Below, in pieces: positions 1 through 64,000 of a stretch of DNA of 64,000 nucleotides (positions are counted from its first letter, which is position 1; each line of letters begins with the position of its first letter). The notes beneath the pieces were generated by a model that searched no databases, was not told the origin of the DNA, and worked only from the letters and a program-made list of their open reading frames with translations. The translations under genes were made by a program, and so were the position numbers. Source of the DNA: Henriciella pelagia (lineage in GTDB: Bacteria > Pseudomonadota > Alphaproteobacteria > Caulobacterales > Hyphomonadaceae). Location: assembly GCF_002088945.1 (NCBI RefSeq), contig NZ_NCSU01000007.1, positions 930,001 through 994,000 of the forward strand, written 5' to 3'.

Positions 1-1964
<1,964 letters not shown>

Positions 1965-2021
1965 ACGCAGTAAAAACAATGACTTATGGGGTAAAAATTT
2001 CTGGTGCTCGCAAGGGGGCTG

Positions 2022-2786
2022 TCAGTCCGCGAAAACCGGCGGCCGTTTCTGCGCGAATGCGGCGGCGGCTTCGGCAAATTCGGGCGATTTCAGCTGCTCT
2101 GCGAAATGCTGGCCTTCCTCGGCCATGCGGGCGGCGACAGCGTCCCGATTGCCGCGGATGAGCGCCTTGGACTTGCGGATTGCGGTCGGCCCCGACGCGG
2201 CGATCCGGCCCGCGCAATCCAGAGCGGCGGCCATCAACTCGCCCGCTGGCAGCACGCGCGAGACAAGCCCGCAGGCAAGCGCTTCCTCGGCGCTCACAAT
2301 GCGGCCCGCGAGCAGGATCTCGTTCGCCATGGAATTGCCGACAGTGGCAGGCAGGAGGAGGGAGGAGCCCGCCTCCGGCACAAGGCCGAGCTGGGTAAAG
2401 GGCGCGCGGAAATTGGCCGTGTCGGCGGCATAGGCGATGTCGCAATGCAGGAGCATGGTGAGGCCGACGCCGATGGCCGGGCCGTTGACCGCCGCGATCA
2501 CCGGCTTCTCGGCGTCGCGGATGGCTTCGAGGAAGCGCTGGACGGGCGGCTTGCCGGTCTTGCGGTCCATGTCGCTCGCAAAGTCCGTGAGGTCATTGCC
2601 GGCGGTGAAAAGGTCGCCCTCGCCGGTGAGGATGATGGCGCGCACGGCCTTGTCGTCATTCGCACCGTTCAAGGCATCAGCCATGGCGCCATACATGGCC
2701 TGGGTGAGGGCATTCTTGCGGTCCGGCCGGTTGATGGTGATGGTCAGGATGCGGTCAGCGATGGCTGTGGTGATGTGCTCGGTCAT
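2022..2786 (-). CDS. Enoyl-CoA hydratase/isomerase family protein (isomerase-type)
   Basis: A 254-residue crotonase-fold enzyme acting on acyl-CoA esters. The N-terminus (ITINRPDRKNALTQAMY) and the oxyanion-hole segments (FTAGNDLTDF; AVNGPAIGVGLTML) are typical. The first hydratase glutamate is absent: GVGLTML stands where true hydratases have GGGCE. A glutamate in GLVPEAGSS is kept, the pattern of delta3-delta2-enoyl-CoA isomerases and PaaG-like proteins. Isomerisation of unsaturated acyl-CoA is therefore more likely than hydration (inference). The ATG at 2784-2786 is the only sensible start. It is co-oriented with the methyltransferase gene upstream, 127 bp away. A second, hydratase-type paralogue lies at 12003-12779. 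Confidence 0.85.
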   Translation of the reverse strand: MTEHITTAIADRILTITINRPDRKNALTQAMYGAMADALNGANDDKAVRAIILTGEGDLFTAGNDLTDFASDMDRKTGKPPVQRFLEAIRDAEKPVIAAVNGPAIGVGLTMLLHCDIAYAADTANFRAPFTQLGLVPEAGSSLLLPATVGNSMANEILLAGRIVSAEEALACGLVSRVLPAGELMAAALDCAGRIAASGPTAIRKSKALIRGNRDAVAARMAEEGQHFAEQLKSPEFAEAAAAFAQKRPPVFAD

Positions 2787-2913
2787 GGTAATCCTCTTGC
2801 GGGCGGAAAGCTGCCTTGCTCAACTGTTCGGGGAATCTGGTGAGGGTTTCAACCCGTGCCGTCAAGGCAGTCCGGCAGCCGCCTATCTCGATCCCCCGTG
2901 CGGCCCGGCTGTA

Positions 2914-3741
2914 TCAGGCGGGTTTGCGCACGAGGATGGCCGTCGGCATGATCTGGCCACTCTGCCAGGCGGCAAGCAGGTTTGCGCTCTTCTCGGCGGC
3001 CGAGGCACCCATCAGCGTTGCGGTGCTGATGGCGGGCGGAGGATTTCCCTTGCTGGCGGCGATACGCTCGAAGAAGGCGGCGGCGATGTCGCGCTGCGGC
3101 TCGATGCCGTCGATGGCAAAGCCTGCCGCTTCGAGGTGTTCCTCATACGTGTCCGCGCCGCGCACGAAGCTGATCGACGGGTCGCTTGCCCATGGCATGG
3201 GGAAGGCGAGGGGCGAGGCATCATCCTCGCCGCGCATGATGTCGTAGATGAGGAAGTACCCGCCCGGCTTCAGCACGCGTTTCACTTCGCTGAACAGTTC
3301 GCGCTTGTGCTCAATGTTCATGCCGACATGGAACATCCAGGCGCGGTCGAATGTGTCTTCGTCGAAGCCGGTGTCCATGGCGCTGCGATGGTGCAGGTGG
3401 ACGCGGCTGGAAAGGTTGAGCCAGGAGGAAATCGTCTTGCCCGCCTCGATAAAGTTCAGGGTGAGGTCGATCCCGTCCACCTTGCAGCGATAGCGGTGCG
3501 CGCCATAGCGTGCGGCCCCGCCTGTGCCGCAGCCAATGTCGAGGGCGCGCATCTCCTCCTTCAGTTCGAGCCGGGGCAGGAGCGCGGCCGTCGCGGCGCG
3601 GCCGCCAATATGGAAGTCCTCAAGCGGCGCGATCTCTTCAATCGTGACCGTATCGGGCGTTCGGCCGATTTCGCCGATCGCCCTTTCGATGCGCGAGAGA
3701 AGGTCGACACTGTTATAGTGATCGCTGACCGGACCTGACAT
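2914..3741 (-). CDS. Class I SAM-dependent methyltransferase
   Basis: A 275-residue Rossmann-fold methyltransferase. Motif I reads ALDIGCGTGGAARY; an acidic motif II follows (KVDGIDLTLNFIEAG), then a post-I region (FDRAWMFHVGMNIEHK) and RVLKPGGYFLIYDIM. It resembles the ubiquinone/sterol-type Methyltransf_11 family; the substrate is unknown. The reading frame stays open upstream to about 4416, but the protein-like part begins at ATG 3739-3741 (MSGPVSDHYNSVDLL), which is the start used. It diverges from the small membrane protein gene at 3892, leaving a 150-bp shared promoter region. Confidence 0.82.
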   Translation of the reverse strand: MSGPVSDHYNSVDLLSRIERAIGEIGRTPDTVTIEEIAPLEDFHIGGRAATAALLPRLELKEEMRALDIGCGTGGAARYGAHRYRCKVDGIDLTLNFIEAGKTISSWLNLSSRVHLHHRSAMDTGFDEDTFDRAWMFHVGMNIEHKRELFSEVKRVLKPGGYFLIYDIMRGEDDASPLAFPMPWASDPSISFVRGADTYEEHLEAAGFAIDGIEPQRDIAAAFFERIAASKGNPPPAISTATLMGASAAEKSANLLAAWQSGQIMPTAILVRKPA

Positions 3742-3891
3742 GAAATGCCTCAACTGGTTCGTGTTGTTATTGCGGAATTTTCCGGGAGCGTACAGTTGTG
3801 ACGGGCGCGGCACGCAGGAAAGCTCCGTCCTTGCTTGCTGGTCTGAAACCAATTGACTTCGCAGGCGCAAAGATCGAATCCTCTTCAGATC

Positions 3892-4290
3892 ATGGGGACT
3901 TTGAACTTGCTCATCGGGCGCCACAGGGCCCAGATCAAGGAGAGATCGCGGATTTCGCGGTATATCCTTCTGCTGGCGATTCTGGCGACGCTGACCTGTT
4001 TCGCGACTTTCATCTCGACCCTGTCCGGTGACTATCCTCTGCCTGTCGGCGGAGATTTGTTTGCCGGCAAGCCTGAGCGGATGCTGGGCGCGACCAATTT
4101 CTTCATGATGACGGCAATCGGTGCCGCGCTGCGCATGTGGCGGTTCCGGCAAATGCGGATCAAGCTGATGATTGCCGAGGCATTCATCCGGGAAAATGAC
4201 CAGGACACGGCCGTGAAGCTGTTGCTCGAGCCGGTTTTTGGCGATGATGTCTGGGACGAGACGGACGGAAAGATCAGCGCGCGGGCGTAA
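3892..4290 (+). CDS. Small two-TM membrane protein, unknown function
   Basis: I do not recognise this family. From ATG 3892 the product is 132 residues. It has a basic N-terminus (GRHRAQIKERSRISRY), a first hydrophobic span (ILLLAILATLTCFATF), a polar loop and a second span (TNFFMMTAIGAALRMW), then a charged tail (RFRQMRIKLMIAEAFIRENDQD). A TTG start at 3853 would add 13 residues; neither start has a convincing ribosome site. The gene ends 7 bp before the next start, so the two are very likely co-transcribed and may act together. Confidence 0.6.
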   Translation: MGTLNLLIGRHRAQIKERSRISRYILLLAILATLTCFATFISTLSGDYPLPVGGDLFAGKPERMLGATNFFMMTAIGAALRMWRFRQMRIKLMIAEAFIRENDQDTAVKLLLEPVFGDDVWDETDGKISARA

Positions 4291-4297
4291 AGGGTGA

Positions 4298-5674
4298 ATG
4301 ATGACCGACACGACGAGAGAGCACCAGATCACATCGGCCGACCTGCTCGCCGAACTGCGCGAGGAACAGCAAAGCTTCCGTTTCCTGATGACGGCGCTCG
4401 CGGCGATTATTGGCATGGCCGCGGTGATCGTGGCCGGCAGCGTGATCTATTTCTACATGCAGCTGTCGGGCCTCAAGCAGCAATATGCCGAGCAGACCCG
4501 TCTCAATGAGATGAACCTGCGCATCGTGGCCGGGGAAGCTGGCCGCCAGCGCGAGTCCACGCAGGCCGCCATTGTCGCCATTCGCGAAGAGAATGAGGCG
4601 GCCCGCCGCCAGGCCGATCTTGCGCGTGAGATCCAGCGCGCTGACTCTGTCAGCCAGGCCTCGGGCTACAAGGACAATGCGATGGAGCTGGCCCAGCAGC
4701 ATTTCCTCGGCGTGCCGCTCAATGAGGTGACGGCGCAGGTGGTCGGCGTCGTGCTGCGCGCCGATGGGACGGACGGCGAATTGCTGTCGACCGAGGAGCG
4801 TCTGCAGTTGCAGGCCGCGCTGGAAGACTGGGGCGGTCAGAATATCGAGGCGGTGCGCGCGTCGATGACGGCGCTGCTGGAGAACTCCGATTCGCTCGAA
4901 GCGCAGGCGCGCGGGGCCGCCGGGCTTGCCGCTCTCGAATACCGTGCGGCCAATGACCTGTCGCTGGGCTGGAACCGGGGCTGCTCGACCGTGGTCGACT
5001 ATGTGAACCAGGCGGCTGCCCGCGGCCTTGAAGCGCCGATGCTGCTGCTCTGGAAGGGGCAGTGCCTCAGGAAGCGCGGCGATGCGCTGCTGGCCTATCA
5101 GGCCTTCTCCAAGGCGGCGGGCATGCTTGAAGGCGGCGATTTCGACGAGACCCTGCTGCAGGCGCAGATCGCGCATCACGGTGTTGGCACGACGCTCGTC
5201 GCGCTGGTTGCGAGCGAACAGTTGCCGTCCGGGCGCGATTCCGAGAGCGCGCTGCAGGAAGCGCTGGCCGAGCTTCGCGAGGCGGCGCGCCTGAGGGCAG
5301 AGCGCGGGGCGACAGCGGTTGGCGTGGCCTATACCGAGGAGAATATCGGCTTTATCCACATACTCGATGAGGACTGGCAGACGGCGCTCGATCATACCAA
5401 GCGCATTGATGATATCCTGCCGCTGGCCTGGAACCTGACGGTTCGAAATATAGCCGCAATGGAGAATGAGCAGGCGCTGCGCCGCTCCAATGGGGCGCGT
5501 GAAGATATCCGGCGCATGCAGAAAATCCAGGATGATACGAAATTGGTGCTCGGCCTGATGAGCTGCAACCAGATTGACCGGCCCGAGCTGAAGCGGCTGC
5601 TGCCGGCCCGTTACTCACCGCAGATCGACGAGCTGTCGCGCCATTGCGATGCCGATGCTGGTGGCTCGCCCTAA
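4298..5674 (+). CDS. Single-pass membrane protein with coiled coil and helical-repeat domain, unknown function
   Basis: A 458-residue protein of unknown family. One transmembrane segment (about residues 30-54, FLMTALAAIIGMAAVIVAGS onward) follows a short charged N-terminus. A heptad-like region rich in E, Q, R and A (about 60-112) looks like a coiled coil. The rest is alpha-helical with TPR-like stretches (LLLWKGQCLRKRGDALLAYQ; AYTEENIGFIHILDEDWQTA). ATG 4298 is immediately followed by a second ATG at 4301; AAAGGG upstream suits the second better. The gene is coupled to the small membrane gene before it. Its stop overlaps the stop of the convergent GAF-kinase by 4 bp. A scaffold or envelope-sensing role is only a guess. 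Confidence 0.6.
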   Translation: MMTDTTREHQITSADLLAELREEQQSFRFLMTALAAIIGMAAVIVAGSVIYFYMQLSGLKQQYAEQTRLNEMNLRIVAGEAGRQRESTQAAIVAIREENEAARRQADLAREIQRADSVSQASGYKDNAMELAQQHFLGVPLNEVTAQVVGVVLRADGTDGELLSTEERLQLQAALEDWGGQNIEAVRASMTALLENSDSLEAQARGAAGLAALEYRAANDLSLGWNRGCSTVVDYVNQAAARGLEAPMLLLWKGQCLRKRGDALLAYQAFSKAAGMLEGGDFDETLLQAQIAHHGVGTTLVALVASEQLPSGRDSESALQEALAELREAARLRAERGATAVGVAYTEENIGFIHILDEDWQTALDHTKRIDDILPLAWNLTVRNIAAMENEQALRRSNGAREDIRRMQKIQDDTKLVLGLMSCNQIDRPELKRLLPARYSPQIDELSRHCDADAGGSP

Positions 5675-6762
5675 CGCTCCGACAGCATGCGGACGCGGTC
5701 AGGCAGGGCCGTCACCGAATAGTTGAAGCCTTCTGGCTGGATGTCGAAGACGGCCTGACCGCCGAAGGTTTTCGGGACGATGCGTTTCAGGATCAGGCTG
5801 CCGAACCCGCTGCCCGGCTCGCGCGCTTCACGCGGCGCGATGAGCTTTTCCTGCCAGTTGAACTGCATCAGGTCGCCCTGCGTCCAGCCAAAGGCAGCCC
5901 GCCCGCCGGTTGAACCAAGCGCGCCATGCTTGACCGAATTGGTGCCGAGCTCATTGAGCAGGAGCGACATGGCAAAGGCGGCGCGTGCCGTGATGTGAAA
6001 ATCATCCTGATCCTGGATGGCGATGAGCGGATTGTCAGGCTCAGGCTCGAAAGGCTGCAGCGATTTGATGGCGAGCTCGCGGATCGAGACCGACTGCCAG
6101 TTATTGCGCGACAGCATGGACTGGGTCTCGGCCAGTGTGTTGATCTTCTCGCGCAGGCGCCGGACAAACTGGCCGTGCTCCACTTCGGATTTGTCGAGCA
6201 GGCTGATCAGCGATGTGACATGGGCATACATATTACCCATGCGGTGTTCGAGTTCGCGATTGATGACGGAGAGGTCGTGGACCTGGCGCTTGCGGGCATC
6301 GGCCTCGATTTCGACCATGACGCCTGCGGCAAGGTCACGGAGGATCTGCCGGTCGGTCTCGTCAAAGCTCTCGCGAGGCTTCGGGTCGATCACGCAGAGC
6401 GTGCCGAGGGCGTGGCCATCGCGCGTGATGAGCGGCGCGCCGGCATAGAAGCGGATGAAGGGTTCGCCCACCACGAGGGGATTGTCGGCAAAGCGGACAT
6501 CCTTGGCGGCATCAAGGACGACCATGATTTCATTCGCGCGGATGGCGTATTCGCAGAAGGCGATGTCGCGGCTGGTTTCCTTCGTGCCCAGCCCGTAGCA
6601 GGACTTGAACCACTGGCGATCAGCATCAATCAGCGAGACGAGGGCGATTTCCGTCTCGAGCGAATTCGCTGCGAGGCGGGTCAGCCTGTCAAAACGCGGA
6701 TCGGGATCGGTGTCCAGCAGCTTCGTTTCCGACAGCGCGGTCAGACGAGCTTGCTCTTTCAT
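5671..6762 (-). CDS. GAF domain sensor histidine kinase, HWE/HisKA_2 type
   Basis: A 363-residue soluble kinase. Residues ~20-150 form a GAF domain (FDRLTRLAANSLETEIALVS; FYAGAPLITRDGHALGTLCV). The phosphoacceptor histidine is H173 in NRELEHRMGN. The ATP-binding region has LLLNELGTNSVKHGAL (N275) and a WQE triplet at 303-305, which mark the HWE/HisKA_2 group common in alphaproteobacteria. The N-box histidine of classic HWE kinases is Asn here. Such kinases often feed the PhyR-type general stress response, but no phyR, nepR or ecfG is in this window. The start ATG 6760-6762 abuts a perfect palindrome (6763-6774). It lies between recF and the membrane cassette, with its stop overlapping the latter. 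Confidence 0.88.
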   Translation of the reverse strand: MKEQARLTALSETKLLDTDPDPRFDRLTRLAANSLETEIALVSLIDADRQWFKSCYGLGTKETSRDIAFCEYAIRANEIMVVLDAAKDVRFADNPLVVGEPFIRFYAGAPLITRDGHALGTLCVIDPKPRESFDETDRQILRDLAAGVMVEIEADARKRQVHDLSVINRELEHRMGNMYAHVTSLISLLDKSEVEHGQFVRRLREKINTLAETQSMLSRNNWQSVSIRELAIKSLQPFEPEPDNPLIAIQDQDDFHITARAAFAMSLLLNELGTNSVKHGALGSTGGRAAFGWTQGDLMQFNWQEKLIAPREAREPGSGFGSLILKRIVPKTFGGQAVFDIQPEGFNYSVTALPDRVRMLSER

Positions 6763-6799
6763 GGTCGCACGACCTCTTGCTCCACTCGCATGACGAGTG
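6763..6799 (-). promoter_or_regulatory. Two small palindromes in the leader of the GAF kinase gene
   Basis: GGTCG-CA-CGACC (6763-6774) touches the start codon and covers the likely AGAGG ribosome site. CACTCG-CATGA-CGAGTG (6783-6799) lies just upstream. They could be an operator, or an mRNA hairpin masking the ribosome site. No known regulator motif is recognised. Confidence 0.35.
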
Positions 6800-6987
6800 T
6801 TGTTCCTGCATCCCTGCTGTCATCTGGTCACATACAGGCCCAAGATACAAGACGTGTACACAGCTCCATATGCGGCAATGGTGCGGTTAGGAACTCATTT
6901 TTCGTGCGGTTTCAGAGCACAAGCCGACACTTCGATAAGTTGTGCTCGCCTCCCGGGGGTTGCAACCTTAGGCTAAGATGCGGCGGC

Positions 6988-8097
6988 TTACGCCTCCCGC
7001 GCTTCGCCATCCCTGATCTCAAACCGTTGGGCACGATCCTGAAAGGCTTCGAAGAGGAAGCTTTCCGTTCCGGTGAGCCAGGCTTGTCCGCCGAGGGCGC
7101 AGAGCTCATCGAAGAGGGCAGCGCGCCGGTCGGCATCGAGATGAGCCGCGGCTTCATCGAGGAGAAGGATGGGGGACGGGCCTTCGCCATCCTGCGAGAG
7201 CGCCTTTGCCGAGGCAAGGATAAGCCCGATGAGCAGGGCTTTCTGCTGGCCGGTCGAGGCTTCGCCAGCCGGCATGCCGGTCGGGCGGTGGATGACAGAG
7301 AGGTCAGTGCGGTGCGGGCCAGAGAGCGTCCGGCCTGCCGCCATGTCCCGGCGCCGGCCATTGCGGTAGGCGTCGCTAAGCGTTTCGAAAATGGTTTTGA
7401 AGTCCTCGCCCTTGACGGCCGCCTGTTCGGCGTCGCCGTCGAGCGAGAGGTCGCCTTTCGGGAAGAAGCCTTCAGGGCGGGCATCGACAGCAGATTGCAG
7501 GCTTTCCAGAACATGCGCGCGGTTGATCGCGATTTCGGCGCCGGCTTCGGCCATTCGGGTCTCGATGGCATCAGCCCAGGCCGGGTCGACATGGCCGCGC
7601 TCCAGCAGGGCATTGCGTTCGCGCATGGCGCGCTCATAGCGGGCAGAGGCGGTGCCGTGCGACGGGATATGAGCCATGACCTGCCGGTCAAAGAAGCGGC
7701 GGCGATCAGACGCCCCGCCACGGAAAACGCCGTCCATGGCGGGCGTCAGCCAGACAATGCGGATGAGGTCAGCGAGGTCTGAGGCCTGAGAGGGTGCGCC
7801 ATCAATGCGGATGATGCGCTTGGAGGTGTTGCCGTCGGTCTCGAGGCCGACGCCGATCTTCTGGTCATCGACCGTGGCTGAAACGGTCCAGCCCGTCTCT
7901 GCGTCATGACGGGTGAGATCGGCGAGGGTCGCCGAGCGCAGGCCCCGTCCGGGACCGAGCTGCGAGACGGCTTCGAGAAGGTTCGTCTTGCCCGCGCCAT
8001 TCGGGCCAAAGAGGCAGACATGCCGCCCATCGAGATCCAGCGAGACAGTCTCGTAATTGCGGAAATTGGAGAGGCGGAGGCGCGTGAGGGCGGTCAT
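6988..8097 (-). CDS. recF: DNA replication and repair protein RecF
   Basis: An SMC-like ATPase that loads RecA at gaps with RecO and RecR. The 369-residue length is normal. Walker A GPNGAGKT (31-38) follows the typical LRLSNFRNYE opening. The ABC-type signature STGQQKALLIGL (~280-291) and Walker B ILLLDEAAAHLD (~309-320) are intact. The ATG is at 8095-8097. It is preceded by dnaN in the same direction, with a 149-bp palindromic repeat between them. gyrB, the usual next gene, lies some 5 kb further on. Confidence 0.97.
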   Translation of the reverse strand: MTALTRLRLSNFRNYETVSLDLDGRHVCLFGPNGAGKTNLLEAVSQLGPGRGLRSATLADLTRHDAETGWTVSATVDDQKIGVGLETDGNTSKRIIRIDGAPSQASDLADLIRIVWLTPAMDGVFRGGASDRRRFFDRQVMAHIPSHGTASARYERAMRERNALLERGHVDPAWADAIETRMAEAGAEIAINRAHVLESLQSAVDARPEGFFPKGDLSLDGDAEQAAVKGEDFKTIFETLSDAYRNGRRRDMAAGRTLSGPHRTDLSVIHRPTGMPAGEASTGQQKALLIGLILASAKALSQDGEGPSPILLLDEAAAHLDADRRAALFDELCALGGQAWLTGTESFLFEAFQDRAQRFEIRDGEAREA

Positions 8098-8107
8098 GTC
8101 TTGTCAT

Positions 8108-8225
8108 CCTCCCCCGTTCACGGGGGAGGTGCCCGCAGGGCGGAGGGGGGAGCGGCAGGAGTTGAGCTTTGAGGCTCCCCCCTCCGAGCCGCTTCGCGGC
8201 CCACCTCCCCCGTTCACGGGGGAGG
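8108..8225. repeat. Composite inverted-repeat element between dnaN and recF
   Basis: An intergenic element with two identical hairpins: arms CCTCCCCCG and CGGGGGAGG around TTCA, at 8108-8129 and 8204-8225. Inside these, CGGAGGGGGGAGC (8141-8153) pairs perfectly with its complement at 8174-8186. The whole unit is thus a long imperfect inverted repeat with ~45-bp arms and a ~20-bp centre, like a BIME or MITE-type repeat. It holds no gene. It fills nearly all of the dnaN-recF gap and would fold strongly in RNA on either strand. Confidence 0.85.
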
Positions 8226-8246
8226 AGAGGCAAGCCGGTACGCCGA

Positions 8247-9368
8247 TCAAACCCGCAGCGGCATCAGCACGTAGCGGGTCGCAAGATCGCCGGGATCAAG
8301 GATCAGGGCCGGGGAGGCCGGATCGTTCAGCATGAACTCGGCATCTTCGGCTTCGATCTGGGCGGTGACATCGAGGAGGTATTTGGCGTTGAAGCCGATC
8401 TCCATCGCGTCGGCGCCATAGTCGCATTCGATCTCTTCATGGCCCTGGCCGGTCTCGGCGGAGTTCACCGCGAGGATGACCTTGCCATCGCCGAGCGAGA
8501 GCTTGACCGAGCGCGAGCGTTCTGCCGACACGGTGGACACGCGGTCGACGGCGGCTTCGAAGGATTTGTTGTCGATGACGAGGCGCTTCTCATTGCCCTT
8601 GGGAATGACGCGCTGATAGTCCGGGAAGGAGCCGTCGATCAGTTTCGATGTGAGCACGGCGCGGCCAGCCTGGAAGACGATCTTGGTCTCGGACACGGAG
8701 ATGGTCACGTCGGCGTCGACGGCATCGATGAGGCGGCGCACTTCGCCGATTGCCTTGCGCGGCACGATCACGCCTTCCAGCGCTTCGGCGCCTTTCGGGG
8801 CCGGAGCATCCGCGAGGGCGAGGCGGTGGCCATCGGTTGCGACCGCGCGCAGCACTTTCTCCTGTTTGTCGCCGTCTGCGGCGTGCAGGTAGACGCCATT
8901 GAGATAATAGCGGGTTTCCTCGGTCGAGATGGCAAAGCGGGTCTTGTCGATCAGGCGGCGCAGGTCGGCGGCATCCACGTTGAATCTGGTGGCGCTGTCA
9001 TCACCCGTCATGGTCTGGAAGTCGGAGGCCGGCAGGGTCGGCAGTTCGAACTTTGAGCGGCCGGAACGGATGGTGAGGCGGCGGTTTTCCGGATTGAGCT
9101 CAAGCTCGACATCGGCGCCGGCAGGCAGCTTGCGGATGACATCGAACAGGGTGCCGGCTGGTGCGGTAATCGCGCCTTCGCTGGCAATCCTGGCGTCGGC
9201 GCTGTCAACGGCCTCGATGTCGAGATCAGTGGCCACGAGGGTCAGCGCGCCGTCCTTTGCGTCCATCAGGACGTTGGACAGGATCGGGATCGTGTTGCGC
9301 CGCTCGACCACGTTCTGAACGTGGGAGAGCGCGTTCAGCAGATCACTTCTTTCAATCGTCAGCTTCAT
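8247..9368 (-). CDS. dnaN: DNA polymerase III beta subunit (sliding clamp)
   Basis: The ring-shaped processivity clamp of the replicative polymerase. At 373 residues it has the family length, with three clamp domains. The start MKLTIERSDLLNALSHVQ and the segments NTIPILSNVL, ATDGHRLAL, SKLIDGSFPDYQRVIP and the C-terminal YVLMPLRV are diagnostic. The last residues build the hydrophobic partner-binding cleft. The ATG at 9366-9368 is preceded by AGGATGG. It sits 175 bp downstream of dnaA, with a hairpin in that gap. Confidence 0.98.
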   Translation of the reverse strand: MKLTIERSDLLNALSHVQNVVERRNTIPILSNVLMDAKDGALTLVATDLDIEAVDSADARIASEGAITAPAGTLFDVIRKLPAGADVELELNPENRRLTIRSGRSKFELPTLPASDFQTMTGDDSATRFNVDAADLRRLIDKTRFAISTEETRYYLNGVYLHAADGDKQEKVLRAVATDGHRLALADAPAPKGAEALEGVIVPRKAIGEVRRLIDAVDADVTISVSETKIVFQAGRAVLTSKLIDGSFPDYQRVIPKGNEKRLVIDNKSFEAAVDRVSTVSAERSRSVKLSLGDGKVILAVNSAETGQGHEEIECDYGADAMEIGFNAKYLLDVTAQIEAEDAEFMLNDPASPALILDPGDLATRYVLMPLRV

Positions 9369-9446
9369 CGATCAACCCATCCTGTTAGCGGTCTTGATGC
9401 CGCCATGATTTTGTTTGCCTGTTCTTCATCCCTGCCAGAGACGAAT

Positions 9447-9474
9447 CGGCCCGCCTCCCATGGGAAGCGGGCCG
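9447..9474 (-). terminator. GC-rich hairpin between dnaA and dnaN
   Basis: CGGCCCGC pairs with GCGGGCCG around an inner CCCATGGG palindrome. It lies ~70 nt past the dnaA stop. No U tract follows on the minus strand, so it could attenuate read-through into dnaN or protect the dnaA mRNA end. Confidence 0.5.
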
Positions 9475-9543
9475 AGTACCCTTGTCAAAATGGACTAAAA
9501 TGCAAGCCCTTGAAAGCGGAAGATTCGCAGGAATCTTCGCCGA

Positions 9544-11013
9544 TCAGCCATTTCCTTCGGACTGGATCTCGTAGACCATCTCCCGGACGCGTTCGACATC
9601 GCGAACCATGTCTGCATCCGACTGCATGGCACTGCTGATCTTGCGCCAGGCATGGAGCACTGTGGTGTGATCCTTCTTGGCGAAGGCGCGGGCGATCTGC
9701 GGCAGGGACTTCTCTGTCATTTCCCGGCACAGATACATGGCAATCTGGCGTGGGTGACACACCTGACGGGCCTTCTTGGCGCTCTCGATCTCGACCTTGG
9801 AGATGTCGAAGACCCGCATGGCAGCGCGCTTGATATTGTCGAGCGTTGGCGCCTGGTATTCGCCCTGCTGACGGCGCAGCACGGTGACGACCATGTCCAT
9901 GTCCGGATCGACATCGCCGAAGCCGGTCTCGGCCTGGAGACTGTGCAGCACGCCGCAAAGCTCCCGGCCGGGGCCGCGAACGGAGGACACGATACGGTCG
10001 ATCATGTCTTCGCTGAGCTCGAAATTCGGCTGCGCCTTGCGGATCATGGCAGCGTGCAGCCGCACGATCTCCCGGCGCATTTCCTGATCCGGCATGCCGA
10101 CTTCCGCCGTGGCCGCGCCGAGCAGCTCTCCGCGCATGCGCTGCGAGAAGCCTTTCAGGTCACCCGGTGCCTCGTCCGCCGTCAGGAGGACACGTCCGCC
10201 GGACTTGGTGAGCGAGCGGATATTGGCAAAGAAGGCCTCATCGGTCTTCTTCTTGCCGGCAATCCACTGCAGGTCGTCGATCAGCAGGAGATCATTGTCA
10301 CGCAAATGAGCCTTGAGGTCGCGGGTGTCGCCAATGCGGGCCCCGTCGACATAGGCAGTCATGAATTCCTCAGCCGTCATATAGGTGACGCGCCGACCAT
10401 CATCCATCGCCGCAATCGCAGCTTCGACCGCGCGCAGGATGTGGGTCTTGCCTGTGCCCTGGCGACCGTAAATGAACGAGATCTCGGCGCGCAGCATATG
10501 GCCTTCGACGAACTGCTCGGCCAGGCGTACGGCCCGTTTGTTCGTGTCGCCGACAATCAGCGTGTCGAATGTCATGGAAAGGTCGCTCGACGACGGTGCA
10601 GCCGCCTCGGTGTCGATTGCCTGCTGGGCCGCAAGACGGGTTTCCTGCTCGGCGGACCACAGATCACCGGCAAGCTCGCGTGTCTCGAGCGGGATGTCCT
10701 TCCAGCAGGCAATCTCGAGCGAGCGGCCCTTCGGGTCGGTCTTGCGCCAGACACGTTTCAGCATCGGGCGGTGATTGCCGCTGATGCGGTCAAAGGTCAG
10801 CTGGTCGCGAGCCGCGATGAGGACAGAATTGTTGACCTCTGCAACGAACCGCAGGTCCTTGATCCACTTGTTGTAGTCGTCGGCCGACGTGATCTGCCGG
10901 GCATCATTCAGAACAGCGTTCCAGATGGCCAGACCCTGATGCTTGTCGATGCTTTTGCCGGCGGCTTTTTTGCCGTCTCTACCCCAATTGCCAGATTCTT
11001 CTTGGCGCCCCAT
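9544..11013 (-). CDS. dnaA: Chromosomal replication initiator protein DnaA
   Basis: AAA+ initiator that opens oriC. The 489-residue length is normal. Domain I is at ~25-110; Walker A is GRQGTGKTH (183-191); Walker B is LLLIDDLQW (242-250); sensor I is near RVLLTAD (274-280); the sensor II arginine is R350 (GRELCG). Domain IV carries the DnaA signature KDHTTVLHA (447-455). The box VII segment is RMRGELLGAAT, where E. coli has RLKSRFGWGLT, so the arginine-finger position is Glu296. The ATG at 11011-11013 has a GGGGAAG ribosome site. It is the first gene after a 467-bp AT-rich gap. Confidence 0.96.
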   Translation of the reverse strand: MGRQEESGNWGRDGKKAAGKSIDKHQGLAIWNAVLNDARQITSADDYNKWIKDLRFVAEVNNSVLIAARDQLTFDRISGNHRPMLKRVWRKTDPKGRSLEIACWKDIPLETRELAGDLWSAEQETRLAAQQAIDTEAAAPSSSDLSMTFDTLIVGDTNKRAVRLAEQFVEGHMLRAEISFIYGRQGTGKTHILRAVEAAIAAMDDGRRVTYMTAEEFMTAYVDGARIGDTRDLKAHLRDNDLLLIDDLQWIAGKKKTDEAFFANIRSLTKSGGRVLLTADEAPGDLKGFSQRMRGELLGAATAEVGMPDQEMRREIVRLHAAMIRKAQPNFELSEDMIDRIVSSVRGPGRELCGVLHSLQAETGFGDVDPDMDMVVTVLRRQQGEYQAPTLDNIKRAAMRVFDISKVEIESAKKARQVCHPRQIAMYLCREMTEKSLPQIARAFAKKDHTTVLHAWRKISSAMQSDADMVRDVERVREMVYEIQSEGNG

Positions 11014-11309
11014 CGGAACTTCCCCTTTCCTGTGTTTTCTGTTCCACTCTCCTCAACGACAAGGAAGACACGAACCCTGCATTCAGACCGCTTCGATCTG
11101 ACCTAAAAAACACGCTGTACAGGGACTAATTTCCGTCGATGGATTTACTAAAACACAGGGCCTCCGAGAGAGTCTAGCTGCCTTTTTTTTGATTCTTCGG
11201 AATAAGCATCTTGAAGTTCTTGTGACAGGCGAAAATTCAAAACAATTCAATTGCGTATGAGGCTGAAAAAAGCTCAGAAGGCAAGAGAACGATTCGTACA
11301 CTTAAATTT

Positions 11310-11324
11310 GTTCCCGGAGTGTTC
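11310..11324. promoter_or_regulatory. Possible LexA (SOS) box of the alphaproteobacterial type
   Basis: GTTC-CCGGAGT-GTTC matches the GTTC-N7-GTTC direct repeat bound by alphaproteobacterial LexA. It lies ~297 nt upstream of the dnaA start. One or two such matches are expected by chance in 64 kb, so support rests only on its promoter-side position. Confidence 0.25.
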
Positions 11325-11411
11325 TGTCAACTTTCAAACGCCGAACAAGCTGTGAATTTAGCCAGTTTTTTGCCAAGTTTTGCACATTGGGCACGATCGC
11401 GTGCAGAATAC

Positions 11412-11440
11412 AAAAAACCCGCATGGGAGGCCATGCGGGT
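11412..11440 (-). terminator. Rho-independent terminator of rpsT
   Basis: A perfect 10-bp stem (ACCCGCATGG / CCATGCGGGT, 4-nt loop) is followed on the minus strand by a run of six or more T. It lies 40 nt past the rpsT stop and insulates dnaA from rpsT transcription. Confidence 0.92.
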
Positions 11441-11480
11441 CTTGCAAAATTGCAGATTTGTAACGCCTTGAAGGAAAGCG

Positions 11481-11744
11481 TCAGCTCATCGCTTTGACGC
11501 GTGCGCTGAGGCGCGAAATCTTGCGGGCCGAGGTGTTCTTGTGAAGAACGCCCTTGCTGGCAGCGCGCATGATTTCCGGCTGGGCCGTCTTCAGCGCTTC
11601 AGCAGCGGCTTTCTGGTCGCCTGATGCAATCGCTTCCTCAACCTTGCGGATGTAGGTGCGCATGCGCGAACGGCGCGCGGTGTTCACTTCGGTGCGACGT
11701 GCAATCTTGCGCACCATTTTCTTGGCTGAGCGTGTATTCGCCAT
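11481..11744 (-). CDS. rpsT: 30S ribosomal protein S20
   Basis: A small basic protein binding 16S rRNA in the 30S subunit; 87 residues, the usual length. [20 protein letters not shown] and the C-terminal [16 protein letters not shown] are diagnostic. ATG 11742-11744 is used because AGGAG lies 7 nt upstream; a TTG one codon earlier is not needed. It is a single-gene transcript with its own strong terminator. Its position next to dnaA is common in alphaproteobacteria. Confidence 0.97.
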
Positions 11745-11898
11745 CAATAACTCCTGAGTGTCCCGGTCGGACGCAAGCGGCGGACATACCCAAACGGCCT
11801 TATCTCGTCAACCGGAATGGGCGGTGACTCATGTATTAAAGGCAGATGCGGGTGAGAATTGTCTGCCAGACCCCAGTCTAATCGGGTTAATGCCGCTC

Positions 11899-11975
11899 AT
11901 CCCCGCGAAGGCGGGGATATCTGGTGCGGCTTATGCCCGGCCTCAAACTGCCTGAGGTCCCCGCCTTTGCGGGGA
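11899..11975. repeat. Pair of REP-like palindromes upstream of rpsT
   Basis: Two short hairpins with the same core: ATCCCCGC-GAAG-GCGGGGAT (11899-11918) and TCCCCGC-CTTT-GCGGGGA (11958-11975), about 40 bp apart. The asymmetric loops show that they face opposite ways, as in a BIME. This type of CCCCGC repeat is widespread between genes in alphaproteobacteria. Confidence 0.75.
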
Positions 11976-12002
11976 TCAGCGGCGAGGCAGGCATTTGTGA
12001 AG

Positions 12003-12779
12003 CTATCTATTGTTGAAGTGCGGCTCGCGCTTCTCGACAAAGGCTTCCATGCCTTCTTTCTGGTCATCGGTCGCGAACAGCGAATGGAAGAGGCGGCGTT
12101 CGAACAGCACGCCCTGGCTGAGCGTGGTTTCGTAGGCGGCGTTGACCATTTCCTTCGTCATCATCGCGGTGGCGCGGGGCATGGACGCGATCTTGCGGGC
12201 GACAGACTTTGCTTCGTCGAGCAGCTCGTCTGTCGGGACAATGCGCGAGACGAGGCCGCAGCGCTCGGCTTCTTCAGCGTCCATCATGCGGCCCGTGAGG
12301 CACATTTCCATCGCCTTGGACTTGCCGGCAAAGCGCGTCAGACGCTGCGTGCCGCCCGCGCCCGGAGAGACACCAATGGTAATTTCCGGCTGGCCGAACT
12401 TGGCGTTCTCTGCGGCGAGGATGAAGTCGCACATCATGGCAAGCTCACAGCCGCCGCCGAGGGCGTAGCCAGAGACAGCGGCGATAACCGGCTTGCGCAT
12501 GCGCGCGGCGCGCTCCCAGTTGCGGGTGATGAAGTCTGTATAATAGGCGTCGAGATAGGACTGCTCGCGCATTTCCTTGATATCGGCGCCAGCAGCAAAC
12601 GCCTTTTTCGAGCCGGTGATCACGATGCAGCCAATGGTGGCTTCATTGTCGAAACGGTCCAGCGCTTCGGTAAGCTCGTCCATCAGCTGGTTGTTGAACG
12701 CATTCAGCGCGTCCGGTCGGTTCAGCGTAATGATTGCGACAGCGTTATCGACTTCGGTCAGCAGCGTTTCATATGCCAT
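12003..12779 (-). CDS. Enoyl-CoA hydratase (crotonase type)
   Basis: A 258-residue short-chain enoyl-CoA hydratase, the second step of beta-oxidation. Both catalytic glutamates are present: [15 protein letters not shown] and [19 protein letters not shown]. The oxyanion-hole segment [10 protein letters not shown] is intact. The frame stays open upstream to 13241, but the conserved start [20 protein letters not shown] at ATG 12777-12779 is clear. It diverges from the gamma-glutamyltransferase gene, with ~100 bp between starts. Unlike the paralogue at 2022-2786, it keeps full hydratase chemistry. Confidence 0.93.
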
Positions 12780-12879
12780 GTAAAGTCCCGTAATTGCGTT
12801 CTTCTTGCGTTTGCGGTCTCGAGCCGCGAGTGTCGTGTGCCATAAGGGATTAAAGGTTCGGCGTCGATAGGAGTCACCA

Positions 12880-14904
12880 GTGAAGAGAATAGGCAGGGTA
12901 TTGACCGCAGGCATTGCAGGTGCAGCGATTGCGGGGGTGACAGCATGTGCCACGGGGACTTCAGAGAAAACGGAGACGAATGAGCAGGCTGCACCTCTCG
13001 TCGCGGAAGTCACCGCGCCAGGGCCGGGTGACCGGATGCCATCCGGCCGCGACATTGGCGTGCGCTCGGCTGTCGTCGCGCCGAACGGGGCGGCCGCGAC
13101 GGCGCACCCGCTCGCGACGCAGACGGCACTCGACATCTTGAAGTCCGGCGGCACGGCGATGGATGCCGCGATTGCAGCAAATGCGATGCTGGGCCTTGTC
13201 GAGCCGACCGGCAATGGCATTGGCGGGGACCTCTTTGCCATCGTCTGGGACCCGAAGACCGGACAGCTCTATGGCTATAATGGCTCCGGCCGCAGTCCGA
13301 TGGGGGCGACGCTTGAAGACATGCAGGCCAAGGCCGACGAATTCATGGATGGCGAGGAGATCCCGCCCTTCGGTTCGGCGCCTGTCACCGTGCCGGGCAC
13401 GGTTGAAGCCTGGGGCGCGCTGCATGAGCGGTTCGGGCGTACCCCGTTCAATACGCTGCTTGAGCCTGCCATCCGCTATGCCCGTGAAGGCGCGCCGATT
13501 CCGGAAGTGATCGCCTATTACTGGAGCAATGGCCCGAAGCGGTATGAGCCTGCTTTCGAGAGCGGGATGCTGGAAGAGTATGAGAATGCGAAGGCGACCT
13601 ATTTCTCCCCACCGCCGCGTGAAGGCTCCCTGTTCCGAAACCCCGACCTCGCCGACACGCTGGAGCGGATAGCCTATAAGGGGCCGGACGAGTTTTATAG
13701 GGGCGAGACGGCCCGCATCATGGGCGACTATTTCGAGCGGATTGGCGGCCATCTTCGTTATGAGGATTTTGCCGCGCATGATGGCGAATGGGTGGAGCCG
13801 CTGTGCGTAACGTATCGGGACGAGGTAAAGCTCTGCGAGCTGCCGCCGAATACGCAAGGTGTAGCCGCGCTGCAGATGCTGCAGATGCTGGAACCTTTCG
13901 ATCTTCGTCAGATGGGATTTGGATCGGCCGACAGCATCGCCGTCCAGGTCGAAGCGAAGCGGCTGGCTTTCGCTGATCGGGCGATCGGCTACGCAGACCC
14001 CGACTATAGCAGTATTGATCCCGCGACGTTTGTTACACCGGGCTACAATCTCGCGCGGAGCTGTCTGATCGATCCTGAAAAGCCGGGTGTAGCTAGGCCC
14101 GGTCCTAAAATCGAAGGCGAAGTCGCGGAATTCTATGCGCGAGTGGACAAGCTTTCTATCCTTGGTGAAAGCAGGGAGGACTATTGCGCCCGTTACCTGA
14201 TACCTGAGTTGTTGCAGCGCGATGACGCGCGCCCCGACGATTCCAAACTCAATGACGGCGACACGACCTATCTCACTGTCACCGACAAGGACGGGATGAT
14301 GGTCTCGCTGATCCAGTCGAACTATCGCGGCATGGGCTCTGGCCTTGTGGCAGACGGCCTCGGTTTCATGTTCCAGGATCGCGGCCAGCTCTTCTCGCTC
14401 GACCCGGCGCACCCGAACGTTTTCGAGCCGGGCAAGCGGCCCTTCCACACGATCATTCCAGCGTTCGCGTTCAGGAAGGACATGCCGGGCTGCCAGACGC
14501 GCGCCGTCGCCGCGGAAGTCGCGTGCCGATATGAGCCCTGGATGAGCTTCGGCCTGATGGGCGGGGGCATGCAGCCGCAGGGCCATGTCCAGATCATCCT
14601 CAACCTTGTCGATTTCGACATGGGGCTGCAGGAAGCTGGCGATGCGGCGCGCTGGGAGCATGTCGGCGGCTGCGAGCCAACCGATGATCTTAATGGCGAT
14701 GCGTGCGAGAGCGATATGGGCGTTGTGCGGCTCGAAAGCGGCATTCCGCCGGAAACGCGCGCCGAGCTGGAGCGCCGCGGCTTTACCGTCGAGTGCTGCA
14801 GCGCCAATGGCGGCGGCTATCAGGCCATTATGCGCGACTTCGAGAGTGGGGCGTGGATTGCTGCGACCGAGATGCGCAAGGATGGATCGGCAGACGGGTA
14901 CTAG
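12880..14904 (+). CDS. ggt: Gamma-glutamyltransferase, lipoprotein form
   Basis: Cleaves glutathione and other gamma-glutamyl compounds in the periplasm; matures by self-cleavage into two subunits. At 674 residues it is somewhat longer than the usual ~580. GTG 12880 has an AGGAG site. The N-terminus ([11 protein letters not shown]) is a lipoprotein signal with its lipid cysteine near residue 22. GGT motifs include [36 protein letters not shown] and the maturation site [12 protein letters not shown], where T462 is the likely nucleophile (TTY instead of the usual TTH). A Cys-rich C-terminal section ([21 protein letters not shown]) is unusual. With gshB and two GSTs in the window it points to active glutathione metabolism. 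Confidence 0.93.
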
Positions 14905-14923
14905 CGGGACTTCGAGGCCTGAT

Positions 14924-15030
14924 CCTTCGTCCTTCGGCGCAGCGGCTCCGTGGTTCGACTTCGCTCATCATGAAGCCTTTCATTGCGGGTAGATGAAGCC
15001 TTCATCTTGAGCGAATTCGAAGGACGAAGG
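14924..15030. repeat. Imperfect inverted repeat downstream of ggt
   Basis: CCTTCGTCCTTCG (14924-14936) is matched exactly by its complement at 15018-15030. Nested inside, 14954-14974 and 15001-15021 are near-complementary (18 of 21). The motif TTCGACTTCGCTCA is a recurring intergenic repeat type in proteobacteria. It sits between the convergent ggt and SLC13 genes and may also stop transcription. Confidence 0.6.
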
Positions 15031-15083
15031 CGTCTGTGCATCGGCCCACACTCCCGCCCCTCTGGGGAGAGCCCTCGGTAGGG

Positions 15084-16895
15084 TCAGCCGAGCGGCCAGA
15101 TCACGGGGATGACCATCATCGCTACAATGAACAGGATGAAGTTCAGCGGCAGGCCGACGCGGGCAAAGTCTGTGAACTTGTAGCCCCCGGCCGAGTAGAC
15201 GAGCGTATTGGTCTGGTAGCCGATGGGCGTTGCAAAGCTGGCGCTGGCGGCGAACATGACGGCAACAACAAAGCCGCGTGGATCGGCGCCGAGGCTTGTC
15301 GCAAGGCCGATGGCAATCGGCGTCATCAGGATGGCGGTTGCATTGTTCGAGACGAACTCGGTGAGTGCAGACGTGATGAGATAGACGGCGGCGAGCGCGG
15401 CGAGCGGACCGAAGGCGCCAAGTGGGCTGGCAATCGTGTCGACGATGAGGGCCGCTGCGCCCGAAGTTTCCAGCGCAAGCCCGAAGGCGAGCATGCCGAA
15501 GATCAGCATGAGGATGTCCCACTGGATCGCCTTGTAGGCTTCCTGGTGGTCAAGGCAGCCGAGGGCAATCACGGCGGCCGCGGCAATCAGGGCGAGACCT
15601 GCAATCGGCATCACGCCGAGCGCGGCAAAGATCATCACGAACAGGACGGCCCCGACTGCGATGGGAGCCTTGTCGCGGCGAACGGGGCGTTCCGTGGTTT
15701 CGGTGAGGTTGGACAGCATGCCGTCTTCAAACATCTGCTTGAGGCCGGCGGCGGGGCCTTCTAGCAGCACCGTATCACCGACATCGAAACGGATATCGTG
15801 GCCGCTGAGCCCGATATTCTCGCCGCGCCGATGGATGGCAAGCGCGTAGACGCCGTAAAGGCGGACGAGGCCGGCGCCGACAATCGGGCGGCCAACGAGA
15901 CGGGAATCCGGGCCGACAACGCCCTCCATGACGTGTGTCTCGGTCGTCTGGACCGGCTCAAAGGCGTGCTGTCCGCCGGACCCGGCGCCAATGGCGACGT
16001 CCCCGGCTTCGCGCAGGGTCAGCATTTCGGAAACGGGCGAGCGGATGACCATTCGGTCACCGCCCTGCAGGGTGAGGGTGGCAAGCTCGGTCCGGCGCGA
16101 GCGGTTCTCGCGCATGACGTCGATGACGGTGAAGCCTTTCTCGGCGGAAAAGCCCGTTTCCTTGATGGTCTTGCCGACGAGGATGGAGTCGACCGGTACA
16201 AGCACCTGCGCGACGAAGCGGCGGGTCCTGGTAGACGGCAGTATTGCAGCGAGGCTGTCGCGGTCTGGTAACAGCCAGCGGCCGGCGACGACCATATAGA
16301 GCGAGCCGCCAAGCGCCATGAACAGGCCGGCGACCGTAATCTCGAATATTCCGAATGCTTCAAGACCGGCGTTTCGCGCAACACCGTCGACGAGGAGGTT
16401 GGTCGAGGTGCCGATCAGGGTGGTCATGCCGCCAAAGATCGAGGCGAAGGAGAGCGGAATGAGGAGCTTGGACGGCGAGGTGCCGACGGACTGGGCGAGC
16501 CGGATGGCGACAGGGATCAGGATCACCACGATCGGCGTGTTGTTCATGAAGGCAGACAGCGTGATGACGATCAGCATCAGCGCTATGACGGCCAGGGTCG
16601 GTGTCCATTTGCGAGCCAGCCGGATCACCATGTTGCCGACACCGCCAATCACGCCGGTCCGTTCCAGTGCTGCCGACAGGACGAACATGGCGCCAATCGT
16701 GATCGGTGCGGCATTGGAAAAGACGCCCAGTGTCTCCTCCACGCTGAGAATGCCGGTAACGAGGAGCGCCGCCATTGCGAGCAGGGCGATCACATCCGAT
16801 GGCAGCTTCTCACGCACAAAGCCGGCAAAGACCAGGACCAGCAGGCCGAGCACAATCGCAATCTGGACCGGTTCAGACAGGGTGAAGTCAAACAT
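15084..16895 (-). CDS. SLC13/DASS-type anion transporter with two RCK_C (TrkA-C) domains
   Basis: A 603-residue inner-membrane permease. An N-terminal membrane half (~residues 1-210) has SAFMNNTPIVVILIPVA and GGMTTLIGTSTNLLVDG. A central soluble part (~220-390) holds two TrkA-C modules (LVPVDSILVGKTIKETGF; VVGPDSRLVGRPIVGAGL). A C-terminal membrane half has TEFVSNNATAILMTPIA and FATPIGYQTNTLVYSAGGY. The paired SNNAT/PIG motifs mark the SLC13 superfamily. Substrate could be sulfate, a dicarboxylate or another anion; it cannot be read from sequence. The RCK modules suggest ligand gating. ATG is at 16893-16895. A LysR gene lies upstream in the same direction. Confidence 0.88.
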   Translation of the reverse strand: MFDFTLSEPVQIAIVLGLLVLVFAGFVREKLPSDVIALLAMAALLVTGILSVEETLGVFSNAAPITIGAMFVLSAALERTGVIGGVGNMVIRLARKWTPTLAVIALMLIVITLSAFMNNTPIVVILIPVAIRLAQSVGTSPSKLLIPLSFASIFGGMTTLIGTSTNLLVDGVARNAGLEAFGIFEITVAGLFMALGGSLYMVVAGRWLLPDRDSLAAILPSTRTRRFVAQVLVPVDSILVGKTIKETGFSAEKGFTVIDVMRENRSRRTELATLTLQGGDRMVIRSPVSEMLTLREAGDVAIGAGSGGQHAFEPVQTTETHVMEGVVGPDSRLVGRPIVGAGLVRLYGVYALAIHRRGENIGLSGHDIRFDVGDTVLLEGPAAGLKQMFEDGMLSNLTETTERPVRRDKAPIAVGAVLFVMIFAALGVMPIAGLALIAAAAVIALGCLDHQEAYKAIQWDILMLIFGMLAFGLALETSGAAALIVDTIASPLGAFGPLAALAAVYLITSALTEFVSNNATAILMTPIAIGLATSLGADPRGFVVAVMFAASASFATPIGYQTNTLVYSAGGYKFTDFARVGLPLNFILFIVAMMVIPVIWPLG

Positions 16896-17001
16896 GCTGG
16901 CAGGCGTCTCTATGATCTGTGGAAGGATGACAGATGTGCGCAGCGAGGGCCGGATGGCAACTTATGTGTGGCATCAGAAAAGCCATATCCTGCCCGGTGG
17001 C

Positions 17002-17889
17002 CTAACAGTCGAAGACGCTACGCACGTCTGACAGGGCGTCACTCATGAAATCCATGAAGGCGCGGACGCGCGGCGACTGGCGAAGGTCGGGGTGGGTCAG
17101 CATCCACAGGCCGGTCGCGATGCGCTCGTCCAGCAGGCCTTCGATCCGCCGCAGGCCCTCATGGCGGTCGCCGAATGCACGCGGCAGGACTGCGATGCCG
17201 GACCCCCAGCGTGCTGCCTCGGCGATGGCGACATAATTGTCGGCGCGCATCCGTATCCGGTTGCGGGGGACATTGTTGGCGAGCCAGCTATTGGCCGGTG
17301 TGCCCTCGAGGCCATCGGTATAGCCGATCCAGTCATGCTCGGCAGGGGAGTGCGACTTGAAGCGGGCCGCATAGTCCCAGGAGGCGTAGAGGCCAAATGT
17401 GACATCACAGATTCGTCGGCCGGCGAGGTGCTCGGGCGGCGCGGTGGAGGGCTGGATCGCCACTTCGGCTCCGCGCGGGTTGAGGTTGAGGGTGCTGCTG
17501 GTCAGGTTGATATGCAGCTGGATGCTGGGGTGCGCATCCTGAAAGCGCCGGACGAGTTCGGCGATCTGGGCGATGAACATGGAATTGGTTGTGGTGAAGG
17601 TAAGATCGCCCGCAACATCGCCCGACGCGCCGTTCATCTTGCGCTGGATCGCCGAGAGGGACTCGTCTATCTGGCGAGCGGCCTCGAGGATGGGGGCGGC
17701 TTCCGGCAGGGGCGTCAGCCCCCAGCCATCGCGCGAAAACAGGCGATACTTCAGCTGTTGTTCAAATGCCGTGATGCGGCGCTGCACCGTGGTGCGATTG
17801 ACGTTCAGGCGCCGGGCCGCTTCTGTAATGGTTCCGGTGTCTGCAAGGGCAGCGACGTATCTCAGGTCGTCCCAATTCCAGTTGTGCAT
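17002..17889 (-). CDS. LysR family transcriptional regulator
   Basis: A 295-residue regulator with an N-terminal winged helix (WDDLRYVAALADTGTITEAA; RLNVNRTTVQRRITAFE) and a C-terminal effector-binding domain. ATG 17887-17889 is chosen; a TTG seven codons upstream is possible, and neither has a clear ribosome site. It ends ~100 bp before the SLC13 transporter, and may regulate it (inference from position). A 490-bp gene-free region with a CtrA-type box lies upstream. Confidence 0.92.
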   Translation of the reverse strand: MHNWNWDDLRYVAALADTGTITEAARRLNVNRTTVQRRITAFEQQLKYRLFSRDGWGLTPLPEAAPILEAARQIDESLSAIQRKMNGASGDVAGDLTFTTTNSMFIAQIAELVRRFQDAHPSIQLHINLTSSTLNLNPRGAEVAIQPSTAPPEHLAGRRICDVTFGLYASWDYAARFKSHSPAEHDWIGYTDGLEGTPANSWLANNVPRNRIRMRADNYVAIAEAARWGSGIAVLPRAFGDRHEGLRRIEGLLDERIATGLWMLTHPDLRQSPRVRAFMDFMSDALSDVRSVFDC

Positions 17890-18381
17890 AATTGCAACAT
17901 CTTTGCGCAAAATTGAACTAGATTAGGCATAGACGCACAGCTGGAATCGTTCTTCAATAGACGCGGTCTGATTTATATAGTATTTCGCTTAACAGGCGAG
18001 TTTCTGCTGGTGCGTAAACCTGCCCACAAGTTTCAGTGCGGCCAATATGGGTCAGCTGTTTGATATTGTCGACGCCGCCCAGGTCCCGTCCCTGGACCAA
18101 GAGGTAACTCTTGCATGCAGATTCGTTGCTGCGAATGAATTTGCATCGTCACTGCCACGTTGTCCCCCATTACCATGATGTGGCTGTGAATTGGGCTGGC
18201 GTCGACAAGCTCAATCATCCTTAAATTTTTGTTAATGACAAGCCCGAATTTCTTCGCGGACGCAAAAATATTCAGTTGCCGAGCCTTTTTCGCCGGGCAG
18301 GAGAAAACGGGTCAGCTGCGACCCTTGAAGGGCGAGAAGATTCGCCGCTGGGTTGTCCGGGAGCGGCCTTCGGACGGGCGT
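17890..18381. other. Gene-free region with possible structured RNA
   Basis: 492 bp between the LysR start and the mutS stop. No convincing protein gene: the 61-codon frame at 18033-18218 on the minus strand has poor composition and no family likeness. It holds a CtrA-type box (separate entry) and two back-to-back hairpins: GGTCC/GGACC (18082-18098) and CAAGAG/CTCTTG (18098-18113), followed by the palindrome TGCATGCA. A minus-strand small RNA or a long LysR leader would fit. Confidence 0.4.
18221..18235. promoter_or_regulatory. CtrA-type binding box
   Basis: TTAA-ATTTTTG-TTAA is a perfect TTAA-N7-TTAA match to the binding site of the cell-cycle regulator CtrA. It is the only full match I found in the intergenic regions of this GC-rich window, where chance matches should be rare. 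It would direct transcription into the gene-free stretch ahead of the LysR gene. Confidence 0.5.
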
Positions 18382-21060
18382 CTACAAGCTGTCCTTGAGC
18401 CGGTAGATCAAGTCCAGCGCTTCCCTTGGCGTCAGATTGTCTGGCTCGATGCCTTCAAGCAGTTTCAAGGCCTCTGGCTTTTCGGGCGCAGCGAAGGGCT
18501 CTGCCTCCTCGGCGAAGGCCGCGAAGAGCGGCAGGGCATCGACAGCATCGGGCGTGGATTCGAGTTTCTTCAGAACTTGCTCGGCCCGGCGGACGGCGCG
18601 GGCGGGCAGGCCGGCGAGACGCGCGACCTGAACGCCATATGACTTGTCCGCCGGTCCGGGCTGGACGTCATGCAGGAAGACGAGTTCATCCTTCCACTCC
18701 TTGGCGCGCAGGCTGAGATTGGCGGCGTGGGCGAGATCTTCGGCGAGGTTTGTCAGCTCGTGATAGTGCGTCGCGAAGAGCGCCCGGCAGGTATTCACAT
18801 TGTGCAGATGCTCGACAGCGGCCCATGCGATGGCGAGACCGTCATAGGTGGATGTGCCGCGGCCGACCTCATCCAGGATCACGAAACTCTGCGGGGTTGC
18901 CTGGCTCAGGATCGCGGCGGTCTCCACCATTTCGACCATGAAGGTCGAGCGCCCGCGCGACAGGTCATCAGAGGCACCAACGCGCGAGAAGACGCGGTCT
19001 GCAATGCCAAGCGTCAGGCTGGAGGCGGGCACGAACAGGCCGGCCTGGGCAAGGATGATGGCAAGGCAGGCCTGGCGCAGATAGGTGGACTTGCCCGCCA
19101 TGTTCGGTCCGGTGACCAGGGCGAGCCGGGGCCCGGTCCTGCCGGACGAGTCCAGGGTGAGGCCATTGGCGGTAAACCCTTCCCCGTCAGCCTTGAGCGA
19201 AGCTTCGACGACCGGATGGCGCAATCCTTCAGCATGAAAGACGGGATCATCGGTCAGGGTGGGCCTGACCGCGCCGGTTTCGCCTGCCCATTCGGCCGCT
19301 GCCGATGCGAAGTCGACGATGGCAAGCGCGCTGGCGACGGCCGAAATGGAGGAGGAGAGCGCTTCGACGCGCTGGCAGAGGTCCCTATAGAGTTCGAGCT
19401 CACGCGTTTTCGCGGCTTCTTCGGCGCGCGAAATCCGACCGGCAAGGTCTGAGAGTTCAGCGGTCGAGAAGCGGATGTTCGAGGCCAGAGTCTGGCGGTG
19501 AATGAAGGTTTCGGCGTGCGGGGGCTTCATGAGCGTTTCGCCGGAGCGTGCCGGCACGTCGATGAAATAGCCAAGCACATTGTTGAACTTGATCTTGAGC
19601 GCGCCAATGCCCGTTTCTTCGGCGTAGCGCGCCTGCAGCGCGGCAATCACCTTGCGGGAGTCGCGCCGCAGCGATTGCGCCTCGTCCAGGGTTTCGTCCC
19701 ATCCATCTGCGATGAAGCCGCCATCGCGGGCGAGCGTCGGCAGGTCTTCTCGTAGAGCTTTTGCAAGATCGGCGGCGAGTGTTGAAAGCTCAGCCTGGCG
19801 GCCGGGGTCGAGTGCGGCGGCGGCACCGTCAATCAGGCTCGGCAGGCCGGTTTCATGGCTGGTAAGCGCGGAGGAGATGGCCCCGCCAGCGGCGATGGCA
19901 TCCGCAATGGCCTTCAGGTCTCTTGGCCCGCCGCGATCAAGCCGGATGCGGGTGCGCGCGCGTTCAATGTCGGGAACCGATTTCAGCTGGATCCGCACGT
20001 CGGCGCAAAGATCGGTCTCGCTCGCGAAGAAGCCGACGGCGTCATGGTGATCCGAAATTTCGTCCATGTCACAGGAGGGCTGGGCGAGCCTTGCCGCCAG
20101 CAGCCGAGCGCCGGGCGCTGTGAGCGTGCGGTCGACGCAGGCAAGCAGGGTTCCGGCGCGGCCGCCATTGATGGCGCTGTCAATTTCGAGGCTGGCGCGG
20201 GTTGCCGGGTCGATGGCCAGACGATTGCCGGTATCGCCGCGGCGAGGTGGGTCGAGCCGGATGTCCGCGCCGGCCTGGGTCAGGCTGAGATAATCGAGCA
20301 GCAGCCCGGCCGCCGAAAGTTCAGCACGCGTGAATTCGCCAAAGGCATCGAGCGCGGCCACCTTGTAGGTGGCCTTGAGGGCCGCTTCGCCCGACCGGGG
20401 GGAGGCGGCGCGTTTGGGACGGCGCGTGACAGGGGCGCGAAAGGCCGAGAGTGCGAGCCGCACGAGCGGGCGGACTTCATCCTCGTCGGTGACGAGGAGC
20501 TCGCGCATCGGCAGGGCGGAGAGATGATCGCCAAGCGTTTCGGGCGCGATGGCGCGGATGTCGAAGGCTCCGGTCGAGACATCGCAGGCGGCGATCGCGG
20601 CATCGGCGCCGCCGGACGAGAAGGCGATGGCCACAAGGGCCTGCGCCTGGCGGGCTGGCAGGATCGTGTCTTCGGTGATCGTGCCGGGTGTGACAATACG
20701 AACCACGTCGCGGTTTACGATCGACTTGGAACCGCGCTTCCTGGCTTCGGCCGGCGTCTCTGTCTGCTCGCAGACGGCGACGCGTTCCCCGGATTTGATC
20801 AGGCGGGCGAGATAGGCCTCCGAGGCGTGATAAGGCACGCCGGCCATGGGAATGGGTTTGCCCTCATGTTCGCCACGCGAGGTGAGTGTGATGTCGAGTA
20901 TCTCTGCAGCGCGCACGGCGTCATCGAAGAAAAGCTCGTAGAAGTCGCCCATGCGGAAAAAGAGCAAGGCATCCGCATGCCTCGACTTGATCTCGAGATA
21001 CTGCGCCATGAAGGGTGTAGGCGCTTTGGCGGGCTTTGCACTCATATGGCTATCAGGCAT
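18382..21060 (-). CDS. mutS: DNA mismatch repair protein MutS
   Basis: Recognises mismatches and starts repair with MutL. At 892 residues it is full length. The mismatch-reading F-Y-E (40-42, [10 protein letters not shown]), Walker [10 protein letters not shown] (651-659), DEVGRGTST (730-738) and ATHYHEL are all present. The C-terminal tail ([16 protein letters not shown]) matches the family. ATG 21058-21060 is used; a second in-frame ATG at 21043-21045 (MSAKPAKAP) is possible. It diverges from maeB. Confidence 0.98.
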
Positions 21061-21188
21061 GGGCGTGAGTGTAACGGATTCGGACAGGACGTCTTCATTG
21101 CAAATAAGCGTCTCTCAGCGGGTTGTCGCCCTCTACGGACCGGCTTAGAGACTGGCAAAACAATAGTCCGCATAAAAGGTCAGTAGAC

Positions 21189-23471
21189 ATGACGTCAAAG
21201 CGCCCGACATTCACCGACAAGGAAGCGCTCGAGTTTCACAGCCACCCACGGCCCGGCAAGCTGTCGATTGCACCGACAAAGCCGATGGCAACGCAGCGTG
21301 ATCTCTCGCTCGCTTACAGTCCGGGTGTCGCAGTTCCTGTAAAGGCGATTGCCGAGAACAAGGACCTGGCCTTCGAATACACGTCCAAGGGAAACATGGT
21401 CGCCGTCATCTCCAACGGCACGGCGATCCTCGGCCTTGGCAATCTCGGTGCAATGGCGTCGAAGCCGGTGATGGAAGGCAAGTCCGTCCTGTTCAAGCGC
21501 TTTGCCGATGTCGATTCCATCGATGTCGAGGTAGAAACGACGGACACCGAAGAGTTCATCACGACGGTCCGCAACATTGGCGAGACCTGGGGCGGTATCA
21601 ACCTCGAAGACATCGGCTCGCCCGAATGCTTCATCATTGAAAGCCGCCTGCGCGAGGAGCTGGAAGTGCCGGTCTTCCATGATGACCAGCACGGTACGGC
21701 GATCATCGCCGCCGCGGGCATCATCAATGCCTGCCACATTACCGGGCGTGAGCTGAAGGACATCAAGGTTGCGGTGTCCGGTGCCGGGGCGGCGGGCCTG
21801 TCCTGTGCCGGACTGATCCGCCATCTCGGCGTGAAGGCTGAAAACATACTGATGTGCGACTCCACAGGCGTTGTCTATGAGGGCCGCACCGAGCGCATGG
21901 ACCAGTTCAAGTCTGCCTATGCGGTGAAGACCGACAAGCGGACCCTGGCAGAGGCCATGGATGGGGCGGATGTGTTCCTCGGCCTTTCGGTCAAAGGCGC
22001 TGTCAGCAAGGAAATGGTGGCCAGCATGGCACCAAACCCGATCATCTTTGCCATGGCGAACCCGGATCCGGAAATCCTACCGGAGGATATCAAGCAGGTG
22101 CGCGACGATGCGATCATCGCGACCGGCCGCTCCGACTATCCCAACCAAGTCAACAATGTCCTCGGCTTCCCATACATTTTCCGCGGTGCCCTCGATGTGC
22201 GCGCGCGCGGCATCAATGAAGAGATGAAGGTGGCCGCGGCCCGCGCCCTGGCTGAGCTTGCCCGCGAGGACGTGCCGGACGAGGTGGCCGCCGCCTATCA
22301 CGGATCGCGCCCGCAATTCGGCCGGGACTATATCATTCCGACGCCATTCGATCCGCGTCTGATCAGCTTTGTCCCACCCTTCGTCGCGCAGGCGGCCATG
22401 GATACCGGCGTCGCCCGCACACCGATCAGGGACATGGACGAGTATCGCCGCATGCTGGCTCGCCGTCTCGACCCGACAGCATCCTTCGTACAGGGCGTGC
22501 AGATCGCCGTTCGCGAAAAGCAGCCGCGCATCGTCTTCGCGGAGGGCGAGGAGCCGTCCGTCGTGCGCGCGGCCTATTCGTTCAAGAACCAGGGCCTCGG
22601 CATTCCGATCCTGATCGGGCGCGAGGACCAGGTGACGCGCAGCATGCAGCAGATGGGTGTGCCGGAGGGCTCGCTCGAGATCATAAATGCGCGGCTCTCG
22701 GACAAGAATCCGGAGTATACCGACTATCTCTATGACCGGTTGAAGCGCCAGGGTTTCCTGCGCCGTGACGCCCAGCGCCTCGTCAACCAGGACCGTAACG
22801 TGTTCGGCTCATGCATGCTGAAGTTCGGCGATGCTGATGGCATGATCACCGGCGTCACCCGCAATTATGATGTTGCGCTGAAAGACGTGCAGGCCGTCCT
22901 CGACCCGATCCCCGGCAAGCAGGTGATCGGCATGTCCATGGTGATCAACCAGGGCAAGACGATCTTCATTGCCGATACGAGCATCACCGAGCTGCCGGTC
23001 GCCGAAGACCTCGTCGGCATTGCGTGCGAAGCGGCAAGCTCCGTGAGGAGCCTCGGCTTCACGCCGCGTGTGGCCTTCGTGTCCTATTCCACTTTTGGCA
23101 ATCCAATGGGCGAGCGGGCCGAGAAGGTCCGCGAAGCGGTGGCCATGCTCGATGCACGCGATGATATCGACTTCGAATATGAGGGCGATGTTGCGGTGGA
23201 TGTTGCGATGAACCCCGGCCACAAGCTGCTCTATCCGTTCTCGCGCCTGACCGATGCGGCGAATGTGCTGGTCATGCCGGCCATTCACTCGGCTGCCATT
23301 GCGACGAAGCTTCTCACCTCGATGAGCCGCGCAACCGTGATCGGCCCGATCCTGCTCGGCTTTGAGAAGCCGGTCCAGATCGCGTCTCTGGGCGCCACGG
23401 TGAACGATATCGTGAACCTTGCGACCTTCGCCGCCTTCGATATCGACAAGCTGGTGCACAATAAGGGTTAG
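21189..23471 (+). CDS. maeB: NADP-dependent malic enzyme fused to a phosphotransacetylase-like domain
   Basis: Oxidative decarboxylation of malate to pyruvate, giving NADPH. The 760-residue product has the MaeB layout: malic enzyme (~1-430) with SLAYSPGVAVP, the metal-site region FHDDQHGTAIIAAAG and Rossmann motif VSGAGAAGLSC, then a PTA-like domain (~430-760; RIVFAEGEEPSVVRAA, NPMGERAEKV). The PTA-like part of MaeB proteins is usually regulatory rather than catalytic (acetyl-CoA control, known in the family). ATG 21189 is chosen over upstream frame extension; AAAGG lies upstream. A small hairpin (GGGGC/GCCCC, 23471-23484) overlaps the stop region. Confidence 0.96.
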   Translation: MTSKRPTFTDKEALEFHSHPRPGKLSIAPTKPMATQRDLSLAYSPGVAVPVKAIAENKDLAFEYTSKGNMVAVISNGTAILGLGNLGAMASKPVMEGKSVLFKRFADVDSIDVEVETTDTEEFITTVRNIGETWGGINLEDIGSPECFIIESRLREELEVPVFHDDQHGTAIIAAAGIINACHITGRELKDIKVAVSGAGAAGLSCAGLIRHLGVKAENILMCDSTGVVYEGRTERMDQFKSAYAVKTDKRTLAEAMDGADVFLGLSVKGAVSKEMVASMAPNPIIFAMANPDPEILPEDIKQVRDDAIIATGRSDYPNQVNNVLGFPYIFRGALDVRARGINEEMKVAAARALAELAREDVPDEVAAAYHGSRPQFGRDYIIPTPFDPRLISFVPPFVAQAAMDTGVARTPIRDMDEYRRMLARRLDPTASFVQGVQIAVREKQPRIVFAEGEEPSVVRAAYSFKNQGLGIPILIGREDQVTRSMQQMGVPEGSLEIINARLSDKNPEYTDYLYDRLKRQGFLRRDAQRLVNQDRNVFGSCMLKFGDADGMITGVTRNYDVALKDVQAVLDPIPGKQVIGMSMVINQGKTIFIADTSITELPVAEDLVGIACEAASSVRSLGFTPRVAFVSYSTFGNPMGERAEKVREAVAMLDARDDIDFEYEGDVAVDVAMNPGHKLLYPFSRLTDAANVLVMPAIHSAAIATKLLTSMSRATVIGPILLGFEKPVQIASLGATVNDIVNLATFAAFDIDKLVHNKG

Positions 23472-23509
23472 GGGCGAAGGCCCCATCCCGATCTTTGTCA
23501 GCGGGGATT

Positions 23510-25342
23510 TTAGGTCTTCACCGCGTCTTCAAGTGACGGCAGCGGATCGTTCTGCAGGACAGATTCGCGGTCCGGCCTCATCACATTCGCGAAAAAGGAC
23601 AGGATGATGGCGGGCAAGCCAAGCGCTGCCGCCATGATGAAGAACTGCGAATAGCCCGCATTCGTCGCCAGTTCGACGCTGACATCGTCGCCCATCGCCT
23701 GCACCTCTGCCCAGCTGACGCCGCTGAACAGCAGCACCATGACGCCGGATGTCCCCGCGACAAGTTTCGGGCCGAGTGAATAGATCGAGCTGAAGATGGC
23801 GTATTGGGTGCCGGCAAAGGCCTTGGCCACCATGGTCGACATGAAGGCGACAAACACGGTGCCGGCATAGCCGCCGGCGATATTGTCAGCCGTAACAGCA
23901 ATAAAGAGCGGCACGAGCGTTTCGGGTGACTGGTGGACCAGCCAGGCGAAGGTGAGATTGCCGAGCACCGAAACGACGGCGCCGATGATCAGCGACCAGC
24001 GCAGGCCGAGCTTTAGCGCCGAGAGACCGGCTAGCGCGACGCCGACAAAGATGATCCACGGACCATAGGTGCCGCTGACAATGCCGATATCGGCCGGGGA
24101 ATAACCCATCTGCGTATAGGCGGGCTTGGCCATGATGCCCATGACGATGTCGGACAGGCGGTAGGACGAGACGAAGAGCAGGATCAGCAGGGCGACCCAA
24201 CCATGACGCCAGAAGAAATCGAGGAAGGGGGCGAAAGTCGGGTTGCGCATGACTGGCGCGTCCGCTGTCAGCCTGCGGATGAAGGGGATCGCAATGGCGC
24301 AGGCCATTATGGGGGCGGCAGCAATGTAGATCGCCCAGAGCGCGACGTCGCCGCGTTTGACCCTGATGCCCATCGCGTCCAGGGCCGCTGGCAAGGCTGT
24401 GCCGATGATGGCTGCGATGACCGCTATGGCGAGATAGGCGCCCACCGCGAAGCCGATGCCTATGAACAGGCTCGATATGGAGAAGTCGGTGCCTTCGACG
24501 GGGTTGCGAAGCGCCAGGAGCGAGGCGGCCAGGAAACCGATGCCAGCCAGGGCGGCGACGCCGTAGCTCAGCCATGACAGGGCGTTCAACAGCATGTTCG
24601 CGAAGCTGCCCGGCTCTGTAATGCCTGCGAAGGCACCGAAGGCGGAGGCAAAGCCGATGGTCAGGAGAACAACGCCCGCAGCAGCGGCGGCCTGCAGGCC
24701 CCATTTGCGGTCCCAGATCGCGAAGACGAACGCGCCGAGCGCCATGGTGAAGGCCATCGCCCAATAGGCAACAGGGAAGCTTGCGACACCGGCGATGACG
24801 AGTGCCACACCGCCCGAGATCACCATGCCGACCTTGTAGCCATACTGGTAGGCGGCCGCGAGCGTCGACTGTTCGTCATCATTCGCGGCTGCTTCGATCC
24901 GCCAGGCGTCGATGCCGATATCCTGCGTAGCCGAGCTGAAGGCGATGAGGAAGGAGAAGAGGGCGGTGGCCGCGAGGCTGGAAGTCGGATTGGAGAAGCC
25001 GAGGCCGACCATGGAGAGAGCGATGCCGATCTGCGCGACGAAGATCCAGGCGCGGCGGCGGCCAAACAGCCGGGTGAGGCCGGGCGGGTTGAACCGGTCC
25101 ACCAGCGGGGCCCAGATGAATTTGAAGGAATAAGCGAGGCCAAACCAGGAGAAGAAGCCGATCAGGGCTTCGTCGATCTTGCTCTCTTTCAGCCAGACCG
25201 ACAGCGTCGAGAAATAGAGCAGGAAAGGCAGGCCGGCGGTGAAGCCGAGCACCAGCATCATCGCCATCTTGGGCTGGGCGAAGAGTTTCAGCGTCTCTGC
25301 GAAGCTGCGCTGCTGCGGCGCTTCACGGGCGGCGCTGCTCAT
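23510..25342 (-). CDS. ampG: AmpG family muropeptide permease
   Basis: An MFS transporter that brings anhydro-muropeptides into the cytoplasm for peptidoglycan recycling. The 610 residues contain ~14 hydrophobic spans. The N-terminal signature is typical of AmpG: GFTAGLPFLLYFSTLSVWL, then YSFKFIWAPLVDR and SSATQDIGIDAWRIE; near the C-terminus GGYAGTVFVAFMSTM. The ATG at 25340-25342 overlaps the stop of the upstream hybrid kinase (ATGA-type, 4 bp), so the two are translationally coupled. In many bacteria AmpG activity sets beta-lactamase induction; no beta-lactamase is visible here. Confidence 0.92.
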   Translation of the reverse strand: MSSAAREAPQQRSFAETLKLFAQPKMAMMLVLGFTAGLPFLLYFSTLSVWLKESKIDEALIGFFSWFGLAYSFKFIWAPLVDRFNPPGLTRLFGRRRAWIFVAQIGIALSMVGLGFSNPTSSLAATALFSFLIAFSSATQDIGIDAWRIEAAANDDEQSTLAAAYQYGYKVGMVISGGVALVIAGVASFPVAYWAMAFTMALGAFVFAIWDRKWGLQAAAAAGVVLLTIGFASAFGAFAGITEPGSFANMLLNALSWLSYGVAALAGIGFLAASLLALRNPVEGTDFSISSLFIGIGFAVGAYLAIAVIAAIIGTALPAALDAMGIRVKRGDVALWAIYIAAAPIMACAIAIPFIRRLTADAPVMRNPTFAPFLDFFWRHGWVALLILLFVSSYRLSDIVMGIMAKPAYTQMGYSPADIGIVSGTYGPWIIFVGVALAGLSALKLGLRWSLIIGAVVSVLGNLTFAWLVHQSPETLVPLFIAVTADNIAGGYAGTVFVAFMSTMVAKAFAGTQYAIFSSIYSLGPKLVAGTSGVMVLLFSGVSWAEVQAMGDDVSVELATNAGYSQFFIMAAALGLPAIILSFFANVMRPDRESVLQNDPLPSLEDAVKT

Positions 25343-26805
25343 GCGGCGCCTGACTTGCGGGACGTCCAGTCGGTGGCGAGGCGGCGGAGCGCTTCTGCGT
25401 CGAGCGGCTTGGCGGCGACCCCGTCTGCACCGGCAGCGCGTGCGCGGCGTTCAATGTCAGGATTGATCTCGGCGGAGATGGCTATGATTGGCATACTGTG
25501 TCCAGCGCTCCTCAGCGTCTTCATCGCTTCATACCCATCCATGATCGGCATCCGCAGATCCATCAGGATGAGGGCGGGCTTCAGACGCGAGGCGATATCG
25601 ACTGCGTCGCGGCCCGTCGATGCCACACTGACCGAGAATCCGGCCGATTCCAAGGCACGTTGCGCAATCAGCGTGTTGACCGGATTGTCGTCTGCAATGA
25701 GGACGCGGCCGGTCGCTGTCTGCGTCTCGGTCTCGTCGGGCGTGGCGCTGCCTTCCATGGCGAGTTGTGCGCGCCGGATCAGCGAGCGATGGCGCAAAGG
25801 ACGTACCAGCCAGCCGCTTGCGCCCATATCGTGGAACCGGCTGAGCAGGCCCCTGTCTTCGGGGCGTATGACAACGAGGGTCGGCGCGATCCGGACAAGG
25901 GCGCGCAGTGAGCGTTCCGGCAGTTTGGCGTCTGCCAGGATGAGGTCCGGCCGGACGCGGCGGGCGTGCAGGGCAGACTCGGTGGCAAGCACGCTCGCCC
26001 CGGCAGAGATGAGCGTGCTTGCGGCGGCAAGGCCGGTGCTGGGCGCGAGGCCTGCTAGCGCGACGCGCGCATCGAGATGGGCTTCGGGGTCTGCCGACTG
26101 TTCTGCGGCGATCAGGGGGACGCGGACGGCGAATTTCGTGCCGAGGCCGGGCGCGCTTTCGAGGCTGATGCTGCCGCCCATCAGTTCGGCCAGTTTCTTG
26201 ACGATGGCAAGGCCGAGGCCGACGCCGCCATCCTTCTGGGCGTCGCCCGCCGAGGTCTGCCGGAAGGCGTCGAACAGGGCAGGCTGATCATCCGGCGCGA
26301 TGCCGGGGCCAGTGTCGATAATGTTGAAGACAAGCTCGTCATCTTCTGCGTCGATATCGACAAGCACGCCGCCAGCTTCGGTGAATTTGAGCGCATTGCC
26401 GACAAGGTTGAACAGGATCTGGCGAAGCTTGCCGCCATCCGTCACGACGTCTGTCGGGACATGGCTGCGGGTGCGGACCGCCACGTCGAGACCGGCGCTG
26501 TGGGCGCGCGGCGAAAGCAGTTCGGTGACCTCGCGGGCCAGCTCTGTGACGCGGACATTTTCATGCTCGATCTCGCTTGGGGCGCTGTCGAGGCGGGCAA
26601 AATCGAGGATGTTGTTCAGAAGGTCGAGGAGGCGCGAACCGGACAGGCGAATGGCTTCGGCATATTCCTTCTGCGCCGGGTCGAGTTCTGTCTCCAGGAG
26701 CAGGGAGACCGTGCCGAGAATGCCATTGAGCGGCGTGCGGATTTCGTGGCTGGTGGTCGCCAGAAAGGCCTGCTCGGGCGAGAGTTTGCCGGATGTATCT
26801 GTCAT
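25339..26805 (-). CDS. Hybrid histidine kinase with pseudo-receiver and receiver domains (ShkA-like)
   Basis: A 488-residue soluble kinase with no N-terminal sensor domain. The HisKA domain starts at once (H20 in TTSHEIRTPLNGIL). The HATPase domain has FNLVGNALKF (N137), DTGPGIAP and GVGLGLAIVKKL. A first receiver-like domain (~245-350) is degenerate: it keeps D292 but has Arg-Pro (335-336) where receivers have Lys-Pro. The last receiver (~366-485) is intact (D372/D373, D416, K466). This DHp-CA-REC1-REC2 order matches Caulobacter ShkA, whose REC1 binds c-di-GMP and releases autoinhibition; from memory, ShkA is also encoded next to ampG. ATG 26803-26805 is chosen over a GTG three codons upstream. 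Kinase call sure; ShkA orthology likely but untested. Confidence 0.85.
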   Translation of the reverse strand: MTDTSGKLSPEQAFLATTSHEIRTPLNGILGTVSLLLETELDPAQKEYAEAIRLSGSRLLDLLNNILDFARLDSAPSEIEHENVRVTELAREVTELLSPRAHSAGLDVAVRTRSHVPTDVVTDGGKLRQILFNLVGNALKFTEAGGVLVDIDAEDDELVFNIIDTGPGIAPDDQPALFDAFRQTSAGDAQKDGGVGLGLAIVKKLAELMGGSISLESAPGLGTKFAVRVPLIAAEQSADPEAHLDARVALAGLAPSTGLAAASTLISAGASVLATESALHARRVRPDLILADAKLPERSLRALVRIAPTLVVIRPEDRGLLSRFHDMGASGWLVRPLRHRSLIRRAQLAMEGSATPDETETQTATGRVLIADDNPVNTLIAQRALESAGFSVSVASTGRDAVDIASRLKPALILMDLRMPIMDGYEAMKTLRSAGHSMPIIAISAEINPDIERRARAAGADGVAAKPLDAEALRRLATDWTSRKSGAA

Positions 26806-26870
26806 GACGCGCACAGGACTAGCCGAAAAGCCTGATGAATCGCTTAATTCTGCGCGTGGATGTTACAGGT

Positions 26871-28415
26871 TCAGCGCGCGAGGGATGCCGGGCTGGAGAT
26901 GGGCTGATCGCCGGGAATGCGACGGCGATAGGACAGCGCCTCTGCAAGGTGAACGCGCCTGACGCCGCCTGCGCCATCAAGGTCTGCGATGGTGCGGGCG
27001 ACTTTCAGGACGCGGTGATAGGCGCGCGCCGACAGGGCGAGCCTGGATGCGGCATCGGACAGGAGGGCGCTGGCGCGCTCGTCGGGCGATGCAATCTCCG
27101 AAATCTGGCTGGCGGGGGCGTCCGCATTGACCGGCCGGCGGCCTTCCCCCGCATGTGAATAGCGGGCAGTCTGGATGTCCCGGGCCGTACGGACGCGGGC
27201 GGCCGCCTCGGATGTGCCTTCCGATGGCGCGGGCAGGGCGAGGTCCATGGCGGTAACGGGCGGGGTATCGAAGAAGAGGTCGATGCGATCGAAGAAGGGG
27301 CCGGAAATGCGTGACTGATAGGACTGCGCGCAGGTTGGGCCCCGCTTGCAGGCGCCGTCGCCAGGACCGCCGCCGCAGCGGCAGGGGTTCATCGCCGCAA
27401 TGAGCTGGAACCGGGCCGGATAGCGCACATGGCGATTGGCCCGTGAAATGACGACTGAGCCGTCTTCCAGGGGCTGGCGAAGACTGTCGAGAACCTGCGC
27501 CGGGAATTCCGGGAGTTCATCAAGGAAGAGCACGCCGTGATGGGCAAGCGAGACTTCGCCCGGTCGGGCCTTGATACCGCCGCCGACAAGCGCGGCCATG
27601 GAGGCCGAATGATGCGGGGCGCGAAAGGGGCGCTGGCGGGACAGCTGCCCGCGCTCGAGCAGGCCGGCCACTGACTGGATCTGCGAAACTTCGAGCAGTT
27701 CGCTTGCCGAAAGTGGGGGGAGCAGGCCGGGAAGCCGCTGGGCCAGCATGGATTTTCCTGAGCCGGGTGGCCCGCAGAAGAGGAGGTTGTGGCCGCCCGC
27801 AGCCGCGATTTCGAGAACGCGCTTTGCGCCCTCCTGGCCCTTGACGTCGGCAAGGTCCGGCACGGCTGCGGGTTGCGCAAGCTCTCCTGCGATGGGCGGG
27901 ACAAGGCTGGCCCGGCCGGCAAAGTGGTTGATCATGGAAATGAGGCTCGGCGCGGCGAGTGCGCCTTCGCCTGCCCACGCCGCTTCAGGCCCGCAGGCTT
28001 CAGGACAGATCAGGCGCAGATCCATCGCTATGGCAGCCATCGCAGCGGGCAGGACGCCGAGTGTCTGGCCCAGGGCGCCGTCCAGTGAAAGTTCCCCAAT
28101 GGCGGCGTGACCGTCGAGCGAATCCGGTGCGATCACGCCCATGGCGGCGAGCACGCCGAGCGCAATGGCGAGGTCATAATGGCTGCCTTCCTTGGGCAGG
28201 TCGGCTGGTGCGAGATTGACGGTGATGCGCTTGGGCGGCAGGGCGAGCCCGATGGCAGAGAAGGCGGCGCGCACACGTTCCCGGCTTTCGCCAACTGCCT
28301 TGTCAGGCAGGCCGACAATGGTGAAGAAGGGATTTCCGGACGTGATCTGCACCTGCACATCGACCGGCTTTGCCTCAATCCCTTCGAATGCAAATGTCGT
28401 GATCCGGCAAACCAT
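26871..28415 (-). CDS. comM: YifB/ComM family Mg-chelatase-like AAA+ ATPase
   Basis: A 514-residue AAA+ protein. In naturally competent bacteria ComM is a branch-migration helicase aiding integration of DNA; its role in non-competent species is unclear. An N-terminal ChlI-like domain (PFFTIVGLPDKAVGESRERV) precedes Walker A GPPGSGKS (215-222) and Walker B GVLFLDELPEF. A cysteine cluster (NPCRCGGGPGDGACKRGPTC) and the C-terminal segment SARAYHRVLKVARTIADL are typical. The ATG is at 28413-28415. It lies just upstream of the hybrid kinase in the same direction (65-bp gap), so co-transcription is possible. Confidence 0.93.
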   Translation of the reverse strand: MVCRITTFAFEGIEAKPVDVQVQITSGNPFFTIVGLPDKAVGESRERVRAAFSAIGLALPPKRITVNLAPADLPKEGSHYDLAIALGVLAAMGVIAPDSLDGHAAIGELSLDGALGQTLGVLPAAMAAIAMDLRLICPEACGPEAAWAGEGALAAPSLISMINHFAGRASLVPPIAGELAQPAAVPDLADVKGQEGAKRVLEIAAAGGHNLLFCGPPGSGKSMLAQRLPGLLPPLSASELLEVSQIQSVAGLLERGQLSRQRPFRAPHHSASMAALVGGGIKARPGEVSLAHHGVLFLDELPEFPAQVLDSLRQPLEDGSVVISRANRHVRYPARFQLIAAMNPCRCGGGPGDGACKRGPTCAQSYQSRISGPFFDRIDLFFDTPPVTAMDLALPAPSEGTSEAAARVRTARDIQTARYSHAGEGRRPVNADAPASQISEIASPDERASALLSDAASRLALSARAYHRVLKVARTIADLDGAGGVRRVHLAEALSYRRRIPGDQPISSPASLAR

Positions 28416-28520
28416 GTCCGTGCGCCCCGCTGCTTGGAAATGCCTAGCACAGGGCGCGGAACAAATAAAGAACGAATTTTATCTCAGGGTGAGAGGCAAT
28501 TACGGACGGCCAGTCTGCCA

Positions 28521-28611
28521 GATGGTCCGGATCAGGTTCCGGTGCTCGTCCTGCATGGTGAGGATGACCAGATCGTGCCGGTGGATGAGCCGGCCCCCTC
28601 GGGGCCGCTCT
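28521..28611 (+). pseudogene. Remnant of an alpha/beta hydrolase (haloperoxidase-like) gene
   Basis: In one plus-strand frame this intergenic stretch reads VPVLVLHGEDDQIVPVDE, nearly the C-terminal acid motif of non-heme haloperoxidase-type alpha/beta hydrolases (usual form VPTLVIHGDDDQIVP). Only ~30 codons remain: there is no nucleophile elbow before it and no conserved catalytic His after it, where the frame runs into the opposite-strand lipoprotein gene. It is read as a decayed gene end. Confidence 0.5.
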
Positions 28612-28622
28612 CGACGACAAGC

Positions 28623-28982
28623 CTAGTCGAGACGGATGATGTCGTCGTCCGGTTCGGCTTCCGGCGCGGGTGTTTCCGAAGCCGGTGTCTGGATTTCCGG
28701 AATATCGGACAGACGGTTCTCGTTGATGGTGCCTTCGGGAAGACGGATACCGTCCTGCGGCGCGCTGGAGTCCGGAATACGCAGGTTGAACCCGCCGCTT
28801 GAATCTGAGGTCGTGGTCGAGTCAGAGCCCGGATAACGTAGATTGAACTCGGACGCAGCCGGAGCGCTGGCCGTCTCAGCCGATACGTTAGAGGCGCCTT
28901 CGGTCTCTGCTGGAGCCTTTTCCGAACAGGCAACACCGGTAAAGCCCAGGGCGACGATGGATGCGAATGCGGCAGCTTTCAT
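28623..28982 (-). CDS. Small putative lipoprotein with repeated FNLR motif
   Basis: 119 residues; no known family. A short signal (MKAAAFASIVALGFTGVAC) ends in a cysteine with an imperfect lipobox, so it is probably exported and perhaps lipid-anchored. The rest is low-complexity, rich in S, T, P, E and D, with two similar blocks, FNLRYPGSDS and FNLRIPDSSA, and an acidic end. ATG 28980-28982 is chosen because GAGG stands 8 nt upstream; ATG 28986-28988 is too close to it. It is followed closely by the hydrolase remnant and preceded by gshB, 27 bp away. Confidence 0.6.
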   Translation of the reverse strand: MKAAAFASIVALGFTGVACSEKAPAETEGASNVSAETASAPAASEFNLRYPGSDSTTTSDSSGGFNLRIPDSSAPQDGIRLPEGTINENRLSDIPEIQTPASETPAPEAEPDDDIIRLD

Positions 28983-29009
28983 GTTCATGACCTCAGTTTG
29001 GGGCGCAGA

Positions 29010-29960
29010 TCAGGTCTTGGCAACCATATCCTGCACACAATCCCAGAAGATGGCCGCTGCGTCGATTCCTGTAAAGCGCTTGAGTTCCTGAATGCCGGTC
29101 GGGGAGGTCACGTTCACCTCCGTCAGCTTGTCGCCGATGACATCAATGCCGACGAATATCTGGCCACGGCGCTTCAGTTCCGGCCCGATCGCGTTGCAGA
29201 TCTTCAGATCGGTCTCGGTAAGTTCGACCGGTTCAGCGGTGCCGCCGACATGCAGGTTTGAGCGCGTCTCGCCCTCTTTCGGGCGGCGGTTGATGGCACC
29301 GACCGCCTTGCCGTCGACAAGGATGATGCGCTTGTCACCATTCGAGACAGCCTTGAGGAAGGCCTGTGCGATGAGGGGTTCGCGGGTGCGCTCGAGGAAC
29401 ATTTCCATCAGCGAGGAGAAATTGCTGTCGTCTTCCTTCATGCGGAACACGCCGGCGCCGCCATTGCCGTAGAGCGGCTTGATGATGATGTCCCTGTGGC
29501 GGGCGCGAAAGTCGAGAATGGATTTGAGATCGCGTGAGATCAGCGTGTCGGGAATGATTTCCGGGAAGAGCAGCGGGAAGAGCTTTTCCGGGCCTGAGCG
29601 GACGAATTCCGGATCATTGAGCACCAGCGTCTGGCCCTTCAGCAGCTCAAGGATGTGGCAGGCCGTGATGTAGGCCATGTCGAAGGGCGGGTCCTGGCGC
29701 ATCAGGACGACGTCAATATCGTCAGCGAGGTCGAGCAGGGTTTCCTCGCCGGTGATGCCGGGCTGGTCTGCGATACGCTGGAAGGTGACGGGGCGGGCGC
29801 GGGCGGTGACGCGGCCCGTGTCGAAGGAGAGGTGGCGCGGCTCGTAGATCCACAGCTTGTGACCGCGCGCCTGGGCCACTTCGGCCAGCGCGAACGTGGT
29901 GTCGGCATCGATGTTGACCGTCGAGAGCGGGTCCATCTGGATCGCGATACGCAGGCTCAT
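29010..29960 (-). CDS. gshB: Glutathione synthetase
   Basis: Joins gamma-glutamylcysteine and glycine with ATP, the last step of glutathione synthesis. 316 residues, normal length. The opening RIAIQMDPLSTVNIDADTTF, the ATP-grasp segments (IIKPLYGNGGAGVFR; KRIILVDGKAVGAINRRP) and GIDVIGDKLTEVNVTSPTGIQEL are diagnostic. ATG 29958-29960 has AGGGAG upstream. It sits in the neighbourhood of rsmI and yraN, as in many alphaproteobacteria, but is here separated from them by three genes. Confidence 0.97.
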   Translation of the reverse strand: MSLRIAIQMDPLSTVNIDADTTFALAEVAQARGHKLWIYEPRHLSFDTGRVTARARPVTFQRIADQPGITGEETLLDLADDIDVVLMRQDPPFDMAYITACHILELLKGQTLVLNDPEFVRSGPEKLFPLLFPEIIPDTLISRDLKSILDFRARHRDIIIKPLYGNGGAGVFRMKEDDSNFSSLMEMFLERTREPLIAQAFLKAVSNGDKRIILVDGKAVGAINRRPKEGETRSNLHVGGTAEPVELTETDLKICNAIGPELKRRGQIFVGIDVIGDKLTEVNVTSPTGIQELKRFTGIDAAAIFWDCVQDMVAKT

Positions 29961-30050
29961 AAGGGCTCCCTCAGCAATTGCTGCTGCTATATGAGGGCGA
30001 TTGCGCGGCTTGATAAGTGTCGTGGCCGATCAATCCGCTCCGGGGCATGC

Positions 30051-30081
30051 AAAAAGCCCCTCCCGCGAAGACGGAAGGGGC
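30051..30081 (-). terminator. Terminator of the fasciclin gene
   Basis: GCCCCTTCCG pairs with CGGGAGGGGC (one wobble) around a short loop and is followed by five T on the minus strand. It lies ~25 nt after the fasciclin stop and separates it from gshB. Confidence 0.85.
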
Positions 30082-30105
30082 CAAGCGTACGTGTTGAACC
30101 GGGGC

Positions 30106-30615
30106 TTATTCCGGCAGGATCACGCTATCGATGACGTGGATGACGCCATTCGAGGCCTTCACGTCGGCGCTGATGACCGCCGCGCCTTCAACTGTCACGG
30201 CACCGTCGCTGTCTTTGGTGATGGTGATGGTGTCGCCGGACAGGGTTTCGACTTCGCTCGTGCCCTCAGCGATGTCGCCGGCCTTGATCTTGCCGGATAC
30301 GACATGAAGCTTGAGGATGTCCTGAAGCTGATCCTGGTTCTCGTCCATGAGCAGCGTGTCGAGCGTGCCGTCAGGCAGGGCGGCGAAAGCGTCATTGGTC
30401 GGGGCGAAGACGGTGAACGGGCCGTCGCCTTTAAGGGCTTCGACAAGTTCGGCTTCGGTGACGGCGGTGACCAGCGTCGAGAAGGTGTCATCGGACGCTG
30501 CCGTGTCGACGATGTCTTTCTTGTCCGCTTTCTCCATATGGTGCTCGGCATGGGCGAGGCTGGCGCCGCCAGCGAAGAGGGCGGTGACGGCAACTGCTGT
30601 AAAGAGGGATTTCAT
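30106..30615 (-). CDS. Exported fasciclin (FAS1) domain protein
   Basis: 169 residues: a signal peptide (MKSLFTAVAVTALFAGGASLAHA) then a single FAS1 domain, an extracellular adhesion-type fold. Conserved FAS1 segments: GDGPFTVFAPTNDAFAAL (H1 region), ILKLHVVSGKIKAGD and the final VIHVIDSVILP. FAS1 proteins of this size are secreted or periplasmic; their ligands are poorly known. The ATG at 30613-30615 has GGAG upstream. It is monocistronic, with its own terminator, and diverges from the META lipoprotein. Confidence 0.92.
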   Translation of the reverse strand: MKSLFTAVAVTALFAGGASLAHAEHHMEKADKKDIVDTAASDDTFSTLVTAVTEAELVEALKGDGPFTVFAPTNDAFAALPDGTLDTLLMDENQDQLQDILKLHVVSGKIKAGDIAEGTSEVETLSGDTITITKDSDGAVTVEGAAVISADVKASNGVIHVIDSVILPE

Positions 30616-30794
30616 GAAGGGTCTCCATTTGGGTGATTGATAGCCTCAATACGGCGGAGGAGTGATGCTGGATCATTAAAAAATAAATAAAAACAATGAT
30701 CTAGTGGATTGGATGGACCCGTGCTTGTACAAGGCCATACGATCCGGGTTAGAAGATAGATCACTTGCTCGCAGATTCGTGAAAGGTGCCGCTC

Positions 30795-31616
30795 ATGCGT
30801 CGACTTCTCATCCTACCGCTCGCGCTCGGCCTGATCGCTTCCTGCGAGACAGACAAGGCGAAGGAAACGGCACCGGGGCCTGCCGAGAGTGAGGCGAGCG
30901 CCGGTGCAGACATGGCGGAGAGTGCGAGCGTGGAAGCGATGAAGATTACCGGGTCGCTCTCCTATCGCCAGCGCATCGCGCTGCCACCAGATGCCGAGGC
31001 TAGCATTCTCGTTTATGAGGAAGGCCCGGCCGACATCGCCCGCGAGGAGATCGCGAAAGAAACCTTCGCGCTGAACGGCCGGCAGGTGCCGATCCCGTTT
31101 CAGGTGGTTGTACCAGCGGATATCGAGCTGGAGCGCGACCGCCTGTCGCTTCGCGCGCAGATCCATGATGGGGCGGGTGCGCTGATCTGGACGAGCGATA
31201 CGGCGAACATTTTCGACCGCATCGAGGGCCTCTACGAAGCGGGCAATGTCAATCTCGTGCCGACAAAGGCAACAGCGGTTTCCATGGACGAGCTGACCGC
31301 GCATGAGTGGATGGCAGCGACGCTGAATGGCGAGCCCCTGTTCCAGAGTTCGCAGATCACGTTGAACTTCGAAGATGACGGCCGGGTGAGCGGATCGTCA
31401 TCGTGCAATTCCTATACGGGCAGCTTCAAGCTGAATGCCGGACGGCTGACCTTCGGACCGCTCGCCATGACGCGCCGGGCCTGTTTCCCTCAGGCGGTGA
31501 TGGACCAGGAGCAGGATTTTGTCGAGGTGATGGGCGACAATCCACACGTCTCGCTCGACGAGAATGGCCTGCTGACGCTGACCGGCGAAGACGGACGAAG
31601 CCTGACGGCGCGCTAG
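30795..31616 (+). CDS. Lipoprotein with YbaY-like and META domains
   Basis: 273 residues. A lipoprotein signal (MRRLLILPLALGLIASC) puts the lipid cysteine at residue 17. Residues ~48-150 resemble the YbaY (PF09619-type) domain: ITGSLSYRQRIALPPDAEA, then beta-rich text to LIWTSD. Residues ~165-270 are a META/HslJ domain: WMAATLNGEPL, VSGSSSCNSYTGSF, LTFGPLAMTRRAC. META domains occur in HslJ-type outer-membrane lipoproteins linked to novobiocin or heat response. ATG 30795 is preferred over GTG 30786 because GAAAGGTG then sits at ribosome-site distance. Its stop overlaps the stop of the convergent BON gene by 4 bp. Confidence 0.83.
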   Translation: MRRLLILPLALGLIASCETDKAKETAPGPAESEASAGADMAESASVEAMKITGSLSYRQRIALPPDAEASILVYEEGPADIAREEIAKETFALNGRQVPIPFQVVVPADIELERDRLSLRAQIHDGAGALIWTSDTANIFDRIEGLYEAGNVNLVPTKATAVSMDELTAHEWMAATLNGEPLFQSSQITLNFEDDGRVSGSSSCNSYTGSFKLNAGRLTFGPLAMTRRACFPQAVMDQEQDFVEVMGDNPHVSLDENGLLTLTGEDGRSLTAR

Positions 31617-32248
31617 CTGCCGGAGCCGCCGAGCAGCTCGCTGTCGCTGTTGCTACTGGAGGCGTTGAACTGCGCCGGTGTTGGGCGCACCTTCACATAG
31701 GAGACGACGCGGTCGACACCGCCGACGACGCTCGCGCGTTCGGCGGCCTCTTTCAGTTCCGCATTGGTCTGGGCGATCCCCATCAGATAGACCACGCCAT
31801 TATAGGTCTCGATATTGTAATTGATGCTTTTCACGTTCTTGGCGGCAATGAGCGAGGCGCGGACGCGGGCCGTGATGAGTTCGTCGGATGCGTTGGCGAA
31901 AAAGCCGCCCGGCTGTTCGATGACAATCTCATTGGCGACATCGCGTGTGCGGGTGGCTGTCCAGGCAATGTCCTCTGCGCGAACACGATGTTCTGGCGTC
32001 GCAACGCGTCCGGACAGCAGGACGAGACCTTGCACAACTTCGACATCGACTTCACCAAAGCCGCTTTCATTCAGCAGCATGGCCTTGATCTGGTTGGATA
32101 CGGTGGAGTCGTCGACCGCTTCACCGAGCGAGCGCTCCTGAACGGAAGCGACGCCGACAGCCCCAGCGGTTCCGATGACCGCAGCAGCACAGCCTGAAAC
32201 GAGGATTGGCGCTGTCAGGGCGAGCGCCATAAGCGGTGATCTGATCAT
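31613..32248 (-). CDS. BON domain lipoprotein (DolP/YraP-like)
   Basis: 211 residues. The lipoprotein signal MIRSPLMALALTAPILVSGC is followed by two BON domains (VSNQIKAMLLNESGFGEVDV onward; ITARVRASLIAAKNVKS onward) and a Ser/Gly-rich tail. This is the layout of DolP (YraP), an outer-membrane lipoprotein that helps keep envelope integrity. It lies directly after rsmI and yraN, the same gene company as in E. coli, where diaA also takes part; no diaA is present here. Confidence 0.9.
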   Translation of the reverse strand: MIRSPLMALALTAPILVSGCAAAVIGTAGAVGVASVQERSLGEAVDDSTVSNQIKAMLLNESGFGEVDVEVVQGLVLLSGRVATPEHRVRAEDIAWTATRTRDVANEIVIEQPGGFFANASDELITARVRASLIAAKNVKSINYNIETYNGVVYLMGIAQTNAELKEAAERASVVGGVDRVVSYVKVRPTPAQFNASSSNSDSELLGGSGS

Positions 32249-32285
32249 GGCTCAAATCTCTTTCGTTCAAAATCCGATTATGCAC

Positions 32286-32669
32286 CTAGGTGCCGGATGG
32301 GGCAAAATCTGGGCGCCAATGATTACGCAAATGTATTGGGGCGCTGTGTGGCAAAATCATCACGAGGTCAAACCGCCAGTCGAGGTTTTCGCAATCGCGT
32401 CGCTGGCCGACCCAGCTCTGCGCCGCGCGGTTGATACGCCGCCAGTTCGCTTCGGGGACAGCGGTTTCGGCGGCCGTGCGCGATTGGCGGGCCTTGACCT
32501 CGATGAAGGCAATGATGCTGCCGCGGCGCGCGATGAGATCAATCTCGCCGACGGGCAGGCGCACGCGCCGGGCGAGGATGCGGTAGCCCTTGAGGCGGAG
32601 CCAGAGCGCGGCAAGCGTTTCGGCGCGCCGTCCCCGGCGCTCTGCGGCCTGTTTCGCGCCCTCAGCCAT
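32286..32669 (-). CDS. yraN: YraN family (UPF0102) putative endonuclease
   Basis: 127 residues with the restriction-endonuclease-like fold of UPF0102: RRGRRAETLAALWLRLKGY, then the core GEIDLIARRGSIIAFIEVKAR (E-D-ExK pattern). The function is not settled in the family. The start ATG 32667-32669 overlaps the rsmI stop by 8 bp, so it is translationally coupled to rsmI. Confidence 0.93.
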   Translation of the reverse strand: MAEGAKQAAERRGRRAETLAALWLRLKGYRILARRVRLPVGEIDLIARRGSIIAFIEVKARQSRTAAETAVPEANWRRINRAAQSWVGQRRDCENLDWRFDLVMILPHSAPIHLRNHWRPDFAPSGT

Positions 32670-33588
32670 TGTCTTTCAGGGCCAGGGCGCGCTGATAGGC
32701 ATCGCGCTTCGAAATGCCGAAGGCTTCGGCGACGTCATTGGCGGCGCGCTTCATCGGCGCTTCAGCCATGGCCTTGAGGAGCGCGGCGTCGATGTCGGCT
32801 TCATCAGGGGCAGCTTCGAGCGGCGGGCCGATGAGGATGACAATCTCACCCTTCGGCGGGCCATTCTGTTCATAGTGGGCGGCGAGCTCCGCCAGCGTGC
32901 CGTGGCGGGTTTCCTCAAAGAATTTGGTCAGCTCGCGGGCGATGGCGGCGCGCCGGCCTCCCCCCAGCGTTTCGGCCAGATCGGCAAGGCAGGCAGCAAG
33001 GCGCGAGCCGCCCTCATAGAAGACAAGCGTTGCCTCGACCGGTTTCAACGCCTCGGCCTCGCGTTTGCGCTGTCCGGACTTTGCCGGCAGGAAGCCGCAG
33101 AACATGAAACGGTCGCTGGGCAGGCCGGAGGTGACAAGACCGGCGAGCAGCGCCGAAGCGCCCGGCACGGGAATGACCCTGATCCCACGCTCGACGGCTT
33201 CGTGAACCAGCTTCCAGCCAGGGTCAGAAACGAGCGGCGTGCCGGCATCAGAGATGAGGGCGATGGTCGCGCCGTCTTCAAGCTTCGCGAGAATATCCGG
33301 GCGGCGCTCTGCCCCATTATGGTCATGGTAGGCGCTCAGTTTTGCGCGAATGCCGTGAGCATCTAGCAGCTTGCGGGCAACGCGGGTGTCTTCTGCAAGA
33401 ATTTCATCCGCGCCTGCCAGCGTATCGAGGGCCCGCAGGGTGATGTCGCGCAGATTGCCGATGGGGGTTGAGACGACATGAAGACCGGGCTCAAGACGGG
33501 TTTTGCCGTGTTGCGCGGGAACGGTCTCAGCACTAGGCTCGCCGTCGGGGCGACTCGCGGCCGGAACGGAAGGATCTTTGGATGACAT
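32662..33588 (-). CDS. rsmI: 16S rRNA 2'-O-ribose methyltransferase RsmI
   Basis: Methylates the ribose of C1402 in 16S rRNA (known for E. coli RsmI). 308 residues from ATG 33586-33588. Conserved text: LHVVSTPIGNLRDITLRAL, EDTRVARKLL, ALISDAGTPLVSDPGWKL, PVPGASALLAGL and VFYEGGSRL. A start at 33598-33600 (MVPKMSS) is possible. The frame's further opening upstream is not protein-like. Its start codon lies inside the first codons of the divergent lpoA-like gene, a 7-bp 5'-to-5' overlap. Confidence 0.95.
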   Translation of the reverse strand: MSSKDPSVPAASRPDGEPSAETVPAQHGKTRLEPGLHVVSTPIGNLRDITLRALDTLAGADEILAEDTRVARKLLDAHGIRAKLSAYHDHNGAERRPDILAKLEDGATIALISDAGTPLVSDPGWKLVHEAVERGIRVIPVPGASALLAGLVTSGLPSDRFMFCGFLPAKSGQRKREAEALKPVEATLVFYEGGSRLAACLADLAETLGGGRRAAIARELTKFFEETRHGTLAELAAHYEQNGPPKGEIVILIGPPLEAAPDEADIDAALLKAMAEAPMKRAANDVAEAFGISKRDAYQRALALKDNG

Positions 33589-34892
33589 CTTGGGCACCAT
33601 CGCGCTTTGCAGGCCTCGCGCCAAGCCTTGTTCTTGCAGCTTTTCTCGCGCTGGCCGGGTGTGCCACCGGACCGAGCCAGCCGCCAGCCCCGATTTCCAG
33701 CGGCAAGCCGCGCGTCGATCCTGATCCGCGTACAGGCCAGGCGGGAGACGACCGGCCGGGCGACATTCACGGGACCGGCATTGAGGCGGATGTGAATGGC
33801 ATGCCCCTGCCACAGCCGGGCAAGTTCACGCCGGAATATCTTGAAGGGCGCGATATCATGCGCGCTGCCGTGCTGCTGCCGTTCTCGCACCCGAACGCGA
33901 ATGTCCGCGCCGAAGCCGAGGGCATGCTGGCGGGCATTGAAATGGCATTATTCGACCATGCCAGTGAGGATTTCGTCCTTCTGCCAAAGGACACGGCGGG
34001 CTCTCAGAGCGTGGCCACCGAAGCGGCCGAGCAGGCGCAGCGTGAGGGAGCCGAGTTCTTCCTCGGCCCGCTCTTTGGTGCAAACATTGCCGCGCTGAAC
34101 GGCAACCGCCTGTTCGCAGGCATGCCGATTATCGGATTTTCCAATGACCGGACGGTTGCAGGCGGTTCGACCTGGCTCGCCTCGATCACGCCGGAAGAGG
34201 AAGTGAAGGCGCTGGTCGACCATGCCGTTGCCAATGGTATTCGACAGTTCGCCTATTTCGGCCCGCAAAGCGATCTTGGAACGCGCATCCAGGCGGCCCT
34301 GCAATTCCAGGCTCAGCAGGCCGGGGGTATTGTCATCTCGACAGGCTTTTACCCTGCCGGTGAGGGATCTCCGACGAGTGAGGCGCAGTATCTCGCCCGG
34401 TCCATCAACCAGGCTGAGGCGCGGGGCCGTGTGGCGGTCCTGATCCCTGAACGCGGGACGCAATTGCGCCGGGTTGCGCCCCTGCTGGCCTATTATGGCG
34501 TCAATCGCAGCGTGAAGCTGATGGGGCTCAGCAACTGGAACGATCCGGGCATCTGGCGGGAGCCGTCGCTGGCCGGTAGCTGGTTCGTCGCGCCGCCGCA
34601 GGCTGACCTGCAGGCCTTCGAGTCGCGCTATCGCCGGATCTATGGTCAGGCGCCGAGTTCTCTTGCATCGCAGGCCTATGATGCAGCCGCGCTGGTCATG
34701 CAGCTGGCCAAGGATGGTGAGCTTGAGCGCGAGGAAATGACCCAGCAGGACGGGTTCTACGGTCTCAACGGTCTGTTCCGGTTTGCCCCGGACGGCACGA
34801 CGCAGCGCAAGATGGCGATCTTCGAGGTCCAGCCCGGCGGTGCGGTGGAAATCCAGCCAGCCGGCAACAGCTTTGCGCCGGATATCGGCTAG
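33582..34892 (+). CDS. lpoA: Penicillin-binding protein activator LpoA/LppC-like lipoprotein
   Basis: 436 residues. The signal ends in LALAGC, and the rest is a periplasmic-binding-protein fold (VLLPFSHPNANVRAEAEGML; EFFLGPLFGANIAALNG; GIRQFAYFGPQSDLG; GLSNWNDPGIWREPSLAGSW). E. coli LpoA activates PBP1A from the outer membrane; alphaproteobacterial forms like this are shorter because the N-terminal TPR half is missing. The ATG at 33582 has a GGAAGGA ribosome site, and no other in-frame start exists before the signal peptide, so overlap with the rsmI start is real. Confidence 0.88.
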   Translation: MTSWAPSRFAGLAPSLVLAAFLALAGCATGPSQPPAPISSGKPRVDPDPRTGQAGDDRPGDIHGTGIEADVNGMPLPQPGKFTPEYLEGRDIMRAAVLLPFSHPNANVRAEAEGMLAGIEMALFDHASEDFVLLPKDTAGSQSVATEAAEQAQREGAEFFLGPLFGANIAALNGNRLFAGMPIIGFSNDRTVAGGSTWLASITPEEEVKALVDHAVANGIRQFAYFGPQSDLGTRIQAALQFQAQQAGGIVISTGFYPAGEGSPTSEAQYLARSINQAEARGRVAVLIPERGTQLRRVAPLLAYYGVNRSVKLMGLSNWNDPGIWREPSLAGSWFVAPPQADLQAFESRYRRIYGQAPSSLASQAYDAAALVMQLAKDGELEREEMTQQDGFYGLNGLFRFAPDGTTQRKMAIFEVQPGGAVEIQPAGNSFAPDIG

Positions 34893-34898
34893 GGCAAA

Positions 34899-35306
34899 TT
34901 AGTCGTCCTTGCGGGCGGCAGGTTCCGGCAGGCCGAGCAGGCGGCGCGCCGCGCGCCTGTGTTTCTCCTTGACCTGTGAGCCGACAATGCCGAGTGCCGT
35001 GGCAAGCACCGTCGCATCGTCGGTAAAGCCGAGACCGGCGATTACGTCCGGCATCGCATCTGTCGGTACGATGAAATAGCCAAGCGCGGCAAACAGGACA
35101 GCCTTGGCCTTGCGCGGGGTCTTCGGGTCCATTGCGGCGTAGTAGGCGGCAGCAAGGTCATCGGCGAACGGGATGCGCCCAGCGACGCGGAAAAGCTTGG
35201 TGACGAAGTTGCGTTTTGTCCGCCTGCGGTCGCGGTCGAGATTGACAGGCAGGCGTGTGGGCTGAGACTCGCCGTTTTCTATAATAATTTCCGTCGGGTT
35301 ACGCAT
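34899..35306 (-). CDS. YkvA family DUF1232 membrane protein
   Basis: 135 residues with the DUF1232 core TPRKAKAVLFAALGYFIVPT then DAMPD, GFTDDATVLATAL, the usual YkvA pattern of one or two short hydrophobic helices. Function unknown. ATG 35304-35306 is chosen over ATG 35340-35342 because GAGGAG stands ~10 nt upstream of it. It is convergent with the lpoA-like gene (6 bp apart) and divergent from the SDR gene. Confidence 0.88.
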   Translation of the reverse strand: MRNPTEIIIENGESQPTRLPVNLDRDRRRTKRNFVTKLFRVAGRIPFADDLAAAYYAAMDPKTPRKAKAVLFAALGYFIVPTDAMPDVIAGLGFTDDATVLATALGIVGSQVKEKHRRAARRLLGLPEPAARKDD

Positions 35307-35372
35307 TGGCGGGCTGCTCCTCAACCTATAGATCGCTTGCATCAGTCAAACCTTCAAGGGAGCCACAGCACC

Positions 35373-36152
35373 GTGAAACTCAGCTCAGACATCAGCGCCG
35401 TCATTACCGGTGGCGCATCCGGCCTAGGCGCCGCAACTGCCCGCCGGCTTGCCGAACAAGGCGTCAAGGTCGCGATCTTCGACCTCAATGACGAGAAGGG
35501 CGAAGCCATCGCCAAGGAACTCGGCGGCGTGTTCTGCAATGTGAACGTCACCGATGAAGCCTCCGTGGATGCCGGCTTCGCCAAGGCCCGCGCAGCGGTC
35601 GGGCAGGAGCGTATCCTCGTCAACTGCGCCGGGACCGGCAATGCCATCAAGACCGCTTCGCGCGACAAGCAGAGCGGCGAGATCAAACACTTCCCGCTCG
35701 ACAAGTTTGACCTGATTATTCAGATCAACCTGGTCGGCACGTTCCGTTGTATTGCCAAGTCGGCCGCCGGTATGATGACGCTTGACCCGATTGATGGCGA
35801 GCGCGGCGCGATCGTGAACACCGCTTCTGTTGCCGCAGAGGATGGCCAGATGGGCCAGGCGGCCTATTCGGCCTCCAAGGGCGGCGTCGTCGGCATGACG
35901 CTGCCGATTGCCCGCGACCTCTCGCGTGAGCTGATCCGCGTCAATACGATCCTGCCGGGTATCTTCAATACGCCGCTGATGCAGGGCGCGCCGGACAATG
36001 TGAAACAGGCGCTGGCGGCATCGGTGCCGAACCCGGCCCGTCTCGGCAATCCGGAGGAATATGCCTCTCTCGCCGAGCAGATGATCACCAATGGCTACTT
36101 CAACGGCGAGGACGTTCGCCTCGACGGTGCCATCCGGATGGCGCCGCGCTAA
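35373..36152 (+). CDS. SDR family oxidoreductase, 3-hydroxyacyl-CoA dehydrogenase type II-like
   Basis: 259 residues. NAD-binding TGGASGLGAATA, NCAGTGNA, catalytic Ser in NTASVAAEDGQ and YSASK are all present. The C-terminal LPGIFNTPLMQGAPDNV and the inserted ASRDKQSGEIKHFPL resemble 17-beta-HSD10 / 3-hydroxyacyl-CoA dehydrogenase type 2 enzymes, so fatty-acyl or branched-chain acyl-CoA oxidation is likely. GTG 35373 is chosen, with AAGGGAG upstream; a TTG at 35337 would add 12 residues without support. A strong terminator follows. Confidence 0.88.
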   Translation: MKLSSDISAVITGGASGLGAATARRLAEQGVKVAIFDLNDEKGEAIAKELGGVFCNVNVTDEASVDAGFAKARAAVGQERILVNCAGTGNAIKTASRDKQSGEIKHFPLDKFDLIIQINLVGTFRCIAKSAAGMMTLDPIDGERGAIVNTASVAAEDGQMGQAAYSASKGGVVGMTLPIARDLSRELIRVNTILPGIFNTPLMQGAPDNVKQALAASVPNPARLGNPEEYASLAEQMITNGYFNGEDVRLDGAIRMAPR

Positions 36153-36176
36153 GGCAACGGCCTGTCCAACACATCA

Positions 36177-36210
36177 AAGCCCGCCCCGGAATGCCGGAGG
36201 CGGGCTTTTT
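36177..36210 (+). terminator. Rho-independent terminator of the SDR gene
   Basis: AAGCCCGCC pairs with GGCGGGCTT around a loop that can itself pair (CCGG/CCGG), followed by TTTTT. It is 25 nt past the stop. Confidence 0.93.
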
Positions 36211-36224
36211 ATATGCGTGCCGGG

Positions 36225-36785
36225 TCAGGCTGCAGGGCGAAGGATGGTCGGGCCGAGATTGGCCATGACGTCGCTGGCATCGAAATAGGCCGGATCGTCG
36301 GGCTTTGGGCCGTTGCCCATGAGGATCTCTGCCGATGCTTCAAAGCGTGTCACTTCGCGGTACTCGCTCGGGGCACCCCAGAAGGGGTCATAATAGCCCC
36401 AGCGGTCCCAGTAATGCGGGTAGCCGATGCGGCGTCCGCGTGGGCCATAAAAGCGATAATAGGGACTGAAGTGGCTATAATAGGGGGCGTATGAACCGCC
36501 GACTGGCACAAAGCTGGTATCGGCGTCCGTGGCGCGGCGGACCATGTGAAAATGGTCATAGCCGCTCTGCACCGTCAGCTCCGCCGCGCGGTAGAGAAGA
36601 TAGGTCTCGACGGTCTGGCGATCCGTCAGGCTGTTGCCGGAAAAGCTGACAATGAAGCGGTTCTGCTCAATCCGCTGGTTCGAATAGCCGCGATCGTTCG
36701 GTGAAGCGGCCTGGTAAGGGGTTGCGGTCGCGCAGGCACCCAGGAGGGCGACACCGGCAATCGCAGGAATGAAAGTCTTGATCAT
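36225..36785 (-). CDS. CC0125/CC1285 family lipoprotein
   Basis: 186 residues; a lipoprotein signal (MIKTFIPAIAGVALLGAC) leads to TPYQAASPNDRGYSNQRIEQ and FIVSFSGNSLTDRQTVETYL, text typical of the CC0125/CC1285 lipoproteins of Caulobacterales. The middle is rich in Tyr, His and Pro (YSHFSPYYRFYGPRGRRIGY), then EVTRFEASAEILMGNG. Function unknown; probably outer membrane. Its likeness to a Caulobacter-named family is one taxonomic clue for the window. Confidence 0.82.
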   Translation of the reverse strand: MIKTFIPAIAGVALLGACATATPYQAASPNDRGYSNQRIEQNRFIVSFSGNSLTDRQTVETYLLYRAAELTVQSGYDHFHMVRRATDADTSFVPVGGSYAPYYSHFSPYYRFYGPRGRRIGYPHYWDRWGYYDPFWGAPSEYREVTRFEASAEILMGNGPKPDDPAYFDASDVMANLGPTILRPAA

Positions 36786-36938
36786 CTTGATACATTGACC
36801 CTGATTGTTTGCTTCACATTATACCAGTGCAAGCTGAACGCCAGACAACACTGAACGCTCCGTCAGTAGTCCGTAATGTTGGATTGCCGGGTCTCGCAGC
36901 CAATAGACCAGGTGCGTTTTCCCTGACCGGATCGCTGG

Positions 36939-36968
36939 AAAAAAGCCCACAGCGCGGTGGCTGCGGGC
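36939..36968 (-). terminator. Rho-independent terminator of the aldehyde dehydrogenase gene
   Basis: GCCCGCAG pairs with CTGTGGGC (one wobble) and is followed by six T on the minus strand; 29 nt past the stop. Confidence 0.9.
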
Positions 36969-36996
36969 TTCATCATGGTTAGCGCGGAGGCTGCGT

Positions 36997-38430
36997 TCAG
37001 GCTGGGCTGTGGCCAAGCACGGCTTTCACTTCGAGGAATTCCTCGAAGCCGAAATCACCCCATTCGCGGCCAATGCCGGACTGCTTGTAGCCACCAAACG
37101 GTGCGCTCAGGTCGCCGCCGGCGCCATTGATGTGGATGTTACCGGCGCGGATCTTGTTGGCGACCTCGCGGGCATGGTTGATGTCCGACGACTGGACGTA
37201 GCCGGACAGGCCGTAGACCGTGTCATTGGCGATCCTGATCGCGTCTTCTTCAGTGTCATAGGGCAGGATGCAGAGCACCGGACCGAAGATTTCCTCGCGG
37301 GCGATTGTCATGTCATTGGTGACGTTTGCGAAAACGGTCGGCTTGGTGAAATAGCCCTTGTTGAAGCCTTCCGGACGGCCCGTGCCGCCGGTCACCAGCG
37401 TGGCACCTTCGTCGATGCCCTTCTGGATCAGGTCCTGCACCTTGTTCCACTGATTGCCGTTCGAGATCGGGCCCATCGCGCCTTTCGGGGCGTCTGCGCC
37501 GGCGCCGACCTTGACGGATTCCGCGGTCGCCTTGGCAATCGCGATGGCTTCATCCTGCTGGTCGCGCTGGACGAGCATGCGGGACGGGGCGTTACAGGAC
37601 TGGCCAGTATTGTTCATCATGTGCATGACGCCGCCAGCAACCGCCTTGTTGAGATCGGCATCTGGCAGGACGATGTTTGGCGACTTGCCGCCGAGCTCCA
37701 GCGCGACGCGTTTCACGGTTGGCGCAGCAGCCTGCGAGACGAGCGAGCCTGCGCGGGTGGAGCCGGTGAAACTCATCATGTCGATGCCAGGATGCTGGGA
37801 CATGTAGGCGCCGACGCCCGGGCCGTCGCCATTGACGAGGTTGAACACGCCCGGAGGCACGCCCGCATCATGGAAGATCTCGGCGACGATCATCGCGTCG
37901 AGCGGTGCGATTTCGGACGGCTTCAGCACCATGGTGCAGCCTGTCGCAATGGCCGGAGCAACCTTGCAGGCGATCTGGTTCTGCGGCCAGTTCCAAGGCG
38001 TGATGAAACCGCAGACGCCGATCGGCTCCTTGCGGATCAGCGTCTTGCCGCGCTGCTCTTCGAACTGATACTCGCGGAGGATCTTGGCTGCGGTCATGTA
38101 GTGACCCATGCCGGCGGGAACCTGCGCTGCCTGGGCGAGCCACATCGGCGCGCCCATTTCGTCGGAGATGGCCTTGGCCATGTCGCTGGCACGTTCCTGA
38201 ATGCCGGCGGCAATCTTTTCCAGAAGTTCGGCGCGATACTCGATAGAGGTCTGCGAGAAGGATTCGAAGGCCGCTTGAGCCGCCTCAACGGCCTTGTCGA
38301 CATCTGCATGCGAGCCGAGGGAAATGCGGGCGAAAGGCTCTTCAGTGGCCGGGTTTTCGACTTCGAGCGTGCGCGGCTCGACCGGGTCGACCCATTCGCC
38401 ATTGATATAGAATTTGAGATAGTCCTGCAT
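36997..38430 (-). CDS. NAD(P)-dependent aldehyde dehydrogenase
   Basis: 477 residues, ALDH superfamily. Catalytic C279 (NTGQSCNAPSR), general base E245 (RVALELGGKSPNIV), cofactor segments PWNWPQNQIACKVAPA and FTGSTRAGSLVSQ, and EEIFGPVLCILPYD are intact. It is closest by eye to the group often annotated as aldehyde or betaine-type dehydrogenases with a short N-terminus; substrate not assignable. ATG 38428-38430 has GGAGG 7 nt upstream. It stands alone with its own terminator. Confidence 0.95.
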   Translation of the reverse strand: MQDYLKFYINGEWVDPVEPRTLEVENPATEEPFARISLGSHADVDKAVEAAQAAFESFSQTSIEYRAELLEKIAAGIQERASDMAKAISDEMGAPMWLAQAAQVPAGMGHYMTAAKILREYQFEEQRGKTLIRKEPIGVCGFITPWNWPQNQIACKVAPAIATGCTMVLKPSEIAPLDAMIVAEIFHDAGVPPGVFNLVNGDGPGVGAYMSQHPGIDMMSFTGSTRAGSLVSQAAAPTVKRVALELGGKSPNIVLPDADLNKAVAGGVMHMMNNTGQSCNAPSRMLVQRDQQDEAIAIAKATAESVKVGAGADAPKGAMGPISNGNQWNKVQDLIQKGIDEGATLVTGGTGRPEGFNKGYFTKPTVFANVTNDMTIAREEIFGPVLCILPYDTEEDAIRIANDTVYGLSGYVQSSDINHAREVANKIRAGNIHINGAGGDLSAPFGGYKQSGIGREWGDFGFEEFLEVKAVLGHSPA

Positions 38431-38561
38431 GTTCGGTCCTCCGCAGTGTCTTTGATGTCGCTGGTGGGTATCTAAGCGCGCGGCGGCACAATTGAAAGCG
38501 CTGACGCCCCGTTATGCCGCGTGAAAACGCGTTAACAGGGCGCCAGATGTCAGGCCAGTGG

Positions 38562-39614
38562 CTATTCGGCATCCAGTCCGAGTGCAGTCTCGACGGTGGC
38601 CCAGTCGACAATCTTGAAGTTCTGGTCGACTTCCGGATCGGGATTGGCGTCGTCCTGAACGATGAGGACGCCGCGCGGGAAGCCCGGCAGCGGCGCTGAA
38701 TTCACATCGAGACCATCCGTGTGGCTGACAGCATCGACGCTGCCATCGGCATTTGCCGTGATGGTGATGATGCCGCGCGGGGCGTGCGGGGCTTTGAGGT
38801 CATAGACAACGAAGCGGTTGGCCGCCTGCGCGGAGACCACGAGATAGCCCTCGCCATTCTCGCCTTCCCAGATGTCCATGCCTTCCACGTCTGCAACGAG
38901 GCCGTTGGCGGTGGCAATCGTGTCGACGCTGACGGGCGCGGCGTTGAGGTCATTGAGGTCAAGCTTCCAGACGCCGTGTTCTTCCTCGCCGACGAAGATC
39001 TGGCCATTGGTCTCGTCAAAGACGCAGCCTTCAAGCTGCAGCTGGCCGAACTGGCCGACCTGAATTTCTGTGACGAGTTCCGGCTGAAGCGTGCTGAGCG
39101 CGCCGGTATCGAGGGTCCAGACTTGTGCCTTGCCGTCCTTGTAGGTCGGCATGGCGTAATAGGTGGTGCCGACGAGGCCGGAGCAGATGCCGTATGGCTC
39201 GTCCTTGCTGGTTGGCGTGTCGCCGATATGGGCAACCGCGCCTGTCGCCGCATCGATGCTGAACCAGCTGATCGAATCGGTCTCGTCATTCGAGGCGACG
39301 GCGATGTTGCCGCGAACGTCGACATTGTTCAGCGCGCCCGTGTCGAGAAACTGGGTTTCTGCGCCGGTGAGGTCGTAGACGTGGAGGCCTTCATCCTTGT
39401 TGGTGCCGAGGATCACGCTCTTTGACGCGTCACCGGCATGGACCCAGATCGCCGGGTCGTCGGCGCGGTCGCCCACGCCGGTCATCGGATCGGTTTCGAA
39501 GCTTGCCGCGACGGGCAGGGCCGGGATGCCGTCATCAATCCAGACGTCGTCAGTCTCACAGGCCGTGAGCGCGAAGGTGGATACGGCAGCGAGGGCCAGG
39601 GCTGGAAATTTCAT
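38562..39614 (-). CDS. Beta-propeller phytase, lipoprotein
   Basis: Releases phosphate from phytate (myo-inositol hexakisphosphate). 350 residues; the signal MKFPALALAAVSTFALTAC puts the lipid Cys at 19. Beta-propeller phytase features: VGDRADDPAIWVH, ILGTNKDEGLHVYDLTG, NNVDVRGN, LEGCVFDETNGQIFVGEE, DVEGMDIWEGENGEGYLVVS and GFPRGVLIVQDDAN. ATG 39612-39614 is chosen (AGGA upstream); ATG 39639-39641 is possible. It follows the TonB receptor gene by 81 bp, the receptor-phytase pairing seen in other aquatic alphaproteobacteria. Confidence 0.93.
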   Translation of the reverse strand: MKFPALALAAVSTFALTACETDDVWIDDGIPALPVAASFETDPMTGVGDRADDPAIWVHAGDASKSVILGTNKDEGLHVYDLTGAETQFLDTGALNNVDVRGNIAVASNDETDSISWFSIDAATGAVAHIGDTPTSKDEPYGICSGLVGTTYYAMPTYKDGKAQVWTLDTGALSTLQPELVTEIQVGQFGQLQLEGCVFDETNGQIFVGEEEHGVWKLDLNDLNAAPVSVDTIATANGLVADVEGMDIWEGENGEGYLVVSAQAANRFVVYDLKAPHAPRGIITITANADGSVDAVSHTDGLDVNSAPLPGFPRGVLIVQDDANPDPEVDQNFKIVDWATVETALGLDAE

Positions 39615-39641
39615 GCGGGACAATCCTGTCTTGAAGGTCAT

Positions 39642-39673
39642 GCGGGCCGGATACGATGAACGCACCGGCCCGC
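39642..39673 (-). promoter_or_regulatory. Strong hairpin between TonB receptor and phytase genes
   Basis: A perfect 9-bp stem (GCGGGCCGG / CCGGCCCGC, 14-nt loop), 23 nt past the receptor stop, with no U tract. It may stabilise the receptor mRNA end or lower phytase expression relative to the receptor. Confidence 0.55.
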
Positions 39674-39695
39674 GCAATGCTGATTCTGGCCGGAC

Positions 39696-42536
39696 TTAGT
39701 AGGTCAGGCGCGCCCCGAAGACGACCGTGGTGCCGAACTCGTCATACTGCGAGAGGCGGCGCTCGCTGCCGAAATAATAGTATTCCGGCTCGTCGGTGAG
39801 GTTCTTGCCTTCGAGGTAGACCTGGAGGTTGTCGTTGACGTCAAACTTTGCCGACGCTTCGACGAGCAGGCGGTCATCCGTTGTGCGGTCGAGGTTCGCA
39901 TCAACCAGCTCATCGAGATAGTCGCCGCGATAATTGGCCGATACGCGAAGGTCCCACGGGCCCTTGTCGTAACCGACGGCGACGTTCCAGATTGTGTCTG
40001 ACTGTTTGAGGAATGGCACGTTGCGGCCATCCGGAAGCGTTGCTTCGCTGTCCGTGAAGGTCAGGTTTCCGGAGACCAGGAAGCCGTCCAGGGCGGCATT
40101 CAGGTCACCGAGGTTCTGGACGTAGTTGAACTCGACGCCATAGATCTCGCTGGAGCCGACATTGATGAAGGTCGAGACTTCCTCAATCTCGCCGCCATCC
40201 GTGTCGTCGCCATTGATGAACTCTGCCGGAATGCCGGAGAGATCGATATTGCCGGGCACGTCCGCGATGTCGAAGGTCGCCGGGAAGATCGCATTGGAAA
40301 TGTCCTTGTAGAACACGCCAGCAGAGACGACCGAGAGTTTGGTCGGGTAGAACTCGATGCCAATGTCGAAATTGTTGGCTTCGAGCGGATCGAGGTTCGG
40401 GTTGCCGATCTCGGCTTCATCACGGTCATCATTGATGAAGAAGAAAGGCGCCATTTCACCGAAGGCCGGGCGGACCACGGCGGCGTAGTAGGCCGCGCGG
40501 CCGATCAGGCGGTCGCTGAACTCATACTTCGCGTTCACGCTCGGCAGGACGTTGGTGTAGTCATTGCTGAAGTTTGTTGTCGTGGCGGTGAGCTCGTCTT
40601 CGAGGACGACGCGTCCTTCAAGGTCCACATCGGTCTGCTCGATGCGGACACCGGCGACCAGCGTCAGCGCGCCGATGTCGAACGTGCCCATGCCGTAGCC
40701 GGCGATAATCTGTTCGTCGATCTTGTAGTCTTCCCCATTAGAGTCGAAGAAGCTGCCCTCCTCGTCAAGGTCGCCGGGGCCGAAAGCGCCGCGCAGGGCA
40801 CGGGTGAGGCCCGGATCCGGCCAGGTCGGCTGGGTGTTGCCGAGGCGCCAGCCTGAGATGAAGCTGTCACGGGCGTAATCGGCGAGGCTGATGCTGTCAT
40901 CTTCGTAGACGAGGATGTTTACATCCCGGATCTTCTCGCGGTCGCGGATCTTGAGACCGGCTTTCCAGGTCACCGGCGTCTGGCCGATCAGACTATCGCG
41001 GGCAATGTTGAACTGGGCTGCGTACTCGGTGTCTTCATTGACGGTGAATTCGCGCTCGAAGGCGTCGAGGAAGTAGTTTGCCGGGTCATAGACCGCGTCA
41101 AGCAGCGCGCCGTCTGACCAGACCGGCTTTTCCGGGTTCGAATAGTTGAGCGTGATGTTGCCGGGAACGACGTCCTGAATGTCCTCAAAGCGGAAAGCGG
41201 CATCGTGATTGTCGCTGTCGTCTTCTTCTGCATAGGCATAGGAGACTTCATAGTCGGTGTCCCAGCCATCCCATGTCGTCTGACCGCCGAGGGCAATCGT
41301 CTGGATCTTGCGGACTTCACGGCGAACGCGGACTTCAGCCTGGGTTTCATTCAGCGGGAAGGTGGCCGAGCTGTCGGTGAGTGTCGAGCCCGGCGCGACG
41401 ATCTCGTTCTCATCATCGTCTTCATCGATGACGTCAGCAAGGTCGCGGAACTGCAGCACGTTGCGGACTTCGTCGTCTTCGTAGTTGTTGAAGAGGGTGC
41501 GCAGGTAGAGATCGGTCGATTCCGAAGCGCGCCAGTCGAAGTTTGCGACGAGGCCGATGCGCTCACGGTTGATGCCGTACCAGCGATGCTCATAGCCGTC
41601 GGACAGATAGTATTGGCCGGTGCTGTCGAGCAGGCTCCATTCGTCGGCTTCATTATTGTGCGCTTCGATACGCAGGTCCTGATAGTTGACGGACAGGGCA
41701 ACGCCGAATGTGTCTGCGAATGTGTCGGAATACGTCAGGGTGGCCTTGGGCGAGACTTCTTCGGAAATCTCGTTATGGGCACCTTCCAGCTTGGCGCGGA
41801 AGAAGCGGCCATCGCGGTCGAATGCCGAAATGGTCTTGAGGTTGATGACGCCACCGAGGCTGTCGGCGTCGAGGTCAGGTGTCAGGGATTTCTGAACCTC
41901 GATCCCGTCCAGGAGGTCAGACGGGACGCCATCAAGAAGGACACCGCGGCGATCTTCCGGCGAGGGTGCACGCACGCCGTTGATCGAGGCGGAAATGAGG
42001 TCGGTATTGATGCCGCGGATCGAGACATAGCGGCCTTCGCCCTGGTCAGTCTCGATAGAGAGGCCCGGTACGCGGGCAAGAGAGTCGGCAACCGTCGTGT
42101 CCGGGAAGTTGCCGAGACCGTCGGAATCAATGACCGAAATGATCGAATTGGACGCGCGCTGCTGGTTGATCGCGCCGGCCTGTGCAGCGGCGGAACCAAC
42201 AACGAGGATGTTGTCGAGGTAGCGGACATCTCGGCCGAGGCGGAAATCAGCTGAGGAGTCACCGGCGACGGTAATGCTCTGCGTCACTGGATCCGCGCCG
42301 ATATAGGAGACGGTCACATCGTATTCGCCGGCTGGAATGCCAGAAAAGCGATAGTCGCCGAAACGGCCAGTGCTTGTGGTCCGGTTCAGACCTTCAATCG
42401 TGACCAGTGCGCCTTCCAGCGATGCCTCACCAGAGCCGTCCGTCACGGTGCCCTGAAGCACGTCCGCATTTGCAAGTTGCGCGATGCCAAGACTGACGAC
42501 GCTGGCTGCCGCCAGCTTTCCAAGTTTGAAGTTCAT
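39696..42536 (-). CDS. TonB-dependent receptor with carboxypeptidase-regulatory-like N-terminal domain
   Basis: 946-residue outer-membrane receptor. Signal peptide (to about residue 25), then a CarboxypepD_reg-like beta domain (VLQGTVTDGSGEASLEGALV onward, to ~100), a plug domain (TTVADSLARVPGLSIETDQG; YVSIRGINTDLISASINGVR; GIEVQKSLTPDLDADSLGGV) and a 22-strand barrel ending in FGTTVVFGARLTY, with the terminal aromatic needed for barrel insertion. The loops are strongly acidic (EDDDENEI; NGDDTDGGEIEE). The TonB box is not classic (LDNILVVGS). ATG 42534-42536 has GAGGGG 8 nt upstream; GTG 42545 is unlikely. Next to the phytase it probably imports a phytate product or a metal-phytate complex (inference). 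Confidence 0.93.
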   Translation of the reverse strand: MNFKLGKLAAASVVSLGIAQLANADVLQGTVTDGSGEASLEGALVTIEGLNRTTSTGRFGDYRFSGIPAGEYDVTVSYIGADPVTQSITVAGDSSADFRLGRDVRYLDNILVVGSAAAQAGAINQQRASNSIISVIDSDGLGNFPDTTVADSLARVPGLSIETDQGEGRYVSIRGINTDLISASINGVRAPSPEDRRGVLLDGVPSDLLDGIEVQKSLTPDLDADSLGGVINLKTISAFDRDGRFFRAKLEGAHNEISEEVSPKATLTYSDTFADTFGVALSVNYQDLRIEAHNNEADEWSLLDSTGQYYLSDGYEHRWYGINRERIGLVANFDWRASESTDLYLRTLFNNYEDDEVRNVLQFRDLADVIDEDDDENEIVAPGSTLTDSSATFPLNETQAEVRVRREVRKIQTIALGGQTTWDGWDTDYEVSYAYAEEDDSDNHDAAFRFEDIQDVVPGNITLNYSNPEKPVWSDGALLDAVYDPANYFLDAFEREFTVNEDTEYAAQFNIARDSLIGQTPVTWKAGLKIRDREKIRDVNILVYEDDSISLADYARDSFISGWRLGNTQPTWPDPGLTRALRGAFGPGDLDEEGSFFDSNGEDYKIDEQIIAGYGMGTFDIGALTLVAGVRIEQTDVDLEGRVVLEDELTATTTNFSNDYTNVLPSVNAKYEFSDRLIGRAAYYAAVVRPAFGEMAPFFFINDDRDEAEIGNPNLDPLEANNFDIGIEFYPTKLSVVSAGVFYKDISNAIFPATFDIADVPGNIDLSGIPAEFINGDDTDGGEIEEVSTFINVGSSEIYGVEFNYVQNLGDLNAALDGFLVSGNLTFTDSEATLPDGRNVPFLKQSDTIWNVAVGYDKGPWDLRVSANYRGDYLDELVDANLDRTTDDRLLVEASAKFDVNDNLQVYLEGKNLTDEPEYYYFGSERRLSQYDEFGTTVVFGARLTY

Positions 42537-42581
42537 GGAGTTCACCCCTCATTAAGAATGAGAGGCGGCTAACAGCGTTGC

Positions 42582-42599
42582 GTGACGGTTTGGCGTCAG
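42582..42599 (-). promoter_or_regulatory. Candidate Pho box upstream of the TonB receptor
   Basis: On the minus strand the site reads CTGACGCCAAACCGTCAC, 13 of 18 identical to the PhoB consensus form CTGTCATAAAACTGTCAC, and sits 46-63 nt before the receptor start. It is also an inverted repeat (TGACG/CGTCA), so another regulator is possible. Phosphate control would suit a phytase operon. Confidence 0.35.
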
Positions 42600-42704
42600 C
42601 TTGGTATCAGAACGACTACAGTTTTTTCCAAATTTTATGACGAGGATTCCGCGTCACAGTTCTGTAGCATCTATGGTTGTGTGCGGCGCAGCAAAATCAA
42701 CGCC

Positions 42705-44213
42705 TTAGCGTTTCCGGCTTCCGAGGATGCCGCGAAGCACATAGCGGGTGAAGTCACGCGCAAAGGTTCGCGTGGCGGTCTTCACGGCTGCTTCGGTCGG
42801 CGTCTGGCGACGCGAGCGGGACCTGGTGCGCGACTTCTTCTTTTCAAGCTCCCGCTTGGCCTTTTCCTCTTCCCGGGCGAGGCGCTCAGCCTCCCTGGCG
42901 GCCTCCTCTTCCTTCTCAAGAAGGATTTCGTAAGCAGACTCGCGGTCGATCGCTTCGTCATAGGTGCTGGCGACAGGGCTGTCGGCCATGATTTCGGCGC
43001 GTTCCCTGTCGGTGATAGGGCCAAGGCGGGACGAGGGCGGACGGATGAGGGTGCGCTGCACCACATTCGGCGCGGACTTTGCGTCCAGCGTAGAGACCAG
43101 GGCTTCGCCGGTGCCAAGCTGGGTGATCACTTCCTCTGTGTCGAAATCGGGGTTCGGGCGGAAGCTGTCTGATGCGGCCCTCACGCCCTTGCGCTCGGTC
43201 GGGGTATAGGCGCGCAGGGCATGCTGGATGCGATTGCCAAGCTGCGCGAGCACGCTGTCAGGGAGATCACGCGGGTTCTGGGTGACGAAATAGACGCAGA
43301 CGCCCTTGGAGCGGATGAGGCGCACGACCTGTTCGATCTTGGACAGCAGCGCCTTGGGTGCATCCTTGAAGAGGAGGTGGGCCTCATCAAAGAAGAAGAC
43401 CAGTTTCGGCTTGTCGGGGTCACCCACTTCGGGAAGCCGCTCGAACAGCTCCGACAGCAGCCAGAGCAGGAAGGTCGAATAGAGTTTCGGTGAATTGATG
43501 AGGCGGGTGGAGTCGAGAATGTTGACGATACCGCGCCCATCGCGGGCCGTGCGCATCAGGTCCTTGAGGTCGAGGGCGGGCTCGCCGAAGAAATCCTCGG
43601 CGCCGTCGCGTTCGAGGCCGAGGAGGCTGCGCTGGATGGCGCTGAGGGAAGCGGTCGCGACATTGCCATAGCGCAGGGAGACATCGTCCCGGACCTCTTT
43701 CTGGCCGAGATGGATGAGAAGCTTCTGGAGGTCTTTCAGGTCGAGCAGGAGCAGGCCTTCATCATCGGCATATTCGAAGGCGACGTTGAGTACGCCTTCC
43801 TGGGTCTCGGTCAGGTCCATCAGACGGGCCAGCAGGGTGGGGCCCATTTCAGAGATGGTGGCGCGGACGGGGTGGCCCTTCTTGCCAAAGACATCCCAGA
43901 AGACGACGGGCGTGTCGTGATAGGTGTAGGCGTCTGCGAAGCCGATCTTCGTCGCACGCGAGGTGAATGCATCGTGCAGCTTGAACGTCTCGGTTCCGGA
44001 TTTGGCGAGGCCTGAAAGGTCGCCCTTCACATCGGCGCAGAAGACCGGCACGCCTTCATTCGAAAAGCCCTCGGCGAGAATCTGCAGGGTGACCGTCTTG
44101 CCGGTACCGGTGGCGCCGGCGATGATGCCGTGACGGTTTGCCCGGTTCAGGAGTAGTGTCTGGGCCTCGTTCTGCTCTGGTCCGCCGCCACCCAGATAAA
44201 TTGCATCCGCCAT
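42705..44213 (-). CDS. HerA-like (DUF853/YjgR) P-loop ATPase
   Basis: 502 residues. Walker A GATGTGKT (33-40) near the N-terminus ([20 protein letters not shown]), Walker [16 protein letters not shown] and the sensor [20 protein letters not shown] match the YjgR/DUF853 branch of HerA/FtsK-type ATPases. A highly charged coiled-coil tail ([20 protein letters not shown] onward) is followed by a basic end. Function unproven in the family; DNA translocation is assumed. ATG 44211-44213 with AGGAG 7 nt upstream fixes the start; the open frame above it is not protein-like. No NurA, Sir2 or other defence partner adjoins it. Confidence 0.92.
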
Positions 44214-44337
44214 GCTGTTCTCCTGCCACTCGCCATGAAGGTAGATGCAATCGCAGGTATCGGCAAAGCGCGCAATGGCAGCACTCGATGGAACAGCGCC
44301 CCGATCCATCACTTGTGGACGTTGAAAGGAGGTTTTC

Positions 44338-44619
44338 ATGAGCAGAGATCCCGAGTGGCGCAATTTCCAGACGGAAGGGCAGGGCAAGGTCTATCAGGGC
44401 TATTCAAGACTGTATGATTCAATAGATGCGCTGGCGGCCATTGCCTTCATCATTGGCTCAGCGCTATTTTTCAGCGAAAGTACGCAGCGCGAAGCGACAT
44501 GGCTTTTCCTGGTGGGGTCGGTTTTCTTCGCTGTGAGGCCACTGGTTCACGTGGTACGGGATTTTCACCTGGCGCGTCTGCCGGTGCCGGGCGATGAGGG
44601 GGGAGAGGGCGAGACATGA
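44338..44619 (+). CDS. YrhK-like small membrane protein
   Basis: 93 residues with two hydrophobic spans ([34 protein letters not shown]), the pattern of the YrhK domain. Function unknown. It has a near-perfect ribosome site (AAAGGAGG). Its stop overlaps the start of the next gene (ATGA), so the two membrane proteins are coupled. Diverges from the HerA-like gene. Confidence 0.82.
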
Positions 44620-45740
44620 CCATGCGATCGGGCATTGTCGGGATATGGATCATCGCGACCGGCGTCATCATCGCGTTGCTTTATCTTGGCCGCTCGATTT
44701 TCGCGCCCTTTGCCATGGCGGTTTTCCTGTTCCTGGTGATGGAAGGGTTTGCCCGGGCCATTCATAACCAGATCAGCTTTATCGGCCGTACGATAAGCCG
44801 TGCAATCGCGATCCTGTCCGTCCTGCTCGGCTTCGGTTTCTTCATCGCACTGCTGGCGCAGGGCATTGCGCAGTTCGGTGGACAGGCCAGCGACTATGAG
44901 CAGCGGATCAATGAGCTGATCGCAGACGTCTATGGCATTCTGCAGATGGAAAGAGCGCCGACGCTGACAGAGATCGTGTTCAACGAAACCGGCCAGCGCT
45001 TTGTCGGTACGATCGCGAATGCGACCGGCGACCTGTCGGGCGACCTCGTCATCATCCTTATCTATGTCGCCTTCCTGTTCATTGCCCAGTCGGCGTGGGG
45101 CGCAAAACTCGACCGACTTTTCCCCGATGCCGGCCACCGTGAGCAGGTGCGCGATGTCGGTGTTGCGGCGCGCAAGGGAATTGAGACCTATCTGTGGACG
45201 CAGACCGTCATTTCCGCGCTGATCACGGGGCTCACCTATGGCACGCTGCTCGTGCTCCAGGTCGAGAATGCGCTCTTCCTGGCGGCGCTGATCTTCGTGC
45301 TGAACTATATTCCGACAATCGGCTCGATTGTGGCAGCGTTCGTTCCGCTGCTCTTTGCGCTGGTCCAACCAGAGGTTCCGTCATGGATTCCGGGCGAAGG
45401 GACGAATGAAGGCTACATCTACGCGGTCATCGTCTTTCTCGGAGTGAGCTTCTGGCAGTTTGTCATCGGCAATTTCGTGCAGCCGCGCATCATGGGGGAG
45501 ACGCTGAATCTCTCGGCGCTGGTTGTTCTTTTGTCACTTGCCATCTGGGGCGCGATCTGGGGAATCCCCGGCATGTTCCTGTCTGCGCCGTTGACTGTTC
45601 TGCTTATGATCCTGTTTTCACAGTCTTCTTCCACAAGATGGATTGCGATTCTGCTCTCTGCGGACGGGAAACCGGGTGATTTCGTTGCTGAACCCGCCCA
45701 TAATAATGACATTATCACTGCAGAAACTTCTGCCCTCTAA
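44616..45740 (+). CDS. AI-2E family transporter
   Basis: 374-residue inner-membrane protein with ~8 spans. AI-2E family text: an amphipathic region between TM3 and TM4, then YLWTQTVISALITGLTYGTL, FVLNYIPTIGSIVAAFVPLL, QFVIGNFVQPRIMGETLNLS and WGAIWGIPGMFLSAPLTVLL. Members include TqsA and Na+/H+ antiporter-like proteins; the substrate cannot be told. Coupled to the YrhK-like gene by a 4-bp overlap. Confidence 0.92.
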   Translation: MTMRSGIVGIWIIATGVIIALLYLGRSIFAPFAMAVFLFLVMEGFARAIHNQISFIGRTISRAIAILSVLLGFGFFIALLAQGIAQFGGQASDYEQRINELIADVYGILQMERAPTLTEIVFNETGQRFVGTIANATGDLSGDLVIILIYVAFLFIAQSAWGAKLDRLFPDAGHREQVRDVGVAARKGIETYLWTQTVISALITGLTYGTLLVLQVENALFLAALIFVLNYIPTIGSIVAAFVPLLFALVQPEVPSWIPGEGTNEGYIYAVIVFLGVSFWQFVIGNFVQPRIMGETLNLSALVVLLSLAIWGAIWGIPGMFLSAPLTVLLMILFSQSSSTRWIAILLSADGKPGDFVAEPAHNNDIITAETSAL

Positions 45741-45854
45741 GCTTGGCAAGGTATAGGGATCAAATCATATAGAGCTTAAGCAACGGTACCTAGTGTCGTC
45801 GCCGGTATCAGGCCTCCGCGTGCGTCCCCCCACCCAGCCTGCGGAGCGTCTGTA

Positions 45855-45888
45855 GGGCCCGTCAAACACGTCCCCGTTTGACGGGCCC
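45855..45888. terminator. Long hairpin between convergent AI-2E and glutamate dehydrogenase genes
   Basis: A perfect 13-bp stem (GGGCCCGTCAAAC / GTTTGACGGGCCC, 8-nt loop). No U tract on either side, yet its place between two converging genes suits a two-way transcription stop. Confidence 0.65.
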
Positions 45889-45920
45889 GTCCCCCAACCC
45901 TCCCGAAATCAATCTTTCGT

Positions 45921-48900
45921 TCAGATCGATCCGCTCATGAATCCGCGTACCGCGTCAGCGGCCAGCGTGAACTGTGCGAAGGTCGCCTTGGACGATGAAA
46001 GTGCGTTTAGCTGCTGGATCAGCAGCTTGCGGCTTTCATCGCGCGCTCCCAGCCAGGCATCGACATTTTCAGCGCCGAGCGCCTGCGCGGCCGCTTCTGC
46101 CTGATGGCGGCGCAGGTCCTCGATAAGGCGCCGGGTCGCAAGGCGTTCCCAGTAACTCGCCTCGTCCAGGTTTCTCGCTGCTTCGGCCCGCAGCCGGTCG
46201 AGCCGAAGCGCGTCGCCGAGCTTCAGATAGGTCGCAAACGCATCGTCCAGCGACGCACCGGTCGATGTGCAGATTGCGGCAATGTCGATCGCGATCGGCA
46301 GGACCGGCATGAGGGCAGCGCGGGTAGCGAGCTCTTCCGGCACGCTCGCATTTGACAGCGTCTGCATGCGCCGACGCAGCTGGGCGAGCTCAAATCCGCA
46401 CAGCGTGTCGGCAAGCTTCGCACCGAGAATGTCAAAGGCTGGCAGATAGGTGTCGACGGCCTCGCGAACGCTCAGGGCGCGTGACTGGCGCAGCAGGGCC
46501 GCAATCACTTCGGCGATGGCGTCGGCTCCCATCTGCTGGAGGTCGGTCTGGGCGCTGGCATTGATCTTGTTGTCGAGCGCGTGGATGGCATCGCGATAGG
46601 CGGGCAGGTCAAGCAGGATGCGCGCCGTTTCGAAGGACAGGCAGATCGCTGCATTGTCTGCATTGGTCCGCTCGCGCAGACGCAGCAACATGAGGGGGCC
46701 GCCCGCATCGATCAGCCGGTTTGCCAGCACGGTGGCGATAATTTCGCGGCGCAGGCGATGGGCCTGCATGGCGTCCGGGAACTGTTCCAGGTCCGTTGGG
46801 AAGTATTCTTTCAGGGTTTCCACGAACCATGGATCATCCGGCACTTTGGACGCGGTGATGTCATCGAAGAGCGTGATCTTGGACCAGGCCATCAGGACCG
46901 CGAGTTCAGGACGCGTCAGCCAGGCCTTGGCTTCTGCCCGGTCTCGCATTTCGGCGGTCGAGGGCAGGCCTTCCACGATCCGGTCGAGGACGCCGCGCTT
47001 TTCAAGATACACCATGAGCCGCTCATTGGCTTCATGGTCCCGTGCAGCCGTTGACTCTGCGAGCGTGAGGGCACCGGTCTGGCTGTAATTGTGGACAAGG
47101 ACGTGTGCGGCGACGTCGTCAGTCATCTGGGCGAGGAGGCCATTACGCTTTCCGGTCGGCAGATTGCCATTGCGCATGGCCTGCGACAGCAGGATCTTGA
47201 TGTTGACCTCATGGTCGGAGCTGTCGACGCCGGCAGAATTGTCGATGGCATCTGTGTTGAGGCGGCCGCCCTTCAGGGCAAATTCGATGCGGCCAGCCTG
47301 GGTGAGGCCGAGATTGGCGCCTTCGCCGATGACCTTTGCCTTGAGGTCGCGACCATTCACGCGGATCGCATCATTGGCGCGGTCTCCGGCGGCACCCTGC
47401 GTCTCGTGCGAGGCTTTCACATAGGTCCCGATGCCGCCGAACCAGAGAAGCTCGCAATCTGCCTTGAGAAGGGCGTGCAAGACTTCGTCCGGGGTCGCCT
47501 CGTCCTTGTTGAGTCCGGTGAGCTTCTTGATCTGGTCTGTCAGCGGGATCGATTTGGCCGAGCGTTCAAAGATGCCGCCACCTTCGGAAATCAGGGACTG
47601 GTCGTAATCCATCCATGAGGAGCGTGGCAGGTCGAACAGGCGCTTGCGCTCTTCCCAGAGGCGCTCAGGGTCCTGCGGGTCAGGATCGATGAAGATGTGC
47701 ATGTGATTGAAGGCTGCCTGCAGGCGGATCTGTTTCGACAACAACATGCCATTGCCAAACACGTCGCCCGACATGTCACCGCACCCGATGACGGTGAACG
47801 GCTCGGTCTGGATGTCCTTGCCCATTTCGCGGAAATGGCGCTTGACCGCTTCCCACGCGCCGCGCGCGGTGATGCCCATCTTCTTGTGGTCATAACCGGC
47901 CGAGCCGCCGGAGGCGAAGGCATCCCCCAGCCAGAAGCCGTGTTCGAGGCTGATTTCGTTGGCAATGTCCGAGAAGGTCGCTGTGCCCTTGTCCGCGGCG
48001 ACGACGAGGTAGGGATCATCGCCGTCCCAGACCACGGTGTTGTTGGGGGGACGGACTTCCTGATCGACAAGATTGTCGGTGAGGTCGAGCAGCGAATTGA
48101 TGAAAGTGCGATAGGCCGAAATGCCTGCATGGTGGCGTTCTTCGCGGCTTGCATTCGCCGGGATCTGCTTGGGGAAGAACCCGCCCTTCGAGCCGACCGG
48201 AACGATGACCGCATTCTTGACCTGCTGTGCCTTGACGAGCCCGAGGACTTCGGTGCGGAAATCATCGCGCCGGTCAGACCAGCGAAGCCCGCCGCGCGCG
48301 ACCGGGCCGAAGCGGCAGTGTACGCCCTCGACTTCCGGGCTCGACATGAAGATTTCGCGATACGGCTTGGGTGCCGGAAGGTCGGAAATTTCCTGGCTGG
48401 CAATCTTGAAGCTGATGAAGGGGTAGGGCGTGCCGTCGGGTTGGCGCTGCCAGAAATTGGTGCGCTGGATCGCCATGATGAGGCGGGCAAGGCGGCGGAT
48501 CACGCGGTCCTCATCAAGCGAAGAGACCTCATTGAGGCGCGTCTCGATCTGTTGCAGCGTGGAGAGCGCGATGGACATGCGCTCTGACAGGCTTTCCGGG
48601 CGGCCCGGGTCAAACCGGATGGAGAAAAGCTCGATCAGCGAACGCGTCAGCTTGGGATGGCGTTTCAGGGCGTCGATCTGTGTGGCGCGGGCAGGGTCGA
48701 GGCCGGTCTGATGGCGATAGGCGCACAGGGCGCGGCAAAGTGCGGCTTCGCGCCAGTCGGCACCGACAGACAGAACCAGCCCGTTGAAGCGGTCGTTTTC
48801 GGTCTGGCCCATCCAGACCGACACGAAGGCGTCCTCGAAGCGGGAAGAGATGGTGTCGAGGTCGAGCGCGTCCCCCGTTCCCGAGTGCATTTTCAGGGCA

Positions 48901-50666
48901 TGGATCCAGTAGGTTGCCGGCCCGTTATCGACCGGCTTGGGGTCTGGTGTGACGGGGTAGCCGGTCTCGAAATAGACCATGAGCCCCATATTCTCGAAGA
49001 CGGGCACGCAGTCGGAAAGGGTGATGGCCCCGCTTCGCGAGTAGATTTTTGCGCGAACCGTGTCCTCTTCGTCCTCGATGTTGCGATAGGCCCGCATGCT
49101 GACGGGATGCCGGGGGGTAAGCTGGCGGATGGCATCGACGTCGCGAAGCGCCTCATCAGGGCTGAAGGCTTCGCGATAGGCCGCGTTGAAACCGGTCCTG
49201 AACCCGCTCGCCCGTTCAAAGTCATCCTGGTTGAGGTCAAGGCCAACCAGCGTTGCGCGGAACGAATCTTCCCAGGTGCGGTTAAGGTCCGCCACTTCCT
49301 GTTCGAGGCGGGCAAGATCGGGCTGGACGCTGCTGTCCGTCAGTTCGACGAGCAGGTGGACGCGGGCGAGCTGCGAGGCATCGAAGCGCGGCTGGAAGGA
49401 AATGAGCTTGCCCTTGAAGGCCTCGACAATATGCGCGCTCATGCGCTCACGAGCGGCTGTATTGTAGGCATCGCGAGGCACGAAGACGAGGACGGAGACA
49501 AACCGGTCGAACTGGTCCCGGCGCACGAACATGCGTGTGCGTGGGCGACCGACCAGGTTGAGCGCGCCCTTCATTAGCGGGATCAGCGTCTCGGCATCGG
49601 CCTGGAGGAGTTCGTCGCGCGGCCAGGTTTCGAGAATATTGGTCAGCGCCTTGTAATTGTGGCTGCCTTCAATCGCGCCAGTGGCCTCGAGCACGCGCTG
49701 GACGCGGCGGCGGACCCATGGAATGGCGCGCACGCTCTCATTGTAGGCTTCGGCGGTGTAGAGGCCGAGGAAGCGGGTTTCGCCAATGACGCGGCCCTGA
49801 TCGTCGCGATGCTTGACGCCGACATAGTCACACAGCGCGCGCCGGTGCACGCGGCTTTTCAGGGTGGATTTCGCAACGATGAGCGGTGAGGGCTCCGACA
49901 GGAAAGACCCGATGGCTGGCGTCAGCATCAGCGGTTCGGCACCGCGATTGAGCACATTGCGGTCCTCGTCGCGCAGCAGGCCGAGATTGGAACCTTCGAT
50001 CATGATCGGTTCTTCGGGCAGGACGGTGCCATCCGGCCCGGTTTCGAAGTCGTAGGTCCGCGCGCCGAGGAAGACGAAGTGCTCGTCGCTCAGCCATTCC
50101 AGGAAGGCGACGGCTTCGGCCAGCATTTCCGGGTCTGCAAGCTTGCTCGCTTTCAGGCGCTCGATCTCGTTGGCCATGCGCTCCTGCATGTCAGCAAAAT
50201 CGCGCACCGACATGGCAACATCGCGCAGCGTGGCTTCGGCCTCGGCTTTGAGAGCCCGGCATTCGGCAGCGCTCAGCGGCGGCACATGGATCTGGATAAG
50301 GGACAGCGCAACGCCCAGATCTGTCTTCAGGATCGGGTGGAACAGGGCGCGGACTTCATAGGGAAACTCGGCGCATAGGCCGAGCAGCGAGTCGACGAGG
50401 AATGGTTTGTCGAGGCTGACGGCTTCGAGGATGGTCGTGCCGAGCAGCTTGCCGTCTGCGGTGCGCGCATCGCGCACGCGAACGACGGATGCATCGCCGG
50501 AAAAGCCCTCGGCAAGCTCGGCAATCGAGTCCGCCAGCGCATTGCTGTCTTCCGCCGACAGCGACATCAGCGCGTCGTGTTCAGCCTCTTCCCGAAAGCG
50601 CTTGCGAAGCTCTTCAAGCGGCAATTTTCCCGCAGGTCTTGCGGGGCTGTGCGCGTGATCGGGCAT
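45921..50666 (-). CDS. gdhZ: NAD-specific glutamate dehydrogenase, large (180-kDa) class
   Basis: Oxidative deamination of glutamate to 2-oxoglutarate. 1581 residues, the length of the GDH-180 class. The N-terminal half holds ACT-like regulatory domains (LDKPFLVDSLLGLCAEFPYE; LSDEHFVFLGARTYDF). The catalytic core is near residues 780-1200: HCRFGPVARGGLRWSDRRDD, VKNAVIVPVGSKGGFFPK, ADKGTATFSDIANEISLEHG, IGCGDMSGDVFGNGMLLS and LWFGGIGTYVKA. In Caulobacter, GdhZ also moonlights in cell-division control by binding FtsZ; whether this one does is unknown. ATG 50664-50666 has AGGA upstream. Longest gene of the window. Confidence 0.97.
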   Translation of the reverse strand: MPDHAHSPARPAGKLPLEELRKRFREEAEHDALMSLSAEDSNALADSIAELAEGFSGDASVVRVRDARTADGKLLGTTILEAVSLDKPFLVDSLLGLCAEFPYEVRALFHPILKTDLGVALSLIQIHVPPLSAAECRALKAEAEATLRDVAMSVRDFADMQERMANEIERLKASKLADPEMLAEAVAFLEWLSDEHFVFLGARTYDFETGPDGTVLPEEPIMIEGSNLGLLRDEDRNVLNRGAEPLMLTPAIGSFLSEPSPLIVAKSTLKSRVHRRALCDYVGVKHRDDQGRVIGETRFLGLYTAEAYNESVRAIPWVRRRVQRVLEATGAIEGSHNYKALTNILETWPRDELLQADAETLIPLMKGALNLVGRPRTRMFVRRDQFDRFVSVLVFVPRDAYNTAARERMSAHIVEAFKGKLISFQPRFDASQLARVHLLVELTDSSVQPDLARLEQEVADLNRTWEDSFRATLVGLDLNQDDFERASGFRTGFNAAYREAFSPDEALRDVDAIRQLTPRHPVSMRAYRNIEDEEDTVRAKIYSRSGAITLSDCVPVFENMGLMVYFETGYPVTPDPKPVDNGPATYWIHALKMHSGTGDALDLDTISSRFEDAFVSVWMGQTENDRFNGLVLSVGADWREAALCRALCAYRHQTGLDPARATQIDALKRHPKLTRSLIELFSIRFDPGRPESLSERMSIALSTLQQIETRLNEVSSLDEDRVIRRLARLIMAIQRTNFWQRQPDGTPYPFISFKIASQEISDLPAPKPYREIFMSSPEVEGVHCRFGPVARGGLRWSDRRDDFRTEVLGLVKAQQVKNAVIVPVGSKGGFFPKQIPANASREERHHAGISAYRTFINSLLDLTDNLVDQEVRPPNNTVVWDGDDPYLVVAADKGTATFSDIANEISLEHGFWLGDAFASGGSAGYDHKKMGITARGAWEAVKRHFREMGKDIQTEPFTVIGCGDMSGDVFGNGMLLSKQIRLQAAFNHMHIFIDPDPQDPERLWEERKRLFDLPRSSWMDYDQSLISEGGGIFERSAKSIPLTDQIKKLTGLNKDEATPDEVLHALLKADCELLWFGGIGTYVKASHETQGAAGDRANDAIRVNGRDLKAKVIGEGANLGLTQAGRIEFALKGGRLNTDAIDNSAGVDSSDHEVNIKILLSQAMRNGNLPTGKRNGLLAQMTDDVAAHVLVHNYSQTGALTLAESTAARDHEANERLMVYLEKRGVLDRIVEGLPSTAEMRDRAEAKAWLTRPELAVLMAWSKITLFDDITASKVPDDPWFVETLKEYFPTDLEQFPDAMQAHRLRREIIATVLANRLIDAGGPLMLLRLRERTNADNAAICLSFETARILLDLPAYRDAIHALDNKINASAQTDLQQMGADAIAEVIAALLRQSRALSVREAVDTYLPAFDILGAKLADTLCGFELAQLRRRMQTLSNASVPEELATRAALMPVLPIAIDIAAICTSTGASLDDAFATYLKLGDALRLDRLRAEAARNLDEASYWERLATRRLIEDLRRHQAEAAAQALGAENVDAWLGARDESRKLLIQQLNALSSSKATFAQFTLAADAVRGFMSGSI

Positions 50667-50725
50667 GGAAGAATCCTGTGTGACTGGACAAAGCCAGTTC
50701 TACCCTGCGGCGCACCTTGCGGCAA

Positions 50726-50758
50726 TTGCCCTCCGCACGTTGCAGGTGCGAAGGGCAA
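50726..50758 (-). terminator. Hairpin after the M1 aminopeptidase gene
   Basis: TTGCCCTCCGCAC and GTGCGAAGGGCAA pair at 12 of 13 positions around a 7-nt loop, 12 nt past the aminopeptidase stop; no U tract. Lies between it and gdhZ. Confidence 0.6.
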
Positions 50759-50770
50759 GAGGGTTTCGAC

Positions 50771-53497
50771 CTAGCGGTCGGCAATCGCAGCCTTCAGGTC
50801 CTCGACCTTCTCAGACCGGAAAGCGGCGCAGAGATTGCCGCTTTCTTCGGCCTGGGCGAGCGAGCGCTCATAGCCGGGGATGGCGTCCTTCTTCGAGACG
50901 AAGAAGGTGCGTGCCGCTTCGATATCTTCGGCTGTACAGAACGAGCCGACAGCGCCGGCGGTCTGCGGCTTGCGGATCTCGGGCGTGCGCGAGATGAAAT
51001 TGTCGAAGCTTGCCTTGTAAAGGCTCCAGGCGACCTCCTGATTTGCCTTATTCTTCAACGATGTCTGCAGGACAGACCAGGTTTCCTGGCCCTGCCAGTC
51101 GCTGCCCTGCATCTCCTTGATGAGGTCAGCCATTTCCGGCTCTGCCGCATTGGCAACAATGGTCTGCAGGATCAGGCGGCGCTCATACTGGTTGTCATTG
51201 TTGCGCGCATATTCGAGCGCTGCGTCGTAAAAGTCGCGGCCGCCCAACTTCGTGCCCCACTTGATGGCGGGGGCCAGCGTGTCTGCATCGACAGCGGTCG
51301 GGTCAGGATCGCCATCGACGCCGACAAAGGCAGCGGCGCGTTCGGCGAGGGCCTGGCGTTCCTCATCCATCGTGCCGATGTCGAGCAGCGCGGAGTAGAG
51401 CGACTGGAACAGCAGGCTCTCATTCTGGTCGAGCGAGTCTTCGCGCGCCTTCAGGGCCTCGAAGACCGGGCCATAAGTGGCCTGCGCCCAGCCGCGCATT
51501 GCGTCCTGGTCTTCATCCGGCAGGGCGTTGAAGAGGCCTTCGGCGACTTTCACCGAATTGATCGCCACGTCCCACTCGGCGGTCGCCGATGCTTCGAGGG
51601 CGTCGAGGACGGCGCTTGCCTGCACATCGCCGGCCCGGAAGGCGGCGCTGATGGAGTCGAGATAGGACAGCTTCTGCGCGACGGTGAGGGCTTCGAATTC
51701 GCCGGTCAAGGCCGACCAGTTTTCGTCCGACAGGGTGAAGCGCATATAGCCGCCGGCCGCGTTCGGCATGACCCAGTCGGCGCAGGCCCCATCGAGCGGA
51801 ATTTCAGTGGTCTTTTCAGTCAGCATCTGACGTAGCACCGTATCGCCAGCCGGGCTGGAAACGCGGATTGCGAACGGCACCTGCCAGGTTGACGCGTCTG
51901 CATCAATCCTTGAGCCGAGCGGTGCGTAGCGCGACTGCGTCACGGTGATCAGGCCAGCGTCTTCGGCCTCACAAGCGGTCTCGACATTGAGATAGGGGAT
52001 GCCAGGCTGAAAGATGAAACTGCGGAAACTGTCGACGACGCCCGCATTACCGCTGCCGTCAGCCAGCGACTTCATGAAATCCTCGACGTCGGCGGCGTCA
52101 TCTTCAAAGCGGCGCATGTGAATGCGCATGCCTTCGCGAAAACCCTCTTCGCCGAGATAGGTTTCGAACATGGAGAGGACGTGTCCGCCCTTGCGATAGG
52201 TGATGCCGTCGAAGGCGTCATTGATGTCGGCATTGCTTTCAATCGGGTTGCGGATCTGGCGGGCATTGATGAGGCTGTCGGAGCCCATGACGCCGATTCC
52301 GCCGCGCTGGGAGGCCCGGTCATAGCCTTGGCCGGGATAGACCGCGTCCATGGTCTTGTTGCTCATCCATGTCGCGAAGGCCTCATTGAGCCAGATATCG
52401 TCCCACCATTTCGGGGTGACGAGATTGCCGAACCATTGGTGGGCGAGTTCGTGCGCATGCGTTCGGAGCACGCCGCGGCGGCGACTGAGCGACGTCCGGT
52501 CCGAAATGAGCAGGGCGGCTTCGCGATAGATGATGGCGCCGGCATTCTCCATCGCGCCATAGGCAAAATCGGGGACCGCGATGATGTCCAGCTTGGCGTA
52601 TGGGTATGGATAGTTGAAGTAGCTTTCCTGGAAATCGACCATCTCGTCGGTGATATCCATTGCAACCCTGAGCTGGTCGCCCTTGCCGGCTGGAGCAAAG
52701 CCGCGAAACGGCACGGGAGTCGCCCGCAGCGTGTTGGCGGGCAGGGCCGCGCCATCGCGCATGTCATACGGGCCGACAGCCAGCGCAACGAGATAGGACT
52801 GGATGGCGCGCGTCGGTGCGAAGGTGTGCCTGACCATGCCGCCATCGAGCTGGCTCGTTCCGGTCAGCGGCGCATTGGAAATGACCTGATTGCCCTGCGG
52901 GGCTGTGACGGTCAGCGTCCACGGCGTCTTGAAGCGGGGTTCGTCAAAGCCCGGAAACATGCGCCGCGCATCGATGGGCTCCATCTGGGTGGCGAGGTAG
53001 GGGCGTGCGTTCTGCTCTGCCTTGTAGAGACCGGCGAGACCGAAATTGTATGGCGCGCGATAGTCCATGACGAGGGTCGAATTGCCTGCGGGAACGGGGT
53101 CGGCGAAATCGATCTTCGACACACCGCCATCGGCGAGGCCGCCTTCGAACGTGCCTTCAATCTCGGTACCATCTTCAAGGCGGACGTAGGCGCGCTCGAT
53201 GGTCTGGTCGAGCGAGTGCAGCCAGATACGGGCATGGGGGGCTGACAGGCGGATCCTAATCTCTACGGTGCCGGTGAAACCGTCCTTTGCCGGATCCGTT
53301 ATGAGGTCAAGACTGTAAGCGGTAGGAATGACCGTGTCTGGAAGCTGACCGGCAGGCGGTGTTTCGAGCTTGATCGGTTCAATCTTTTCGCTGGCGCTTT
53401 CTGTATCCTTGGCGGTCGGGTTCGGGCCGCAGGCTGACAGGAGCGCGATACTGGCTGCACCTGCAAAGATGGTTGTTTTGAACCTGTTAAGCGTCAT
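50771..53497 (-). CDS. M1 family zinc aminopeptidase, lipoprotein
   Basis: Removes N-terminal residues from peptides in the periplasm or at the outer membrane. 908 residues: lipoprotein signal (FAGAASIALLSAC, lipid Cys 23), N-terminal beta domain, catalytic domain with GAMEN (314-318) and the zinc site HELAH (349-353) with E372 (NEAFATW), and a long ERAP1-like C-terminal helical domain. ATG 53495-53497 (GGAG upstream) is chosen over the open upstream frame because it starts the signal peptide. Diverges from the GST gene. With the GGT lipoprotein it suggests periplasmic peptide scavenging. Confidence 0.95.
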   Translation of the reverse strand: MTLNRFKTTIFAGAASIALLSACGPNPTAKDTESASEKIEPIKLETPPAGQLPDTVIPTAYSLDLITDPAKDGFTGTVEIRIRLSAPHARIWLHSLDQTIERAYVRLEDGTEIEGTFEGGLADGGVSKIDFADPVPAGNSTLVMDYRAPYNFGLAGLYKAEQNARPYLATQMEPIDARRMFPGFDEPRFKTPWTLTVTAPQGNQVISNAPLTGTSQLDGGMVRHTFAPTRAIQSYLVALAVGPYDMRDGAALPANTLRATPVPFRGFAPAGKGDQLRVAMDITDEMVDFQESYFNYPYPYAKLDIIAVPDFAYGAMENAGAIIYREAALLISDRTSLSRRRGVLRTHAHELAHQWFGNLVTPKWWDDIWLNEAFATWMSNKTMDAVYPGQGYDRASQRGGIGVMGSDSLINARQIRNPIESNADINDAFDGITYRKGGHVLSMFETYLGEEGFREGMRIHMRRFEDDAADVEDFMKSLADGSGNAGVVDSFRSFIFQPGIPYLNVETACEAEDAGLITVTQSRYAPLGSRIDADASTWQVPFAIRVSSPAGDTVLRQMLTEKTTEIPLDGACADWVMPNAAGGYMRFTLSDENWSALTGEFEALTVAQKLSYLDSISAAFRAGDVQASAVLDALEASATAEWDVAINSVKVAEGLFNALPDEDQDAMRGWAQATYGPVFEALKAREDSLDQNESLLFQSLYSALLDIGTMDEERQALAERAAAFVGVDGDPDPTAVDADTLAPAIKWGTKLGGRDFYDAALEYARNNDNQYERRLILQTIVANAAEPEMADLIKEMQGSDWQGQETWSVLQTSLKNKANQEVAWSLYKASFDNFISRTPEIRKPQTAGAVGSFCTAEDIEAARTFFVSKKDAIPGYERSLAQAEESGNLCAAFRSEKVEDLKAAIADR

Positions 53498-53616
53498 GAG
53501 GGATTCTCCGGGAGGACATGTTGCGGACCGCATGAAGCATGGATGGGTGCAATTCGCAAAATCCTTGTGCCGTTGCGGTCGCAATCGGGTGATTTCGGCC
53601 TTATAGGTGTGAATAT

Positions 53617-54291
53617 ATGAAACGGCTGTGGCATTGGCCAATCGATCCTCTGGCAAGAACGGTGCGTCTCGTACTGGGCGAAAAGGGCTGCGCCATGCAG
53701 GAATGCATTTCGGTGCCCTGGTCGCTGCCGGACGAACTTATCGCAATGGCACCGGGCGCGATTGCGCCTGCGCTTGTCGACACGTCTGCGGAGGTCAAGA
53801 CGACCGCCATCGGGACGCATGCCATCTGCGAGTACCTGGAAAAGGCGCACCCCAATCCGAGGCTGCTTCCCTTCGTGGCGAATGAATGCGCCGAAGCACG
53901 CCGCCTGTGGCGCTGGAGCGAGGACAGCTTTGCCGAGGTCAATGCGACGCTGCTGACCGAACGGGTCAATCAGTGGGTGCGTCGCTCAAGCGACACCGAC
54001 ACCGCGTCCCTGCGGGCCGGTGTGCACGCCCTGAAAAGCAAGATGACCTTCCTGAACGGTCTTGCCGAGACGCGCGCCTACATGGCTGGCCGCGCCCTGA
54101 CGATGGCGGACCTTTCCATTGCAGCGCACCTGTCGGCCTATGACTATTTCGGGGATGTGCCCTGGGACGTAACGCCAGACCTCAAGGCCTGGTATTCCAG
54201 GATCAAGTCGCGTCCGAGTTTCCGTCCCCTGCTGAATGACAAGGTGGATGGCACGCGGCCGGCGAAACACTATGCCGACCTGGATTTCTAG
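53617..54291 (+). CDS. Glutathione S-transferase family protein
   Basis: 224 residues: thioredoxin-like N-terminal half (WPIDPLARTVRLVLGEKGCA; AIGTHAICEYLEKAHPNPRL) and helical C-terminal half with the N-capping box (MAGRALTMADLSIAAHLSAY). The usual Ser/Cys after the first strand is replaced by DPLAR, so glutathione chemistry is not assured. Its stop directly abuts the queG start, forming an operon GST-queG-mtgA. Confidence 0.9.
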   Translation: MKRLWHWPIDPLARTVRLVLGEKGCAMQECISVPWSLPDELIAMAPGAIAPALVDTSAEVKTTAIGTHAICEYLEKAHPNPRLLPFVANECAEARRLWRWSEDSFAEVNATLLTERVNQWVRRSSDTDTASLRAGVHALKSKMTFLNGLAETRAYMAGRALTMADLSIAAHLSAYDYFGDVPWDVTPDLKAWYSRIKSRPSFRPLLNDKVDGTRPAKHYADLDF

Positions 54292-55419
54292 ATGCCGGAC
54301 ACGCCCGCGAGCCTTGAAACGCAGCTGAAGGAGGCTGCGGGCGCGCTCGGATTTTCAGACTGCAGGATATGCCGCGCCGATGAGGCGTGGCCGGCGGGCG
54401 ACCGGCTGGAACATTTCGTTGCCGAAGGCCGGCATGGCGAGATGGCGTGGATGGAGACGACGCTGCACCGCCGCAAGGCACCGACCGCAATGTGGCCGGA
54501 TGCGAAGTCTGCCATCATGCTGGCCGTGAATTACGGTCCGGACACTGATCCGCTGTCGCAGCTCGATCTCAAGGCGCACGGCAATATTTCGGTCTATGCG
54601 CGTGGCGGCGACTATCATGACCTTATCAAGAAGCGACTGAAACAGCTGGCGCGAAGTTTTGCCCAGATGAGCGGGGCAGAGGTGAAGGTATTTGTCGATA
54701 CCGCGCCGCTGATGGAAAAGCCGCTGGCGGAGAAGGCAGGGCTCGGCTGGCAGGGCAAGCATACAAACCTTGTCAGTCGTGAGCTCGGCAGCTGGTTCTT
54801 TCTTGGCGCGATCCTGACGACGGCCGACCTACAGCCTGACGCGGCGGAGCAGGATCATTGCGGCTCGTGCCGGGCCTGTCTGGACATCTGCCCGACCGAT
54901 GCCTTTCCCGCGCCCTACCAGCTCGATGCGCGCCGCTGCATCTCATATCTGACCATCGAGCATGCCGGGCCGATCCCTGTGGAGTTTCGCCGTCCGATGG
55001 GCAACCGCATCTATGGCTGTGATGACTGTCTGGCGGTATGCCCGTGGAACAAGTTCGCCAGCCATTCAACAGAGCAGAAGCTCTGGGCGCGGGCGGAACT
55101 GAAGCTGCCTGAGCTCGCTGATCTTGCTGCGCTGGATGATGCTGCGTTTCGCGAAGTATTTTCCGGCTCTCCCATCAAGCGGACCGGACGGAACCGGATG
55201 ATGCGCAACACCCTTATTGCGATAGGCAATAGCGGGGACGCCGGACTGGTCGAAGGGTCGGTCCTGCCCCATCTTGATGATCCTGATCCGGTCGTTCGCG
55301 GCGCCGCTGTCTGGGCGCTGTCCTGCCTTGATAAGGCCCGGTTCGAGGTGGAAAGACAGGCCCGCGAAGCCAGCGAAGCTGATGAAGGGGTGAGGGACGA
55401 ATGGGTCCGGACGCCGTAA
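54292..55419 (+). CDS. queG: Epoxyqueuosine reductase QueG
   Basis: Last step of queuosine synthesis in tRNA: cobalamin-dependent reduction of epoxyqueuosine. 375 residues. The catalytic Asp D136 is in [20 protein letters not shown]. Two [4Fe-4S] motifs, C190-x2-C-x2-C-x3-C200 ([12 protein letters not shown]) and C243-x2-C-x3-C250 ([14 protein letters not shown]), with C216 as the remaining ligand. A HEAT-like tail ([20 protein letters not shown]) ends it. ATG 54292 follows the GST stop with no gap; the 3' end overlaps mtgA by 19 bp. Confidence 0.96.
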
Positions 55420-56177
55420 CCGATACGAGATATGAAGAGAGCCGCTCGAAAGTGCAGCCGCTGCGGTTCGTGCTGCGCTGGGTGTGGCGGCTTATAAAGA
55501 TCGCCCTGCTCATTTTCGTGCTGGCGCATGTCTATGCCATCTCGCTGAAATGGGTGCCTGTGCCGGGCTCGATCACGATGATGGAGCGGACACTGGGGGG
55601 GCATGAGTTTCGCCGGATCATCATGCCGCTCGATCGCATCTCTCCGCATCTCGTGACAGCGGTGATCGCCGCAGAAGATGCGCGCTTCTGCCAGCATGAT
55701 GGGATCGACTTCGAAGCCGTTCAGAAGGCTGTCGAAGAACGCGAGCGGGGCGGCCGGCTGCGCGGTGCATCGACGATCACCCAGCAGACCTCGAAGAATG
55801 TCTTTTTCTGGAATGGCGGCGGCTATGTCCGCAAGGGCGGCGAAGCGTGGTTCGCGCTGTTCATTGATGGCATGTGGGGCAAGCGCCGCGTGATGGAAAA
55901 CTATCTCAACACGATTGAGTGGGGCGATGGCATTTTCGGCGCTGAAGCCGCGTCGCGTATCCGGTTTGGCAAGCGTGCTGCCGATCTGACGGAACGGGAA
56001 GCTGCGCTTCTGGCGGCGGTTCTGCCCAATCCTCACAAATGGCGGGTCGATCCGCCGGGGCCGTATGTCAGTGGGCGGGCAGGTACGCTTCAGGCGCGCA
56101 TGCGCGTGGTTGCCAATGAAGGTCTCGATGACTGCGTGCTCGAGCCTGAAAAGTGGAAGGCGCGCCAGCAGCCCTAG
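55401..56177 (+). CDS. mtgA: Monofunctional biosynthetic peptidoglycan transglycosylase
   Basis: Polymerises glycan strands from lipid II. 258 residues: one N-terminal TM segment (~30-50) and a GT51 domain with catalytic E92 ([16 protein letters not shown]), [36 protein letters not shown] and [11 protein letters not shown]. No transpeptidase domain, as expected for MtgA. The start ATG 55401 has GAGGGA upstream and lies inside queG. Its stop overlaps that of the convergent proline-rich gene by 4 bp. Confidence 0.96.
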
Positions 56178-56980
56178 CCGCATTCCGGGGCGGCGCTATT
56201 GGCGCTGAGACTGCCGGTCATGCTGCCCGCGCCTTGCAGGTAGGGATTGTCGGTCGGCACGAAGACGTCATTGATCACGCCATCATTCGGGGGACAGCCT
56301 TCGGCAAGGAGACGCGCGAGCGCGAGATCCTGCTGCGGCACCTCAAAGTCAGCCCATGCCTTCGGCTTCATGTCTGGCTCTTCGGCGAATGCGGGCTTGG
56401 TGACCGGCAGGATTGCGTCTTCAACGTCCGGACAGTCGACGGGGCGGTCTGCGCCAAGCCGGTTGCAGCGAAACGCCTGCAGGGCTGTGATGGCCTGCTC
56501 AGCTGGCTGACGCAGTGCGGGTGTCGTCTCTTCCGCGTCGGTGTCAGCACCAGCCTGAGGCAAGACGGCGTCAGCGGTTTCTCCCGGAGCGGCGAGAATG
56601 GGTGACTGAAGGGTCGGCCGGTCGGTTTCGGACGGTTCTGGCTGCGGAGATGGCGGTGCAGGGCGTTCAGGCGCCGGCGCCACGGTCTGCGGCGGAGGGG
56701 CAGGTTCTGGCTCTGGTTCTGGTTCGGGCTCCTGCCGCTCCGGCAATTCGACGAGCGTGATCGGCACAATCACCGCCAGCTCGTTTCGGCCGGCATGGCC
56801 GGACATCAGGCCAAGCAATCCCAGGAGCGGGAGGTTCACTCCGAAAATCGAAACGAGCAGGGGCCAGCTCTGGCGCAGGCGCGCGTGGGCGCCCGTTGCC
56901 GGGGCGGGCTTATCCGCCTGCAAGCCTCTTTGCTTCCCTGATGTCTCCACGAAGGACCAGGGTTTCAATATTCTTGCCAT
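56174..56980 (-). CDS. Proline-rich TonB-like envelope protein, unknown function
   Basis: 268 residues, no family recognised. One hydrophobic span (about 38-60, WPLLVSIFGVNLPLLGLLGL) is followed by a PEPEPEPEPAPPPQ linker of TonB type and a C-terminal part with four cysteines (FRCNRLGADRPVDCPDVED; EGCPPNDGVIND; APECG). It lacks the classic TonB C-terminal domain. The ATG at 56978-56980 makes a 71-bp overlap with the upstream TPR gene; GTG 56950 would reduce it to 41 bp. Anchored in the inner membrane with the bulk in the periplasm (inference). Confidence 0.6.
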   Translation of the reverse strand: MARILKPWSFVETSGKQRGLQADKPAPATGAHARLRQSWPLLVSIFGVNLPLLGLLGLMSGHAGRNELAVIVPITLVELPERQEPEPEPEPEPAPPPQTVAPAPERPAPPSPQPEPSETDRPTLQSPILAAPGETADAVLPQAGADTDAEETTPALRQPAEQAITALQAFRCNRLGADRPVDCPDVEDAILPVTKPAFAEEPDMKPKAWADFEVPQQDLALARLLAEGCPPNDGVINDVFVPTDNPYLQGAGSMTGSLSANSAAPECG

Positions 56981-57560
56981 CGATCAGCATCGCACGGTTG
57001 AGGTCAGCTTCGGCATTGTCGAAATTCTCCAGCTGCAGCCATGTGCGGCTGCGAAGCTGGAGGGCTGTGACGTCGTTGGGCTTCTGCTCCAGCGCGAAAT
57101 CAAGGTCTTCAATCGCCGCGTCCCATCTCTCGAGCATCAGGTTGGCAGATGCACGGTCGATACGGACGTCAGCGTCGTCGCCGGAAATCTTCACGGCATT
57201 GTCGAGTGTGACGAGGGCAGCTTCGGGGTAGCCAGCCGTCAGCCAGGCATTGCCCGCCTGGGCCAAGTAGATGGCCCGGTCTGCAAGTGCGCCCGCATCT
57301 GGTGCGTTTGCAAGCTCCTCAAGCCGGGCGGCACCTTCCTTGTAATTGCCCATGGCGATGATCGCGAGGGCATTGCAGTAGCGCGCGGCCGGTCGTCCGC
57401 CTTCGCCGAGCCAGGCGAGGCTTTCCTCGAAGGCCGCTTCGGCATCCTGATCGATGAGCTCAATACATTTATTGAGGCGTAGCTGTTCGGCGCCCTGGAT
57501 ATCGGAAACGGCTGACTGGCTCATGGGCAAGATACCAAGCGCGACGGCAAGCAGGCTCAT
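56910..57560 (-). CDS. TPR-repeat protein, probably exported
   Basis: 216 residues with 3-4 tetratricopeptide repeats (AGNAWLTAGYPEAALVTLDN; ASANLMLERWDAAIEDLDFA; SRTWLQLENFDNAEADLNRA). The first ~20 residues (MSLLAVALGILPMSQSAVS) may be a short signal peptide. TPRs mediate protein contacts; the partner could be the proline-rich protein encoded overlapping its 3' end. ATG 57558-57560 is the natural start. Confidence 0.78.
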   Translation of the reverse strand: MSLLAVALGILPMSQSAVSDIQGAEQLRLNKCIELIDQDAEAAFEESLAWLGEGGRPAARYCNALAIIAMGNYKEGAARLEELANAPDAGALADRAIYLAQAGNAWLTAGYPEAALVTLDNAVKISGDDADVRIDRASANLMLERWDAAIEDLDFALEQKPNDVTALQLRSRTWLQLENFDNAEADLNRAMLIDGKNIETLVLRGDIREAKRLAGG

Positions 57561-57624
57561 CCTTTAAAAACCCCTCGGAAACTCTACACATTGAAGCGGT
57601 ACAGAGAGGTTGTGACACACGCAA

Positions 57625-58479
57625 ATGACAGATCAGTCACGCAAACTGCTTTTGATCGGCCCTGGCTATTCGGCGCGGGCGCTGGCGGACCTCTGCCAAC
57701 GCGAAGGCGGCTGGCAGGTCTTCGGCACGGCGCGCAGCGAGGAAAAGGCCGCTAGGCTGAAAGAAGATGGCATCTCGCCAGTGCTGACAAGTGATACGGC
57801 GGGACTGCGCGCAGCCGGGCAGGACAGCCATTGGGTCATCTCAACACCGCCCGGCGACAAGGGCTGTCCGGGCTTTGATCTTGTGGGCGGTCAGGCGGCA
57901 GGCGCGGCGAGCATCACTTATCTTTCGACAACTGGCGTCTATGGGGATCTGGAGGGCGGCTGGGCATTTGAATGGTTACCGGTCAATCCCGGCTCGAAGC
58001 GGGGTGAACGCCGCGTCCTTGCCGAACGCCAGTGGCTCGGCGCGCGCGCCGATACGAGGCTAATACGCCTGCCCGGCATTTATGGGCCGGGACGTTCGCA
58101 GCTGGACAAGGTGCGCGAAGGCAAGCAGGAGCAGGTCGTCAAGCAGGGACAGGTCTTCTCGCGCATCCATGTCGAGGATCTGGCCTCAGGCCTGAAGGCG
58201 CTGATTGACCGGCCGCATCTTTCCGGTCCGTTCAACCTCTGTGACGACGAGCCGGCCCCGCCGCAGGATGTGATGGTTTTTGCGGCAGAGCTCATCGGCG
58301 CGGCGGTCCCTGTCTTCGTTGATCTGGAAACCGCCGATGTCAGCGAAATGGCGAAAAGCTTCTATGCCGAATGCAAACGCGTTCCGAATGCAAGGCTCAA
58401 GGCCGCGACGGGGTGGCGCCCAGCCCATCCGACCTATCGCGAAGGGCTGAGCGCGATCTTCAGGGCTGAGAATAACTGA
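57625..58479 (+). CDS. NAD(P)-binding epimerase/YeeZ-like SDR protein
   Basis: 284 residues of the extended/atypical SDR group. Nucleotide-binding LLLIGPGYSARALAD (GxGxxA form), then YLSTTGVYGDLEGG and RLPGIYGPGRSQLDKV, followed by the C-terminal part HVEDLASGLKALID and FNLCDDEPAPPQDV. Resembles YeeZ-type sugar-nucleotide epimerase-like proteins. Substrate unknown. Starts 64 bp from the divergent TPR gene. Confidence 0.82.
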   Translation: MTDQSRKLLLIGPGYSARALADLCQREGGWQVFGTARSEEKAARLKEDGISPVLTSDTAGLRAAGQDSHWVISTPPGDKGCPGFDLVGGQAAGAASITYLSTTGVYGDLEGGWAFEWLPVNPGSKRGERRVLAERQWLGARADTRLIRLPGIYGPGRSQLDKVREGKQEQVVKQGQVFSRIHVEDLASGLKALIDRPHLSGPFNLCDDEPAPPQDVMVFAAELIGAAVPVFVDLETADVSEMAKSFYAECKRVPNARLKAATGWRPAHPTYREGLSAIFRAENN

Positions 58480-58577
58480 TATCTGGCTTCACGTGGCGGT
58501 GATCTGATTGACGCCGAGGTGACGCCTCTTACCTCTGTGTGCAAAGAAACGGCAAAACAGCAAGATTGGACCTGACA

Positions 58578-59450
58578 ATGAGTGACCCGACATATACCCC
58601 GCCAAAAGTCTGGACCTGGGACAAGGAAAGCGGGGGCCGCTTTGCCAATATCAACCGACCGATTGCCGGGCCGACGCATGACAAGGATCTTCCGGTCGGC
58701 AAGCATCCGCTGCAGCTTTATTCGCTGGGTACGCCGAACGGTGTGAAAGTCACCATCATGCTGGAGGAGCTTCTGGCGGCCGGTCATTCAGGCGCTGAAT
58801 ATGATGCCTGGCTGATCAATATCGGCGAAGGCGACCAGTTCAGCTCTGGCTATGTCGAGCTCAATCCGAACTCCAAGATCCCGGTCATGGCCGACCACAC
58901 GACCGATCCGGTGATACGCGTTTTCGAGAGCGGGTCCATCCTCGTCTACCTCGCCAACAAGTTTGGCGCGTTCCTGCCGGAAGACCACCACAAGCGGACC
59001 GAGGCGATGAACTGGCTGTTCTGGCAGATGGGGTCGGCGCCCTATCTCGGCGGCGGTTTCGGCCACTTCTATGCCTATGCGCCAGAGAAATATGAGTATC
59101 CGATCAATCGCTTCGCCATGGAAGTGAAGCGCCAGATGGATGTGCTCGACCGCAACCTGGCGGAGCGTGAATATATGGCGGGCGACGAGTATTCCATCGC
59201 CGACATGGCGATCTGGCCGTGGTATGGCGCGATGGCCAAGGGCATCATCTACGACGCCGGAGAGTTCCTGCAGGTGCACGAATACAAGAACGTCATCCGC
59301 TGGACCGATCAGGTCGGCCAGCGCGAGGCGGTGAAGCGTGGCCGGATGGTGAACCGGACATTCGGCGACCCGAGCTCACAACTCCGCGAACGCCATGACG
59401 CCAGCGACTTCGATATGAAGACGCAGGATAAGGTGGAAGCGGCGGAGTAA
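58578..59450 (+). CDS. yghU: YghU-type glutathione transferase (disulfide-bond oxidoreductase)
   Basis: 290 residues, very close in layout to E. coli YghU: YTPPKVWTWDKESGGRFANI, GPTHDKDLPVGKHPLQLYSL, GTPNGVKVTIMLEELL (Thr/Asn GSH site), ELNPNSKIPVMAD, ESGSILVYLANKFG and MAGDEYSIADMAIWPWYGAM. Known members bind two glutathiones and reduce disulfides. ATG 58578 (MSDPTYTPPK) is chosen over ATG 58539 by family length. Confidence 0.95.
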   Translation: MSDPTYTPPKVWTWDKESGGRFANINRPIAGPTHDKDLPVGKHPLQLYSLGTPNGVKVTIMLEELLAAGHSGAEYDAWLINIGEGDQFSSGYVELNPNSKIPVMADHTTDPVIRVFESGSILVYLANKFGAFLPEDHHKRTEAMNWLFWQMGSAPYLGGGFGHFYAYAPEKYEYPINRFAMEVKRQMDVLDRNLAEREYMAGDEYSIADMAIWPWYGAMAKGIIYDAGEFLQVHEYKNVIRWTDQVGQREAVKRGRMVNRTFGDPSSQLRERHDASDFDMKTQDKVEAAE

Positions 59451-59456
59451 CGCTCC

Positions 59457-59843
59457 TTATCGGCGCGGCTCGATCAAATCCCAGAGATTGCCGAAGGCAT
59501 CGCGGAAAACGGCGACCTTCCCGTACGGTTCGGTGCGAGGAGACTCCTCGAACGTTACGCCTGCGGCGGTCATCCGCGCATGGTCGCGGTCAAAGTCATC
59601 GGTCTCAAGAAAGAAGCCAACGCGGCCTCCAGTCTGATGGCCGATTGCAGCGCACTCTTTCTCATTTTTCGGTTGGGCCAGGAGGATCGCCGTTTCTGCG
59701 CCGGGCGGGGCGACGCGAACCCATCTCTTGCTCTCATTCAATCGTGTGTCTTCGAGCAGAGCGAAGCCCAGCGCGCTGGTAAAATAATCGATCGCCTCGT
59801 CATAGTCCGGAACGATGATCGTCAAAGCGGCAAGCCGGGGCAT
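59457..59843 (-). CDS. VOC (glyoxalase/bleomycin resistance-like) family protein
   Basis: 128 residues, two babbb units: LTIIVPDYDEAIDYFTSALG and GRVGFFLETDDFDRDHARMT, ending VAVFRDAFGNLWDLIEP with the metal-type Glu. Substrate unknown. The ATG at 59841-59843 is 4 nt after the metH stop, so it is probably translated from the metH transcript. Confidence 0.88.
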   Translation of the reverse strand: MPRLAALTIIVPDYDEAIDYFTSALGFALLEDTRLNESKRWVRVAPPGAETAILLAQPKNEKECAAIGHQTGGRVGFFLETDDFDRDHARMTAAGVTFEESPRTEPYGKVAVFRDAFGNLWDLIEPRR

Positions 59844-59847
59844 GAGT

Positions 59848-62484
<2,637 letters not shown>

Positions 62485-62485
62485 A

Positions 62486-62911
62486 TTAGCTTTCTAGTCC
62501 AGCTGATCGTCTGAGGTATTGCCAATCTTTCGCAAGAAGGCGGCGCTCCTTGTCGATCAGGGAGTGAGAAATTCGGAAGTCAGGTTTAGGGCGCAATTTT
62601 CGTAAATAGGATGACGCTTTGCTACACATTCTGAAGACTTGGGATTGCTTCAGTGTGAACACATCTCCTGCCGCTTTTCGCACGGCAAAATGTTGGTTGA
62701 GGCGGGCCTGCAAGGCAACAACTGCGCTCCTGTCGGCCTCCTGCAGTGTCGGGTCGAGTACCGCAGTCATGACCGGGTCGAAAATCCGAACGTGCGCACG
62801 CCAGTCGCGGTTGTAGATGCCTTGGGCCTCAGACTGCTCGATCACCGTCATAAGGCGAACAGAGGGCAAGATATTGGTCTCAATAGTCATTTGAACATCG
62901 GCTGGATTCAT
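62486..62911 (-). CDS. Hypothetical protein coupled to metH
   Basis: 141 residues, no family recognised. Mixed, soluble, helical-looking composition with a basic C-terminus ([34 protein letters not shown]); no signal peptide or membrane span. By hand count its DNA is about 53% GC, well below the neighbours (~60% or more), which suggests acquisition or weak codon selection. It ends 1 nt before metH. It is not the missing homocysteine domain: too short and without the GGCC-type zinc cysteines. Confidence 0.6.
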
Positions 62912-62934
62912 CGGTAAGGCGAAACGTATCGGGA

Positions 62935-63495
62935 TTAGACGCTGCGGGTCATGCCCGGCAAGCCGTCGATGCTCTCCGCATTCGACTCGAAGAACTTTTC
63001 ATCGACGGCGTCGCCGTGCTTTTCGTAGGCGTGGTCCCAGGTGCGCTTGAGCTGGTCGCGTTCGCCCTTGAAGTCGTAGAAGGGTACGCCCCAGCCGCAG
63101 CTGTCGGAGACGCGGTCGAGTTTCACCGTCACGATGGCGCGGGCCTTCTCGAAAGCGGGGAAAAGCTTCAGGAGTTCCGGAAAGCGTGGATCGTCGAACT
63201 GCACCGCTTCGCCCTTTCCATAGAGGCGCACGATGTTCGCAGGCCCTTCAAAGGCGCAGAACATGATGGTGATCCGTCCGTTTTCCTTCAGATGGGCCAT
63301 TGTTTCGATGCCGGAGCCGCCAAGGTCCAGCCAGGCCACAGTTTCCTCATCGATGACGACCAGGCTGTCATAGCCCTTGGGGCTGACATTGACGTGACCG
63401 TCATCGGATCGCGGCGCGGTCGCCACGAAGAACATTTTCTGTGCCTTGATGAAATCGATCAGCTTGTCGGTCAGTTTATTGTAGGTCTTGCCCAT
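62935..63495 (-). CDS. Pyridoxamine 5'-phosphate oxidase-fold flavoprotein
   Basis: 186 residues of the PNPOx-like split-barrel family: FFVATAPRSDDGHVNVSPKG, VAWLDLGGSGIETMAHLKEN, GRITIMFCAFEGPANIVRLY. Such proteins bind FMN or F420-like cofactors; the substrate is unknown. ATG 63493-63495 (MGKTYNKL) has GAGGAG upstream. The LysE gene ends 11 bp before it, so the two are likely one operon. Confidence 0.9.
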   Translation of the reverse strand: MGKTYNKLTDKLIDFIKAQKMFFVATAPRSDDGHVNVSPKGYDSLVVIDEETVAWLDLGGSGIETMAHLKENGRITIMFCAFEGPANIVRLYGKGEAVQFDDPRFPELLKLFPAFEKARAIVTVKLDRVSDSCGWGVPFYDFKGERDQLKRTWDHAYEKHGDAVDEKFFESNAESIDGLPGMTRSV

Positions 63496-63506
63496 TCGTC
63501 TTCTCC

Positions 63507-64000
63507 TCAAAGCGCCGTTTTCATCGCGACCCAGATGGCCACCCCGACCAGCAGCGCGGCGAATATACGGCCGAGTGCACGGCGTCGTTCCGGCTGCTGG
63601 ATAAATCCTGCGGCCGACCCCGCGCCGACCACGATGGCAAAATGCACCAGGGTTGCGATGCTGACATAGAGCAACGTCAAAAAAAGATTTGTCCGGATGC
63701 CGAAATCGTCCTGCGGAACGAAGGACGGTAGCACGGTCATATAGAACAGGAAGGCTTTCGGGTTGAGCACATTGACCACAACCCCGCGCCAGAAGCTCTC
63801 GATCAGCAGGCCGCGATCATGGCCGGAAACCTCATCGATTTCACTGTCGCGCCAGGTGTCCCATGCAAGCCAGAGAAGATAGGCAACGCCGGTCCAGCGA
63901 ATGATCTCATAGGCCGCCCGGTTCTCGGCCACCAGGGCAGACACGCCCAGAAGGGCGAGAATGCCAATGATCAGCAAGCCGAGCGCCACGCCGGCAATCG
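63507..64000 (-). CDS. LysE/RhtB family amino-acid exporter (5' end outside window)
   Basis: The C-terminal ~163 residues of an inner-membrane exporter; the N-terminus with the PGP motif is beyond the right edge. Visible: hydrophobic AGVALGLLIIGILALLG, WTGVAYLLWLAWDTWRD, RGVVVNVLNPKAFLFYMTVL (the NPK motif of the family) and two more spans. Substrate may be an amino acid or a homoserine lactone; unknown. Confidence 0.93.
   Translation of the reverse strand, partial: IAGVALGLLIIGILALLGVSALVAENRAAYEIIRWTGVAYLLWLAWDTWRDSEIDEVSGHDRGLLIESFWRGVVVNVLNPKAFLFYMTVLPSFVPQDDFGIRTNLFLTLLYVSIATLVHFAIVVGAGSAAGFIQQPERRRALGRIFAALLVGVAIWVAMKTAL

Follow-up and report, generated by a model that had tools for sequence, protein, structure and literature searches.

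Caulobacter ShkA is a cell-cycle kinase turned on by cyclic-di-GMP (c-di-GMP), and in its published mechanism a DDR motif in the linker is the off-switch, competing with c-di-GMP for the REC1 domain (PMC7010744). A hybrid kinase encoded beside ampG in a Henriciella-like member of the Caulobacterales raises the question of how such control might work where that motif is missing. The gene lies in a 64,000-nucleotide stretch of DNA (the window), and a preliminary description had read its product as a probable c-di-GMP-controlled homologue of ShkA. Here we map the differences in ShkA motifs across the order. PMC12700997 already followed shkA through the Caulobacterales as a gene of dimorphism, and the distribution of the gene there is therefore known; in the literature searched, we found no text on ShkA motifs from Hyphomonas, Henriciella or their family.

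A Henriciella-type counterpart of ShkA

The open reading frame at 25339..26805 (minus strand, as are all features below) encodes a 488-residue hybrid histidine kinase with the layout DHp–CA–REC1–REC2, confirming the initial observation; it starts at an ATG, with an alternative in-frame GTG at 26814. No input domain precedes the DHp/HisKA domain (residues 12–74; 26584..26772; PF00512, 3.9e-20), which upholds the earlier view and gives the kinase the layout of ShkA, free of an N-terminal sensor. The CA/HATPase_c domain (residues 123–231; 26113..26439; PF02518, 7.6e-30) and the REC2 receiver (Response_reg, residues 368–475; 25381..25704; PF00072, 1.1e-26) flank a region with no Pfam match at E 0.001, where AlphaFold2 models predict a five-strand, five-helix REC fold that aligns with ShkA REC1 (residues ~247–350; 25756..26067). 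The residues singled out beforehand were all correct: His20 (26746–26748), Arg335-Pro336, Asp416 (25558–25560) and Lys466 (25408–25410) align with ShkA H23, K341-P342, D430 and K480, and the phospho-accepting His20, the REC2 phospho-acceptor Asp416 and Lys466 are identical in 130/130 orthologues. The REC2 acidic pair is D372/D373, the second Asp being present in 130/130 orthologues and the first place holding Glu or Asp. With this pair, Asp416 and Lys466 all present, REC2 is predicted to be functional by the criteria used for ShkA. The two kinases thus have in common their domain order, the lack of an input domain, an intact REC2 and a place beside ampG.

Sequence, reciprocal best hits, phylogeny, gene order and a structural model identify the window kinase as the ShkA orthologue. 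Its best sequence match in the PDB is 6qrj (ShkA), over the full length (9e-85; 289 bits, the second match scoring 176), and the same entry ranks first for the AlphaFold2 model both in Foldseek (4.6e-39) and in VIA (Z 31.4 across 448 residues, compared with 23.5 for the second match). Identity to Caulobacter crescentus/vibrioides ShkA (6QRJ, 6QRL) is 41–42%. Reciprocal best hits with a Caulobacter-type ShkA stand well clear of the next, at 294 bits and then 172 in one search and at 289–291 and then 158 in the other. In a tree of 70 of the 130 orthologues (12 hand-chosen, the rest random) with ShkA and 14 other kinases, all 71 locus sequences including ShkA form one clade (SH-aLRT 97). An unrelated BarA/TorS-type hybrid kinase that resembles ShkA in layout only would agree with the NCBIfam result, in which the best 25 of 145 matches are generic hybrid-kinase models (TorS, BarA and others), all below cut-off, with no ShkA model among those 25. 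The tree and reciprocal hits place the kinase with ShkA and not in an unrelated clade, and gene order and the REC1 residues described below point the same way; we reject this origin as extremely improbable. The proposed homology was therefore borne out and can be raised to orthology.

Orthologues were sought at a threshold of 1e-60, which gave matches in 178 of 200 genomes and none in the other 22, where weaker matches are possible; the best was taken in genomes with two or three. The 130 sequences used comprise 41/41 from the family of the window kinase (f1), 36/39 from that of ShkA (f2) and, from other families of the order, 33/38 (f3), 5/22 (f4) and 15/38 (f5), f4 and f5 being under-sampled and biased towards better matches. 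The f3, f4 and f5 kinases have locus and clade in common with the window kinase but differ by an N-terminal extension of median 110–141 residues, counted from the earliest Met in each open frame, with GTG and TTG starts ignored. Profiles of this extension matched no f1 or f2 kinase. Three sequences, L119, L122 and L132, have longer N-termini, for which the profiles do not support a link to the f3–f5 extension.

The neighbouring gene encodes a member of the AmpG muropeptide permease family (23510..25342; NCBIfam TIGR00901, 5.4e-128, above cut-off). The 4-bp overlap reported for the two genes is exact (25339–25342) and recurs in 40/41 f1 genomes, whereas in f2 mostly 32–44 bp lie between shkA and ampG, with the distance taken to the closest potential start in the ampG frame and not to an annotated one. 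The proposed survey of adjacency gave a uniform result: ampG comes next on the same strand in 41/41 f1 and 36/36 sampled f2 loci, and follows shkA in Caulobacter as well (PMC7010744). A yifB/comM-like gene for an Mg-chelatase-type ATPase (26871..28415; PF01078, PF13541, PF13335) lies upstream in the same orientation in 34 of the 39 f1 loci whose flanks are long enough. The shkA–ampG order is real and ancestral, and the 4-bp overlap is family-specific. Since the order is ancestral, adjacency is no evidence for peptidoglycan signalling, and the suggested coupling of c-di-GMP to peptidoglycan recycling finds no support beyond it. Our literature search for ShkA and AmpG together returned only PMC7010744 and an unrelated review, and PMC13046382, on recycling in Caulobacter, does not mention c-di-GMP.

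Conservation of c-di-GMP contact residues in REC1

Published c-di-GMP contacts of ShkA include R324, Y338, P342, R344, S347 and Q351, and we used this list as it stands in a review table (PMC7288161). Of the four domains, REC1 varies most across the 130 orthologues, with a mean top-residue frequency of 0.40, and only 5/126 of its columns reach 90%; four of these five are published contacts (hypergeometric p 1.7e-5), namely R324, P342, R344 and S347, equivalent to R318, P336, R338 and S341, so that all four are present in the window kinase. Within f1 alone the contact columns average 0.95 against 0.56, with 0/20,000 permutations as high, and contacts make up 5 of the 23 columns at the 90% threshold (p 0.002). 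Arg318 (25852..25854) is Arg in 125/130 and Lys in 5/130 orthologues; Ser341 (25783..25785) is Ser in 124/130; and Arg345 (25771..25773), at the place of Q351, is Arg in 106/130. In the Arg335-Pro336-Leu337-Arg338 stretch (25792..25803), the P342 and R344 positions are invariant (130/130), and that of K341 is Arg in 41/41 f1 sequences as opposed to Lys in 36/36 of f2. The contact Tyr338 is replaced in the window kinase by Trp332 (25810..25812; Trp in 36/41 and Tyr in 5/41 of f1); in ShkA, Y338A interferes with c-di-GMP binding (PMC7010744). Differences from ShkA in REC1 include Trp for Y338, Val for I340, and Arg for both K341 and Q351. Most contact residues are kept, so the check for them proposed earlier does not, Tyr338 apart, count against the ShkA reading, and the sequence of REC1 suggests that it would bind c-di-GMP.

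As a control we used the 39 of 73 unrelated two-receiver kinases in which both receivers aligned. R324 occurs in 0/39, S347 in 0/39 and R344 in 4/39, and an R-[YWHF]-R triad in 0/39. P342, by contrast, is kept in 36/39 and the 338 place is Tyr or Phe in 31/39; these two features are common in unrelated receivers, and the specific signal therefore rests on R324, R344 and S347. The preliminary description had instead stressed an Arg-rich second half of REC1. All eight arginines that it listed are present, and R314, R318, R335, R338 and R345 are each Arg in 41/41 f1 sequences, with R323 in 35/41. R340 and R344, however, are Arg in only 3/41 and 1/41, which suggests that this feature is partly peculiar to the source species, and we reject the Arg-rich half as a conserved whole.

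After strand 1, REC1 lacks an acidic pair (RVALAGLA, compared with RVLIADDN in REC2). Searched alone against the PDB, REC1 behaves as a generic receiver fold, with 6qrl at rank 27 in Foldseek and absent from the best 50 VIA matches, and its AlphaFold2 model has an alpha3 helix (297–304) that ShkA REC1 lacks.

The linker and alternatives to ShkA-like control

The REC1–REC2 linker (residues 351–365; 25711..25755) is short, has pLDDT <50 at 353–364 and carries no DDR. A DDR/DER motif is found in 0/41 f1 kinases and in 36/36 of f2, bearing out an earlier doubt about this linker, and the linker is 8 residues shorter in the window kinase than in ShkA (35 versus 43). At about the DDR position stands Asp357-Glu358-Thr359-Glu360 (25726..25737), whose first two places are acidic in 38/41 and 33/41 of f1; the constant position of this pair suggests a function. 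The motif is also missing from the sampled f5 kinases (15/15) and from 17/33 of f3, and these DDR-less relatives keep R-Y-R (15/15 and 17/17, respectively), indicating that triad and lock evolve apart. The DDR-bearing orthologues described in PMC7010744 are the same gene by order and tree, and that set was checked for DDR, a criterion by which 0/41 of f1 would qualify. The tree in that paper kept four DDR-less relatives for comparison; such relatives had thus already been noticed.

These patterns allow the tentative proposal, which we hold at somewhat less than even, that ShkA combines two separable modules, a c-di-GMP sensor and the DDR lock. The R-aromatic-R triad would have been kept across most of the order and the DDR motif changed four times on the tree, being missing in f1, sampled f5, 17/33 f3 and sampled f4; in f1 its place would have been taken by an acidic [DE]-E-x-E tether whose distance from REC2 hardly varies, together with an Arg-enriched pocket (R314, R335) and, mostly, a change from Tyr to Trp. 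Because the published mechanism makes DDR the off-switch, kinases in f1 and parts of other families that keep the c-di-GMP site without it would have another lock or be differently tuned. Telling these two apart would reveal what is ancestral in a second-messenger kinase and what can be replaced.

Loss of the lock could also mean loss of control, leaving a ShkA orthologue that is always active or set by expression or proteolysis, with the REC1 arginines kept for contacts within the kinase. ShkA DDR mutants are active without c-di-GMP (PMC7010744), f1 sits on a long stem branch (length 1.0) that suggests altered constraint, and the former REC1 phospho-acceptor is eroded in f1, with Asp in 7/41 (Asp292 in the window kinase). 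We nonetheless regard this account as unlikely: ligand contacts are over-represented among the conserved columns of REC1, DDR-less f5 and f3 kinases keep the triad, the acidic pair holds its place in the linker, and ShkA D369N, which alone gives strong activity without c-di-GMP, still binds the ligand and is partly stimulated by it (PMC7010744). Less probable still is that REC1 binds with altered specificity or sign, taking another nucleotide or c-di-GMP as an inhibitor, through the equivalents of Y338W and K341R. The prevalence of Trp in f1 and the fixed Arg at the K341 place and at R314 would fit such a change, but Trp and Arg are conservative swaps for stacking and phosphate contacts, and five f1 members keep Tyr. 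Moreover, VpsT binds c-di-GMP on a REC domain through W[F/L/M][T/S]R (PMC7288161).

Proposed mechanism and possible partners

On balance, the window kinase most likely works as Caulobacter ShkA does, with a different off-state. We infer that c-di-GMP would bind the Arg-lined alpha4–beta5–alpha5 face of REC1 (R318, W332, P336, R338, S341, R345) and release the kinase core, upon which His20 would be phosphorylated; phosphate would then pass to Asp416 of REC2, a single-domain, ShpA-like Hpt and the sigma-54 activator TacA. In the off-state, the shorter acidic linker may occupy the same Arg pocket, or the lock may be weaker. Against this working stand Trp in place of Tyr338, though the change is conservative, the absent DDR, the generic REC1 fold, the modelled alpha3 helix and the long stem branch.

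Candidates for the downstream partners are present in the genome. A TacA-like regulator (L219; REC–AAA–HTH_8) ends in Ala-Gly and has 63% identity with L217, a Caulobacter-type copy with the same ending, whereas the other sigma-54 proteins compared reach ~40% or less to L219 outside its own family. L217 is probably TacA, judged by its length, its Ala-Gly tail and exclusion and not by a named record. At E 0.1, PF01627 has a single match in the genome, an Hpt protein (L250) whose best match is a single-domain Hpt of Caulobacter-type genomes (45% over 71 residues). The genome also has 12 GGDEF matches. In Caulobacter, ShkA as well as TacA carries an Ala-Gly tail (PMC7010744); the window kinase ends instead in Gly-Ala-Ala (25342..25350), a possible ClpXP-type tail present in 34/41 of f1.

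Orthology and genomic setting of the kinase

In its genome, the kinase gene (ATG at 26805 to stop at 25339, minus strand) is the orthologue of shkA. In a search of 177635 distinct PDB sequences, Caulobacter ShkA (6qrj) is the top match, over full length (9e-85, 289 bits; runner-up 176 bits), and it also ranks first for the predicted model (Foldseek, 4.6e-39; VIA Z 31.4 over 448 residues, runner-up Z 23.5), with an rmsd of 11.2 that probably reflects differing domain placement. In the window's genome, L126, a Caulobacter-type ShkA with 99% identity to 6qrj over 480 columns, retrieves the window kinase first (294 bits; second 172 bits), and the window kinase retrieves ShkA first in two Caulobacter-type genomes (289 and 291 bits; next 158). 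In an 85-row tree, all 71 rows from the locus, ShkA included, lie on one side of a branch with 14 other kinases opposite (SH-aLRT 97). The window's family (f1), ShkA's family (f2) and three further families of the order Caulobacterales (f3, f4 and f5) are each set apart from all other rows by a branch, which is weakly supported for f3 (40). The closest named relatives are six Henriciella loci (67–69%). Sequence and model ranking, reciprocal best matches and a shared clade thus uphold the ShkA homology proposed in the preliminary description, and alignment confirms its key residues, pairing H20, R335-P336, D416 and K466 with ShkA H23, K341-P342, D430 and K480. By the criterion of a DDR linker motif, the kinase is outside the ShkA set as originally drawn.

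Pfam models detect HisKA, HATPase_c and a C-terminal receiver, and none matched the stretch between the last two. AlphaFold2 models this stretch, REC1, as a receiver fold of five strands and five helices (mean pLDDT 89 for REC1 alone, 77 for the whole kinase).

Across 130 orthologues order-wide, ampG lies downstream on the same strand in 41/41 f1, 36/36 f2, 30/33 f3, 5/5 f4 and 11/15 f5 loci, and yifB lies upstream in most; PMC7010744 likewise places ampG downstream of shkA in C. crescentus. The shkA–ampG pairing is ancestral. The 4-bp overlap described for the window is present (25339–25342) and is an f1 trait, found in 40/41 f1, 0/36 f2 and 1/30 f3 loci, with a gap of 32–44 bp in 31/36 f2 loci; translational coupling is perhaps an f1 trait too. 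The adjacency and overlap initially noted therefore stand, but because the pairing is ancestral, a link to peptidoglycan recycling does not follow from it alone. Window AmpG (23510–25342) is 610 aa long, whereas its family model has 417 positions; residues 22–583 align to model positions 2–415, and the protein therefore carries about 150 additional residues internally. Near gshB, the window encodes a fasciclin-domain protein (30106–30615), a META/YscW-domain protein (30786–31616) and a protein matching BON twice (31613–32248).

The predicted c-di-GMP contact site in REC1

REC1 is the least conserved domain, with a mean top-residue frequency of 0.40 (0.67, 0.62 and 0.62 in the other three). Just 5 of its 126 columns reach 90% across 130 sequences: R324 (125), G334 (130), P342 (130), R344 (130) and S347 (124). 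Four of these are among the c-di-GMP contacts tabulated for 6QRL in a review (R324, Y338, I340, P342, R344, S347 and Q351; PMC7288161), with a hypergeometric p of 1.7e-5 that serves as a guide because adjacent columns are non-independent. In the sampled families lacking DDR (f1, f4 and f5; 61 sequences), contacts make up 4/6 of the columns of at least 90% (p 5e-5), and in f1 alone 5/23 (p 0.002). Among 39 unrelated hybrid kinases with two receivers, none has the R-[YWHF]-R triad; R324 occurs in 0, R344 in 4 and S347 in 0. Since P342 (36) and Tyr/Phe at 338 (31) are common in these proteins, the specificity of the signature resides in R324, R344 and S347.

The window kinase carries R, W, V, P, R, S and R at the seven contact positions. 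The contact residues whose absence would have spoken against a ShkA-like sensor are thus kept at R324, P342, R344 and S347; Tyr338 is replaced by Trp, as in 36/41 f1 proteins, and in ShkA Y338A interferes with c-di-GMP binding (PMC7010744). The K341 column is Arg and R314 is conserved in 41/41 f1 proteins. The vestigial phospho-acceptor of REC1 (ShkA D297 column) is Asp in 36/36 f2, 32/33 f3, 15/15 f5 and 7/41 f1 proteins, among them the window kinase (Asp292).

The linker and the off state

In apo ShkA, the DDR residues sit within the c-di-GMP site (PMC7288161). DDR or DER occurs in the linker of 36/36 f2 and 16/33 f3 proteins and in 0/41 f1, 0/5 f4 and 0/15 f5, so that the lack of the motif first noticed in the window holds throughout sampled f1; presence or absence takes four changes on the tree (71 rows). 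DDR-less relatives were already known, as PMC7010744 mentions four kept for comparison. The five sampled f4 copies have K-W-R, and f4 also accounts for 16 of the 20 genomes listed as having no match at 1e-60, hinting at possible decay or loss of the kinase in that family.

R344 and the REC2 Asp lie 35 apart in 34/41 f1 proteins, compared with 43 in ShkA and 39 to 56 in f2. Acidic residues make up 29% of the f1 linker and 13% of f1 proteins overall, and basic residues 4% of the linker, with an acidic residue 13 positions before the REC2 motif in 38/41 and 12 before in 33/41, although in so short and variable a linker the alignment itself is uncertain. The absent DDR, the acidic linker and the behaviour of ShkA D369N, which is active without c-di-GMP while keeping binding and some stimulation (PMC7010744), allow two readings of the off state. 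The lock may be lost or weakened in the window kinase; alternatively, an acidic tether may now lock it, a reading that we slightly favour because the acidic pair is held at a fixed place.

Input domain and candidate phosphorelay partners

An N-terminal stretch of at least 80 aa is present in 31/33 f3, 5/5 f4 and 15/15 f5 kinases, including L137–L156, and is short in f1 and f2 except in 2/41 and 1/36, respectively. N-terminal profiles tie f4 to f5 (best E 7e-21) and to f3 (7e-13); the f3–f5 link is weak (1.6e-5 and 9e-5, finding 11/33 and 5/15). These profiles gave no matches in f1 or f2, including the longer N-termini of L119 and L122 (f1) and L132 (f2). Pfam scans of seven proteins whose open frame is long at the N terminus gave a weak PAS match in that region in two, each below the curated cut-off. 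Length class takes five changes on the tree. Because f3, f4 and f5 carry the extension, the sensorless state may be a derived loss in both f1 and f2.

The window kinase would likely act as a c-di-GMP-gated phosphorelay kinase in a genome with 12 GGDEF matches. L250, its sole PF01627 match, best matches a single-domain Hpt of Caulobacter-type genomes (45%) and is a candidate ShpA. The sigma-54 regulator L219 (REC, AAA, HTH_8) shares 63% identity with L217, from a Caulobacter-type genome, and other compared sigma-54 regulators outside its own family reach about 40% or less. We infer from its length and its tail that L217 is TacA. Both L219 and L217 terminate in Ala-Gly, the tail given for TacA in PMC7010744. 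The kinase C terminus is GAA in 34/41 f1 proteins, an ending that can be compared with the Ala-Gly of ShkA and may be recognised by ClpXP. A further sigma-54 activator domain lies in the short open frame L226 (G000:C14:824497-824985; 353 aa), which had no match above 40% among the compared Caulobacter-type sigma-54 proteins and has close relatives in both other searched f1 genomes.
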